Made by a program: the position numbers and the translations under genes. Shown here piece by piece: positions 1 to 41,791 of a stretch of DNA of 41,791 nt; within the stretch, counting starts at the first letter, position 1, and each line of letters starts with the position of its first letter. The notes under the pieces are model-generated. The model saw nothing but the letters and a program-made list of their open reading frames with translations, was not told the DNA's origin and did no database searches. Source of the stretch: a virus; IMG/VR virus record IMGVR_UViG_3300048927_000491, positions 1 to 41,791 of that record. One strand, written 5' to 3'.

Positions 1-33
1 AGCGGTGAGGCTGCCGGCTGCGCGCGTTTTCAT
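1..33 (-). CDS. Start of a host protein, truncated by the window edge
   Basis: An ATG at 33-31 opens a frame that reads MKTRAAGSLTA before the window ends. A GGAG motif lies six bases upstream of the ATG. The basic, then small or hydrophobic, N-terminus could begin a signal peptide, but 11 codons are too few to judge. It lies outside the attachment repeat and so belongs to the chromosome. Bases 34-110 hold only its leader and the tRNA-distal flank. Confidence 0.45.
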   Translation of the reverse strand, partial: MKTRAAGSLTA

Positions 34-110
34 CTCGTCTCCAGACCCTTGGCCGGCCGGGCAAGGCGCCTTGTAAACGAGCTCAACGCGCTCAAGCTAA
101 GTCATTGAAA

Positions 111-127
111 TTGGTGCCGGCTACAGG
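111..127. repeat. attL core (17-bp duplicate of tRNA-Thr 3' end)
   Basis: TTGGTGCCGGCTACAGG here is identical to 41432-41448. On the minus strand it reads as the tRNA 3' part (acceptor strand plus CCA). The sequences diverge immediately on both sides, so this is the crossover identity segment left after integration. Host DNA is to the left and phage DNA to the right. Confidence 0.92.
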
Positions 128-190
128 GTTCTGATTTATGAAGCGCGCGCATAGCTTTTCTGCCGTTTGTCGAGTGCCATTTGACGAAGA

Positions 191-209
191 TGCCCCCAGG
201 GATGCCCCC
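191..209. other. Possible left arm-type sites (two TGCCCCC repeats)
   Basis: TGCCCCC occurs at 191-197 and 203-209, 12 bp apart, between attL and the first phage gene. The same heptamer occurs twice near the integrase start (41279, 41301), with a variant at 41312. Repeats flanking both ends of an attachment region and spaced by about one helical turn suit integrase or excisionase arm sites. GC-rich heptamers also arise by chance in such DNA. Confidence 0.35.
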
Positions 210-221
210 CGGGATTGCGGA

Positions 222-452
222 TTAGATGTCCGACGGGTCCGCGACGGGGCGTGAGTTTTTCCACGCCTCAATCACCGTCAGGGGCCAGCCGACACGCTGG
301 TGACTGGTCCGAAGAGGGCGTGGGAACTTGCCCTGGCCCATGAGCCGGTAGATCGTGGACCGGCTTAGGCCAGTCTCGCGCTCGACTTCGGGCCGGGGCA
401 GGAGGCGACCAATAGGTTGCGCGGCCGGTGTTTGGCCTAGGGTGTCAGACAT
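222..452 (-). CDS. AlpA-family small DNA-binding regulator
   Basis: A 76-residue protein with the AlpA/MerR-like helix-turn-helix: LLPRPEVERETGLSRSTIYRLM, then GKFPRPLR and a C-terminal W..VIEAW segment. Members act as transcription regulators or excisionase-like factors of integrative elements. Its position as the last gene of the early operon, against attL, favours a recombination-directionality role. The ATG at 452 is preferred to an in-frame TTG at 467 and overlaps the end of the methyltransferase gene by 8 bp, implying translational coupling. Confidence 0.85.
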   Translation of the reverse strand: MSDTLGQTPAAQPIGRLLPRPEVERETGLSRSTIYRLMGQGKFPRPLRTSHQRVGWPLTVIEAWKNSRPVADPSDI

Positions 453-1194
453 GTCGGGGGCTCTCAACTTGTGCCGCCTGATAGGCAGCGGTGATGCGGG
501 CGACGGCTGTCGCGAAGTGCTTTGGGTTCTTCTCGATTCCGGTGAACACGCGGCCGGCGCCGATCGCGGCGACGCCGGTGCTGCCGGTTCCCATGAACGG
601 GTCGATGATCGTGCGGCCCGAGAGATTGCGGACGATCTTCGCCATGACGTCGAGCGGCTTGACGGTGGCGTGGCCGAAGACCTTCGCCGGCATCGTGCCT
701 GCAGTCACCCAGCGATGCAGGTCGTGGTGCTCGCCGACCGGATGATAGCCGTGGTTCCAAGCGTGGATGTAGGGCTCTACGTCGGCCAGATAGTGCTTGT
801 TGCACATCGGGCTCGGGTTCTTCTTGATCCAGCCCAGCAAGCAGAAGCGCTGGTATCGCTGATTTAGATAGTCGAGCAGCTCGGGAAGCTGATCGTTGTG
901 GCAGAAGACCACGACGGCGCCCGCGCGCATCGGATTGATGATCGACAACGCGAAGCCCTGATCAAGCCCCTCCTGCACGATCATGTCAGCCCCGGTGCGG
1001 CTCTTGCGGAAGGCGCCGCCGCCCCGGTTGTCGAAACGGTACGGCGGATCCATGAACTCGGCATCGAAGAAGCCGAGGCCTGGGCGGATCGCATAGGCGT
1101 CGCCATGGTAGAGGGTGTGCGGCCCGATCCGGACCACGCCAACGTCACCGCCAGCGCTGCCCGGGTCGAGGCCTATGAAGGACGTCTGCATCAT
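445..1194 (-). CDS. DNA methyltransferase, beta-class (N4/N6) type
   Basis: A 249-residue methyltransferase. The catalytic motif DPPY is at about 49-52 and the AdoMet-binding motif FMGTGSTG at about 200-207; catalytic before cofactor motif is the beta-class order. DPPY favours adenine-N6 methylation, though the target is unknown. VKPLDVMAKIVRNLSGRTIIDPF before the cofactor loop is typical of phage DNA methylases. No restriction endonuclease is adjacent, so it is probably a phage DNA-protection enzyme. The start ATG at 1194 overlaps the upstream stop (ATGA). It lies in the early operon directly after a DndC-like gene, which may also act on DNA. Confidence 0.9.
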   Translation of the reverse strand: MMQTSFIGLDPGSAGGDVGVVRIGPHTLYHGDAYAIRPGLGFFDAEFMDPPYRFDNRGGGAFRKSRTGADMIVQEGLDQGFALSIINPMRAGAVVVFCHNDQLPELLDYLNQRYQRFCLLGWIKKNPSPMCNKHYLADVEPYIHAWNHGYHPVGEHHDLHRWVTAGTMPAKVFGHATVKPLDVMAKIVRNLSGRTIIDPFMGTGSTGVAAIGAGRVFTGIEKNPKHFATAVARITAAYQAAQVESPRHV

Positions 1195-2450
1195 GATCCG
1201 ACCAGCTCTCGGAAGAGGATGGGCTCGACACTGCCGTCATTGTTGACCCGGTCGAGCCAGACATCCGCGTTCGGCTCGTCGCCGGTCCACCCGTTCGGCC
1301 AAGTCTTCACCGCGATGAGCTCGCGGATCCGAGCCTCTTCCTCGGCGTCGATCAGGATCATGCCTGGCCGATCGAGACGCTCGGCCGCGTTGTTCACGGC
1401 CGCCTGAATCTGCAGCACGGTCTCAAGTCCCATGAGCCGCGCTTCGAAGGTGAGCGGACCCATGCGCTGCTGGTTGGACTGCAACGTGCCGTCCTTGCGG
1501 TACTGAAAGCCCGGTTGCCGCTTGCGGTGCCGTTCTTTCTTCAGCTCGAGGTAAAGACGCTTGAGGCCGAGCAGGGGGGCGAGGTGCTCCCAACCGGGGA
1601 GGGCAAGGACCGCCGCCAGTGCACCGTCATGCGCGATCAGATTGCAGCCGGTGCAGCCCGTCCGCATGTCCTCTACGCCGCCGTAGCCATCAGCGATCAT
1701 CGGGGTCGGCCAGGCGCCGAACTCGGCCATCGGCGCGAAGACCTTGAGCCAGTCCCACACCATGCAGAGCGTCCAATGATCGATCGGCGCGAAGGTGTCG
1801 CTCAGCTCGCCGGGCAGGTCGGTCTGTAGCCACCCTTGACCGCATTCGGCACCATTGCGCGCGCAGGAAAGATTAATGCGATCGTCGCGGGTCTTCGACT
1901 CACCCCGGCGAACACCGGTCAGCGTCAGGACGCGACCATCTACACCGGCGAGCAGCTCGCCGATCGCCGCGGTCATCGGTTCCACCTTGATCTGCGGGGT
2001 GCACCAGCGGAACGTGTTCGACGGCGGCGGGACGCCGCGGCCGAGCATGTAGACGAAGAACCGCTCGTCCATCGGGGCGCAAACTTCGACGACGCGGATA
2101 CCCATCGCACGCAGGCGAGCCATCATTTCGCGCGCCGCAGCCTGCAGCGGAGGTAGCTCCATGCGGGTGTCCGCATACATAACGGTGATTGATAGTGGTC
2201 GAGGCAGCGCGCCTAGTTCTAGGAGCGTGATGATGACGGAAACGACAGTGGAGCTGTCTTTTCCGCCAGAGTAGGCGAACACCCAATGATCGTAGCCATA
2301 CGCGTGCGCCAGCATGTTCTGGACGGTCCGCGCGACGCACTCGCCAACAGGCATGGCGGAGCCTTGCCCAGAGAACAGGCTGATCTGGGCGCGAGGCTTG
2401 TAACCGACGCTTGCGCCGGCCGCCGCGAGCACGTTGCCGAGTTCAAGCAT
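1191..2450 (-). CDS. DndC/PAPS-reductase-family ATP-pyrophosphatase
   Basis: A 419-residue protein of the adenine-nucleotide alpha-hydrolase fold. The PP-loop SGGKDS is at about 61-66, followed by YADT, RWCTPQIK (C150) and GVRRGES at about 179-185. Cysteines at about 196, 203, 266 and 269 (GCTGC) could hold an iron-sulfur cluster, as in DndC sulfurtransferases. Family members reduce PAPS or move sulfur onto DNA or tRNA; which applies here is not visible. No DndA, B, D or E neighbour is present. The frame runs 57 codons further upstream, but that part is antisense-like and overlaps the PcfJ gene. The ATG at 2450 gives the usual 8-bp overlap. Confidence 0.82.
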   Translation of the reverse strand: MLELGNVLAAAGASVGYKPRAQISLFSGQGSAMPVGECVARTVQNMLAHAYGYDHWVFAYSGGKDSSTVVSVIITLLELGALPRPLSITVMYADTRMELPPLQAAAREMMARLRAMGIRVVEVCAPMDERFFVYMLGRGVPPPSNTFRWCTPQIKVEPMTAAIGELLAGVDGRVLTLTGVRRGESKTRDDRINLSCARNGAECGQGWLQTDLPGELSDTFAPIDHWTLCMVWDWLKVFAPMAEFGAWPTPMIADGYGGVEDMRTGCTGCNLIAHDGALAAVLALPGWEHLAPLLGLKRLYLELKKERHRKRQPGFQYRKDGTLQSNQQRMGPLTFEARLMGLETVLQIQAAVNNAAERLDRPGMILIDAEEEARIRELIAVKTWPNGWTGDEPNADVWLDRVNNDGSVEPILFRELVGS

Positions 2451-3432
2451 TGGCCGTCTCCCGAGCTGCCGCCTGGAAGCGCTTGGCTGCCTTGTACACA
2501 AAGGCCGCCGGCTTCCCGTTGGCGAAGCCTGCGAGCTGGCGGATGCCGGTGACCTTGCTGAACTCCAGCGTGGCCAGTCGGCGTTCCTGGTTGCGGATCG
2601 AGTAGATGGAGCAGCGGCCATCGATGATGTCGCGCAGGTAGCTCGCCACGCAGTGGCGCATCATGCGACCTTCTTCGATCACGGCTGCGGGCGTGCTCAG
2701 CTTGACGAAGTGCAGGCCTTCCTGGCGCCACTCGTCGGGCAGGTCGGAGAAATCCACGACGGTGGACGCTTGGATGCCACCGCCGAGTACGAGCATCTGC
2801 TTTTCGGTCGCAAGGCGATCGTGCCAGAGCTGGGTTTCGGCCATGGCCTTGTCCCACGACCAGCGCTCGTTGCCGGGGTTGGAGACGAGGAAGTCGACCA
2901 CGGCGGCCACTTCGCTTGCCTCGGGCAGATGACGGCTGATCTCACGCGCGGCCCAAGCGAACGGCAGCGAGGCGACCTGAACGCGGCGGTTCTGGACTTC
3001 GTGCCATGTGCCGAGCCGGGAAAGCCAGGTGCGTTGCGCGCCAGGCTTGCCGGGGATCGCGAGCGCGAGTGGCGACGGGTCCAAATGCGCAAGGCGGTAA
3101 ATGGTCGGACGGCAGTTCGGTGAGAGGGCGAAGCCCTGCAGGCGCCGCAGCGGGGTTGGCAATTGGACAGCGGCCATGACGTTGCGCAGGCGCTCGCCGC
3201 GTTCGATGGGCCCGCCAACACGCATCGCGACGTAGAGGTGATCGGACCTTGTCGACTGAGCGGCGCCGAGCGCGCACGCCAGTACCGGCGCTTGGGTCAG
3301 GTAGTCGATTGCGAGCGGGTGCAGCTTGGCGATGAACTCCGCTTGCGGGTGCAGGCCTTGGTTCGGGAACAGCTTTCGTGCTCGGGTGATGACATCGCGC
3401 CGCCAATCGTCAGTGAGCTTCCAATCGGGCAT
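2443..3432 (-). CDS. PcfJ-domain protein
   Basis: A 329-residue protein. Its C-terminal part (about 257-320) carries the PcfJ signature: MMRHCVASY, then GRCSIYSIR, ATLEF and RQLAGFANG. PcfJ-like proteins are found on conjugative plasmids and phages; their biochemical role is not established. The N-terminal 200 residues are rich in Trp and Arg (WKLTDDWRRDV; WHEVQNRRVQVASLPFAWAAREI) and I do not recognise a domain there. The start at 3432 is chosen over an upstream Pro/Ala-rich extension that looks non-coding. It is translationally coupled to the DndC-like gene, hinting at a joint function. Confidence 0.75.
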   Translation of the reverse strand: MPDWKLTDDWRRDVITRARKLFPNQGLHPQAEFIAKLHPLAIDYLTQAPVLACALGAAQSTRSDHLYVAMRVGGPIERGERLRNVMAAVQLPTPLRRLQGFALSPNCRPTIYRLAHLDPSPLALAIPGKPGAQRTWLSRLGTWHEVQNRRVQVASLPFAWAAREISRHLPEASEVAAVVDFLVSNPGNERWSWDKAMAETQLWHDRLATEKQMLVLGGGIQASTVVDFSDLPDEWRQEGLHFVKLSTPAAVIEEGRMMRHCVASYLRDIIDGRCSIYSIRNQERRLATLEFSKVTGIRQLAGFANGKPAAFVYKAAKRFQAAARETANA

Positions 3433-3436
3433 GGGT

Positions 3437-3835
3437 CTACCTGCGTGGGGCGGCGGGCGCGCGGGAGGCGCTGCCTGCGGAGGATTGGCGGGAGTGGGCG
3501 GCGGAGGGCAGCGGGCTGCATTTGGCGGGGCGGCTGACCGGATGGACCGGTACCTTCCGGACAAGGTACCCGCGTGCCGTCAACTCGGCGGCGAGCGCCT
3601 CATCCGAGGCTTGCTTCACAGCCGGGTGACAAAGGCGGATGTTGCGCTTCCGCCCCGCGATGCGAGTGATGTAGCCGAAACCTTCGAGAGCGCTGATGAT
3701 GCGCGCGATCTCGCCAGTGCCACAACCTACCGCCTCGGCGAGTTCGACCGTGTTCGGGCTCGCGCGGCCGGCGGCGATCTCGTCCTCGATAAAGGCGAGC
3801 GCCGCGGCTTGCTTCTCGGTCACGCCGACCCGCAT
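3437..3835 (-). CDS. Winged-helix DNA-binding protein (LexA-N/MarR-like)
   Basis: A 132-residue protein. Residues 1-70 (VTEKQAAALAFIEDEI, then PNTVELAEAVGCGTGEIARIISALEGFGYI) match a winged helix like the LexA N-terminus. A linker and a low-complexity Ser/Ala/Pro/Arg tail follow, without a protease domain, so it is not a self-cleaving repressor. The start ATG shares a base with the stop of the ASCH gene (TGATG), and the stop lies 4 bp before the PcfJ start. A regulator of the downstream modification-type genes is plausible but inferred. Confidence 0.72.
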   Translation of the reverse strand: MRVGVTEKQAAALAFIEDEIAAGRASPNTVELAEAVGCGTGEIARIISALEGFGYITRIAGRKRNIRLCHPAVKQASDEALAAELTARGYLVRKVPVHPVSRPAKCSPLPSAAHSRQSSAGSASRAPAAPRR

Positions 3836-4347
3836 CAAAGTGCTCCCGCCAGCTGCGGCTCGGGCCAGTTCCAGAACTGCTGCGAACCGGGCATGGGCAC
3901 GGGGGCGAGCCACAGTTCGGGGTCGAGCATCGGCCAAGTCCAGACCGCGTGCTTGTCGCGGCTGCTGTCGTTCACGCGGGGCACGCCCAGCTCTTCGGCG
4001 ATCTCCTCTGCGGCGCGCGGTGCGCCGAGCACGACGGTGCCGACGCCGGCGCCGAGGTGCAGCGGCTCTTCGCTGGGCAACCAGGCGCGATCGAGGATCG
4101 GGAGTGCCTTGCCCGCGTCCAGGCATGTCTCGACAACGGCGGGGGGCTGGTTGCGCTTCTCCGGGCCGTCGCGCAGCAGGCAGAAGAGGTCGACTACCTC
4201 GGACTGGTCGATCTTGCGCTTGGCGGCATGGATCACGATGCGCTGGCCGATCATGGCCGTGGGCGGGAGCCAGCGGCGGAACTCGTACGGCTTGGCGCCG
4301 GCGACGATCAGCGAGGCCCACGGCTGTAGGACGGTGAGCGCCTTCAT
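3835..4347 (-). CDS. ASCH-domain protein
   Basis: A 170-residue protein beginning LTVLQPWASLIVAGAKPYEFR, the diagnostic N-terminal strand-helix-strand of ASCH domains, followed by RIVIHAAK and later GTVVLGAP. ASCH proteins have a PUA-like fold and bind RNA or modified nucleotides; some cleave RNA or act on modified bases. No catalytic assignment is possible from sequence. It shares an operon with the PcfJ, DndC-like and methyltransferase genes, so recognition of modified nucleic acid is an attractive guess. It is coupled to a 39-codon gene upstream (ATGA). Confidence 0.85.
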   Translation of the reverse strand: MKALTVLQPWASLIVAGAKPYEFRRWLPPTAMIGQRIVIHAAKRKIDQSEVVDLFCLLRDGPEKRNQPPAVVETCLDAGKALPILDRAWLPSEEPLHLGAGVGTVVLGAPRAAEEIAEELGVPRVNDSSRDKHAVWTWPMLDPELWLAPVPMPGSQQFWNWPEPQLAGAL

Positions 4348-4463
4348 GCGCCGAGCACCCGATTGGCGAGGAAGTAGAGGTGCGGCAGCAGGATCAGCGC
4401 CGCGGCGCCGGACAGGCTGACCGAGCGAAAGCCGATCTCGTGGAAGTGGTAGGCGTCTTCCAT
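4344..4463 (-). CDS. 39-residue membrane microprotein
   Basis: The short frame reads MEDAYHFHEIGF, then a hydrophobic stretch (SLSGAAALILLPHLYFLANRVLGA) long enough for one membrane helix. The leader AGGAGCGTCCCC ATG supplies a strong Shine-Dalgarno, and the stop overlaps the ASCH start (ATGA). Spacing and ribosome site support a real gene despite its size. Function unknown. Confidence 0.6.
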   Translation of the reverse strand: MEDAYHFHEIGFRSVSLSGAAALILLPHLYFLANRVLGA

Positions 4464-4473
4464 GGGGACGCTC

Positions 4474-4671
4474 CTAGCGGTGGTCGCTCTTCGCGCTGGC
4501 GAGCGCGTGGGCGACGATGAAGGGGATGGCGATCAGGGCGGCGATCAGCAGCAGGACGCGCGTGGCGGCCTTGACTGTGATGTCGAGCCGGCGATCGCCC
4601 ATGGCGCTCGGTGTGCAGCGGCGGCAGCTGCAGGCGATCGAGTGGACGGAGCGGGTGTTGACGCGGCGCAT
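4474..4671 (-). CDS. 65-residue single-pass membrane protein
   Basis: The N-terminal half is basic with a cysteine cluster (CSCRRC at about 14-19). The C-terminal half has one membrane segment (VLLLIAALIAIPFIVAHAL, about 40-58). The ATG at 4671 lies 3 bp after the GapR-like gene. An internal ATG (MGDRR) would remove the cysteines. No family recognised; typical of small phage early proteins. Confidence 0.5.
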   Translation of the reverse strand: MRRVNTRSVHSIACSCRRCTPSAMGDRRLDITVKAATRVLLLIAALIAIPFIVAHALASAKSDHR

Positions 4672-4673
4672 GG

Positions 4674-4910
4674 TCAGCTCAGGCCCAACGCAGCGCGATA
4701 GGTGTCCAGGAGCATGTCCATTTCCTTGCGATCGTCCGGGTTCATCTTCCGGAGACGCACGATCTGGCGCATGATCTTGGTATCGTAGCCGACGGCTCTT
4801 GCCTCGGCGTAGACGTCCTTCACGTCGTCGCTGATGCCCTTCTTCTCTTCCTCGAGGCGTTCGACGCGCTCGATCAGCAGGCGGAGGCGATCGTCTGTTG
4901 TGGTGGCCAT
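4674..4910 (-). CDS. GapR-like (DUF2312) nucleoid protein
   Basis: A 78-residue protein containing the whole GapR/DUF2312 core: DRLRLLIERVERLEEEKKGI, DVYAEARAVGYD and MRQIVRLRKMNPDDR. GapR in Caulobacter binds overtwisted, AT-rich DNA ahead of polymerases and helps topoisomerases. The length matches cellular GapR (about 80-90). A phage copy could assist phage replication or compete with host GapR. The start at 4910 has AAGGGA upstream; an 18-codon upstream extension lacks similarity and was dropped. Confidence 0.88.
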   Translation of the reverse strand: MATTTDDRLRLLIERVERLEEEKKGISDDVKDVYAEARAVGYDTKIMRQIVRLRKMNPDDRKEMDMLLDTYRAALGLS

Positions 4911-4921
4911 GGGTGGTCCCT

Positions 4922-5116
4922 TCAGAACATCATGATTTGCGGGTCGGGGTTCGACGTGATCCACTCGGCGCGTTCCAGCCGCGCTGCATCGAGGGCCTGC
5001 ACCGCTTCGGTGTGCTCGGCCTCGATGGCGCGCAGGCGCTCTGCCGCGCGGCGCACGCGGCGCTCGGCGAGGCGGACAAGCTCCTCGTGGGCATCAAGGG
5101 TGGGCAGGAGCGGCAC
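4922..5116 (-). CDS. Small helical protein, 64 residues
   Basis: It starts with GTG at 5116, 3 bp after the preceding stop. It is almost entirely predicted helix, with Glu/Arg/Ala heptads (EELVRLAERRVRRAAERLRA), so probably a coiled coil, and it ends NPDPQIMMF. The tight spacing to both neighbours supports expression from the early operon. No homologous family recognised. Confidence 0.5.
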   Translation of the reverse strand: MPLLPTLDAHEELVRLAERRVRRAAERLRAIEAEHTEAVQALDAARLERAEWITSNPDPQIMMF

Positions 5117-5119
5117 GGG

Positions 5120-5533
5120 TCAGAGTGCGATCAGATGCCTGGTTTGCGAAAGCAGGCTGGCCGCGCCGAGCAGAACCATCACCGCCAGAAGCATCGGAAA
5201 CACATGCCGCCCGACGCGCTCGGCGCGGGCGATGCCGGCCAAGCGCTGCGCGTGGCGGCGGTCATCCTCGTCCATGTCGAGCATCTCGGCCGCATCCAGT
5301 TGGGAGGCGACGCCGATGCGGGTGGCGAAGGCGCCGGCGGCGTTGTGGTGGCCGGGCAGGTCGATCGCGCAGTCTTCGCAGAAGGCGTAGCCGGTGCCGT
5401 CGATGAACTCGATCGACCAGCCCTGCGGCAGCTGCTCGGTCAAGCTGTGCTCGTTGATCTCGCAGCAGGTGCAGATGAATACGCAGGGCTGCAGCGGCAT
5501 GCTGTCGGAGGTGCTGATCTTGTCGTGACGCAT
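5120..5533 (-). CDS. Cysteine-pair protein with C-terminal membrane anchor
   Basis: A 137-residue protein. CTCC near residue 22 and CEDC near residue 52 could coordinate one zinc. A middle acidic part (DMDEDD) follows, then a C-terminal hydrophobic helix (VFPMLLAVMVLLGAASLL). It would be a tail-anchored zinc protein facing the cytoplasm. GAGGAGCC lies just upstream of the ATG. Function unknown. The 115 bp between its start and the ogr-like gene hold only this leader and a weak 5-bp hairpin. Confidence 0.6.
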   Translation of the reverse strand: MRHDKISTSDSMPLQPCVFICTCCEINEHSLTEQLPQGWSIEFIDGTGYAFCEDCAIDLPGHHNAAGAFATRIGVASQLDAAEMLDMDEDDRRHAQRLAGIARAERVGRHVFPMLLAVMVLLGAASLLSQTRHLIAL

Positions 5534-5648
5534 GGGAAAGGCTCCTCGAAAGAAGGCAAAGTTCGGGCGTTCCCGGAAGCGAGCCGGGCTGGGTTCAGTC
5601 GGGGGTGAGCGGTCGGCCCGGTGGCTGTCAGGTCACGGGGCCGTCAGG

Positions 5649-5957
5649 TCAGGTCGGCACGGTGCTGGCGGCCGGCTTGGGAGCCGGACCGTTGTCGTTC
5701 GCCGAATCGTCGTTCGCCGCCGCGCCGTGCCACTGGGTGAGCGGCAGGACGTGGAGCGGCTTGGGGAAGCGGCTTGGCTTGATCGCGCGCACGGCCACCA
5801 TTTCGATGACGAAAGTGTGCCCGCACGCATCGGGATTGCGGCAGTGGTAGTAAAGCTCGCGGAAGAGCGGGCTGCTCTTCCCGTTCGAGCGGCAGAATGC
5901 GCGGCCCCCGCAGGCCGGGCAGGTAACGTGTGGCAGCTGGTTCGGACGGCCCGACAT
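5649..5957 (-). CDS. ogr: Ogr/Delta-like late transcription activator
   Basis: A 102-residue zinc-finger protein. Residues 11-50 match Ogr/Delta of P2/P4: CPACG, RSNGKSSPLFRELYYHC and CGHTF. Cysteines 13, 16, 39 and 45 form CX2C...CX5C; P2 Ogr has CX4C in the second pair. Ogr recruits host RNA polymerase to P2 late promoters by binding an upstream dyad with 12-bp spacing. Three such dyads occur in this prophage. The C-terminal tail is disordered (NDDSANDNGPAPKPA). The start overlaps the upstream stop. Encoded in the early operon, as expected for an early-to-late switch protein. Confidence 0.9.
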   Translation of the reverse strand: MSGRPNQLPHVTCPACGGRAFCRSNGKSSPLFRELYYHCRNPDACGHTFVIEMVAVRAIKPSRFPKPLHVLPLTQWHGAAANDDSANDNGPAPKPAASTVPT

Positions 5958-6448
5958 CAGTTGTGATCCCCCGTGGCTTCGGCCCTGATCCCATTACCGG
6001 GCAGAAGTGCTTTCAGGAGACCGAGCAAGCGCGGGAACAGGACATCCGCCTCCTCTATCTCGACCATGGCGCGGTAGACCTGCGCCGGGGTGGCGCCGGC
6101 CTGTGCCGCTTGTAAGACGTGGGCCCAGGCGTCGCCGCATTCGCGCACGATGGTGGACAGATGGTTCAGCAGCTCGACGCGGCACGCGACGGGTTCGGAA
6201 CACGCCGCCTGGATTTGCCGCTCGTAGCTTTCGAAGATCGGCGCATAGCCGCCGCCGGCCTTAAGAAAGGCCATGTCGAGCGCGAAGCACTTCTCGATCG
6301 TGGGGATCGGGCTCTTGTCGCTCTCGGTGTAGTAGCGTGCCTCTCGCACGCTCACGCCGGTGATCTGCCGCACCTGCTCAATGCCGATCAGGTCGGCGAT
6401 GACCTTGATCGCCGTGGAGAAGGTCATGGGTTCGCGCGGCTTCGTCAT
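5957..6448 (-). CDS. Phage early protein in CII-like position
   Basis: A 163-residue protein. The N-terminal part (FSTAIKVIADLIGIEQVRQITGVSVREARYYTESDKSPIPTIEKCFALD) resembles a DNA-binding helix bundle seen in phage regulators. The remainder is helical and I do not recognise it. It lies two genes downstream of the Cro-like gene, where temperate phages often place an establishment regulator. The start at 6448 overlaps the zinc protein's stop by ATGA, and its stop overlaps the ogr start. Regulatory function is inferred from position. Confidence 0.55.
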   Translation of the reverse strand: MTKPREPMTFSTAIKVIADLIGIEQVRQITGVSVREARYYTESDKSPIPTIEKCFALDMAFLKAGGGYAPIFESYERQIQAACSEPVACRVELLNHLSTIVRECGDAWAHVLQAAQAGATPAQVYRAMVEIEEADVLFPRLLGLLKALLPGNGIRAEATGDHN

Positions 6449-6702
6449 GCCCGCCGCGCCTTCCACTCGGTGAAGGCTGCGGCATGCGTCGGACACAGAT
6501 CCTTGTCCGGTGCGGGCGACGTTGTGCACCGATCGCAAATCGGCTCGGAGCAGGTGCCCGAAGAATGCACGGTCCCTTCCACCATCTTCCAGTCGCAGAG
6601 AAGTGTCGCACGCTGGCCGCACCGGCATCGTTGGTGCGCCCGCCGTGGACCGCAGACGATGGCGCGTGTGCCGTTGGGCAAGGTGACGTGCTCGCACGCC
6701 AT
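6445..6702 (-). CDS. Small zinc-binding protein
   Basis: An 85-residue protein with cysteine pairs: CRCGQRATLLCDW, then CSEPICDRC and CPTH. They probably hold one or two zinc ions. The ATG at 6702 overlaps the Cro-like stop. The longer frame adds 14 residues that lie inside the upstream gene. Similar short zinc proteins are common in phage early regions. Function unknown. Confidence 0.6.
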   Translation of the reverse strand: MACEHVTLPNGTRAIVCGPRRAHQRCRCGQRATLLCDWKMVEGTVHSSGTCSEPICDRCTTSPAPDKDLCPTHAAAFTEWKARRA

Positions 6703-7013
6703 CACGCGGCGTCCCTTGCTTGCGTTCCGGCCTGCGGATTGCAAGCGACGGTTGAATCAGTTTCTTCTACTTCGATCGGCACGCCTGAGGCGGGCAGCGT
6801 AGAGGGGTAAAGGTCAGGGCGGAGATGGTGACGGGACACGCCGGTCTCCGCTTCAATGCGAAGGACGTATTCGGCGGGGACCCTCTTGGAGCTTTGCAGC
6901 CACTTCCAGACTGCAGGCTGTCCAACGCCGCAAAGGCGCGCCATCGCGGACTGAGAACCTGCGGTTTCGACAGCCAGCTGAAGGGCCTCGAACGGAGTTA
7001 AGGCATCGGACAT
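6702..7013 (-). CDS. YdaS/Cro-like repressor
   Basis: A 103-residue protein. FEALQLAVETAGSQSAMARLCGVGQPAVWKWL followed by KRVPAEYVLRIEAETGVSRHHLRPDLYP is the YdaS/Cro helix-turn-helix pattern. It is the first gene leftward from the CI/Cro control region and heads the early operon, so it should act as Cro. The ATG lies 10 bp from the palindromic operator. YdaS is sometimes called an antitoxin, but no YdaT partner is present. The acidic/Ala tail looks disordered. Confidence 0.85.
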   Translation of the reverse strand: MSDALTPFEALQLAVETAGSQSAMARLCGVGQPAVWKWLQSSKRVPAEYVLRIEAETGVSRHHLRPDLYPSTLPASGVPIEVEETDSTVACNPQAGTQARDAA

Positions 7014-7022
7014 ACCCGCTTT

Positions 7023-7067
7023 ATAGACATGTCTATTCCTCGCGCAATAGACATTTCAAGCTATGAT
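7023..7067. promoter_or_regulatory. CI/Cro operator and divergent promoter region
   Basis: ATAGACATGTCTAT at 7023-7036 is a perfect 14-bp palindrome. The half-site ATAGACAT recurs at 7047-7054. On the minus strand TTGAAA (7059-7054) is followed by 17-18 bp and an ATAGAC-like -10 inside the palindrome, a likely early promoter. On the plus strand TATGAT (7062-7067) is a candidate -10 for the repressor. Both would be blocked by proteins on these sites. Confidence 0.65.
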
Positions 7068-7097
7068 CCTATTCCAACGGTTATAGGGTCGAGTCCA

Positions 7098-7760
7098 ATG
7101 GGGATGGGCGACCGCATTCGTGATCGGCTTGAGGCACTTACCATGTCTCAGGCGGAGCTTGCCCGTCGTGTCGGGATATCACAGCCAAGCGTAAATCATC
7201 TGATCAAGCGCGGTGCTGCCGGCTCCTCTCACCTCCACAAGATTGCGCGCGCTCTCCAGACCACCCCTGCCTATCTGACCGGTGAGACAGACGATCCGAG
7301 TGAAGGTGCTCTTCCTGCGCCTACGCCCCAGCTGATCGCCGAGCAGCTCGGGATGACGCTTATCCCCGAGATCGACCTGCACTTCGCCCTCGGCGGAGGT
7401 AGCTTCGTCGAAGGGCCGGTGACCACGACGATGGTGCCTTACCGCACCGACTGGCTGAATCGGATCACGCGCGGCCTGCCGGCAGACATTTTCCTGACTC
7501 AGGGCGACGGCGATTCGATGATCCCGACGATCCTCGATGGCGACGATGTGATCGTGAACCGCGCGGAGCGCACCATTACGAGGCAGGATAAAATCTGGGC
7601 GGTCGGCTACGGCGACTTCGTAGCGATCAAGCGCGTCCGCCGCCTTGCCAACGGCACATACCAGCTGATGAGCGACAATCCCGTCGTCACGCCGATCGAG
7701 GCCGTCGAGGACGAACTGCGCGTAATCGGCCGCGTCGTCTGGATCGGGCGGCGCATGTAA
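7098..7760 (+). CDS. CI-like repressor, HTH plus S24 LexA-type domain
   Basis: A 220-residue prophage repressor. The N-terminal helix-turn-helix (MSQAELARRVGISQPSVNHLIKRG) precedes an S24 peptidase-like domain, with the catalytic serine in GDGDSMIPT and the lysine in FVAIKRV. Both residues are kept, so RecA-stimulated autocleavage is possible; a clear Ala-Gly cleavage site is not obvious (ALGGG is the nearest). Starting at 7098 keeps the operator outside the gene. An in-frame ATG at 7029 would put the palindrome within the coding region, and one at 7104 is also possible. It opens a rightward operon with the HIRAN gene (TAATG overlap). Confidence 0.92.
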   Translation: MGMGDRIRDRLEALTMSQAELARRVGISQPSVNHLIKRGAAGSSHLHKIARALQTTPAYLTGETDDPSEGALPAPTPQLIAEQLGMTLIPEIDLHFALGGGSFVEGPVTTTMVPYRTDWLNRITRGLPADIFLTQGDGDSMIPTILDGDDVIVNRAERTITRQDKIWAVGYGDFVAIKRVRRLANGTYQLMSDNPVVTPIEAVEDELRVIGRVVWIGRRM

Positions 7761-8179
7761 TGCCGCCGGCGGCGATGTCTCTCGCGGTGGTAGGCGCCAA
7801 GCACAAGAATGCCGACGGTTCCGATCGCGAGCTGGAGATCGAGGCGTGCGCGCCCGGCGAGCCGGTCGAGTTGGTGCCCGAGCCGGAAAACGAGCACGAT
7901 CCGCATGCCATCGCGGTCTTCTCCGAGCGTGGCGTACAGCTGGGCTACATTTCGGCAGAGCGGGCACCCCGCATCGGGAGCTTCATGGCCGAGCACGACA
8001 TTATCGCGGTGTTCCAGCGCCCGTCCGAGTTCGGTGCCTGGATACGCGCGTCTTTCGATGGCGAGCCGCCGGTGCTGACGCCCGCGATGCTGATCGCAAA
8101 GGACGAGGAGCCGCCAAGCTGGGGCGAGCAGCACGGCGAGCCCGACTTCTATCCGGATGAGATTTGGCCTGACGATTGA
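7760..8179 (+). CDS. HIRAN-domain protein
   Basis: A 139-residue protein whose residues 8-80 form a HIRAN domain: AVVGAKH, ELVPEPENEHDPHAIAVF and GVQLGYIS. HIRAN domains bind 3' ends of single-stranded DNA in HLTF/Rad5-type remodellers. Here the domain stands alone with an acidic C-terminal tail. The start overlaps the repressor's stop, so it should be expressed in the lysogen. A role in sensing damaged DNA or foreign ends is possible but inferred. Confidence 0.85.
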   Translation: MPPAAMSLAVVGAKHKNADGSDRELEIEACAPGEPVELVPEPENEHDPHAIAVFSERGVQLGYISAERAPRIGSFMAEHDIIAVFQRPSEFGAWIRASFDGEPPVLTPAMLIAKDEEPPSWGEQHGEPDFYPDEIWPDD

Positions 8180-8186
8180 CTATGAG

Positions 8187-8918
8187 ATGGGGGGTAAATT
8201 GGGGACGAATTTGAAGGCTGGCGAGCGCGCATGTCCGCGCTGCAAAGAGACCATCAAAGCGGATGCTACAATTTGCAAGCACTGCAAAACTGAATTCTCG
8301 GCCGCAGAGATCGAAGCTGCCAAGGCCGAACAGCGCAAAGCTACAAAGTACGGGGCAATCGGTTGCCTTGGGTTAGTATTCTTGTTGGGGTTGTGCACTT
8401 ACGCTGTCAGCGACAAGACGCCTTCCCCCGCGAAATCTGGCAATCAGGCCGCATCCGATAAGCCCGGGCCGACCGCGAAGGCGGACGCTATTACATTCTA
8501 CCGCAGCGTCATGGCAGCGATCAGTCCGTGTGATGCCGCCGGGCAGACGGTTGCAACTGCCGGGAAGGCCGGCGATCTGGTCGGGATTTATCGTGCTGCA
8601 AGTGCAATGGAGTCGGCCTGTCTCTCAGTTCCCGGAGACATCCGCGCGATCGATGTGCCCGAAAGCGTCGGAGCAGAAGCACGCACGAAGCTGACCCAAA
8701 CTCGGGAAGTCTGCGAAAACGCTTATGTGCAGCGTTGGTCCGCAGCCGGGAAGATGAAGGAGGTTCTTGACGAGAATGGCGCCATCGGCCGGCAGGCCGA
8801 GCTGAAGGACACAATGGAGTTAGTACAAGCCGGAACTCTCGCTTGCGCGACAGGACTCGTTGGGCAGGTCATGAGTTTGGGTGCGACGCAAGCCGATCTT
8901 GCAGGAAAGGGCAAATAG
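8187..8918 (+). CDS. Zinc-ribbon membrane protein
   Basis: About 243 residues. The N-terminal zinc ribbon (CPRCKETIKADATICKHCKTEF) is followed by one membrane helix (YGAIGCLGLVFLLGLCTYAV). A Pro/Lys linker and a roughly 150-residue outer domain with scattered cysteines (SPCDAAGQ, ESACLSV, REVCENAY, TLACATG) come next, probably periplasmic. The start is uncertain: ATG 8187 is used, while 8157 would overlap the HIRAN gene and TTG 8199 has a GGGGG upstream. It looks less GC-rich than structural genes, like the following PhyR gene. Function unknown. Confidence 0.65.
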   Translation: MGGKLGTNLKAGERACPRCKETIKADATICKHCKTEFSAAEIEAAKAEQRKATKYGAIGCLGLVFLLGLCTYAVSDKTPSPAKSGNQAASDKPGPTAKADAITFYRSVMAAISPCDAAGQTVATAGKAGDLVGIYRAASAMESACLSVPGDIRAIDVPESVGAEARTKLTQTREVCENAYVQRWSAAGKMKEVLDENGAIGRQAELKDTMELVQAGTLACATGLVGQVMSLGATQADLAGKGK

Positions 8919-8942
8919 CTGTGCCTAATGCGGGGTACTCCG

Positions 8943-10625
8943 ATGTCCGTAGCTGACCAGATATCATTACAGCTGCCATATCTCCGGAGGTTTGCTCGAA
9001 CTCTGCGGGGGACGCAATCAGCGGGCGACGCGTTGGTTCGAGCATTGCTAGAAACCGCGCTTGCCGACCAGATCTTGCGCGCAGAAATAGCTGAAGATCG
9101 AGCCTTATTGTATAAAAATCTGCTGCGCAAAGATATCGAGATGCCAGCTAATCTTGATGTCGCACCTGGGGATAATAGCTTAGATCGAAGCCGGATCGCT
9201 CTGTTGCTCACAACAGTTGAGGAGTTTAGCGGGGAAGAGGCAGCGTTAATTCTTGGTGTCGATGAAGAGGAGGTTGAGCGGTTAGTCGCACGGAGCATTG
9301 CCGAGATCGAAAATAGATCGCGAACAAGTGTTTTGATTATCGAAGATGAGCCGCTTATTTCTATGCAGCTTGATGGCATTGTTTCCGAACTTGGCCATAA
9401 AGTTATCGGAATTGCTGCCACACGTGACCAAGCAGTTTCGATGGCATCAAATGAGCTGCCAGGGCTTGTCATTGCTGACATCGCGTTAGCGGACGGCAGC
9501 TCGGGGATCGATGCGGTCAAAGATATCCTAAGCGTAGGCAACGTACCAATTATATTCGTGACCGCTTATCCCGAACGATTACTAACCGAAGAACGTCCGG
9601 AACCTACCTACCTTGTCACCAAGCCTTTCCAAGAGTTCACAGTCCGGAACGCAATATCCCAAGCATTATTTGCTCGTACTCTCTCGGCTGAGGAACATGA
9701 CCGAGAAAGCGAGATTTCTGATAAAGATAATGACGATTATACATCGCTGGAAGCTGCTCGCAGCTCGCGCTCTGCGATCGCGATACGGGAGCTTGCGAGC
9801 GCTAATCTGCGTGCTGCTCCAGGACCTCTCGATGCTGATGTTGTCGGCGGACGCTTAACGCTATCCCAATCTGAGCAAGGAAGAGCGACAACTTCACTGG
9901 CCAATTTGGAGGTGTTGAGGGAGCTACATGCCGAGACAGCTGATCAACTCCTATCGGATACACTTTCTAATAGTGCGCCACCGGGCGTAAGAAGACGAGT
10001 TGCGACGATACGCCGGGCGTTGACACATCCATTTAGCGATGCGTCAGGAACCTCAATAGGTGTGCAGGCCATCGGCCTAAGGAAGGTTGTCGAGGCATCA
10101 CGGGAAATGCTGCTCGAAGAGCAAATCGGAGATTTGTTCATATTTGCAGATGACCTGCATGATCTGGCTTGGAGATTTCCGAGTTTTCAAGATTTCAGGG
10201 CAGGTGCCGAAGAAGTCTCTACCCTCACAGATGAAGGTAGAAGCGCGTTAATTCAGGCGTCTAAGGTTATCGAAGAAGCGCCGGATACATCGGTTGACCC
10301 CGCGATTAAGCAAGAACTTTCCGCAATCAGGGAGGATGCTGAAGAGCAGAGAGACAGCTTGGCGGATTTAGCGTTAATACGTTCACTGGGTAATATCTGG
10401 CGCAGCATAGGACGCGTAATACAAGCGCGGGTCGATGGCGTTAAATCGCAGGCAATTAAAACGTTTGATGAAGATCTCGGAAAGACCCTTGGTCAAATTC
10501 CATCTTATCTTCTTAAAGGCGGGGCACTATTGACCGCCGCTCATTACGTCCCTGGAGAACTGGGAGTTGCAATAGCGGTAGCAGGTGCTTGGACGGCGCT
10601 TACCAAAAAGGATAAAGATGACTGA
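8943..10625 (+). CDS. phyR: PhyR-like anti-anti-sigma response regulator with long C-terminal extension
   Basis: A 560-residue protein. Residues 1-125 form the sigma-like domain of PhyR (LQLPYLRRFARTLRGTQSAG; LLLTTVEEFSGEEAALILGV). Residues 128-245 form the receiver (VLIIEDEPLISMQL; LVIADIALADGSSGIDAV; VTAYPERLLT; LVTKPF), with acid pocket, phospho-acceptor Asp (about 179), Thr and Lys all kept. PhyR normally ends near 265-270; here about 300 residues follow, helical, unrecognised, with a hydrophobic segment near the end (YLLKGGALLTAAHYVPGELGVAIAVAGAW). Phosphorylated PhyR sequesters NepR and frees the general-stress sigma factor EcfG. The start at 8943 matches the family N-terminus. The gene ends 6 bp from the converging D gene. 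Cargo of the lysogeny operon. Confidence 0.88.
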   Translation: MSVADQISLQLPYLRRFARTLRGTQSAGDALVRALLETALADQILRAEIAEDRALLYKNLLRKDIEMPANLDVAPGDNSLDRSRIALLLTTVEEFSGEEAALILGVDEEEVERLVARSIAEIENRSRTSVLIIEDEPLISMQLDGIVSELGHKVIGIAATRDQAVSMASNELPGLVIADIALADGSSGIDAVKDILSVGNVPIIFVTAYPERLLTEERPEPTYLVTKPFQEFTVRNAISQALFARTLSAEEHDRESEISDKDNDDYTSLEAARSSRSAIAIRELASANLRAAPGPLDADVVGGRLTLSQSEQGRATTSLANLEVLRELHAETADQLLSDTLSNSAPPGVRRRVATIRRALTHPFSDASGTSIGVQAIGLRKVVEASREMLLEEQIGDLFIFADDLHDLAWRFPSFQDFRAGAEEVSTLTDEGRSALIQASKVIEEAPDTSVDPAIKQELSAIREDAEEQRDSLADLALIRSLGNIWRSIGRVIQARVDGVKSQAIKTFDEDLGKTLGQIPSYLLKGGALLTAAHYVPGELGVAIAVAGAWTALTKKDKDD

Positions 10626-10631
10626 AGGGGA

Positions 10632-11645
10632 TCATGTATGCCCGAGTTCCATTTTTATCTCTGTGCTGAACCCCCCGGCTTTATCTAGCCGGTGGGTCAC
10701 TTCCGACACTAACCAAGTGGTTGCGTCAATCACGTCCTTAAAACCGATCACCTTCGCGCGCGCCTCGGGGATGAGATCAGCGCGGCCGAGTGCCAGCTTC
10801 ATGTCGAAGGTGGCGGGTGCCCGCTTGAGCCGATCACGCTCCGCGGTGGCGGCGCGCTCAGCTGAGGCTTTGTCCTGGTGGACCTTGCGCAGCCTCTTCG
10901 CGCCGGCCGCGTTGCCGACTGTCACCGTCTGCTTCTTCGCCGCCTTCTTGTCGTGCCAGGTGGCGGTGACGCCCTCCTGACCATCGCGCTTCTGACGCTG
11001 CCAATTGTGGCCGTCGCCATCTCGGCGACGGATCGTCAGGCTCGGCATCGGCTCGCCGGTGCTGGTCTGGCCCGCACCCTTTGGCGCGAACACCAGGTGC
11101 TTGTCCTTGATGGTGGCGACGGCGTCGTTTTCGCGTCCCAGGCGGCGTAGGAAGGCGATGTCGCTTTCCCGGCTCTGGCTGATCGTTGGCAGGGGGATCG
11201 AGGCCTTGGCGGGCGCGATGCGAGCCGTGAGGCCATTGCGGCCGGCGACTTCGTTCAAGACGGCGCCGAGTGTGGTATTCTTCCAGCTTTGCGATCGGCG
11301 GTTGCGGATCTCGCTGGTGAAGTCGGCTGCGCGAGCGCGGATGGTGATCTGATCGGGCGGGCCGCTGTGCGAGACATCGTCGACCTTGAAGCTGCCCTTG
11401 TCGATCAGGCCCACGGTGACATCGCGGCCCTGCAGCCAGCCCAGTTGAACATGCAGCACCGCGCCCTCGCGCGGGATGGCGACGATGCCCTTGCTGTCGT
11501 CGAGCACGATATCCAGCTGGTCGGCTTCGTCGCCGCGCTTCTCCGAGATCGAGAGTGAGATCAGGAGCGGGCGGAGGCGGTCGGTCAAGTCTTGGCCATC
11601 AAGGGTGACGCGCCAGTTGGGGACGTTGCTGATCGCCTCGCTCAT
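10632..11645 (-). CDS. D: Tail protein gpD (baseplate hub)
   Basis: A 337-residue homologue of P2 gpD, the trimeric hub that sits between tail tube and spike. Family features include NWRVTLDGQDLTDRLRPLLISLSI, ADQLDIVLDD, VQLGW, SFKVDDVSHSGPPDQITIRARAADF and the late GVTATWHD segment. P2 gpD is about 387 residues, so this is slightly short. It is the last gene of the V-to-D operon and is coupled to U (ATGA overlap). Confidence 0.93.
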   Translation of the reverse strand: MSEAISNVPNWRVTLDGQDLTDRLRPLLISLSISEKRGDEADQLDIVLDDSKGIVAIPREGAVLHVQLGWLQGRDVTVGLIDKGSFKVDDVSHSGPPDQITIRARAADFTSEIRNRRSQSWKNTTLGAVLNEVAGRNGLTARIAPAKASIPLPTISQSRESDIAFLRRLGRENDAVATIKDKHLVFAPKGAGQTSTGEPMPSLTIRRRDGDGHNWQRQKRDGQEGVTATWHDKKAAKKQTVTVGNAAGAKRLRKVHQDKASAERAATAERDRLKRAPATFDMKLALGRADLIPEARAKVIGFKDVIDATTWLVSEVTHRLDKAGGFSTEIKMELGHT

Positions 11646-12055
11646 GCGGAGGCCTGCGGGGTATTGGCGGCGGCGGTGTCGTCCACGCGCAGCAGATCTA
11701 GGCCGAAGTCGATCCGCCGCGGCGTTCCGTCCGCCATGAGGTAGGCGTGGCGTTCGTCCAGCGCGGTGATGACGAAGTTGCCGTAGACCGTACCCGAACC
11801 ATCGACCAGTGGCAGCGCCTCGCCGGCCTCGCCGAGGGCGCGCAGATCGTCGATCGAGACGCGGCCATCGGTCAGCTCTGTGTAGACCGCGCCCGAGAGG
11901 CTGATAGTCTCGTCGCCCGGGCCGACGAACTGCGTGGCATCGCGGGCGCCGACGCGGGCGGAGCGGGCATACTGCCAGTCGGTCTTGCGCTGCAGCTCAT
12001 CGAACGGGAGCGTGCCGATCTCGAAGAGGAACATGCCGAGAGCCATCAGGTGCAT
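11642..12055 (-). CDS. U: Tail protein gpU (tail terminator-type)
   Basis: A 137-residue homologue of P2 gpU: MALGMFLFEIGTLPFDELQRKTDWQYA, then FVGPGDETISLSGAVYTEL and an IDFGLDL ending are hallmarks. gpU contributes to tail completion at the head-proximal end. The order T-U-D is conserved. The M1 and M4 starts are both in frame; the first lies 2 bp from the T stop. Confidence 0.93.
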   Translation of the reverse strand: MHLMALGMFLFEIGTLPFDELQRKTDWQYARSARVGARDATQFVGPGDETISLSGAVYTELTDGRVSIDDLRALGEAGEALPLVDGSGTVYGNFVITALDERHAYLMADGTPRRIDFGLDLLRVDDTAAANTPQASA

Positions 12056-12057
12056 GG

Positions 12058-14559
12058 TCAGTAATCCCGATCAGCGAACTCGCGCCCGCGCTTCTCCCGC
12101 TCGTGCTGCTCGATCGCCTTCCTCACCAGATCTGCGATATCCTGCGGCTGAGCTGCCGCGCCTGCATTGATGGTGATGTTGTACGTCGCGCCGCCGGCGC
12201 CTCGGGCAGCTGCGCTCGACGTGGCCGAAGGTGACGCGGCCGAGGCCGGCGCCGAGACTGCCATCGCGCCTGCCCCCGCGCCGATCGCGAGGGCGCGGGT
12301 CATTTGCCCCGACAGGTCAGTGATGCGCGAGATCGGCCCCGAGGTATTCGCCGCAAGACCCTGATCGAGGCCGGCCATTACGTGGCCACCAATTTCCGCG
12401 AACACACGGGACGGAGAGTGAATGTCGAGCAGCTTGCGCACTCCATCGGGCAGCATGTTGCCGATGCGAGTGACGACGCCCCGGAGCTTCGGGAACATAG
12501 ACATCAAGCCGTTGACCAGTCCCTTGATGGTGTTGATGCCCAGCTGGAAAAGCAGCCGAGGCAGCAGCATCAATCCATTCCAGAAAATCCACTTCATTGC
12601 GGTCCATAGCGCCCCGACAATCGTCGGTAGGGCGCCTATGACTGCTTTGATCGCAACCCAAAGCGCCCCGATCAGGAGGCCGCCCAATTCGAGATTGAGC
12701 TTAATCAGCCCCCAAATGCCTTCGTCGAACGCGGCCTTGATCCTGTTCCAGATGCTCGTAAAAAAGCCGACGACGGCGCCCCAATTGTCGTAGATAAGGT
12801 AGGCCGCAGCGGCGACGGCTGCGATGGCCGCGACGATGAGCAGAAGAGGGCCGAGCGCGATGCCGAGAGGCGCAGCCGCCGCTGTCAGCGCCGCGAAAGC
12901 AAGCGCCATGCCGCCCAGGAGGATCAGCAGCGCCGACCCGGCCGCGAGGAAGATCATGATCCCCTTGGCGAGCATCGGATGTTCGTGCGCCCACCCACGC
13001 ATCGCGCCGGCCGCTTCCCTCACGTAGCCGGACACCGCGACAACCGTGGGCAGCAGGAATTGCCCCATCGTGATATTCAGGGCGGACAGTCCGTTCGTGG
13101 CGAGACCGGTGGCGCCTTCGGTGGTCGCCGTGGCCGCCAGATACTCCTTCTGCATCGAGCCGGCGTATTGGCTGCTGTCGCCGACCAGGGCGAAGTTCTT
13201 CTTGAGCTGATCGAGGCTGGTCAGCATCGGCGCGATGGCGGCCACGCTCTCGGACCCGAAGAGATCGGTCAGCACGCCCGCCTGCGCCTCTTTGGGCAGG
13301 GCCTTGAGCCGCTCCATAACCGTGAGGATCGCGCCGCCGGCGTCCTTCTGCATGTCCTTCGACATCTGCACGGCATCTAGGCCAAGCTTTTCGAACGCCT
13401 GGCTCTGGCTCTTCGTCGCGGCTTCGCCCTTCGTCAGAGCGAGCATCATGTTCTTGATGCCAGTGGCGCCGATCTCGGATTCCACGCCAACGCTGGACAG
13501 CACCTGCGCCATGGACGCGATCTCGGACGCGGCGAGACCACCCACCTTGCCGAGCGGACCGATACGCGTGACCATCTCCGAGACGCCGGCGACATTGCCG
13601 CCATAGGCATTGGTGAGCGCGTTGACCTGGTCGGCAAGTGCGACGACGTCGTTCTGGCCGAGGCCGAAAGCCGTGCGCCACTTGGCCATCATCTCGCCGG
13701 CGTCTTCGGCGCTCGTATCGAACGCAACGCCCATCTTCGCCGCGTCCTCGGCGAACCGGAGCAGCTCCTGCCGGGGCACGTTGGCGCGGCCGGCGGCAGC
13801 GACGATCTGGGCGATACCCTCGGCCGCCATGGGCACGCGGGCGCTGATGTCCAGGATATCGTCGGACATCTTCTGGAAGGCTTCGGGCGTGTCGAAGTTC
13901 ACCACCTTGCGCACGTCTGCCATGGCGGACTCGAGCGTCATGGCCTGCTTGGTGGCGAGCGCGATCGGCGCGCCGGCGGCGGTTCCCGCGGCGATCATCC
14001 CGAGGCCGGCGTTGCTAGCCTTGCCGCTGATGTCTGATAGCTTCTGCGAGTTTGCGTTCGCGCGATTGACCTTCTCGAGGTGCGCAGTCTGCTGGCGCAG
14101 CGCCTGGTTGGCGTGGCCTACTCGCTCGGCGAGCCGATCCTCGTGACGGGCGAGATCGGCAACGTCGATGCCGGCGGCGGAGAGCTTAGCGGAGAGCTGC
14201 TGGAGATCGGCGCCCTCTGCGTCGAGCTTGGCACCGAGCATGGCCGCCTGCCGTTCCGCACGCTCGAACTCGGTGCGAAGCTTCTTTGTCGGCTTTTCGG
14301 TCGCCGCGAGATCGGCCCGCAGCTTGGCGAGCTGTGCCTGTTGCTGCTCGTAGGCGCGGGTGTCGGCGGCGAAGCGGGATTCCTTCGCCTTGTAGTTACC
14401 AACCTGTTTCTGCAGCGCGTTGAGGTGCTTCAGCTCCTCACCCGTCTTGGCCAGATCCTTGCGCGCGGCGGAAGACGCGCCCGTGATCGACTTCAAGGGT
14501 GCGGTCAGCTTGTCGAGGCCCTGCAGGATGACCTGCAGGCGAAGGTTCTTGTCCGCCAT
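12058..14559 (-). CDS. T: Tail tape measure protein gpT
   Basis: An 833-residue protein, close to P2 gpT (about 815). N-terminal coiled coil (ARKDLAKTGEELKHLNALQKQVGNYKAKESRFAADTRAYEQQ) leads to the TP901-type tape-measure domain (MADVRKVVNF; ISARVPMAAEGIAQIVAAAGRANV; GNVAGVSEMVTRIGPLG). A strongly hydrophobic zone follows (IMIFLAAGSALLILLGGMALAFAAL). It sets tail length and is ejected with the DNA. The C-terminus is Ala/Gly-rich, then basic. Start ATG overlaps the E' stop. Confidence 0.95.
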   Translation of the reverse strand: MADKNLRLQVILQGLDKLTAPLKSITGASSAARKDLAKTGEELKHLNALQKQVGNYKAKESRFAADTRAYEQQQAQLAKLRADLAATEKPTKKLRTEFERAERQAAMLGAKLDAEGADLQQLSAKLSAAGIDVADLARHEDRLAERVGHANQALRQQTAHLEKVNRANANSQKLSDISGKASNAGLGMIAAGTAAGAPIALATKQAMTLESAMADVRKVVNFDTPEAFQKMSDDILDISARVPMAAEGIAQIVAAAGRANVPRQELLRFAEDAAKMGVAFDTSAEDAGEMMAKWRTAFGLGQNDVVALADQVNALTNAYGGNVAGVSEMVTRIGPLGKVGGLAASEIASMAQVLSSVGVESEIGATGIKNMMLALTKGEAATKSQSQAFEKLGLDAVQMSKDMQKDAGGAILTVMERLKALPKEAQAGVLTDLFGSESVAAIAPMLTSLDQLKKNFALVGDSSQYAGSMQKEYLAATATTEGATGLATNGLSALNITMGQFLLPTVVAVSGYVREAAGAMRGWAHEHPMLAKGIMIFLAAGSALLILLGGMALAFAALTAAAAPLGIALGPLLLIVAAIAAVAAAAYLIYDNWGAVVGFFTSIWNRIKAAFDEGIWGLIKLNLELGGLLIGALWVAIKAVIGALPTIVGALWTAMKWIFWNGLMLLPRLLFQLGINTIKGLVNGLMSMFPKLRGVVTRIGNMLPDGVRKLLDIHSPSRVFAEIGGHVMAGLDQGLAANTSGPISRITDLSGQMTRALAIGAGAGAMAVSAPASAASPSATSSAAARGAGGATYNITINAGAAAQPQDIADLVRKAIEQHEREKRGREFADRDY

Positions 14560-14690
14560 CAGCGCTTGCCTTTCTTCTCAGGTGGCTGCGAGCGGCGCGC
14601 CGCCTGTGCGCGCCAGCCCATGAGTTCGGAGACGTCCATCTCGTCCATCGCGGCGGGCTGCCAGTGGAAGACCACCGCCAGATCCGCCAT
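14559..14690 (-). CDS. E': GpE' segment, -1 frame extension of tail chaperone E
   Basis: A 43-codon frame reading MADLAVVFHWQPAAMDEMDVSELMGWRAQ, the conserved GpE' family core. It lies one base back (-1) relative to E and is open upstream to the slippery site at 14738, so it is probably translated as the tail of an E-E' fusion of about 147 residues (P2's fusion is 142). Independent initiation at 14690 cannot be excluded. The stop overlaps the T start. Confidence 0.85.
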   Translation of the reverse strand: MADLAVVFHWQPAAMDEMDVSELMGWRAQAARRSQPPEKKGKR

Positions 14691-14698
14691 CGCGTCGT

Positions 14699-15001
14699 CT
14701 ACGACGCGAGGACAGCCGTGCGCTGCGACTTCTGCAGCAAAAAACTTCCGATCTCCGCGCCGCAGGCGAGCAGGTCGGCCGGATCGAGGTTCTCGGCTTC
14801 GGCCTGGGTGATGGTCGGCATGGTAATGCGCGGCAGCACTTTGATGAGAGCGTCTGTCTTCAACTGGCCGAGGTCGACCAAGTTGAGGCTGCGCAACTCG
14901 CCCGCTTTGGGCTTGCGGATCTTGAGCTGTTCGATCTTCTGCTCGCCGCGCTCGATCGGCGTGTCGAGGTCCACGGTGCGGAACTCTGCGGGGGCGCTCA
15001 T
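14699..15001 (-). CDS. E: Tail assembly chaperone gpE
   Basis: A 100-residue P2 gpE homologue (ERGEQKIEQLKIRKPKAGELRSLNLVDL). P2 gpE and its frameshifted form act on the tape measure during tail assembly and are not in the finished virion. The last codons contain AGT TTT TTG, the shift site. GGAG lies upstream of the ATG. The 56 bp before it hold a small GC hairpin. Confidence 0.92.
   Translation of the reverse strand: MSAPAEFRTVDLDTPIERGEQKIEQLKIRKPKAGELRSLNLVDLGQLKTDALIKVLPRITMPTITQAEAENLDPADLLACGAEIGSFLLQKSQRTAVLAS
14738..14744 (-). promoter_or_regulatory. Programmed -1 ribosomal frameshift site T TTT TTG
   Basis: On the minus strand, in the E frame, codons read AG[T TTT TTG], a canonical X XXY YYZ heptamer and the same as that used in P2 gene E. 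After a -1 slip, translation continues GCT GCA GAA with no stop for 16 codons until the E' start codon, and on through E'. Confidence 0.88.
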
Positions 15002-15057
15002 CGTGATGGTCTCCGAGTGTCAGGAAGGTGGTGAGCCGGCGCGAAGCCGGACCCGGA

Positions 15058-15570
15058 TCAGAAGATGCCGATACGGGCGCGACGCTCGGCCAGGCGATCC
15101 ACGCCGTTCGACACCGAAATCATGTTGAGGGGATCTTCCTCGATCTCGGTTTTGCCGTTCCAAACGAGCTTGTAGTAGGCAACCGCCATGGTGACCTTGA
15201 ACTCGGACACCTCGCCGGTTTCCTGGTCGCCCATCTCGATCTCGCTGAAGCGCCCGCGCACGATCACCTCGATCGTGTCGATGCTCGCGCTGTCGTCGGC
15301 CTGGTAGTTGCCGACGAAGCGCATGTAGACGCCATCGACGGTGGGCGTGCCCCACTGTCGCAGCACGTCGCGCATGGGGCCGCCGCAAGTGAAGGACATT
15401 TCCATAGCCTCCAGGCCCATGTCCATCTGCAGCTCGCCGCTCATCCCTGCGCCGCGATTGCCCTCCATCTTGCGGGAGAGCGTGGGTAGCGTGACGGTCT
15501 TGGCATCGCCTTGGTAGGCGAAGCCTTCGTTGAACAGCATCATGTCCTTGAGGGTGCGGGGCATTCCCAT
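15058..15570 (-). CDS. FII: Major tail tube protein gpFII
   Basis: A 170-residue P2 FII homologue (P2 172): LKDMMLFNEGFAYQGDAKTVTLPTLSRKMEGNRGAGM and the closing ISVSNGVDRLAERRARIGI are family hallmarks. It polymerises into the inner tail tube. TAGGAGCC precedes the ATG, with an alternative ATG two codons on. It lies between sheath and E genes, as in P2. Confidence 0.95.
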   Translation of the reverse strand: MGMPRTLKDMMLFNEGFAYQGDAKTVTLPTLSRKMEGNRGAGMSGELQMDMGLEAMEMSFTCGGPMRDVLRQWGTPTVDGVYMRFVGNYQADDSASIDTIEVIVRGRFSEIEMGDQETGEVSEFKVTMAVAYYKLVWNGKTEIEEDPLNMISVSNGVDRLAERRARIGIF

Positions 15571-15624
15571 GGCGGGCTCCTAGGATCGAGAGAAAGGGTG
15601 CGCGGCCAGCGCCGTTCGGTTGCG

Positions 15625-16800
15625 TCAGACCGTTTCGGTCAGCTGGCTCGCGAAGTCCGCGAAGTAGACGTCCGTGATGCGCTGGTTGAAGCCGAGGTCT
15701 TCGAGCGGCGGCGGCACGGTGTAATCGTAGTCGATGCGCAGCTTGCCGGCCTTGAGGCTGGCGGTGCTGTTGTTCGCTTCGTCGAACCAGCAGTTTGCAC
15801 CAAGGACCACGCCGCCCTTCTTCAGCTGGCGGAACAGGCCGTTGATCGTCTCGATGATGTCCTTGGCGAGACCGGGCGTCAGTGGCTTGTCGATCGCCCA
15901 GAGCATGCCCTGCGCGACGGTGTCGGCAATCAGCTGGCCTACACGCACGGTGCTCTCGAAGGCGAACTCGCTCTCCGCCTCGGCGCAAGTACGGTTGCCC
16001 CAGAAACGGAAGCCGCTGTCGGTGCGGACCAGCGCCGTGATTTCGTGAGCATTGAGCACGGCGGCCTCGCTCGACTGGTCCTCGAGATCCCAGTGGATGT
16101 CCTTGGTGAGACCAACGACGCCGGCGACCGGGATGTTGGACAGCGTCTTGTGCGGGCCGGTCTGCGTGTCGATCAAGGCGCGAAGGCCCATGGCGTGCGC
16201 CGCGGCGTAGCTGGTGACGTTCGCCTTCGTCGCGGCGTCGAAGGCGACGAAGTCGGGCATGAGCAGCATCAGTTCGCGCTGCGCGAAGTTGGCGCGGTAG
16301 GCCTGCGCCGTAGCGGCGGTGTCGCCGATCGCGCGGGCGTAGGCGAAGGCGCGCAGCTTCGCCGCAACGACGGCGAGCGCGGTGGTGACCGCCTGCGTTT
16401 CGAGACCGGGCGTGCCCAGGATCTTCGGCTTGACGCCGAGCTGCGCCTGGGCGGCGAGTAGGGCCTGCATGCCGGTCTTCATGCCGTCCGCGCCCGTGGT
16501 GCCGATGACGTTGGCGGCAAGCTCGGCCGCGTCGTCGCCTTCATCGACTCGGACCACGACGATGATCGGCCGTGTCTTGTCGGCGATGGCGCGCAGCGAG
16601 CGGGCGAGGGTGCCCTCGACGCCGGCCTTGCCGATCGCCGCTTCCACGTCGGTCACCAGAGCGGGGCGATCGAGCGGGAACGCGGCGGCATCGGCATCGG
16701 CGGCGGTGGCGACCAGGCCGATGATGGCGGTGGAGACGGCCGTCAGGGTGCGCGCGCCCTCGGTGATCTCGGTGATGGTGATTCCGTGCTTGAAGGCCAT
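15625..16800 (-). CDS. FI: Contractile tail sheath protein gpFI
   Basis: A 391-residue sheath subunit (P2 about 396). It starts FKHGITITEITEGARTLTAVSTAIIGLVATA, typical of P2-type sheaths, and ends with the conserved FNQRITDVYFADF region. SGFRFWGNRTC is the sheath signature near the middle. The RBS AGGAGCC is well placed. Contraction of this sheath drives the tube through the envelope. No separate late dyad precedes it; it is read through from V-W. Confidence 0.95.
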   Translation of the reverse strand: MAFKHGITITEITEGARTLTAVSTAIIGLVATAADADAAAFPLDRPALVTDVEAAIGKAGVEGTLARSLRAIADKTRPIIVVVRVDEGDDAAELAANVIGTTGADGMKTGMQALLAAQAQLGVKPKILGTPGLETQAVTTALAVVAAKLRAFAYARAIGDTAATAQAYRANFAQRELMLLMPDFVAFDAATKANVTSYAAAHAMGLRALIDTQTGPHKTLSNIPVAGVVGLTKDIHWDLEDQSSEAAVLNAHEITALVRTDSGFRFWGNRTCAEAESEFAFESTVRVGQLIADTVAQGMLWAIDKPLTPGLAKDIIETINGLFRQLKKGGVVLGANCWFDEANNSTASLKAGKLRIDYDYTVPPPLEDLGFNQRITDVYFADFASQLTETV

Positions 16801-16815
16801 GGGCGGCTCCTGAGG

Positions 16816-17166
16816 TCAGAGAGGCAGAGGAAGGGCGAGGCGCGTGCGGGCGTTTACCGGCGCGACGTCGATGCGGACGGCATCGATCACGAGCATGGCG
16901 GAGCCGGGCCGATCGCCGGCGGCGATGCCTACGCGGCGCAGGCGGATGCGGTTTTCCCAGCGGGAGAGCGCGAGGGCGGTGGCGGCGTAGACGCGCAGGA
17001 TGTTGGCGCGCGTCATGGGCTGGTCGATCAGTTCGGGCAGAAGCGAGCCGTACTCGCGCCGGCCGACGCGCGTGCCGATCATGGTGCCGAGGATGTCGCG
17101 CACAGATTGCGTGATGTGCTCCAAGCCGTCGAGCGCGGTGCCGCTGGTGCGGGACATGCCGGGCAT
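16816..17166 (-). CDS. W: Baseplate wedge protein gpW (gp25-like)
   Basis: A 116-residue gp25/IraD-type protein (P2 gpW about 115). HITQSVRDILGTMIGTRVGRREYGSLLPELIDQP is the family core. It joins the sheath to the baseplate. The start overlaps the V stop (TGATG); an ATG three codons downstream also fits. Confidence 0.94.
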   Translation of the reverse strand: MPGMSRTSGTALDGLEHITQSVRDILGTMIGTRVGRREYGSLLPELIDQPMTRANILRVYAATALALSRWENRIRLRRVGIAAGDRPGSAMLVIDAVRIDVAPVNARTRLALPLPL

Positions 17167-17702
17167 CAGGCGGGCTTTCCGGTTTGCGCGGCGCCGGCCT
17201 GGACACCGGTGTGCTTGTGATCCTTGAGGCTGATGCCGCCGGCGAGCACGTCATCGGACGCGGTGAGTTTTCCAGTCACGGCGATGTCGCCGTTCCAGGC
17301 AGTGCCGCCGGGCGCGTCGACCGCCAGGGTGCCGCCGGCGGGCAGGCTCAGCGTGAGCGCGTGGGTGCCGTGGTTGTAGGCGATGATCGCGCCATCGGGG
17401 AACTCGAGGTGCACGACATCGGGGTCGGTCGAGGGCGGCGGGTTGGCGTCGGACCAGATGCCGGGCAGGACCAGGCCGTTGGCGAGGTCACCTTCGGGGC
17501 ATGCGACCAGGCACTGTTCGCCGATGCTGGGCGGCGACCATATCCTGACGTCACCGGCGCGCGGGGCGAGCCAATGCAGGTCGCCGGTGACCAGATCGCC
17601 GATCTCGACGGTGCAAGTGCCCTCGCCATAGTCGACCGATGTGATCGTGCCGAGTTGGAGCACTTCGCCGGTGATCTGTTCGGGGTCGGTTCTTCGCGCC
17701 AT
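17166..17702 (-). CDS. V: Baseplate spike protein gpV
   Basis: A 178-residue P2 gpV homologue. An N-terminal OB-fold (GTITSVDYGEGTCTVEIGD, then WLAPRAGDVRIWSPPSIGEQCLVACPEGD) is followed by a beta-helical spike with GG repeats. The C-terminal SLKDHKHTGVQAG matches the HxH iron-binding tip of P2-like spikes. It pierces the outer membrane. The ATG at 17702 is chosen over one 15 codons upstream. A late dyad is centred 55.5 bp before this start. First gene of the tail operon. Confidence 0.93.
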   Translation of the reverse strand: MARRTDPEQITGEVLQLGTITSVDYGEGTCTVEIGDLVTGDLHWLAPRAGDVRIWSPPSIGEQCLVACPEGDLANGLVLPGIWSDANPPPSTDPDVVHLEFPDGAIIAYNHGTHALTLSLPAGGTLAVDAPGGTAWNGDIAVTGKLTASDDVLAGGISLKDHKHTGVQAGAAQTGKPA

Positions 17703-17744
17703 CGTGCGACCATGGCGCGAGCCGAGACACCGCGCGCGGGTATG

Positions 17745-17770
17745 CATTTGGACGGGCAGCTATCCAAATG
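17745..17770. promoter_or_regulatory. Late-promoter dyad A (upstream of V)
   Basis: CATTTGG-N12-CCAAATG, a perfect 7-bp inverted repeat around 12 bp, centred 55.5 bp before the V start. Copies occur at 27387 and 33747. P2 Ogr binds a TGT-N12-ACA dyad centred near -55. The arm sequence differs, but the spacing and positions agree. Confidence 0.75.
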
Positions 17771-17836
17771 CAGCCAATTATGTTCATTCTATGCGCGACC
17801 AGCTAGATCGAACGCGATGTCGGAGCATTCGACGGG

Positions 17837-19111
17837 CTAATTTCGCGCCTTTGCCAGCGAGAGCAAACGTGGAGAGCACCTGAGGTAATAGAGAAAATAT
17901 GGATCAACGATGTCGAGGACGTCATCGCTCCACTCGATAATCTGTGCTCCCGGCTCTAGTTCTTGAGCAATCGTTGGCATTTGCTCGAGCGCTGAGGCAA
18001 CGCTGGAGCCAGGTGGAACAGCGTCAATGCAGACAGACCTCGTACGTTCGTAAATTTCGGCATAGGGGAAGCTGAGACGAGGTGGGTTCTCGCGTAAAGC
18101 CAGCAAGATGCAGCGATATACATCGCCCTGAGTCCCGTCAGTGAACTGGAACTGGTTGCGTACGCTGCCACGCTGTTTCGGTCCCTCATGGAGGCCTTCG
18201 AGCAGCGACGAAAAGTCAGTTGTAGTCGAAGCTTGTTCGAAGATCCGGTCAAGATCAGCGTTTGTTGCTGGAACGCGACGAACTACCGGTTCCGCTTCGT
18301 CGATCCCGAGCCGTAAGCAAGCCTGCAGGCAGATCTGCTGCATAAGTTGAGGGGATCCGAAAGCTTCGTTGGCCATCCTGTTGAGTGCCTCGTCTGGCAG
18401 GATCACCCCGAGTGTCGCAAAGCCAAGCTCCGCTATCCGTTTCGTTTCAGCCTCGTTCCAATATGCGAAGTCTATCCCTTGCACGCGCCCGCGAAGCTCT
18501 GCGTTCCCGCGGACAACATCGTCTGCTCGGTGGGGCACACTCGCAGTGCAGATGTTAATATGTCTCTCGGCAGCCTCCTTAATTTGCCGACCCACAGCGA
18601 CTTGCACGTCTTTTGGCATGTAATGATAGTCATCAATGAAAACTACGAAGTCGCTTCCTCCAATCTCCTTGACGACTTGGTCAATCCCTCCGCGTTCAAA
18701 CACGCGTTCATTACCACGTTCATATTCATACTTGGCTTTGCCTTCGACCTCGGCCTGCGCTCTTGCGAGAAGCCAATTGGCACCTCCGCTGACTTTTCCA
18801 CCGCCTTCACCGCCAACGGTATGGCTGGAAATAACTGAAGTTGAACTCGGTGCCTCCATCCAGTTCAGAACGCGTTCCCAAAGATGACCTGCATCGGTAA
18901 TGGCCGCTCCCGACACGGTGATAAGATTGTTCTGATCGATAACCTTGCGAATAAGCACTGTTTTGCCAGATTTAGATGGCCCTGACAGTGATGCAATCAT
19001 GCCTGGGGTCCGAATGGCGTTTCGTAACTGCTCTTCCAAGCTACGATCGCCACGTTCGACGTACGTATGCGTGGGAACGCCAGTTGGGGTGAAAACATCG
19101 AAGGATCTCAT
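17837..19111 (-). CDS. P-loop ATPase, cargo (possible defence) gene
   Basis: A 424-residue single-gene ATPase. Walker A GPSKSGKT at about 44-51, Walker B FVVFIDD at about 156-161, and a sensor-like ICTASVPHR. The C-terminal part (GTQGDVYRCILLALRENPPRLSFPYAEIYERTRS, then WSDDVLDIVDPYFLYYLRCSP) resembles the winged-helix end of STAND/ORC-like ATPases. It looks less GC-rich than its neighbours, is not part of the P2 core, and sits between two late operons. TAAAAT (19133-19128, minus strand) could be a -10. Such isolated ATPases in P2-like variable loci often act against other phages; that role is inferred here. Bases 19112-19195 show nothing further. Confidence 0.7.
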   Translation of the reverse strand: MRSFDVFTPTGVPTHTYVERGDRSLEEQLRNAIRTPGMIASLSGPSKSGKTVLIRKVIDQNNLITVSGAAITDAGHLWERVLNWMEAPSSTSVISSHTVGGEGGGKVSGGANWLLARAQAEVEGKAKYEYERGNERVFERGGIDQVVKEIGGSDFVVFIDDYHYMPKDVQVAVGRQIKEAAERHINICTASVPHRADDVVRGNAELRGRVQGIDFAYWNEAETKRIAELGFATLGVILPDEALNRMANEAFGSPQLMQQICLQACLRLGIDEAEPVVRRVPATNADLDRIFEQASTTTDFSSLLEGLHEGPKQRGSVRNQFQFTDGTQGDVYRCILLALRENPPRLSFPYAEIYERTRSVCIDAVPPGSSVASALEQMPTIAQELEPGAQIIEWSDDVLDIVDPYFLYYLRCSPRLLSLAKARN

Positions 19112-19195
19112 GGCTCGCAGAGTGCAGATTTTACCGATTCAAACAAGCTCCTTTGATGCGCGGAACTTCTTCAACTGGCGCCCCCGCGACGGACA

Positions 19196-20029
19196 TTACA
19201 GGTCGTTTGCAGGCAGCGGGAAGTTGCTGATGAGCACCTCGCCAGCTGCGCGTGCCTTTGAGCCGATTGTGTAAGTGGTAGCGATCGGCGCAACGATGAA
19301 GCAGCCGAAGGTCTCTCGCACCCCATCGTTGTCGTTAAGCGACATCAGGAACTTACCCTTGATGCCCGCGAGCTGCTCGGCGAGCTGGGCGAAGTCCGTG
19401 CGGCTGAAGACGCCGGGGCCATAGTCGGCCTCGCATGCCCAGTAGGGCGGATCGAGGTAGAGCAGCGCGCCTTCGCGATCGTAGCGGCGGATGAAGTCGG
19501 CGTAAGGCAGGCGCTCGATTACGACCGCCTGAAGGCGATCGTGGATCTCCGCGAGCATCGGCTCCAGCTTGCCCACGTCGAAACGCGCCGGTGCGGATGC
19601 GTCCACGCCGAAGTTGCGGCCGGAGACCTTGCCGCCAAACGCCAGGCGCTGGACGTAGAGGAAGCGCACGGCGCGCTGCAGGTCGGTGAGGCGATCGGGA
19701 TCGAGGCCGAGCAGCCGTTCGAACTCGGCCCGGCTTGCGACGCGGAAGCGCAGCATGTCGACCAAGTACGGGTAGTGCTCGGCCAGACAGCGGAAGAGCG
19801 TGACGACGTCGCCCGAGATGTCGTTGATCGCCTCAGCGCGAGGCCGGCGGCTGCGACGCAGGAAGATGCCGCCCATGCCCACGAAGGGCTCGGCATAGCT
19901 GCTGTGCGGCGTCGCATCGATGATGGCGCAGATGCGCTTGGCCAGATTGCGCTTGCCGCCGATGTAACCGGCGGCGGGAGAGACCGGGCGCACGGGTGCG
20001 AGATCGGTCGGAACAAAAGCGGTAGACAT
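19196..20029 (-). CDS. dam: DNA adenine methyltransferase, Dam/D12 class
   Basis: A 277-residue alpha-class adenine methyltransferase: GYIGGKRNLAKRI (motif X), AEPFVGMGGIFLRRS (motif I), NDISGDV and LYLDPPYWACE (catalytic motif IV). The target is probably a short palindrome, but specificity cannot be read. No endonuclease is present. AGGA lies 8 bp before the ATG at 20029; the 39-codon upstream extension is rejected. It lies beside the ATPase gene in the variable locus, so it could protect phage DNA or be cargo. It is unrelated in class to the methyltransferase at 445-1194. Confidence 0.92.
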   Translation of the reverse strand: MSTAFVPTDLAPVRPVSPAAGYIGGKRNLAKRICAIIDATPHSSYAEPFVGMGGIFLRRSRRPRAEAINDISGDVVTLFRCLAEHYPYLVDMLRFRVASRAEFERLLGLDPDRLTDLQRAVRFLYVQRLAFGGKVSGRNFGVDASAPARFDVGKLEPMLAEIHDRLQAVVIERLPYADFIRRYDREGALLYLDPPYWACEADYGPGVFSRTDFAQLAEQLAGIKGKFLMSLNDNDGVRETFGCFIVAPIATTYTIGSKARAAGEVLISNFPLPANDL

Positions 20030-20132
20030 GTAGGATTTCCTGCAAGAAATGACCCGACGCGGCACGCCGTGAAGGGGAACTCGATAGGCAGGCGCGCTGC
20101 CCTGAGGGTGCGAGTTCAGGCTCGCGGCTTTT

Positions 20133-20171
20133 GGATGTGGGGACATCCGAAGTCCCCCTTCTTACAGGGGG
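20133..20171 (-). terminator. Tandem hairpins after the fibre operon
   Basis: GGATGT-GGGG-ACATCC (20133-20148) and CCCCCT-TCTTAC-AGGGGG (20154-20171) are perfect hairpins with 6-bp stems. They lie between the last small gene of the fibre operon and the Dam leader. Neither has a U-tract, so termination is a guess; a regulatory role for dam is possible. The rest of 20030-20208 shows no gene. Confidence 0.35.
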
Positions 20172-20208
20172 TGAGACGCGGCGAGAAGGTCGTGCCGCCG
20201 CCTCGAGA

Positions 20209-20304
20209 TCAATTGAACGTCAGGCTCGTCCCGCCGTTTGCGGCAGCGGAGGCAGTGATACACGCATGGACTCGCGTCCAGTCGTCACCGGGAGCGGTAT
20301 TCAT
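20209..20304 (-). CDS. 31-residue microprotein after fibre genes
   Basis: The frame reads MNTAPGDDWTRVHACITAS then AAANGGTSLTFN. Its ATG overlaps the stop of the preceding small gene (ATGA), the coupling used throughout this operon, which is the main support. No family known. It could be a structural or chaperone peptide, or chance. Confidence 0.4.
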   Translation of the reverse strand: MNTAPGDDWTRVHACITASAAANGGTSLTFN

Positions 20305-20498
20305 GTCGATCCGTCCGGGCTCTGCGCGGCCTCGGCCGCAGCGATCAGGCTGAATGAAAGCTCGCGCTCGAGCGCTTGGACCCGATCGAGCTGGACCCGC
20401 ATGTCTTGCAGGTCGCCGCCGGGTACCTCGCGGAAGGCGATGACGGCCTGCTCGAGCTTGTTCGCCGCCGCCGCAATTTGTGATGTGATGGAAGCCAT
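20301..20498 (-). CDS. Small helical protein downstream of fibre
   Basis: A 65-residue, mostly helical protein (SQIAAAANKLEQAVIAFREV; LDRVQALERELSFSLIAAAEAAQ). GAGGAA lies upstream of the ATG at 20498, and it starts 8 bp after the esterase-fibre stop. In P2 this position holds the fibre-assembly chaperone G; this protein is much shorter and shows no similarity that I can see. A role in fibre assembly is possible by position only. Confidence 0.55.
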   Translation of the reverse strand: MASITSQIAAAANKLEQAVIAFREVPGGDLQDMRVQLDRVQALERELSFSLIAAAEAAQSPDGST

Positions 20499-20506
20499 GT
20501 CGTTCC

Positions 20507-23452
20507 TCAAAGGTGGTTGGTCAAAACCTTGGTGACCGTGTCTGCGATCAGGCGCGACATCGGCACGTCCGGGTGCCGCATGTCGGCCGTGAGCCATCCG
20601 GTGTACGTGCCGGGCGCGCCGAAGATCTGCTGGAAGTCGATGACGGCTGCGCCGAATTGGTCAGCGACGGGGTAGATCGCCTCCATGTAAGCAGGTTGCC
20701 CATAGGTCCGGCCGCTCTCCACCGTCTCCGGCGGCATCATGAGCAGGATATCGGGTGCAGGCGTCGCACCGACCGCAGCTGCCGGTCCGCTCGGAATAGC
20801 CGCGCGGATGTTGGTGAGCAGCGTGGTCGCGTCAGCCGCGAATTGCGTCGGGGTGCGGTTGGCCGAGCGATCGTTCGTCAGCAACATGAAGGAGACGAGA
20901 TCCGGGGCCAGGCGGGCCAGCCCTGTTCTCCAGTCTGCGCCGCGGGCGGCCCACTGCTGCAGTCGAGAGCCTGAACCGGCACACTTGCTCACGCGGATGC
21001 CGCGTTGAGAGTTGGTGCCCAGGATTCCGGCGATCTGCCAGGCCCCGGCGACCAGTTCAACTTCGAGAGTCCAGGCGCCGCTCGCGGGCTTTCCAGTCAG
21101 CAAGGAACCGAACTGCAGGCCTGCGCCCTGCACATTCTGCGCGGTCCAAGCACCGCCGTTCCAACGATAGCGTGTGACCCCATCGGCAGTGCCGAGCCAC
21201 CATTGCTCGATAGCCTCGACCAGCGCGGCGTCAGGGCCGGTGAAGGTGTACTTGGAGCCGACCGTCGTTGTGTAAGCCGACGCAAGGTCCGGCGTGTCGA
21301 CACCGTTGTAATAGACCCCATCCGTGTCAACCCAAGTGCCCGATCGGGTCACGGTGTAGAGGCTGTCGCGTGCGTTCCCGTTCTTGCCGGAGCCGTTGTA
21401 GTAGCCGGCACCGGTCCACCCGAAGCCGGCATCACCCGCATAGGGAAGTGAGAAGAGATCAGCGGCAGAGACGCCGCTGTAGCGTGCCGGCACGTGAGTC
21501 CAGCTGTCGCCCTCCTGCACCCAGTGGAACTGGATCGTGGGGTCGTTGCGCTGGATCATTGCAAGCGCGCTGTGCGTACGTCGCAGCCGCTCACCCCCGT
21601 AGATACCCTTCTTGGGCAAGCCCGAGGTGTAGAGGTAGCGGTTCACCTGGGCAGGCAGATCGGCATAGACCGGAGGGAAGGCGACCGGGTCAAGGTAGCT
21701 CTTGCCGTACGCTTCGAACGAGGTGACCGCGGCTCCCTTCTCGAACTGGAAGGTTGAGACGTTCGCCGCCGCCACGGTCAAACGCGCGAAGGCCGCATTC
21801 GCAGGAGCGGTGACGATCGCGCCATCGGCCGTCGACTGACCCGAGATGAAGGCCTTCGCAGCGGTGAACCAAGCCATCTGGTTGGAGTAGTTGCGTGCGT
21901 ATTGCTGGCCCGCTTGGACGGGAATGTAGCCGGTGGCGGTGTAAGCGGCGTTGGCCGATAGACCGCCTCCCGCCGAGCTGACGAAATAGCCCGGTGAGAC
22001 CCCAGCATCGTTGGGGTTGAACAGGTTCTTGCCAGAAAGCTTGAAGCTCACCTTGGCAAGCGTGACCGAGTCGTCGGGAACGACCGCCTGCACCGGCTCG
22101 ACCGGCGGGAGGTAGGCCGGGTCGAGGATCAGTTTGTACGCCTCGTAGGCCGTGGGGGCCGAACCCTTCTCGAACTGGAAGGCCGGAAGAGCGGCGGTCG
22201 AAACGCTCAGACGGGCATAAGCCGCGTTTGCAGGGGCAGTGACGGTCGCACCGTCTCCCCCAACCTGTCCGGAGATGTAGGCCTTCGCCGCCGTGAACCA
22301 TGCCATCTGGTTGGCGAAGCTGCGCGAGTAGGTTTGCCCCGCGACCACGGGAATATAGCCGGTCGCGATGTAATTGGCGTTCGCGGCCAAGCCGCCGCCG
22401 GCAGAGCTGACGAAGTAGCCGGCGGCGACATCGGGATCATTCGGGTTGAACAGGTTCTTGCCGGGCGTGACGAAGGTGGTCTTGGCCAGCGTCACGCTGC
22501 TGTCGGGCAGGACGACAGGCGGGAGGACGGCGGCGTCGATGACGAAGCCGAAGGGGACGTAGCTGGTCGGCGCCGCCCCCAGCTCGAACTGGAAGGTCGC
22601 CCAGGAGCCTGTCGCGACGGATAGCCGAGCGTACGCGGCGCCGGCGGGAGCAACGATGGTCAGTCCATCGGCCGTGGCGATCGGCGCGAGGAAGGCCTTG
22701 GCCGCGCTGAGCCAGGCGCCCTGGTTGGCGGAGCTGCGCGAGTAGGTCTGGCCTGCGACCACGGCCATGAAGCCGGTCGCGTTGTAGGCGGCATTCGCCG
22801 CCACCGCGCCGCTGGCAGAACTGACGTAGTTGCCGAGCACGACATCGGCGTCGGCCGGGTTGAACAGGTTCTTGCCCGGCGCGGCGAACGTCGTCTTCGC
22901 GAGGCTCAGCGAACGATCGGCAAGTATGCTTGCGGGCGTGTTCGCGAGCGCGGCCGGCTTGATGCGATTGCCGTACGCCTCGTACGCGGTTGCGGCACCA
23001 CCGAATTCAACCTGAAAGGTCGCGGTGCCGCCCGCCGGGACGGTGAACCGGGCGTAAGCGGCATTAGCAGGCGTGACGAACGTCGCTTCGTTGGTCAGCC
23101 CGGATATGAAGACCTTGCCCGCGTCGTAGAACGCCATCTGATTGGCGAAGCTGCGGGTGTATTGCGTACTCGCCGCCACTGGCACGAAGTCCGTGGCGAT
23201 GTACGCGGCGTTCGCGGTCGGCACGCCGTTGCTCGCGCTGATGAAGAAGCCAGGCTGTACGCCTGCCGAGTTCATGTTCACGAGGTTCTTGCCGAGCGTG
23301 GCGATGTCGCTCGCCGCAGTGGCGGCAGCATCGATCTTCTTGCGCTCTGCAAGGCTCACGAACTGGAGATCGGTAGACACCTCCACATCGCCCGCATCGA
23401 CCACCTTGAAGCTGCCGAGCGGCTTGATCTTGTCGACGGCACCGATCGTCAT
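20507..23452 (-). CDS. Tail fibre/depolymerase with four repeats and SGNH esterase domain
   Basis: 981 residues. The N-terminal 50 residues attach it (IGAVDKIKPLGSF, then a short helical part). Four modules of about 110 residues follow, each starting GKNLFNPxD and containing YFVSSAGG, ATGYIPVxAGQ.YSR.xANQMAW, AAYARLxV and FQFEKGxAxTxYEAY. The last 380 residues form an SGNH/GDSL hydrolase: GDS near 648-650, LLTNDRS near 858 and DMRHPD near 957 supply Ser, Asn and His/Asp. Such domains deacetylate surface polysaccharides, so it is probably the receptor-binding or capsule-degrading fibre. The ATG at 23452 overlaps the upstream stop; the upstream 132-codon extension is out-of-frame noise. Confidence 0.85.
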   Translation of the reverse strand: MTIGAVDKIKPLGSFKVVDAGDVEVSTDLQFVSLAERKKIDAAATAASDIATLGKNLVNMNSAGVQPGFFISASNGVPTANAAYIATDFVPVAASTQYTRSFANQMAFYDAGKVFISGLTNEATFVTPANAAYARFTVPAGGTATFQVEFGGAATAYEAYGNRIKPAALANTPASILADRSLSLAKTTFAAPGKNLFNPADADVVLGNYVSSASGAVAANAAYNATGFMAVVAGQTYSRSSANQGAWLSAAKAFLAPIATADGLTIVAPAGAAYARLSVATGSWATFQFELGAAPTSYVPFGFVIDAAVLPPVVLPDSSVTLAKTTFVTPGKNLFNPNDPDVAAGYFVSSAGGGLAANANYIATGYIPVVAGQTYSRSFANQMAWFTAAKAYISGQVGGDGATVTAPANAAYARLSVSTAALPAFQFEKGSAPTAYEAYKLILDPAYLPPVEPVQAVVPDDSVTLAKVSFKLSGKNLFNPNDAGVSPGYFVSSAGGGLSANAAYTATGYIPVQAGQQYARNYSNQMAWFTAAKAFISGQSTADGAIVTAPANAAFARLTVAAANVSTFQFEKGAAVTSFEAYGKSYLDPVAFPPVYADLPAQVNRYLYTSGLPKKGIYGGERLRRTHSALAMIQRNDPTIQFHWVQEGDSWTHVPARYSGVSAADLFSLPYAGDAGFGWTGAGYYNGSGKNGNARDSLYTVTRSGTWVDTDGVYYNGVDTPDLASAYTTTVGSKYTFTGPDAALVEAIEQWWLGTADGVTRYRWNGGAWTAQNVQGAGLQFGSLLTGKPASGAWTLEVELVAGAWQIAGILGTNSQRGIRVSKCAGSGSRLQQWAARGADWRTGLARLAPDLVSFMLLTNDRSANRTPTQFAADATTLLTNIRAAIPSGPAAAVGATPAPDILLMMPPETVESGRTYGQPAYMEAIYPVADQFGAAVIDFQQIFGAPGTYTGWLTADMRHPDVPMSRLIADTVTKVLTNHL
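21707..23293 (-). repeat. Four tandem coding repeats in the fibre gene
   Basis: Modules begin near fibre residues 54, 193, 331 and 474 (period about 140 including linkers). Copies 3 and 4 are the most alike, copy 1 the most diverged (GKNLVNMNSAG). The linkers repeat a [DR]SxxLAK motif. This suggests growth by duplication, possibly with recombination between copies. Confidence 0.85.
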
Positions 23453-24222
23453 GCGAGAACCTCGAGAGTGACCGAGGCGCCGGCCGCGAGCCGGGCGCCG
23501 AGGCGGAAGTGATTGTAGGATGCGACGACGCCGAAGGCGTTGGTGTGATCCCGGGTGGTCTTCACCGGGGCGACCGGCAGGCCGTTGGCCTTGAAGGTCG
23601 AGGGATCGGGCAGGCTGGCGGGCTGCGAGTACCAGAGATAGCCGTCCGCGCCTGCCACCAGGTTGAGCGTGCGGGCAACGCCGCTGGCAAACCAACTCGC
23701 GGCCATGCCGTTCACGTCGGCCGCTGTGAGGGTCGCCGCATCGGACTTGTCGACGAAGCCGGCGTGGCCCTTGTTGAGGAAGGTGATCGTCGCCGGCTTG
23801 GTGTCCGTCGCCGGTCCACCGGGCGCGGCGGCGTCGGTCACCGTCCACTGGAACTGCGTCGTCGCCGTCACATTCGGGACAGCAAAGGCGCGGGCCGTGG
23901 CGGGGTTGGGCACGGGCGTGCCGTTCACCGTCTGGCCGGTCGGGTCTTTCGTGAGGACCACGGCAAGGTTTGCGGTCACAGTTGCGCCGATCTCCGCCTG
24001 CGAGGGCGCAACGGTCAGGCTCGTGATCTTCATGCCCGGGTACTCGATCGAAGAGATGATCTCGGCGAGGCTGCGACCATCGATCATGATGGCCTCGGCC
24101 GCGCCGGGAGCCGCCAGGATGTCGAGCACGCTGGCGTTGCGCACTTCGCCATCCTGCACGACGATCAGCAGCTCGGCGCCGGCAATGGCGTCTGCCACGG
24201 GGAGAGCGTCTGCCTTGGCCAT
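23449..24222 (-). CDS. Tail fibre-associated protein, Ig-like middle
   Basis: 257 residues. The N-terminus (DALPVADAIAGAELLIVVQDGEVRNASVLDILA) resembles segments found at phage fibre junctions. The middle looks like a beta-sandwich (MKITSLTVAPSQAEIGATVTANLAVVL; TTQFQWTVTDAAAPGG). The end (YNHFRLGARLAAGASVTLEVLA) is beta-rich. It lies between two fibre genes and is coupled to both (TGATG and ATGA), so it is probably a structural adaptor. Exact role unknown. Confidence 0.6.
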   Translation of the reverse strand: MAKADALPVADAIAGAELLIVVQDGEVRNASVLDILAAPGAAEAIMIDGRSLAEIISSIEYPGMKITSLTVAPSQAEIGATVTANLAVVLTKDPTGQTVNGTPVPNPATARAFAVPNVTATTQFQWTVTDAAAPGGPATDTKPATITFLNKGHAGFVDKSDAATLTAADVNGMAASWFASGVARTLNLVAGADGYLWYSQPASLPDPSTFKANGLPVAPVKTTRDHTNAFGVVASYNHFRLGARLAAGASVTLEVLA

Positions 24223-25802
24223 CAGGTGGCGCTCCCTCGTTTGCGCCGGGCGGCTTTCAAAGCGGCGATCTCTGCACCTTGCGCGCGCACGATCAGGACC
24301 AGTTCCTGAAAGGCGGCATGAAGGTCTGGCACGACCTTGCCCGGATCGACATTCTGGTACTCGGGCACGATGTCGGTGCGGGTGACCGGATCTGTCGCTG
24401 GCTCGATGATCGCACCCGTCGCGTCGAACAGTGCGCGCCTGCCGGGCGAGATCACGGTCTCGACCTGTCGCACCGCGTCCTTCTCGCCGGTGACGGCGTG
24501 GGGCACATGCTGCGCAAGATCGTGGGCGATGTAGGCGGTGGAGCGCCGTTCGGTACCGACCCAGCGGACGTCCCAAAGGTTGATCGCCATGATGCGATCG
24601 AGCGCGCCCGTCACCGGCTGCAGATCTTCCTTCAAGCGATGGTCCGAGTTCGAACCGTACGTCGTGCCGAAGTCGTTGACGGTGATCCCGCCCTTGTTTT
24701 GAACGACGCCCAGGACCTGCCGCAGGAACTCGATTGCGGTGTAGTCATTGGTGTCCATCGTCGTGAGCGAGACGCCGCCTGGCGCGCCTGCCCAGACGCG
24801 CAGATTGCCCAAGCCCGCGATGGTCGACTGATTGGCGAACTGTCGCGTGCCTTTCAGGTGAAGCTCGCCCGTCTCGCCGAAGAGGCCGCGCTCCCATCCA
24901 TTCGCGTGGAAGGCAATCGTCCCGCGGTCGTTGTAGATGAGGCTGACCGGATAGCCTGCGAGCTGCGATTCCATACGCAGATCCGCGCCGCCACGGATGG
25001 TCAGGTCTCCGCCGACGCCAAGCGGGCCGGTGAATTCGTTTCCGATCCAGGCGGTGCTCCCCCCTGCGCAGAACCCGCCTGCGCCTCGCCAGTCGAATTT
25101 GCCGGCGGCGTCGATGACGGCAAAACCCCACTCGGCTGCGAGATCGTGGCTGGTCACCTGCAGGTAGGCATTGCCCGAGACCGCGTTTCCGCGAAGGCGA
25201 AGTCCGCCAGTCGAGCCATTGTTCGGCGTCATCACGTCGGTCGCGCCGAGCATGATGTCTTCCCGGAAGAGCCAGGTGGTGACGGCCTCTTTGCCGGTGG
25301 CCGGCGTGAGCGCGCGTGCTTCGTCCTCGCCGAGCAGCGCCTCGGCCTCGGTCGCAAGCTCGACCACGCCGGCGGTCTCGGTCGTTGCAGGGGGATTGGC
25401 GAAGATCGGATTGCCGAAGGTGATGCTGCCGGCGATGTCGGCGTTGAAGACGACATCGACCGCGATCAGCGCGAAGGCGGAGCTGGCCTTGGTCAGCACG
25501 ATCTCACTCGCGCTGTACGCCGCGAACAAGGTGCCGTCGTCGAGATAGAGGCCGAGGCCAGATGCTTCCCAGATGTCGGCGGAAGTATCGTAGGCGGTGA
25601 GATGAGCGACGTTCGGCGCCGGCGCGACACCGGCGGCGGTGCCCACGCGCTTGAACTCGCCGGGTAGGGCGGTGAGCGTGGGCGCGGGATCGAACGGCGT
25701 GGCGGTGAAGCCAAGCTCCGCGATTACGGTGTTGGCGCTGCCGCCGGCAGACTGCAGCGCGGCAAGGCCGGCATCGGTGAGTTGCAGGACGATGTCGGTC
25801 AC
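24222..25802 (-). CDS. H: Tail fibre gpH-like, with S74 chaperone domain
   Basis: 526 residues. The N-terminal 150 match the P2-type fibre attachment domain (LQLTDAGLAALQSA; GLGLYLDDGTLFAAYS; ETAGVVELATEAEALLGEDEARALTP). The C-terminal part has the Peptidase_S74 intramolecular chaperone: SNSDHRLKEDLQPV, then LYxW-like NLWDVRWVG and YIAHDLAQHVPHAV. S74 domains trimerise the fibre and then cut themselves off before the Ser of SDxRLK. It ends in a coiled coil (AAFQELVLIVRAQGAEIAALKAA). Start overlaps gene I (ATGA). Confidence 0.88.
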   Translation of the reverse strand: MTDIVLQLTDAGLAALQSAGGSANTVIAELGFTATPFDPAPTLTALPGEFKRVGTAAGVAPAPNVAHLTAYDTSADIWEASGLGLYLDDGTLFAAYSASEIVLTKASSAFALIAVDVVFNADIAGSITFGNPIFANPPATTETAGVVELATEAEALLGEDEARALTPATGKEAVTTWLFREDIMLGATDVMTPNNGSTGGLRLRGNAVSGNAYLQVTSHDLAAEWGFAVIDAAGKFDWRGAGGFCAGGSTAWIGNEFTGPLGVGGDLTIRGGADLRMESQLAGYPVSLIYNDRGTIAFHANGWERGLFGETGELHLKGTRQFANQSTIAGLGNLRVWAGAPGGVSLTTMDTNDYTAIEFLRQVLGVVQNKGGITVNDFGTTYGSNSDHRLKEDLQPVTGALDRIMAINLWDVRWVGTERRSTAYIAHDLAQHVPHAVTGEKDAVRQVETVISPGRRALFDATGAIIEPATDPVTRTDIVPEYQNVDPGKVVPDLHAAFQELVLIVRAQGAEIAALKAARRKRGSAT

Positions 25803-26440
25803 AGGCTGGTCTCCAGCACGTCGGTGCCGTCAGGCAGGTAGATCGGCTCGCCGTTTTCGGTCTGCAGCACGGTCGACCAGTCGCGGCTCGTGTCGTGGAT
25901 GGCGGCATGGCGCGTGCGCCACATCGTGCCGACCTGCGCGCCTGCAGGGACCATCGCCTGAGCGAGCGCCTCGGTGACCAGCACGAAATCGAAGTGGCTG
26001 CGCAGCGGCTTGGCTGCGGCGATGTCGCTGACGATCGCGTCCGTGGTCTCAACGGTCAGGAACTCGGCACCGATGGCGTAGGGCGCGCGTACCTCGAAGG
26101 TGTGCGGCGGGCGGGGCGGGGTGGCTTGCCACCATTCGACGAGTTGCAGGGCAGGATGATATCGCCCCAGGATCTCTTCGACCGAGCTGCGCGTGCCCTT
26201 GCGACGATGGTAGGGGATCGCGTCGGCGACCGCCTCGCGCTTGCGCTGCAGCGTCCACCATGTCTGCCAGTGCGTGATCGCCAGGCCCCAGGCGAGCCAT
26301 GGCAGGTGGCTTTCAGGACAATTCCAAGCCGACCACACGTCGCGCACGGGCGTGGGCATATCGAGGACGCCGGCGGCGGCCTGCTCGAGCGCGCGCTCGA
26401 GCGGCGTGGACGCGGGAGGCAGGACGGTGGGGTAGCTCAT
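25799..26440 (-). CDS. I: Baseplate/tail protein gpI
   Basis: A 213-residue P2 gpI homologue: TPLERALEQAAAGVLDMPTPVRDVWSAWNCPESHLPWLAWGL is the diagnostic region, followed by KREAVADAIPYHRRKGTRSSVEEILG. It attaches to J in the baseplate and supports the fibres. J-I-H order is conserved and I overlaps J by 4 bp. Longer than P2 gpI (about 176). Confidence 0.94.
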   Translation of the reverse strand: MSYPTVLPPASTPLERALEQAAAGVLDMPTPVRDVWSAWNCPESHLPWLAWGLAITHWQTWWTLQRKREAVADAIPYHRRKGTRSSVEEILGRYHPALQLVEWWQATPPRPPHTFEVRAPYAIGAEFLTVETTDAIVSDIAAAKPLRSHFDFVLVTEALAQAMVPAGAQVGTMWRTRHAAIHDTSRDWSTVLQTENGEPIYLPDGTDVLETSL

Positions 26441-27351
26441 TCGCCGGTGCCCAGCGTTCGCGCAGTCACGCCGATGCAGTAAGGCGCCTGGGCGCGACTT
26501 ACCGGGATGTCCTCGGCCGGCGAGTTGAGGACGATGTTCTGGGCGCCGTCGACGTGCGCGGCGGCGAACAGCGCCGAGCGGGTGACGTCGCGGCCGAGGC
26601 GGTGGCTCTCCTCGACGTAGGCGTTGACCCTTGCCAGCGATGCGGCGAGCACCACGCCGGCATCGGGGCCGGTGAAGGTGCGCAGATCGTAGTCGACGGC
26701 GTAGGTGATGATCTGCGCCGGCTGCACCGTAACGTAGTCGGTCAGCGGGCGGCGCGTGTCGGCATTGAGATATGCGGTTGCGGCGTCGACCACGGGCTGC
26801 GGTGCGGCGCCGTTGCCGCTGCGCGAGAGGATCGTCACGACGACGTGCCCTGGTGTCGGGCTTTCGGCGCTGGCGTCGAGCACGTCGGGATGCGACGTCA
26901 GCGCGTGGAACACGTAGGCGCCGATCGGGCCGGCGACCGAGTAGCCTTCGGGTGCGAGGACCATGCGGCGGCGGAACTCGGCATCGCTCTCCATCACGGC
27001 CGGCGTGCCCAGCTGTGGGTCCGCCGGGGTGATGACCAGACGCATGATGCCGAAGAGCGCGGCGATGTTGTCGAGATCGGCGCCGACTGCGTAGGCTGGC
27101 ATGACTGCGCGCGTCGCGTCATTCACGCGCTGGCGCAGGAGCTGGGCGAAGTAGGCGAAGGTCTGCAGCAACTTGGCGACGGGATCGCTATCGCGTTCCT
27201 CGTAAGTGATGCCGCGTGCCGCCAGCTCGGCTTTGAAGCGGGCGACCGCGTCGGCGTAGATCGTCTCGAAATCGAGCGTCTCTACAATGTCGGGCGAGGG
27301 CAGGCGCGACAGATCGACAGCGGTGAAGGTGACATCGGCCATGCCGGCCAT
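26437..27351 (-). CDS. J: Baseplate wedge protein gpJ
   Basis: A 304-residue P2 gpJ homologue (P2 302). FTAVDLSRLPSPDIVETLDFETIYADAVARF and LLQTFAYFAQLLRQRVNDATRAVMPAYAVGADLDNIAALFG are family hallmarks. First gene of the fibre operon. M1 (27351) or M4 (27342) may start it; a late dyad is centred 57.5 bp before M4, matching the spacing at V and P, which slightly favours M4. Confidence 0.95.
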   Translation of the reverse strand: MAGMADVTFTAVDLSRLPSPDIVETLDFETIYADAVARFKAELAARGITYEERDSDPVAKLLQTFAYFAQLLRQRVNDATRAVMPAYAVGADLDNIAALFGIMRLVITPADPQLGTPAVMESDAEFRRRMVLAPEGYSVAGPIGAYVFHALTSHPDVLDASAESPTPGHVVVTILSRSGNGAAPQPVVDAATAYLNADTRRPLTDYVTVQPAQIITYAVDYDLRTFTGPDAGVVLAASLARVNAYVEESHRLGRDVTRSALFAAAHVDGAQNIVLNSPAEDIPVSRAQAPYCIGVTARTLGTGE

Positions 27352-27386
27352 CTCTGGTCAGCACGCGGGCGAGCGCCATGCCCCGG

Positions 27387-27412
27387 CATTTGGACAGGCA
27401 GCCAGCCAAATG
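27387..27412. promoter_or_regulatory. Late-promoter dyad B (upstream of J)
   Basis: CATTTGG-N12-CCAAATG. Over the N12 it reads ACAGGCAGCCAG, close to dyads A and C. It lies 36 bp beyond the J gene start in the only sizeable gap between the S and J genes. Probably binds the Ogr-like activator for J-I-fibre transcription. Confidence 0.75.
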
Positions 27413-27502
27413 GAGCGCGTGATGCCTCGGATGGCCGAGCGCGGGAACCATCGTGTCGCAATCGGAGTAGTACCGGCAAAATCAGTCTGTTCAGACTTCG
27501 TA

Positions 27503-27556
27503 CTCGGCCCTCGCGGCGTTTCCCCCCACCCCGCGCACCCTGCAGCGAGGGCCGAG
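27503..27556 (-). terminator. Long inverted repeat after gene S
   Basis: CTCGGCCCTCGC at 27503-27514 pairs perfectly with 27545-27556 (12 bp, 30-bp loop). It follows the S stop and precedes dyad B, so it may end the O-to-S transcript. No U-run follows on the minus strand, so Rho-independent termination is uncertain. A smaller hairpin AGTCTG-TT-CAGACT lies at 27484-27497. Confidence 0.45.
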
Positions 27557-27566
27557 CTTTTCCCTC

Positions 27567-28238
27567 TCAAACCGCTGATGCGACGTGATCGTAGAGCAGA
27601 TCGAGCATGCGCTCGCGGTCCGCCGGCGTGGCGCCGAGCAGTTCTCGTTTGGTATAGGTCACCGCCTTCGCTCGCAGCGAGGGGCGATCGCGCAGGCCGT
27701 GCTGGTGGACGTCGGCGATCTGCGAGACCTTGCCCGAAAAGCCGACCCAGAAGCTGGCGTCATCGGTGCCGGTCTTCAGGAAGCGCGAGGTGGCGAGGCG
27801 ACGGAACATGGCGCGCCTGCGCAAGCTTCCGCGCCGGCGCAGCCTGCCGCCGGCGTTGCGGTATTGCTCTGGCACCGGGAGCCACTTGACCACCCTGTCG
27901 AACTCGAAGGAGCGGATCGCGCCGGCCTCGATGTCGTAGCCGGTCATCATGCGCCCTGCGCCCCAGGCGAAGCTCTTCATGATGACACGGCGCGGTTCAC
28001 CGCTGCCGCCCGAAGGATAGAGGAAGCATGCGGCGCCGCGCCCGGTGACCGGCGCCGCCTTCTTCTTGCGTGGCGCGAACGCCGAGCCGTCCGGTTGGCG
28101 CTGCGCGGTTATGCGCTCACGCTGCCCTATGGCGAGTTCGCGCGCCATGCGCCGCATGATGGTGCGGCGCTGGCCCGACGACAGGCCGCGCAGGAGTGCG
28201 CCGGCTATGCGCTCCAGCTCGGCTAGATCGTCGCTCAT
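27567..28238 (-). CDS. S: Tail completion protein gpS
   Basis: A 223-residue phage virion morphogenesis protein (P2 gpS about 150, so this one is longer). LERIAGALLRGLSSGQRRTIMRRMARELAIGQRERITAQRQPDGSAFAPRK is the typical N-terminus, and FSGKVSQIADVHQHGLRDR matches the conserved middle. Inserted Arg-rich segments (RLRRRGSLRRRAMFRRL) explain part of the extra length. Last gene of the O operon; coupled to R. Confidence 0.92.
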   Translation of the reverse strand: MSDDLAELERIAGALLRGLSSGQRRTIMRRMARELAIGQRERITAQRQPDGSAFAPRKKKAAPVTGRGAACFLYPSGGSGEPRRVIMKSFAWGAGRMMTGYDIEAGAIRSFEFDRVVKWLPVPEQYRNAGGRLRRRGSLRRRAMFRRLATSRFLKTGTDDASFWVGFSGKVSQIADVHQHGLRDRPSLRAKAVTYTKRELLGATPADRERMLDLLYDHVASAV

Positions 28239-28756
28239 GGCGTTGGCGGTATGCCTGGTGTCAGCACGGCGCCGGGATCGCCGCTGGCGATCACCGGTTC
28301 GACGTGCGCGAAGCCCTGCAGGAAGGTGACGCCTTCGGCACCCGTGAACGCGTTGGTGAAATCGGGCGCGGGCGGGTGCTCGGTATCGTAGCCGCTGCCG
28401 TCAGGGCGAGGCATGACCAGGACTGGCTCGGTCAGGTCGATCGAGATCTCGACATCCGACACGTCGCTGTCGAGCAGCTCTGCCTCGAAGCCGAAGGGCT
28501 GGCTGTCCTGGCGCTGCAGCAGCTCGGGCTGCTCCTTCTCGATCCAGGCCAGGACCGGGATGAACAGCCGGTCGGCGTCCCCGGCAAAGTCAGTGACCAG
28601 CACCTTGGCGGTGTATTGGTACACGAACGACAGGGTGCGCGACTTGCGCGCGAGAATCTGGCCGCTCTCGATGAAGATCTGCAGTCTTTCGGGCTGCTTT
28701 GCGAAATCCTCGATGCAGGCGGTGAGCCAGGTCCGCAGGCTGTCTGCCTTGCGCAT
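28235..28756 (-). CDS. R: Tail completion protein gpR
   Basis: A 173-residue P2 gpR homologue: MRKADSLRTWLTACIEDFAKQPERLQIFIESGQI and LSFVYQYTAKVLVTDFAGDADRLFIPVLAWIEKEQPELLQ are characteristic. It acts with S at the tail-head junction. The start at 28756 overlaps the endolysin stop (TGATG); the longer upstream frame is antisense noise within the endolysin gene. Confidence 0.92.
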   Translation of the reverse strand: MRKADSLRTWLTACIEDFAKQPERLQIFIESGQILARKSRTLSFVYQYTAKVLVTDFAGDADRLFIPVLAWIEKEQPELLQRQDSQPFGFEAELLDSDVSDVEISIDLTEPVLVMPRPDGSGYDTEHPPAPDFTNAFTGAEGVTFLQGFAHVEPVIASGDPGAVLTPGIPPTP

Positions 28757-29337
28757 CAGCCCCACCCACCGGAGCGTAGCGCGTCCTGGAAGCGCATGGC
28801 ATAGCCGGCAATGTCCTCGGCGCGATCGGTGCCGTTGATGATACGCCGCGCACTGACGAAGGTCTCGGGCGTGCCTAGGTCGGTGATGTACTGCCCGAGC
28901 TTGCGCCCGGTGAAGGCGCCGTCCTGCATGCCCTTGATCAGGATACGCGTGGCGATGTCGGGCTCCAGCGCGCGATCGAAGTTGCGCAGGAGAGAGCCGC
29001 CAAGACCGAGGGCCTGGTCCGCCCATTCGTAGTTGAAGTCCCACGTGAGCTGGACGAGGCCGCGCCCGTACTGCGGCTGACCATAGCGGCCCGGCTTGCC
29101 GTAGGCCTTGCCACGCCCGAGACCCCACTCGCGGATAGGCGTGAGCTTCGCTTCGTGCCAGGCCGTCGCAAGACCGTAGGCCAGCCATCCGATGGGCCAG
29201 GCGGCGGCGCCGGCGGCGGTGAGCAGCGCATTGATCGTGGCGACCTGCGCTTGTGACAAGCCGCCGGTGATCGAGCGGCAGGCGGAGAAGAAGGCGGCCG
29301 GATTGGCGTGCGCCCGAGGGCGGATGGTGTGAGCCAT
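28756..29337 (-). CDS. Endolysin, GH19 chitinase-like
   Basis: A 193-residue glycoside hydrolase family 19-type lysin. LATAWHEAKLTPIREWGLGRG carries the likely catalytic Glu (HEA), and YGRGLVQLTWDFNYEWADQALGL is the conserved substrate-groove region. It degrades peptidoglycan at lysis. No signal peptide, so it depends on the adjacent holin. In P2 the endolysin K likewise lies in the late lysis block. No separate spanin genes were found. Confidence 0.88.
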   Translation of the reverse strand: MAHTIRPRAHANPAAFFSACRSITGGLSQAQVATINALLTAAGAAAWPIGWLAYGLATAWHEAKLTPIREWGLGRGKAYGKPGRYGQPQYGRGLVQLTWDFNYEWADQALGLGGSLLRNFDRALEPDIATRILIKGMQDGAFTGRKLGQYITDLGTPETFVSARRIINGTDRAEDIAGYAMRFQDALRSGGWG

Positions 29338-29339
29338 AG

Positions 29340-29672
29340 TCAATCCTTGCCGGGCAGGAAGCGGTTGGCGAAGCGATCGGGAAGGCTCACCAGGATGTCG
29401 GTCGCGGACTTGGCGAGCAGCGGCGTGGCGTCGAAGGCGAGCAGGGCGATGGCGAACGCGATCGATTGCGCAACGAAGCCGTTCCAGTCTGTCAGCGCGA
29501 TGATGGCCAGCGTGGCGTAGTAGCTGACCGTCGAGCCGACGATCCATTGCAGGAAGCGCTGGCGCCAGGTCAGGCCGGTCTTCCAGGCTTGGGCGACGGC
29601 CGAGCCGATCAGAGACGGGGCAAGGGAGCCGAGCAGCTCGGCCACGGATTCGAGAAAGTGGCGCGGGTCCAT
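29340..29672 (-). CDS. Holin-like membrane protein
   Basis: 110 residues with two or three membrane segments (FLQWIVGSTVSYYATLAIIAL; FVAQSIAFAIALLAFDATPLLA). It is directly upstream of, and nearly touching, the endolysin gene, and downstream of X, matching the holin position in P2 (gene Y). Sequence identity to a known holin class is not apparent, so the name rests on topology and position. Confidence 0.7.
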   Translation of the reverse strand: MDPRHFLESVAELLGSLAPSLIGSAVAQAWKTGLTWRQRFLQWIVGSTVSYYATLAIIALTDWNGFVAQSIAFAIALLAFDATPLLAKSATDILVSLPDRFANRFLPGKD

Positions 29673-29675
29673 AGG

Positions 29676-29900
29676 TCAGCTCCAAAGTTGGACGAGGGGC
29701 AGCACGCGCGCGGTGCTGGTTTCGGTCGATGCGGGCACGACGACGACGGTGCCGAGCGGGAGGATGGTGCCGACGTCGGCCAAGCCGGGGTTCGCCTCGA
29801 GCACGCGCGTGAGGTCGTTCGGGCCGAGCCCGGCCTCGCGCCACAGCAGCTGGTCGAGCTTGTCGCCGGCCTTGGCCGTGAGGCGCTGTTCCGCCGGCAT
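29676..29900 (-). CDS. X: Tail protein gpX (LysM-like)
   Basis: A 74-residue P2 gpX homologue (P2 67). TAKAGDKLDQLLWREAGLG and VLEANPGLADVGTILPLGTVVVVP form the short LysM-like fold. P2 X is essential for tail assembly. It overlaps the L stop by one base and lies just before the holin gene, as in P2. Confidence 0.93.
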   Translation of the reverse strand: MPAEQRLTAKAGDKLDQLLWREAGLGPNDLTRVLEANPGLADVGTILPLGTVVVVPASTETSTARVLPLVQLWS

Positions 29901-30385
29901 CAGATGAGGTCGACCGTGGTGCGCGACTTGCCCAGCATGTCCCGGATGGCGTGAAGAGCATCGCGGCGCAGCTCGCCGATCGACGGGGTGAGATCGTCGG
30001 CCTGGGCGTTGCCGGCGCCGGTCATATCGAAGTCGCGGTGGCGCTCGATCAGCTCGGCCTTGGCGTAGAGGGCGATGGCACGCTGGTAGCGGATGCCGAG
30101 GACGCTTTCGCCGTCCAGCTGCGGCGCGGGCACGGTTGCAAGCGTCGTGTAACCGGCGGCGATCGACGCGGCGGCGAAGGCGCGCAGGTCGATCTCGGCG
30201 GTCATGATCGCGCCGAGGATGGCGGCGCGGAGCCGCGGCGCCGTGATGTTCGTGGGAACGCGTGCCGCCTCGCGCACAGCTGCAGGCTCGATGTCAGGGA
30301 AGAAGCCATCGTTGACGATGGTCGCTTCGCTCGCTGGCGGCTCCTGAGGTGCAGTCTTCGGGGGCAGCGGGACGAAGCTACTCAT
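29900..30385 (-). CDS. L: Head completion protein gpL
   Basis: A 161-residue P2 gpL homologue (P2 169): NDGFFPDIEPAAVREAARV and YTTLATVPA...YQRAIALYAKAELIERHRDFDMT are conserved. It stabilises filled heads and forms the connector to the tail. The start overlaps the upstream membrane protein's stop (ATGA). Confidence 0.93.
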   Translation of the reverse strand: MSSFVPLPPKTAPQEPPASEATIVNDGFFPDIEPAAVREAARVPTNITAPRLRAAILGAIMTAEIDLRAFAAASIAAGYTTLATVPAPQLDGESVLGIRYQRAIALYAKAELIERHRDFDMTGAGNAQADDLTPSIGELRRDALHAIRDMLGKSRTTVDLI

Positions 30386-30693
30386 GCGACGATCAGACGG
30401 GCGAGCAGCTGCATGCAGGCGATGCAGCCACCGAAAGCGGGCACGGCAAGGATCAGGCAGACGATCTGCGCCCGGCGTTCGGTCCGCTCCGTTATGGCAA
30501 CGCCGAGCAAGCTGCAGACGAGTATCGCCGCGAAGGCGAGCGTGGCGAAAGCCAACAGCAACGTCTTGAAGATGAGCCAGGGCATGAGAAGGGCAGCGGT
30601 CGCGGCGTTGCTGTCGGGCGAGAACGCGGCGAGGAGCGCAGACGTGAGGAGGGCGATACAGACAAGATTGAGGATGCCACGGATCATGAGCAT
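30382..30693 (-). CDS. Three-helix membrane protein inserted between M and L
   Basis: 103 residues with three hydrophobic segments (ILNLVCIALLTSALLAAF; MPWLIFKTLLLAFATLAFAAILVCSLLG; IVCLILAVPAFGGCIACM). It is not part of the P2 gene order, where L follows M directly. It could be an antiholin, second holin or superinfection-exclusion factor. Starts at M1 (30693) or M3. The 117 bp between it and M hold no gene. Confidence 0.6.
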   Translation of the reverse strand: MLMIRGILNLVCIALLTSALLAAFSPDSNAATAALLMPWLIFKTLLLAFATLAFAAILVCSLLGVAITERTERRAQIVCLILAVPAFGGCIACMQLLARLIVA

Positions 30694-30810
30694 GCTGCCT
30701 TGTGTTCGCGCCGCCGGCTAACAGGGGTGGGGATCGGGTCAGGCGCGGCCCTGCGGCCCGAAGGCCTCCCGCTCTGCGCGATCCGCCCCTGAGCGCCGGG
30801 GGCGAGCTTG

Positions 30811-31674
30811 TCAGGCGGCGCCCTGATCGGGGGCTGTGCCGCCTTGTTCGGTGTTCGTCTCGGCCGCGATCGCGGCGGCCAGGAGCTTGTCGGCGCGCTT
30901 GATGCGATCCTTCACGCCGACGCGGTCATTGAGGCGCTGCGCGTTGCGCAGCATGGTGAGCGTGGCTTCCAAGGCTGCCTTGCAGTCGCCGACCGGGAGT
31001 TCCTCGGCCGCACGGAGCTGCTCGACACCGATGGCCTTCAGGAGCTTGGCGCGAACTTCGTCGTGCAAGTCGAGATCGGCGGTCAACTCTTCCACCTGCA
31101 GGAGCACGTCGACTGGGAAGGCGTCGCCGGCATTCTGCGCCTTGAGCGCGGCATCGGCGATCTCTTCCACGACGATCGTCGCCGCGTCGCGCTGATAGCG
31201 TGAAGGCATCGGCACATTGTGGCGCAGGACGAACGGCACGAGATCTAGCGCGCCCGCATAGTCGCCGGTGTCGATCAGCCAGACCATGACGGAGGGCAGC
31301 ACTTCGGCCTGGATGCCTTCGCCGACGCCGGCATCGGCGGCGATCACGCCTTCGATCCAAGCCTTGTACTCGGGCAGCATCTCGCGCTTGGCCTCGATCT
31401 TCTTGTCGATCGAGCGGATTTCCTTGAGGCGCCGCAGGTCATGCGTGAGGCGCAGGACGATCTGAGCGGCGACGCGGTCTTCGGCCGACGTCACCTGCTC
31501 GGGCGCCGAGGCGACGATCGTCGCTGCGGCGCGCTCGCGGTAGATCATCGCCGGGGTGTGCTCGACGGGAGCGGGAGTGCTCCCGCCCTCATCGGAGGAA
31601 GCGACCGGTTTCGGGTCGGCGGCAGTGGCGGCGCGTGCGGCCATGCGCTCCCGGTGGAGACGTGCGGGCGTCAT
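30811..31674 (-). CDS. M: Terminase small subunit gpM
   Basis: A 287-residue P2 gpM homologue (P2 247). MTPARLHRERMAARAATAAD and AAQIVLRLTHDLRRLKEIRSIDKKIEAKREMLPEYKAWIEGV are family features. Together with P it forms the packaging terminase that cuts at cos. As in P2, it lies on the opposite strand from P. Extra residues are mainly in the N-terminal low-complexity repeat of the RERMAA motif. Confidence 0.93.
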   Translation of the reverse strand: MTPARLHRERMAARAATAADPKPVASSDEGGSTPAPVEHTPAMIYRERAAATIVASAPEQVTSAEDRVAAQIVLRLTHDLRRLKEIRSIDKKIEAKREMLPEYKAWIEGVIAADAGVGEGIQAEVLPSVMVWLIDTGDYAGALDLVPFVLRHNVPMPSRYQRDAATIVVEEIADAALKAQNAGDAFPVDVLLQVEELTADLDLHDEVRAKLLKAIGVEQLRAAEELPVGDCKAALEATLTMLRNAQRLNDRVGVKDRIKRADKLLAAAIAAETNTEQGGTAPDQGAA

Positions 31675-31716
31675 GTTGTCGTTCCTGCGCGATGAAGGCG
31701 GGACGAGGCTTCAGGC

Positions 31717-32769
31717 TTACGCCTTGGCCCCAAGCTGGATGTTCTCGAGCAGGGCACACTTGCCGTACTCTTCGACCATGAAGGCGTCGTTGATGCTTTC
31801 GAAGTTGTCGATCTGATCGAGCGAAGGGTTGTCCTGGATGGCGCGACGGGCGCTGCCGATCTGCCAGTAATAGGACAGGTTCTTGAAGCTGGTGATCAGG
31901 ATCGAGCCGGCCGGGAAGAACGGCACTTGCGCGGTGGGCTTGCCGCCGAGTTGACGGCTCGACATGATTACGTCGCGCGCTACCTGCTCGGTCGCGGTGT
32001 CGCCGGCCTTCTCGACGATCTTGAAGTACTTCTCGTGGACCAGGTCGCTGCCGACGATCACGACCAGGTCGGTCGCGGTGCGGAAGCGCTCGTGCATGAG
32101 ATTGTGGATCGCATCGAAGACCAGCGCATCGAGGTTCTTGTAATCGGCGGAGCCGGCTTCCGAGACGTAGATCTTGTTGTTGTCGAGCGTGCCGTGCGCC
32201 ATGCGCCGCGCGGATGCGTACTGGCGGATCTTGTGCAGCCAACCGTAGTTGACGTCCTGCAGCAGCGGGAAGTCCTCGCGATCGGTCTCGACCGCGGCAT
32301 CGACGCCGTTGAAGCCGATGCACATCACGTCCTCGGCCTTCTGCGCCAGGACCGCGTCGCGCATGAGCTGCTGAAATTCAGGCTGGTGTGCCCAGGCGTC
32401 GAGCAGCTCGTACGACCAGGCGTAATCGTAGTCGGTCTTCTTGCAGAAGTACTGGTCGATCTGGTCGGAGCCGGTGACATCGCCGGGCGTGCGCTTGTGG
32501 CCGGCGCCGCGGTTCGTGCGGCTCGCCAGCGAGCGGTTGACGCCGACACCAACGCGGCTGCCCTGCTGGTTGACGACCGGCACGACGTTCACGCGCGACA
32601 TGAAGTCGCTCACTTCGCGAAGCTTCGCCTGCAGGCGCTGCTCGATCGCGGGGGAGACGTTGAACTGCGACAGCTGGCCGGGCGTCGCGGTCAGCTCTTC
32701 GGGCAGGTTGTTGAGCCGCGCGATCTGCGAGACGAAAGCGTGGACGAGCAGGCGGGTGGACGTGCGCAT
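31717..32769 (-). CDS. N: Major capsid protein gpN
   Basis: A 350-residue P2 gpN homologue (P2 357). VSQIARLNNLPEELTATPGQLSQFNVSPAIEQRLQAKLREVSDF, GSRVGVGVNRSLASRTN and CIGFNGVDAA are diagnostic. In P2 the N-terminal about 31 residues are removed by the O protease. AGGAAGTC-like leader with GGAGA before ATG. Between O and M, as expected. Confidence 0.96.
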   Translation of the reverse strand: MRTSTRLLVHAFVSQIARLNNLPEELTATPGQLSQFNVSPAIEQRLQAKLREVSDFMSRVNVVPVVNQQGSRVGVGVNRSLASRTNRGAGHKRTPGDVTGSDQIDQYFCKKTDYDYAWSYELLDAWAHQPEFQQLMRDAVLAQKAEDVMCIGFNGVDAAVETDREDFPLLQDVNYGWLHKIRQYASARRMAHGTLDNNKIYVSEAGSADYKNLDALVFDAIHNLMHERFRTATDLVVIVGSDLVHEKYFKIVEKAGDTATEQVARDVIMSSRQLGGKPTAQVPFFPAGSILITSFKNLSYYWQIGSARRAIQDNPSLDQIDNFESINDAFMVEEYGKCALLENIQLGAKA

Positions 32770-32808
32770 GTAGGAAGTCTCCGGTGGATGGCGGGGCGAC
32801 GGGCGCGA

Positions 32809-33657
32809 TCAGCAGTCGGTCAGGTGCGCGGCATTGCCGCCGCCGCCGGTCGCCAGCTGGCGCGAGAAGCCCTGCGGCTGCTCGGTACTTTCGAGCTTGG
32901 TCTTCAGGGTGGCGAATTCCGCTTGCAGCGCGGTAAGACCGTCAGTGGCCGGTTTGACGGCGGCCGCGACTTGTTCGCCAAGCGCGGTGCTGAAGGCAGC
33001 AACGTCGAAAGCGTTGTCGTTCGCCGCCTTCGGCTTTGGCTCCTCCTTCGGCTTTTCCTGGTCTGAGCGGCTGAACATGGTGGCCAGGCTTGCGAAGCCG
33101 GCCTTGATCGCGTCCGCTACGCCGGCGCCATCCGTCCCAGCTTGCTCCAACACGATGTCGGCCTCGATGGCGGCGGTGAACAGGTTCTTGGGGTTCTGCT
33201 TGCGCGCGTCGAACATCGGCTTGAGCGCCGAGAAGTTCAGAGCCTCGGTGCCGAGCGAGGCCGGATTGTCGGTCACGGCCAAGCCGACCAACGCGGCCTT
33301 GCCGGTACCGCTGAAATCCTCCGTCACCTCGATCGAAGTGTACTTCTTCTGGTCCCGCTTATTGATCGCGATGAGCTGTTCGTTCGGCTCGATTTGCGCG
33401 TAGAGGGCGAGGCGCTTTTCGGTAGTGCCGTCAATGACGATGTCATCGACCTGGCTCTTCACAGCCGTCACGCTGCCGTAGCAGTTGAAGGGCGGCTCGG
33501 GGCTGAAGCCCCGAATGTGCTCGCAAGAAATCCGAACCGGATAGGTCTCGGCGTTGAAGGTCGAGACGATGTCCTTGATCCAGGACTCCTCGATCTTGCG
33601 ACCGTCGCTGGCGGTGAAGCCCACGACAGCGACGCGGAAAAACTTGCTCTTGGCCAT
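32809..33657 (-). CDS. O: Capsid scaffold and maturation protease gpO
   Basis: A 282-residue P2 gpO homologue (P2 284). Predicted serine-protease triad D18 (ASDGR), H47 (CEHIRG) and S108 (KKYTSIEV) matches D19, H48, S107 of P2. The C-terminal half is a coiled scaffold (AFSTALGEQVAAAVKPATDGLTALQAEFATLKTKLEST). It assembles and trims the capsid. First gene of the leftward head operon; dyad C is centred about 102 bp upstream. Confidence 0.95.
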   Translation of the reverse strand: MAKSKFFRVAVVGFTASDGRKIEESWIKDIVSTFNAETYPVRISCEHIRGFSPEPPFNCYGSVTAVKSQVDDIVIDGTTEKRLALYAQIEPNEQLIAINKRDQKKYTSIEVTEDFSGTGKAALVGLAVTDNPASLGTEALNFSALKPMFDARKQNPKNLFTAAIEADIVLEQAGTDGAGVADAIKAGFASLATMFSRSDQEKPKEEPKPKAANDNAFDVAAFSTALGEQVAAAVKPATDGLTALQAEFATLKTKLESTEQPQGFSRQLATGGGGNAAHLTDC

Positions 33658-33746
33658 GATCGGTCCGGTTCCCCTGGGTGCAGCTGCGGTTCGGCGGTGT
33701 TGATGGCCGCAGAAGGGACGCTCGGGCGGTCACTCTCAAGGGCATG

Positions 33747-33772
33747 CATTTGGACAGCCGCCCGGCCAAATG
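33747..33772. promoter_or_regulatory. Late-promoter dyad C (between O and P)
   Basis: CATTTGG-N12-CCAAATG between the divergent head (O) and terminase (P) operons. Because the dyad is symmetric it could serve both directions, like the paired P2 late promoters at the same location. It is centred 58.5 bp before the P start and 102 bp before the O start. Confidence 0.75.
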
Positions 33773-33817
33773 GAGGGCGGTGCTTGGGGCTTGAGACGCG
33801 CGGCATGGTCGCCGGCG

Positions 33818-35674
33818 ATGACCGGTCCCTTCCTTCCGCAGCCGGGCGCGCCGCCACCATCCTGGCAGTTCGACCCGCGCCGTCATGCGCGCAGCCTGTA
33901 CTGGCGCGGGTGGGGCATCACGCAGATCGCCGGCGAGTTCGCGCTGCACGGTGTCGTCAACGACAAGGGCGCGCCGATTCCGCGCGCGACGATCGAGGCG
34001 TGGAAGCAGCGCGACCGCTGGGATGACGCGCCCTCGATCCAGAAGTTGGAAGACGGCCTGGAGATTCGGCTCCTCACGCTGATCGCAAAGGAGAAGAAGA
34101 CCAGCGGCGACCTGGTCGAAATGGAGGCGCTGAGCCGGCAGATCGAGAGCCTCGCCAAGGTCCGCCGCTACGAGGCGCCCGGCGGCCATGCCGGTGATCT
34201 CAACGACAAGGTCGCCAACCGGAACGCCGGCGGGCGCAAGAAGGCGAGGAAGAACCACTTCACGGCCGAGCAGGCGGCCGAGCTGAAGCGCATCTTCCTC
34301 GACGGCCTGTACGATTACCAGCACCGCTGGTGGCAGGCGCTGAGCCAGCGCACGCGCATGATCCTGAAGTCGCGCCAGATTGGCGCGACGTACTACTTCG
34401 CCTTCGAAGCGCTGATCGACGCGATCGAGACCGGCCGCAACCAGATCTTCCTGTCGGCCTCCAAGGCGCAGGCCCACCAGTTCAAGTCCTACATCGTCAG
34501 TTTCGCCAAGCTGGTCGGCGTCGCGCTGACCGGCGATCCGATGCTGATCACGTCGGACCTGCGGCCGGCGGAGGAAGCGGCGGCCGAGCTGCACTTCCTG
34601 GGCACCAACTTCCGAACCGCGCAGGGCCGGCACGGCAACTTCTACTTCGACGAGTTCTTTTGGGTCCACAGCTTCGAGGAGTTGAACAAAGTCGCCTCGG
34701 GCATGGCGACGCACAAGAAGTGGCGCAAAACCTACTTCTCGACGCCGTCGACCATCGCGCACCCCGCCTATCCGTACTGGACGGGCGAGCGCCGGAATCG
34801 CCGGCGCAAGAAGGAAGACCGGATCGAGATCGACGTCAGCCATGACGCGCTTGCGATCGGCAGCGTCGGGCCCGACCGGATCTGGCGCCACATCGTCAAC
34901 ATCCGCGACGCCGAGGCGGGCGGCTGCGATCTTTTCGACATCGAGGAGCTGCAGGACGAGTACGCGCCTGACGAATTCGCCAACCTGTTCCTGTGCGATT
35001 TCGTCGACGACACGCTCTCGGCCTTCAAGTTCAACGATATGGTCGCATGCGGGTGCGACAGCCTGGTCGAGTGGACCGACTTCAATGCGGAGGCGGCGCG
35101 ACCTTACGGCTCTCGTGCGGTGTGGGCCGGCTACGATCCGCAGGAGAGCGAGACGGGCGACAACGCAGCACTGGTGATCGCGGCGCCGCCGATGACCGAG
35201 GGCGGCAAGTTCCGCATCCTGGAGCGCCACCAGCTGCGCGGCCTAGATTTCGAGCAGCAGGCCGAGTTCATCAAGGCGGTGCTCAGCCGCTACACCTGCA
35301 CGTACCTGGGCATCGACGCGAAGGGCGTCGGCGCCGGCGTCTACCAGCTGCTCGCCAAGCCCGGCGCGCTGCCGGGCTGCTCGGTGGCCAAGATCGAGTA
35401 CTCGCTCGAGCTGAAGGCGCAGATGATCATGAAGGCGCAGAATGTGATCCGCCGCGGTCGCCTGGCCTTCGACAGCATGCTGCTCGACATCGTCTCGGCA
35501 TTCGTCTCGATCAAGAAGACCCTGACCACCAGCGGGCGCAACGTCACCTTCAAGGCCGGGCGCGGCGGTGAGGACGGGCACGCCGATCTGGCGTGGGCGA
35601 CCATGCATATTCTGATGAACGAGCCGCTCGACGGCAAAGAGAAGCCGAAGGGCACGATGGAGATTCTCGAATGA
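33818..35674 (+). CDS. P: Terminase large subunit gpP (ATPase/nuclease)
   Basis: A 618-residue P2 gpP homologue (P2 590). N-terminal DNA-binding region (ARSLYWRGWGITQIAGEFAL). Atypical Walker A KSRQIGATYYF at about 184, Walker B FYFDEFFW at about 275. The C-terminal RNase H-like nuclease has acidic residues in WAGYDPQES, YLGIDAKG and GHADLAWAT. It drives DNA packaging. The ATG at 33818 gives the conserved N-terminus; 16 upstream codons overlap dyad C. Stop overlaps Q start. Confidence 0.95.
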   Translation: MTGPFLPQPGAPPPSWQFDPRRHARSLYWRGWGITQIAGEFALHGVVNDKGAPIPRATIEAWKQRDRWDDAPSIQKLEDGLEIRLLTLIAKEKKTSGDLVEMEALSRQIESLAKVRRYEAPGGHAGDLNDKVANRNAGGRKKARKNHFTAEQAAELKRIFLDGLYDYQHRWWQALSQRTRMILKSRQIGATYYFAFEALIDAIETGRNQIFLSASKAQAHQFKSYIVSFAKLVGVALTGDPMLITSDLRPAEEAAAELHFLGTNFRTAQGRHGNFYFDEFFWVHSFEELNKVASGMATHKKWRKTYFSTPSTIAHPAYPYWTGERRNRRRKKEDRIEIDVSHDALAIGSVGPDRIWRHIVNIRDAEAGGCDLFDIEELQDEYAPDEFANLFLCDFVDDTLSAFKFNDMVACGCDSLVEWTDFNAEAARPYGSRAVWAGYDPQESETGDNAALVIAAPPMTEGGKFRILERHQLRGLDFEQQAEFIKAVLSRYTCTYLGIDAKGVGAGVYQLLAKPGALPGCSVAKIEYSLELKAQMIMKAQNVIRRGRLAFDSMLLDIVSAFVSIKKTLTTSGRNVTFKAGRGGEDGHADLAWATMHILMNEPLDGKEKPKGTMEILE

Positions 35675-36729
35675 GCAGCACCAGCAAGCGCGCGCGCCGC
35701 ATGAGTCGACGAGAGGCTGCCGCCGCGAGCAAGGGCGCGATCGTCGCGACCAACGACAATCGCAGCTCCGTCCAGGCTTTCACGTTCGGCGATCCGGAGC
35801 CGGTGCTCAGCCGCGCGACGATGCTCGACATGCTGGAATGCTGGCACAACAGCCGCTGGTATGAGCCGCCGATCTCGCTCGACGGGCTCGCGCGCGCGTT
35901 CCGCGCCTCTCCACATCATTCGAGCGCGATCATCCTGAAGCGCAACATGCTGGCCGCGAGCCTCGACCCGGCATCGCTGATCTCGCGCGGGCAGTTTGCC
36001 GGGCTCGTGCAGGACTTCCTCGTCATGGGGAACGGCTATGTGCGCGAGGTGCGCAATCGCCTGGGCGGGCTGATGCGCCTCGAGCACTCGCTGGCCAAGT
36101 ACACGCGGCGCGGTGTCGAGCCGGGCCGGTTCTGGTGGGTGCCTGGATACAAGAACGAGGTCGAGTTCGATCGAGGCACGGTGCACCAGCTCATGGCGCC
36201 CGACGTCAACCAGGAGATATATGGCCTGCCAGAGTACCTTTCGGCGCTGCAGTCGGCATTGCTGAACGAAAACGCGACGCTATTCCGCCGGCGCTACTTC
36301 GAGAATGGGAGCCATGCCGGCTACATCCTCTACGCGACCGGGCAATTCGGCGACGGTGACATCGACAAGATGCGCGAGGCGCTCAAGAAATCGAAGGGCC
36401 CGGGCAACTTCCGCAACATGTTCGTCCACTCGCCCGAGGGCAAGGATAACGGGATTAAGATCCTGCCGATCGCCGAGGTGGGCGCCAAGGACGAGTTCCT
36501 CGGTATCAAGAATACCACGCGCGACGATGTCCTGGCGGCGCACCGCGTGCCGCCGCAGCTGCTCGGCATAGTGCCGGCGAACGCCGGCGGCTTCGGCGAT
36601 GTGACCAAGGCCACTGATGCGTTCTTCGAGCTGGAGATCGAGCCGTTGCAGTCGGTGTTTCTGGAGTTGAACGACGTGCTCGGCATGGAAGCAATCCGCT
36701 TTCGAGAGAGGGCAAAAGCTTCCGCCTGA
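35671..36729 (+). CDS. Q: Portal protein gpQ
   Basis: A 352-residue P2 gpQ homologue (P2 344): FTFGDPEPVLSRATMLDMLECWHNSRWYEPPISLDGLARAFRASPHHSSAI, GLVQDFLVMGNGYVREVRNRLGGLMRLEHS and DVLAAHRVPPQLLGIVPANAGGFGDVTKA are diagnostic. It forms the dodecameric portal at the packaging vertex. ATG at 35671 overlaps the P stop (ATGA). The 136 bp after it hold the next gene's promoter. Confidence 0.96.
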   Translation: MSSTSKRARRMSRREAAAASKGAIVATNDNRSSVQAFTFGDPEPVLSRATMLDMLECWHNSRWYEPPISLDGLARAFRASPHHSSAIILKRNMLAASLDPASLISRGQFAGLVQDFLVMGNGYVREVRNRLGGLMRLEHSLAKYTRRGVEPGRFWWVPGYKNEVEFDRGTVHQLMAPDVNQEIYGLPEYLSALQSALLNENATLFRRRYFENGSHAGYILYATGQFGDGDIDKMREALKKSKGPGNFRNMFVHSPEGKDNGIKILPIAEVGAKDEFLGIKNTTRDDVLAAHRVPPQLLGIVPANAGGFGDVTKATDAFFELEIEPLQSVFLELNDVLGMEAIRFRERAKASA

Positions 36730-36831
36730 GGTGCTGAAACCGCGGCCATATTGCCCTTTGGACCGGCTTCGCTGAAGCCCGAGAGTTGCGCGATCAATCT
36801 AGAGATCGGTTGCTGCGGAGCGCTTCCTCGG

Positions 36832-36859
36832 TTGCGGCGGGTGTGGGACCGGTTACTAT
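36832..36859 (+). promoter_or_regulatory. Sigma70-like promoter before the lipoprotein gene
   Basis: TTGCGG (36832-36837), 16-bp spacer, TACTAT (36854-36859). The expected transcript start falls at or a base or two before the ATG at 36866, which lacks a Shine-Dalgarno, suggesting leaderless translation. Confidence 0.4.
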
Positions 36860-36865
36860 GCTCAC

Positions 36866-37378
36866 ATGATCGAAAAGTGGCTTAGCCTCATATTCGCGAC
36901 GTTTGTTCTTACAACCTCTGCTTGCGGGCAGGCCTCAACGAACGTTGTTACGAAGACTGAAGATAAGAGCACAGGGCCTCTTCTAGGCAAGGTGCTTTTT
37001 TCCCAAGAAAGCATTTCCATCATGCTTTGTGATGGCAAAAGAAGCACGTGTGATATGCCCAATACGCAGGAAGAGATCGAAAGGCGCTATTGCAATCTGA
37101 CTTTCAGCGAGGATGGTGTCCGAGCGTTCAAGCAATTCCCTATCGTGCGAAGCGACAAAGATGGGATCTTCGGGGCATACTGGATCACAGGAACGGGAAG
37201 CCGATCACGCGAGTCAGGGCCCTTCGGTCATCTCGGGAGGTATGGCTGCGAAGTGCGCTTCGATGATGTTAGCGATGTTGACGTCGGGCCGCCGTATTTT
37301 TTCGATATTCCGACTCCTGAAGATGCAGAGAGATCGCGAACCTACAAGGCGGCGAAAGAACGCCGCACCGATCGCTAA
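36866..37378 (+). CDS. Probable secreted lipoprotein, lysogenic-conversion candidate
   Basis: 170 residues. Signal peptide MIEKWLSLIFATFVLTTSAC with a lipobox-like TSAC, giving Cys20 as the lipidated residue. The mature part has four further cysteines (IMLCDGKRSTCDM; RRYCNL; YGCEV), which could form two disulfides. No family recognised. It lies after the portal gene, less GC-rich than its neighbours, with its own promoter. Phage lipoproteins at such sites often block superinfection; that role is inferred. Confidence 0.65.
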   Translation: MIEKWLSLIFATFVLTTSACGQASTNVVTKTEDKSTGPLLGKVLFSQESISIMLCDGKRSTCDMPNTQEEIERRYCNLTFSEDGVRAFKQFPIVRSDKDGIFGAYWITGTGSRSRESGPFGHLGRYGCEVRFDDVSDVDVGPPYFFDIPTPEDAERSRTYKAAKERRTDR

Positions 37379-37466
37379 ATCACCCCACAAGCAGCAAGTT
37401 GAACTGCGGTAGCGCTGCGGCTCCTCTCGGACGATTACGTAGGCGGAGCCGGCGCGATGATGTAGC

Positions 37467-37742
37467 TCAACGACCGGCCCGACGTGCCGGTGACGTGTAA
37501 GCCGGCGATCGTGTGCCGTCAGCCAACGCCACGTGAGGGAAGGCCTCACGGAAGCGAAGCGCATCGGCGGGCTCAAGAAAGTAAATCGCGTGCGCCGAGC
37601 CGCCTATCATCGTGGCACTGGCGCGAGCGAAGTTGCCGGCGCCCAAATTTTCTCGCAGCCAGATCTCGATGCGATCTCCCTCGTGACCCAGGCCATAGTC
37701 CGGCACTGCGATCTTGAGGCGGACGGGGGAAGGCCAGGTCAT
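37467..37742 (-). CDS. Hypothetical small protein
   Basis: 91 residues: MTWPSPVRLKIAVPDYGLGHEGD, then IEIWLRENLGAGNFARASATMIGG, AIYFLEPADALRFREAFPHVAL. The alternating strand/helix pattern suggests a compact alpha/beta domain. Only a weak GAAGA precedes the ATG. The protein-like composition and absence of a competing frame support it. Bases 37379-37466 hold nothing recognisable. Confidence 0.6.
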   Translation of the reverse strand: MTWPSPVRLKIAVPDYGLGHEGDRIEIWLRENLGAGNFARASATMIGGSAHAIYFLEPADALRFREAFPHVALADGTRSPAYTSPARRAGR

Positions 37743-37802
37743 CGGTCTTCGATTGCGGGGTGCTACGGCGACTCATCAGAGTGGAACGTAGAGGGAACGG
37801 TG

Positions 37803-37833
37803 GGGTCGCGCAACATTGTTGCGTCGCGGACCC
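37803..37833. other. Strong hairpin in 274-bp intergenic region
   Basis: CGCAACA-T-TGTTGCG (37809-37823) is a perfect 7-bp inverted repeat flanked by GGGTC and GACCC, giving a longer imperfect stem. It lies after the 38017-38793 gene and before the 91-residue gene (both leftward). It may be a terminator without U-tract, or a protein site. The rest of 37743-38016 shows no gene. Confidence 0.4.
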
Positions 37834-38016
37834 GCCCCGCCGCGACCCCTCGGCGCGCGCTTTTCCCCCCGCCTCGCCCGCGCACTTTTCGTGTCCCGTT
37901 TGATGCATCGTCAACGATCGCCTGTGGTGGCTGGGGTCCTAGGCCGATTGGCCCATTGATCGGGTGTTCCGCTGATGCGTATCGATGCAGCTGGGCGGCT
38001 CTGAGCGGCAGCAAAC

Positions 38017-38793
38017 CTACTCACCATCGTGCGGCGCCGGTAGCCGTTCCGCGCCGTCCGAGATGTCCCTCTTTGTGGCGGCGCGAAATGCAGCCGCACC
38101 TTGAGATGTTGAGCCGCCAGCGTAGAACTCGTCGGGGTCAAACCTATGGCGTCTGATTATCTCAAGTTCGGCTGCGGAAGCTCGCGCCAACGCTTCGTAA
38201 CCGTTCTGAAATGCTTCCGCCACTCCAGCATTTACCTTAGGCAAGGCGATTTGTAGCAGCCGATCTAAGGATATCACATTCTTTGCGGTGTAATTGGCGA
38301 TGGAGTGGACTGCAGAAAGCGAGGTGTGTCCGGAAATGACCCTTGCAACCAAAGCCTCACGGTTAATCCGTTCGCCTCGTCTGCTACCGCTCGGCCCCAC
38401 ATGTGCAACTTCTTCGCTTCGCAACTTCAAGATGCGGTGATGTTCGTCGCGCTGCTCGGGCGTGAACCATCCTGAGGTAGGTAGAGCTCTGCGGACTTTG
38501 GCTTGCGGATCGAAAGCTCGGGCATAGAGTATAACTGAGTGCGAGAACAACGCACCAGCCACCAATGCCTCATCGGCCGACTGCGTGCGGTGCTGACCGC
38601 CGGGATCAGATTGATCGAAGGCTCTAAGCAGTTCGATCGACGCGTGCGCTCGCTTTAGATCCCGCTCCGCCGTGTCCCACTGAGTAATGCCTCTGAACGC
38701 ACCGGCTAGCTTCTTCCCCGAAGGGTGCCTATCCAGCTCGATCGCGGCGGCAGTTAGGTCGAAAAGTAGCGGATCGGAGCTGGGTAGAGGCAT
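38017..38793 (-). CDS. Helical cargo protein with HEPN-like RxxxxxH motif
   Basis: 258 residues, mostly helical, no family recognised with confidence. HHRILKLRSEEVAHVG contains R-x5-H in a context like AbiU2/HEPN proteins, whose conserved Arg and His form an RNase site. VEAFQNGYEALARASAAELEIIRRHRFDPDEF near the C-terminus is also helical. ATG 38793 used; a GTG one codon upstream is alternative. Less GC-rich than the structural genes. If HEPN, it could be an abortive-infection RNase, but the match is short. Bases 38794-39021 show no convincing gene. Confidence 0.5.
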   Translation of the reverse strand: MPLPSSDPLLFDLTAAAIELDRHPSGKKLAGAFRGITQWDTAERDLKRAHASIELLRAFDQSDPGGQHRTQSADEALVAGALFSHSVILYARAFDPQAKVRRALPTSGWFTPEQRDEHHRILKLRSEEVAHVGPSGSRRGERINREALVARVISGHTSLSAVHSIANYTAKNVISLDRLLQIALPKVNAGVAEAFQNGYEALARASAAELEIIRRHRFDPDEFYAGGSTSQGAAAFRAATKRDISDGAERLPAPHDGE

Positions 38794-39021
38794 CACGTAC
38801 TCGGCATAGCGCTAGGAATGGCTTGCGATCGTACATCTGCGCTTTCCGGTCAAACTGTGGAGGCCAGCCGATAGACGGCAGGTAGTGGCTGGCACGGCCC
38901 TTGCTCTTGGCCCCCTGGATACCCCTGGGCGGCGCAGCCGCCCTCGCACGCCGGCTCCGCTGGCGCTCCGCTGAAGGCAGAAACAGGCATCTAGGCATGG
39001 GGGACAATACAAATCTGACGC

Positions 39022-39045
39022 CTGAGGGCGCCCTAGCGCCCTCAG
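39022..39045 (-). terminator. Hairpin overlapping the stop of the replication gene
   Basis: CTGAGGGCG-CCCTAG-CGCCCTCAG is a perfect 9-bp stem with a 6-base loop. On the minus strand its first bases include the TGA of the gene ending at 39042, and a moderately T-rich stretch follows. On the plus strand TCCTTTTCCCTT follows, so it may work in both directions. Confidence 0.55.
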
Positions 39046-39980
39046 TCCTTTTCCCTTCGTTCTGTAGGGGGGGATTGAAGCGGCTTTTCCAGACTTTCAT
39101 GAGGGAAAGAGTGGATGCCGAGGCGGGCGTTGTAGGCGTGCTGGGCTACCGCATCGTCAGGGTGGCGGATAGTGGCCCACTGCGACGTTGGGATGTCGCC
39201 CATAAGCGCCGTCTCGGCGTTTATGAAGGCTGCCTCTGCGAGCTGGGCATCACGGTGCTTGCGGTTTGTGAACAACTGCTTGGCCTGCGAGAGACCTTTG
39301 CCCACGCGGCAGGCAATGCGCTGGGCTCGGTTCGGTACGACGCCTGAGCCCACGCGATCGGGGTGCGCCTCGAGCTTTACGCCGCGCCGTGAGAGGATCT
39401 GGCGGATGAGCATTTGCACGCGCGAGGGCAGGCGCGTGATCTCGAAGAAGTACGCATTCGGTGCCGCCTTGACCTTCTGGCCGACTTTATTCCCGGTGGG
39501 CTCGCAGCGCCGCACCCAGTCGATCAGTCCGAGGTCGCGCAGTATGTTGAGGTGCTTGTAGACCGTGTCGCGGCAAATGTTGGCCGCTGCGGCGATCATC
39601 TCGTAGGTGGCGATGCAGTCGCCCGTCTTGAAGTCGACGAAGTTGAGGACGGCGCCGAGCGTGTTCAGCAGGTTCCACTTGAGAACGCGCCGCTTCTTTG
39701 GCGCCGGCGCGCCAGGCTGGGCATCAGCACGAGCCCGCTGCGCGTCGACATAAGCCGCCCGTGCTTCCTTGTTCTCGGTGTCAAACCACGCCTTAGCCGC
39801 TTCGACGATTGTTGCGAGGACGATCTTGCCCTGGCGTTCGGTTCCATCGCCGAGCTTCCGGCCGACGTCGGCCCGGCGATCGTCGACGTTGTAGGTTCGC
39901 CGCCACAACCTGACTTGCGCCTCGGTACTGGGGACGCTGACAGCGCCTGCCAGCAGCTTGCCGATTGAAGCCGCGCTCAT
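39042..39980 (-). CDS. Winged-helix protein, replication-initiator-like
   Basis: 312 residues. The centre (LKWNLLNTLGAVLNFVDFKTGDCIATYEMIAAAANICRDTVYKHLNILRDLGLIDWVRR) is a clear winged helix, followed by NAYFFEITRLPSRV, as seen in initiator-like proteins of plasmids and phages. The N-terminal part has a helical VEAAKAWFDTENKEARAAYVDAQ stretch. No relaxase or P2 gpA motif (paired Tyr, HUH) is present here. Located next to integrase, it is the best candidate for the missing phage replication function, but could be a regulator. Confidence 0.6.
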   Translation of the reverse strand: MSAASIGKLLAGAVSVPSTEAQVRLWRRTYNVDDRRADVGRKLGDGTERQGKIVLATIVEAAKAWFDTENKEARAAYVDAQRARADAQPGAPAPKKRRVLKWNLLNTLGAVLNFVDFKTGDCIATYEMIAAAANICRDTVYKHLNILRDLGLIDWVRRCEPTGNKVGQKVKAAPNAYFFEITRLPSRVQMLIRQILSRRGVKLEAHPDRVGSGVVPNRAQRIACRVGKGLSQAKQLFTNRKHRDAQLAEAAFINAETALMGDIPTSQWATIRHPDDAVAQHAYNARLGIHSFPHESLEKPLQSPPTERREKD

Positions 39981-40005
39981 CGTGCGGCCTCCCTGGTCTC
40001 GGGGC

Positions 40006-41274
40006 TTAGGTGCGGCGGCGACAGTTCAAAAGTGTTGCCGGCGAAGGAAGACCCTCGCACAGCAAGTCGGCCCATTCCTGGTTCAAGATGCGCCGCTGTC
40101 TCATGTACGCGGCTCGGTTGTAGTGCGCCTCGGTTCCCGCCGGCTTGTGCGCGAGCATGAGATCTATGACAGCCCGGTCGCCAGGCCGCTCCAGGTCGGC
40201 CGACCGTTCGTTCATGATCGTGCTGAAGGTGCTGCGCCAACCATGGGGAACGTGCTCCCCCTCGTAGTCGACCATCCGCCGATAGGCGACATTCAGCGCG
40301 TTGTCCGAGATCGCTCGATGAGAGAAGCGGGGGGAGGGGAAGAGATAGTGCCGATTTCCGGCGTGTTCCATCGCGGCTTTCACCGTCTGCACGGCCTGCC
40401 GGGATAGGGGGATGACGAAGTCGAATGCCTTCTGCTCGCTCTCCGCGAGGTCCAGCTTCATTTTCTCGGCGGGGATGTGCCACCGGGCATCCGGACCATC
40501 CAAATCCAAAAACTCTGCCGATTGAGCGAGGCGTAGCGGTCCCGGCCGGGCGGCAGTGAGCGCGAGCAACCGAGACGCCAGCTTCGTTGCGGGCTGTCCG
40601 GCCATAGCCTCGAAGTCCAACAAGAACTGCCTGGCCCGCTTGATCTGAAGGATAGCTGGATAGCGCCCCTGCACCTGTGGCTGCAGAATGGCTCCGATAG
40701 AAGCGGCAGGATTCATCTCCGCGTCGCCAGCGGCGATTGCCAAGTCGAAGATCGCTTGTATCCGCCACAGCAGTCGGTGAGCTGTATCCACCGCGCCCCG
40801 GCTCTGGACCGCATCGATCAGCGGCCGGATGTCCCTGGGCCGTATGCTGGTCAGCTGCAGAGCACCAATAGTCGGGAAGACGTCCCGCTCCAGGCTGCGT
40901 TTGACCGACGCATGATGCTTGGGCTTCCAACCGTCCTGTTGCAGCCGCAGCCACTCCAACGCTGCGATCTGGAAGGTACCGGTCTCCTCCTCTCTGCCAA
41001 GCCGGCGCGCGCGAGCCTTCTTCAACGCTTCGGCCGGATCCCGACCTGCCAACAACTCCGCTCTCGCCGCATCCTTGCGCTGTCGCGCCTCCTTCAGCGA
41101 CACCGTAGGGTATGGGCCAAAGGTGAGCTGCTTCTCTTTCCCTCCGAACCGATACTTCAGCCGCCAGCCCTTGAAGCCCGCTTTGGTGACGAGAAGGAAG
41201 AGACCTTCCCCGTCGAAAAGCTTGCGGTCTTTCGGCTCTGGTGCAGCCGCTTTGCACTCGCGATCTGTAAGCAT
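40006..41274 (-). CDS. int: Tyrosine integrase, P4 type
   Basis: 422 residues. The N-terminal DUF4102 arm-binding domain (KLFDGEGLFLLVTKAGFKGWRLKYRFGGKEKQLTFGPYPTVSLKEAR) leads to a catalytic domain with R243 (TAARPGPLR), H344 and R347 (HGWR), H376 (AHKPAG) and Y385 (AHYNRA), nine residues after H376. The first Arg box is slightly unusual (AARPGPLR instead of GxRxGE). It recombines at the tRNA-Thr 3' end. The start is 158 bp from attR, reading away from it. GGTGGGGG lies upstream of the ATG. Confidence 0.96.
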   Translation of the reverse strand: MLTDRECKAAAPEPKDRKLFDGEGLFLLVTKAGFKGWRLKYRFGGKEKQLTFGPYPTVSLKEARQRKDAARAELLAGRDPAEALKKARARRLGREEETGTFQIAALEWLRLQQDGWKPKHHASVKRSLERDVFPTIGALQLTSIRPRDIRPLIDAVQSRGAVDTAHRLLWRIQAIFDLAIAAGDAEMNPAASIGAILQPQVQGRYPAILQIKRARQFLLDFEAMAGQPATKLASRLLALTAARPGPLRLAQSAEFLDLDGPDARWHIPAEKMKLDLAESEQKAFDFVIPLSRQAVQTVKAAMEHAGNRHYLFPSPRFSHRAISDNALNVAYRRMVDYEGEHVPHGWRSTFSTIMNERSADLERPGDRAVIDLMLAHKPAGTEAHYNRAAYMRQRRILNQEWADLLCEGLPSPATLLNCRRRT

Positions 41275-41278
41275 AGGC

Positions 41279-41425
41279 TGCCCCCACCTTCGAGAGCTGC
41301 TGCCCCCGAGCTACCCCCATGATGCTTGGGAATAGGTGAGAACAAACAGGAAACGTTAGGAAGGCAGATGCGCGAATACCCCTTGATTCGCAAGGGGTGA
41401 AGGAATGGGTGGGAATCGGTGAGAA
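41279..41425. other. attP right-arm region with repeated motifs
   Basis: The gap between integrase and attR has TGCCCCC at 41279 and 41301 and TACCCCC at 41312 (spacings 22 and 11 bp), matching the left-arm heptamers at 191 and 203. A longer direct repeat TGGGAATMGGTGAGAA occurs at 41327-41342 and 41410-41425 (M = A or C). These are candidate integrase or host-factor arm sites. Confidence 0.45.
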
Positions 41426-41432
41426 AGGGTTT

Positions 41433-41508
<76 letters not shown>

Positions 41509-41525
41509 CCGCAGTGGCGGATGCA

Positions 41526-41552
41526 GCGCCCCTTACCTGAGGGAAGGGGCGC
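41526..41552. terminator. Inverted repeat between tRNA and host gene
   Basis: GCGCCCCTT (41526-41534) pairs with AAGGGGCGC (41544-41552), 9 bp, loop ACCTGAGGG. It lies after the leftward host gene and before the tRNA. No U-tract follows, so it is only a possible terminator. The rest of 41509-41588 is empty. Confidence 0.4.
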
Positions 41553-41588
41553 CGGTCCAGTGGTTTGGCCCGAAAATCCAGGCGTCCG

Positions 41589-41791
<203 letters not shown>

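Follow-up and report, generated by a model that had tools for sequence, protein, structure and literature searches.

Organization of the early operon

The window analysed here is the whole of the IMG/VR virus record IMGVR_UViG_3300048927_000491, a stretch of 41,791 bases. The record is that of a temperate phage, and carries P2-like structural genes (baseplate hub GPD, tail sheath, tape measure, small and large terminase, and portal) as well as a C1/S24-type repressor, from which an early operon on the minus strand diverges. Starting with a Cro-like gene, this operon proceeds through GapR to a stretch of five genes encoding an ASCH-domain protein, a winged-helix (wHTH) protein, a PcfJ-domain protein, a DndC-like PP-loop ATPase and a DNA methyltransferase, and finally to an AlpA-like gene (Table 1). 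Judged by the DndC-like protein, the nearest relatives are sphingomonad phages and prophages.

Table 1. Positions of the repressor and of the early operon genes in the window
Feature	Position	Strand	Remarks
C1/S24-type repressor	7029-7760	+	
Cro-like gene	6702-7013	-	Head of the early operon, divergent from the repressor
GapR	4674-4964	-	Early operon, between the Cro-like gene and the five-gene stretch
ASCH-domain (PUA-like) protein	3835-4347	-	170 aa; phrog_3193; motif G-A-K-P-Y-E-F-R (ASCH G-x-K-x-x-E-x-R)
LexA-type winged-helix protein without S24 peptidase	3437-3838	-	133 aa; LexA DNA-binding domain TIGR00498, 1e-6
PcfJ-domain protein	2443-3432	-	329 aa; PF14284
DndC-like PP-loop ATPase/Fe-S sulfurtransferase (predicted)	1191-2450	-	419 aa; phrog_12882
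Beta-class N6-adenine (or N4-cytosine) DNA methyltransferase	445-1194	-	249 aa; PF01555
AlpA-like excisionase/regulator	222-452	-	Final operon gene, outside the module; PF05930, 8.7e-13

The first-pass annotation had described the stretch at 445-4347 as five overlapping genes. All five are present on the minus strand and tightly packed, but the wHTH and PcfJ genes are separated by a gap of 4 nt, whereas the other four of the five junctions, when that with the AlpA-like gene is included, overlap by 4-8 nt (wHTH/ASCH, 4 nt; DndC-like/PcfJ, 8 nt; methyltransferase/DndC-like, 4 nt as ATGA; AlpA-like/methyltransferase, 8 nt). The start of the DndC-like gene was placed at 2450 and not at 2621 as in the mechanical open reading frame, because the 5' extension of that frame falls within PcfJ, whose own start is probably at 3432. 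The central observation of the annotation, a PP-loop ATPase that is DndC-like, has Fe-S-type cysteines and adjoins a DNA methylase in an early operon, was borne out.

Family identity and anatomy of the DndC-like protein

The window protein matches the profile phrog_12882, which is annotated as 'PAPS reductase/cysH' and matched 352 viral contigs, from position 9 to 403 of 404 (E = 5e-157), and full-length relatives of the gene were found at 50-83% identity. The profile recognized all of 60 diverse members in full-length matches, and all were also recognized by the DndC model TIGR03183 (best value 2e-37) and PRK06850, whereas CysH matched only two of the 60 at E below 1e-3. The window protein itself scored 121 bits with TIGR03183 (E = 4e-35), which is under the curated equivalog cut-off of 290 bits, and 13.2 bits with the NCBIfam CysH model NF002537 (E = 0.05; cut-off 154 bits); the PAPS_reduct domain PF01507 was detected with 40.5 bits at a cut-off of 22.5. 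When profiles were aligned, the match with Salmonella DndC covered 321 columns and extended through the C-terminal helical part (E = 7e-25), and a sequence search for DndC-like relatives in the PDB returned none that was convincing. By these sequence criteria the phrog_12882 family is assigned to the DndC branch and not to CysH, and is best read as a DndC-like sulfurtransferase subfamily outside the Dnd system proper, of the stand-alone Fe-S PP-loop type in phage DNA-modification or anti-restriction cassettes. A fusion of DndC-like protein and methylase, indicated by a match of the PADLOC model PDLC03333 ('MTase_II') to the N-terminus, was discarded, the members of that model being ordinary DndC proteins; likewise, long DndC-like open frames in some relatives were read-through of upstream sequence and not fusions.

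The PP-loop motif SGGKDS is located at residues 61-66. When 40 phage-family proteins were aligned with ten genuine DndC proteins, C150, C266 and C269 corresponded to DndC C146, C280 and C283 and were conserved in 40/40 and 10/10 sequences, respectively, while DndC C262 and C273 were replaced by a gap or alanine in the phage family. The predicted cluster ligands of DndC are C146, C273, C280 and C283 (PMC12193691). Another three cysteines, C196, C203 and C229, were conserved throughout the phage set (40/40) and had no equivalent in DndC; these might bind zinc or form disulfides. No conserved cysteine was found past residue 269 in 60 sequences and the family thus lacks a C-terminal catalytic ECG(L/I)H-type motif, the ECGQGW of the window protein (residues 202-207) being situated mid-protein. 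The loop G135-W145 of DndC is predicted to determine DNA specificity (PMC12193691), and GVPPPSNTFRW in the phage protein is a recognizable counterpart of the DndC loop GYPAPTRSFRW. The predicted DndD interface on DndC comprises residues 433-482 and the last helix and is backed by mutants (PMC12193691); the phage protein stops at about DndC residue 450 of the alignment, close to the start of this interface, and the C-terminal helix is absent.

An AlphaFold model (pLDDT 80, pTM 0.81) consisted of a confident PP-loop domain and a C-terminal part made of helices; the cysteine loops at residues 182-206 and 259-268 were modelled with low confidence. Structural matches included NcsA (Z 12.2, rmsd 4.4, 201 residues aligned) and TtuA (Z 11.2, rmsd 3.9, 197 residues), NAD, GMP and FAD synthases of similar Z, and also PAPS reductase. 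As these are PP-loop enzymes generally, the fold is silent on whether the substrate is DNA, tRNA or a small molecule.

In agreement with the earlier statement that Dnd partners are missing, DndD was not found in the 41.8 kb phage record, which is possibly incomplete, and neither was a cysteine desulfurase. Among 49 bacterial genomes carrying a DndC-like gene, DndD exceeded the model cut-off in one and was just below it in one more. Given the absence of DndD from the phage and from nearly all carrier genomes, the DndC-like protein, if functional, must act without Dnd. The sulfur could come from host IscS, which is able to provide it in Dnd systems (PMC10853773).

Linkage to DNA methylases and other neighbours

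The window methyltransferase (PF01555, 46.3 bits; cut-off 26.7) contains motif IV, (M)DPPY, followed by motif I, DPFMGTGSTG, an order of DPPY and then FxGxG that fits beta-class N4/N6 enzymes. No nuclease adjoins it, and the claim that the locus has no endonuclease extends to the approximately 35 proteins of the window that were compared with family libraries, among which no such domain was detected.

Relatives of the DndC-like gene (160) were taken from viral contigs, namely the best 80 of 352, and bacterial contigs, plus cultured phages. With methylase profiles that were trained on both locus sets, although with seeds drawn from the DndC-like neighbourhoods, 40 of the 68 non-redundant loci of the DndC-like gene were found to have a methylase on the same strand no more than 2.5 kb away, compared with 12 of the 70 loci around a phage SSB gene (Fisher p = 5e-7). 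When the distance was reduced to 1 kb, the counts were 30/68 and 5/70, respectively (p = 4e-7). The independent comparison with Pfam models agreed, a C5 or N4/N6 methylase being present in 34 of 44 non-redundant phage records (32 over cut-off) against 14/44 in the SSB control, which had been assembled in the same manner. In 24 of the 34 records with a DndC-like gene and a methylase, the two genes were no more than 2.5 kb apart, where random placement expects 8.3; the SSB control was introduced because the random-placement test ignores clustering in the early region. Of the methylases up to 8 kb away from the DndC-like gene, nearly all shared its strand. A recognized methylase was absent within 2.5 kb in 41% of the non-redundant relatives, a figure that includes contig ends or other methylase types.

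On a FastTree tree of the DndC-like protein, the methylase state (C5, N, both or none, the last class including contig ends) changed 33 times, compared with a mean of 32.1 for shuffled labels. As this is no fewer than with shuffling, different methylases have been paired with the DndC-like gene repeatedly and independently. The recurrent core is thus the DndC-like gene together with a DNA methyltransferase, the latter coming from unrelated classes (C5 and N4/N6), and the pair is carried by the cultured Pseudomonas phage Dobby, Rhizobium phages RR1-A and RHph_N28_2, and Microcystis phage Mae-JY29.

The proposal that all five genes form one set was not upheld beyond this pair and, in a minority of loci, ASCH. 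The window ASCH protein scored 20.4 bits with PF04266 (cut-off 21.2), matched phrog_3193 (E = 1e-25) and has the GxKxxExR motif. Its relatives occurred in 17 of 169 loci, all on the same strand and nine of them at a distance of 500 bp or less, and were missing from most loci; the enrichment was marginal (6/68 near the DndC-like gene and 1/80 near SSB, p = 0.048). ASCH, DndC-like and methylase genes were contiguous in locus L010 and, in a different order, in L003 (Mae-JY29), whose methylase, adjacent to the DndC-like gene, and ASCH protein are 61% and 46% identical to those of the window, so that ASCH joins the pair occasionally as a third member. It has been termed a modified-DNA-binding domain in PMC10853773. 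The PcfJ protein (PF14284, 47 bits; cut-off 25) was rejected as a module member as it was found in 0/44 non-redundant phage records; tblastn of the phage records yielded no matches, the viral-contig scan only one variant, 98% identical, and a relative 3 kb from the DndC-like gene was seen only in a Methylobacterium prophage (L075/L108). The window wHTH, a likely operon regulator, was found elsewhere only in a near-identical phage (L170). PcfJ and wHTH are thus lineage-specific and no conserved part of the module.

Proposed function and comparison with known systems

We tentatively propose, as a reading that we would place a little short of probable, that the DndC-like sulfurtransferase and a methylase acting in parallel constitute a two-gene phage cassette for DNA modification, and hence anti-restriction. 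The 419-aa DndC-branch PP-loop ATPase would carry a [4Fe-4S] cluster on C150/C266/C269 and obtain sulfur from a host cysteine desulfurase (IscS/SufS); it would adenylate an acceptor and then pass the sulfur on to that acceptor, with no involvement of the DndD/DndE machinery on which normal DndC depends. The acceptor would most likely be phage DNA, either base or backbone, because of the DndC ancestry and the DNA methylase neighbours, and in phages the protein may thus produce a novel DNA modification. The methyltransferase would independently add ordinary methyl marks, both together possibly widening protection against host restriction. A fixed two-step pathway, with the methylase product as substrate, is unlikely because C5, N4/N6 and no methylase alternate, and the interchangeable methylase class argues instead for two parallel modifications. 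ASCH, where present, might serve as an accessory binder of nucleic acid (modified base), and PcfJ and wHTH would be lineage-specific passengers of the operon.

The same evolutionary pattern, with the methylase class switching across the tree at the frequency of shuffled labels and with no methylase in many relatives, also fits a passive anti-defence or moron island, in which the DndC-like gene and the methylases are each self-justified and merely share an early accessory slot, the target of the DndC-like protein perhaps not being DNA. Accessory genes, among them ASCH, DUF5131 and integrase, likewise recur nearby. Linkage to methylases is nevertheless approximately three- to six-fold above that around SSB, another early gene, and the shared strand of nearly all methylases within 8 kb is also at odds with mere accumulation, so that we regard such an island as rather unlikely. 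Thiolation of tRNA or nucleotides in the manner of TtuA, NcsA or TtcA, aiding phage translation or evading tRNA-cleaving defences, would account for the PP-loop and three-cysteine [4Fe-4S] anatomy and for NcsA and TtuA among the structural matches, but the sequence is closest to that of DndC, which acts on DNA, and the linked genes encode DNA methylases and not tRNAs or tRNA-modification enzymes, which makes this improbable.

Homology to DndC and the same catalytic core could further suggest an accessory or decoy for host phosphorothioation, which supplies or poisons DndC function and lets phage DNA pass DndFGH or SspE restriction; with the DndD-docking region missing and so few of the carrier genomes having DndD, in a survey confined to DndD, we consider this quite improbable. 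Phage PAPS reductases have been taken to act in sulfate assimilation (PMC5463345, PMC11309003, PMC7785012, PMC6145125), a literature connected with phrog_12882 by database name only. That the DndC-like gene is indeed a CysH auxiliary metabolic gene boosting cysteine synthesis would accord with the annotation of the phage records and with such published readings (PMC5463345, PMC11309003, PMC7785012), but appears very improbable in view of the 13-bit score against the NCBIfam cut-off, the missing C-terminal catalytic motif and the lack of sulfate-assimilation genes among the recurrent neighbours.

The phrog_12882 family is common in phages, and the literature assigns phage genes of the same database name to sulfate assimilation. 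If the family modifies DNA, a class of genes claimed to be auxiliary metabolic genes for sulfur has been misread, the thiolation enzyme would need no DndD/DndE machinery and be informative on how DndC works, and phages would possess a further candidate anti-restriction strategy. A broader proposition, which seems to us possible but doubtful, is that phages encode a widespread Dnd-independent DNA thiolation, performed by one Fe-S PP-loop enzyme with interchangeable methylases and evading restriction, and that many phage 'cysH auxiliary metabolic genes' are DNA-modification enzymes. In the passages found in reappraisals of Dnd and BREX (PMC10853773, PMC12839542, PMC12707154), a DndC branch in phages goes unmentioned; this coverage of the literature is partial, and priority cannot be claimed.

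Among known systems, DndC shares with the phage protein the PP-loop SGGKDS, the three cluster cysteines, the FRWCT loop and, as far as approximately residue 397 of DndC, the C-terminal helical part; identity over the 321 aligned columns is 29%. The phage protein differs in lacking the DndD-docking C-terminus and equivalents of C262 and C273, in having its own conserved C196, C203 and C229, and in its setting, which includes no DndD gene and usually a DNA methylase. SspD and BrxP, of SSP and type 4 BREX, have the PP-loop sulfurtransferase core in common with it but match more weakly (36 and 51 bits, respectively, compared with 128 for DndC), and the set of window proteins scanned showed no DUF4007, SspB/C or BREX genes. 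CysH (PAPS/APS reductase), from which the database name of the phage genes derives, shares the PP-loop fold, whereas its profile barely detects the phage protein, which has neither its C-terminal catalytic cysteine motif nor sulfate-assimilation neighbours. The tRNA thiolases TtuA, NcsA and TtcA combine a PP-loop with a three-cysteine [4Fe-4S] site, an arrangement in which one iron can remain available for carrying sulfide; the phage sequence is nevertheless nearest to DndC and its neighbours are not tRNA-related. Finally, the window methyltransferase resembles the orphan DNA methyltransferases of phages in being an ordinary beta-class DPPY enzyme without a nuclease, but differs from them in that a methyltransferase is here recurrently paired with a DndC-like gene.

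Relatives of the DndC-like protein and their neighbours

The DndC-like proteins encoded at five Pseudomonas loci (L035, L047, L048, L060 and L138) carry an additional N-terminal segment of approximately 60 residues (MTTKAVFAPDDEVSFLYREKHRCRGIV...), possibly a small domain of beta-barrel type that binds nucleic acids. The PADLOC model PDLC03333, which matched the N-terminus of the DndC-like protein of the window, is labelled 'MTase_II'; its members are ordinary DndC proteins, and the name is likely wrong for this model.

Among the related loci, a DUF5131 (PF07505) protein was recurrent near the DndC-like gene (six loci), and in one of them, L012, it is encoded two genes away on the upstream side. 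A C5 methylase adjoins the DndC-like gene upstream at another locus, L046, and has a long middle region with 'ADPR' repeats in tandem that perhaps represent several target-recognition units. About 17 related loci have GapR several kilobases or less from the DndC-like gene, and a GapR-like protein is likewise encoded in the window (table below).

Other genes of the window

Further features of the window
Feature	Position	Strand	Remarks
GapR-like DNA-binding protein	4674-4964	-	PF10073; upstream of the ASCH-domain gene
HIRAN-domain protein	7760-8179	+	adjoins the S24 repressor gene, immediately downstream
PhyR-family protein	8928-10625	+	565 aa
Second DNA methyltransferase, D12/Dam type	19196-20146	-	PF02086, 8.7e-19
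tRNA-Thr (TGT)	41433-41508	-	close to the right end of the record

The D12/Dam methyltransferase gene sits among the tail genes, and the tRNA-Thr gene may mark an attachment site.

A PhyR-family protein

Over residues 1 to 250, the PhyR-family protein corresponds to the anti-anti-sigma response regulators of that family (NF006623; it scores 285 bits versus a cut-off of 240), and an extension of a further 300 residues follows. In Alphaproteobacteria this regulator governs the general stress response; here a phage carries a copy of it.

What the first reader, a model, noticed from the sequence alone, without database searches (positions are those of the whole stretch)
8943..10625. Prophage-encoded PhyR with a new 300-residue C-terminal extension
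PhyR is the phospho-switch that releases EcfG by binding NepR in Alphaproteobacteria. Here a complete sigma-like plus receiver pair, with all receiver key residues, is carried by a prophage and fused to a long unrecognised helical domain ending in a hydrophobic segment. It sits in the repressor operon, so it should be made in the lysogen. The phage may set or sense host general stress, or use the PhyR switch to control an effector in the extension. Usual PhyR proteins stop near residue 270.
Basis: partly seen in the sequence, partly recalled or inferred. Interest (0 to 1): 0.88.

Follow-up and report, generated by a model that had tools for sequence, protein, structure and literature searches.

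The report
Phage-borne PhyR fused to orphan domain
A P2-like phage of Novosphingobium-type bacteria carries, in a slot where its sister phages keep anti-phage defence genes, a bacterial stress-switch protein (PhyR) fused to a 310-residue helical domain seen nowhere else, so the phage seems to have turned a host stress sensor into the trigger of an unknown effector.

Summary
Window 8943-10625 encodes one intact 560-residue protein. Residues 1-250 are a genuine PhyR (above NCBIfam and Pfam cut-offs; Foldseek hits are PhyR structures). Residues ~250-560 are a coding, mainly helical extension with no relative found in any collection searched. All 80 chromosomal PhyRs fetched end about 15 residues after the receiver.

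The gene lies between the repressor-HIRAN-zinc-ribbon operon and phage gene D. A sister phage (L191) has the same neighbours with nothing between. Another (L230) has a complete Septu system in that gap. Other sisters carry Lamassu, PtuA, restriction or methylase genes, a KAP NTPase or glycosyltransferases there. It is a lysogenic-conversion/defence hotspot, and the PhyR gene is a foreign (50% GC against 64%) insert in it.

The receiver keeps every phospho-signalling residue. The sigma-like domain lost about 20 residues between sigma2 and sigma4 and 11 of 40 near-invariant positions. I therefore favour a stress-phosphorylated switch driving an effector in the extension (candidate defence or exclusion protein) over an EcfG regulator. 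Function is untested. PhyR was found in no other virus record searched.

The parts
8943..10625 (+). PhyR-extension fusion gene, 560 aa (an alternative in-frame ATG lies at 8928)
8943..9320 (+). PhyR sigma-like domain (residues 1-126), diverged; linker plus the stretch HExAAQxRLxxITP before sigma4 missing
   Evidence: Pfam PF22029, PF22233; alignment and counts
9321..9692 (+). PhyR receiver domain (residues 127-250), phospho-acceptor D179, all key residues kept
   Evidence: PF00072
9693..10622 (+). Orphan, mainly helical C-terminal extension (about residues 251-560); candidate effector domain
   Evidence: no relatives; coding signal; helical but low-confidence model
10503..10604 (+). Hydrophobic helical hairpin near the C terminus (residues 521-554), the best-predicted part of the extension
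   Evidence: pLDDT 75-83; hydropathy 1.39
7029..7760 (+). CI/LexA-like repressor (HTH_3 plus Peptidase_S24), first gene of the operon
7760..8179 (+). HIRAN-domain protein, kept next to the repressor in sister phages
8157..8918 (+). Zinc-ribbon protein with a hydrophobic segment; found in sister phages without PhyR
6702..7013 (-). Divergent Cro-like gene, marks the immunity switch region
   Evidence: conserved opposite the repressor in relatives
10632..11645 (-). Phage gene D (tail/baseplate hub), convergent with the PhyR gene, right edge of the cargo slot
   Evidence: PF05954
8919..10631 (.). Cargo slot between the zinc-ribbon stop and the gene D stop; empty in L191, Septu in L230

Best explanation
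A lysogenic-conversion (moron) gene inserted in a variable cargo slot of a P2-like phage of Novosphingobium-type hosts. Shown: a true PhyR core fused to an orphan coding extension, foreign composition, insertion in a slot where sister phages hold defence and surface-modifying genes, an intact receiver and an eroded sigma-like domain. Inferred: the gene is expressed in the lysogen from the repressor operon; host general-stress histidine kinases phosphorylate D179; opening of the sigma-like/receiver pair then frees or activates the C-terminal extension, which acts as an effector (probably near a membrane, by its hydrophobic hairpin) to stop or exclude competing phages or to arrest a damaged cell. 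The PhyR part is thus a sensor and safety catch, not mainly a NepR trap.
For: PhyR core. Receiver 73/80 and sigma-like domain 29/40 of near-invariant positions kept, with the sigma2-sigma4 stretch deleted, although both domains fold as PhyR in the model. Gene GC 50%, GC3 0.43-0.47 in core and extension alike, phage genes mostly about 0.61-0.90 in GC3. Same slot: empty in L191 and L096, Septu PtuA+PtuB in L230, Lamassu LmuA+LmuB in L093, type IV restriction HNH in L099, D12 methylase plus DndB-like in L107, KAP NTPase in L171, PtuA in L211 and methylase plus NsnA-like in L168. Hotspots of antiviral systems are established for P2-like phages of other hosts (PMC9122126). Precedent: Agrobacterium plasmid proteins fuse an SpbK-like TIR domain to a PhyR-type receiver.
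Against: No defence family matches the protein. The slot also carries glycosyltransferases, Bro-N and other non-defence cargo, so location alone does not prove defence. The extension has no catalytic signature, no relatives and no reliable model. No dedicated kinase is in the operon. NepR binding was not tested. Lysogen expression is inferred from gene order; the promoter scan found nothing above chance.
Confidence: 0.42

Rival explanations
1. It is a working phage-encoded anti-anti-sigma factor: when phosphorylated (or constitutively) it binds host NepR and releases EcfG, so lysogens run a raised general stress response; the extension localises or tunes it.
For: Best-conserved part is the full receiver; sigma2 and sigma4 helices are still predicted; the protein scores above the PhyR anti-anti-sigma subfamily cut-off.
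Against: Sigma-like domain lost the sigma2-sigma4 stretch and 11 of 40 near-invariant residues, including W66, P81 and Q85 positions; the literature gives the alpha4 helix of this domain a role in NepR binding (PMC12148442). Neither point excludes binding.
Confidence: 0.27
2. Phosphate or kinase decoy: the intact receiver competes with host PhyR for its kinases/phosphotransferase while the eroded sigma-like domain cannot bind NepR, so the lysogen's stress response is dampened.
For: Intact receiver with degraded NepR-facing domain; single-copy PhyR in most Sphingomonadales genomes examined makes competition plausible.
Against: Does not explain a 310-residue extension kept open or the fusion.
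Confidence: 0.12
3. Phage-internal regulator: the protein links host stress to prophage induction through the adjacent repressor.
For: Directly downstream in the repressor operon.
Against: Sister phages with the same repressor-HIRAN pair lack it; composition shows it is a recent foreign insert.
Confidence: 0.09
4. Hitch-hiking host gene with no benefit to the phage, on its way to decay, or an assembly chimera.
For: Long branch in the PhyR tree (3.07 against a median of 0.24); one record only.
Against: 560 codons open and all receiver residues kept; phage genes on both sides at exact gene boundaries, and the same neighbours adjoin each other in L191; composition uniform across core and extension.
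Confidence: 0.1

Closest known systems
PhyR, general stress response anti-anti-sigma factor of Alphaproteobacteria (3n0r, 4g97, 9by5; NF006623)
   Same: Domain order sigma-like then receiver; 55-65% identity to sphingomonad PhyRs; all receiver phospho-signalling residues; closed PhyR fold predicted.
   Different: Phage-borne; 310-residue extension; deletion between sigma2 and sigma4; no NepR or EcfG gene seen next to it.
SpbK-like TIR - PhyR-type receiver proteins of Agrobacterium plasmids (P0001, A. pusense pAt2; a relative on A. tumefaciens pAtCFBP5499c)
   Same: A PhyR-type receiver fused to another domain on a mobile element.
   Different: The partner is a recognised TIR domain at the N terminus, and there is no sigma-like domain.
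Detocs (defence two-component systems)
   Same: Works-like parallel, from my own knowledge: a receiver domain linked to a toxic effector and switched by phosphotransfer. The paper read here only says that Detocs rely on ATP nucleosidases (PMC9966839).
   Different: Detocs carries its own sensor kinase and a nucleosidase effector; here no kinase is encoded and the extension matches no known effector.
Defence hotspots of P2-like phages (PMC9122126)
   Same: Small variable locus between conserved genes of a P2-like phage, filled with antiviral systems; one published P2-related case lies beside cI.
   Different: Here in Sphingomonadales, between a repressor-HIRAN operon and gene D.

Membership tests
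PhyR response regulator family | N-terminal sigma-like domain (sigma2 and sigma4 parts) followed by a receiver domain | tested here: met
   PF22029, PF22233 and PF00072 above cut-off; NF006623 285.5 bits against 240; predicted fold matches PhyR, Z 20-22
PhyR response regulator family | Receiver phospho-signalling residues (acidic pair, Asp, Thr, Lys) | tested here: met
   E134/D135, D179, T207, K227
PhyR response regulator family | Conserved sigma-like surface, including the stretch between sigma2 and sigma4 (alpha4 region) | tested here: not met
   about 20 residues deleted; 29 of 40 near-invariant positions kept, against 73 of 80 in the receiver. Assignment of the gap to alpha4 is my reading of the alignment
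PhyR response regulator family | Chain ends shortly after the receiver (about 265 residues) | tested here: not met
   80 of 80 chromosomal PhyRs end there; window protein runs on for 310 residues
PhyR response regulator family | Phosphorylation-dependent sequestration of NepR and activation of EcfG | not testable with these tools
   no complex prediction or assay available
Known anti-phage defence system | Match to a catalogued defence protein family | tested here: not met
   no PADLOC family at E up to 1 for the full protein or the extension
Cargo of a P2-like phage defence/conversion hotspot | Variable gene content between conserved phage genes, including known defence systems in sisters and empty sites | tested here: met
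Detocs | Co-encoded sensor kinase and nucleosidase effector domain | tested here: not met
   no kinase among the operon genes tested; no effector family in the extension

The most novel reading that the evidence does not exclude
A new class of single-gene, phage-carried immune or exclusion protein in which the host's general-stress phospho-switch (PhyR) has been captured as the sensor of a previously unknown helical effector, so host stress signalling itself arms a prophage's defence.
Probability: 0.3. Interest if true: 0.9.

Novelty: new variant of a known kind. Interest (0 to 1): 0.68.

Why it matters
PhyR is the central switch of the alphaproteobacterial general stress response and I found no report, and no other virus record, with a PhyR. 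If the switch drives an effector, it would tie host stress kinases to phage-phage competition and give a compact new defence module; if it still binds NepR, it would be a phage handle on the host's whole stress programme. Either outcome is testable in one strain. The newly seen cargo slot is also a place to look for further defence genes of Sphingomonadales.

Tried and rejected
A NepR-like, self-inhibiting helix in the extension (suggested by SFQD near residue 417): my NepR model scored it below shuffled sequences. Extension relatives: degenerate-peptide scans of viral and genome contigs; tblastn of phages and plasmids to E 10 (only partial Streptomyces BTAD matches at E 0.7); 398 Sphingomonadales, 385 Alphaproteobacteria and 196 Novosphingobium genomes. 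Weak hits L109 and L111-L114 are fragments of unrelated or out-of-frame sequence. None of these scans had an independent positive control for the extension, so distant relatives may exist. Other long PhyRs: the eight fetched are upstream-open frames or a frameshift. Other viral PhyRs: none by three queries plus a DNA signature of TA[FY]PERLLT. HIRAN neighbours in bacterial genomes as a slot survey: only one of 20 regions had gene D near. Folding the extension alone gave pLDDT 40, so no fold claim is made. The VIA-align second look mainly tested residues 123-260. Literature searches found no phage PhyR, but only open-licence papers are held.

Full report
What is there. The window is one IMG/VR virus record of 41,791 bases. 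Frame 8928-10625 is open for 565 codons; the start at 8943 gives a 560-residue protein whose N terminus lines up with PhyR starts. Residues 1-250 are a true PhyR: NCBIfam NF006623 285.5 bits against a cut-off of 240, Pfam PhyR_sigma2, PhyR_sigma-like and Response_reg above cut-off, best solved relatives 3n0r and 4g97 at about 1e-61. An AlphaFold2 model made with 30 chromosomal PhyRs folds the core mostly at pLDDT 80-96, and Foldseek and VIA-align return PhyR structures first.

The extension. Residues 251-560 are coding: the frame is open where 0 of 20,000 shuffles are, with codon-position GC of 0.63/0.46/0.43 like the core. No relative was found in four profile libraries, phage and plasmid records, viral contigs or about 980 bacterial genomes. 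It is predicted mostly helical, at low confidence; the best part is a hydrophobic helical hairpin at 521-554. Its hydropathy (1.39) is below a usual transmembrane level. All 80 chromosomal PhyRs fetched end within about 15 residues of SQALFF.

How the PhyR part has changed. Against 80 sphingomonad PhyRs the receiver keeps 73 of 80 near-invariant positions, with the acidic pair, D179, T207 and K227. The sigma-like domain keeps 29 of 40 and has lost about 20 residues between sigma2 and sigma4 (HExAAQxRLxxITP in the consensus). A recent paper describes the flexible alpha4 helix of this domain as a 'molecular doorstop' in NepR binding (PMC12148442); I place alpha4 in the lost stretch by alignment, not by coordinates. 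The tree puts the core on a long branch (3.07, median 0.24) on the Novosphingobium side; a long branch makes exact placement unsure.

Where it sits. Repressor (S24/HTH), HIRAN, zinc-ribbon and PhyR genes run on one strand with overlaps or short gaps (7029-10625), convergent with gene D, whose stop lies 6 bp past the PhyR stop. Related phages from IMG/VR were found through the tail sheath (54-55% to Peduovirus-type phages, 58-99% to IMG/VR sisters) and gene D. In many of these sisters Cro, repressor and HIRAN are conserved, and what lies between them and gene D varies. L191 has the zinc-ribbon gene (56% identity) directly before gene D: an empty site. L230 has the zinc-ribbon relative, gene D and a complete Septu pair between them (PtuA 5e-151, PtuB 6e-68). 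L096 has nothing between HIRAN and gene D.

A hotspot. I scanned chosen cargo proteins of 21 sister contigs against PADLOC. Eleven gave a match below 1e-5: Lamassu pair (L093), Septu pair (L230), PtuA (L211), type IV restriction (L099), methylase plus DndB/DpdB-like (L107), methylase plus NsnA-like (L168), methylase plus weak REase (L196), KAP NTPase PDC-S20 (L171), PDC-M41A (L083), and methylase alone (L095, L195). I picked long ORFs, so the share is not an unbiased rate. Others hold glycosyltransferases (L237, L194), Bro-N (L091) or P22_AR (L169). Antiviral hotspots of this kind are documented for P2-like phages of other hosts, including one beside cI (PMC9122126). The PhyR gene has GC 50% and GC3 0.43-0.47 where the phage has 64% and most of its genes 0.61-0.90: a foreign insert, with core and extension alike in composition, so the fusion probably predates arrival.

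Rarity. No PhyR was found in 50,697 phage records nor in 2.9 million viral contigs by three queries and a DNA signature, apart from this record, which the tools may leave out. PhyR-type receivers have been fused to other domains on mobile elements: an A. pusense plasmid protein joins an SpbK-like TIR domain to a PhyR-type receiver, and an A. tumefaciens plasmid has a relative.

Reading. Shown: identity, anatomy, foreign origin, hotspot location. Inferred: lysogen expression, phosphorylation by host stress kinases, effector role of the extension. I rate an effector under a PhyR switch at 0.42, NepR sequestration at 0.27, a phosphate/kinase decoy at 0.12, a decaying or artefactual gene at 0.10, and a phage-internal regulator at 0.09. 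The protein is a new variant of PhyR by descent; whether it is a PhyR by function is untested, and two PhyR features (sigma-like conservation, chain end) are not met.

Noticed in passing
L250:2392-3456 (A. pusense plasmid pAt2, 29562-30626); L259:2492-3535: TIR domain (SpbK-like by PADLOC) followed by a PhyR-type receiver in one protein; a 42% identical relative on an A. tumefaciens plasmid is annotated only as a response regulator.
   Followed up: partly
slot between gene D and the repressor operon in L093, L099, L107, L168, L171, L196, L211, L230 and others: A defence and lysogenic-conversion hotspot of P2-like sphingomonad phages, holding Lamassu, Septu, restriction, methylase, KAP and glycosyltransferase genes.
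   Followed up: partly
window 7760-8179: HIRAN-domain protein conserved beside the CI-like repressor in these phages and in 24 of 398 Sphingomonadales genomes; its role next to a repressor is unexplained.
   Followed up: partly
window 8157-8918: Zinc-ribbon plus hydrophobic-segment protein; relatives in L191, L224, L230, L173 and L184, a recurrent partner of this operon.
   Followed up: partly
window 1191-2621: PAPS-reductase family protein matching phrog_12882 at 8e-157, next to a DNA methylase (445-1194) and a PcfJ-like ORF; possibly a DNA-modification or sulphur-related module.
   Followed up: no
window 17837-19111: Another low-GC gene (53.5%) among the tail genes, matching phrog_6841 only; possibly a second cargo gene.
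   Followed up: no
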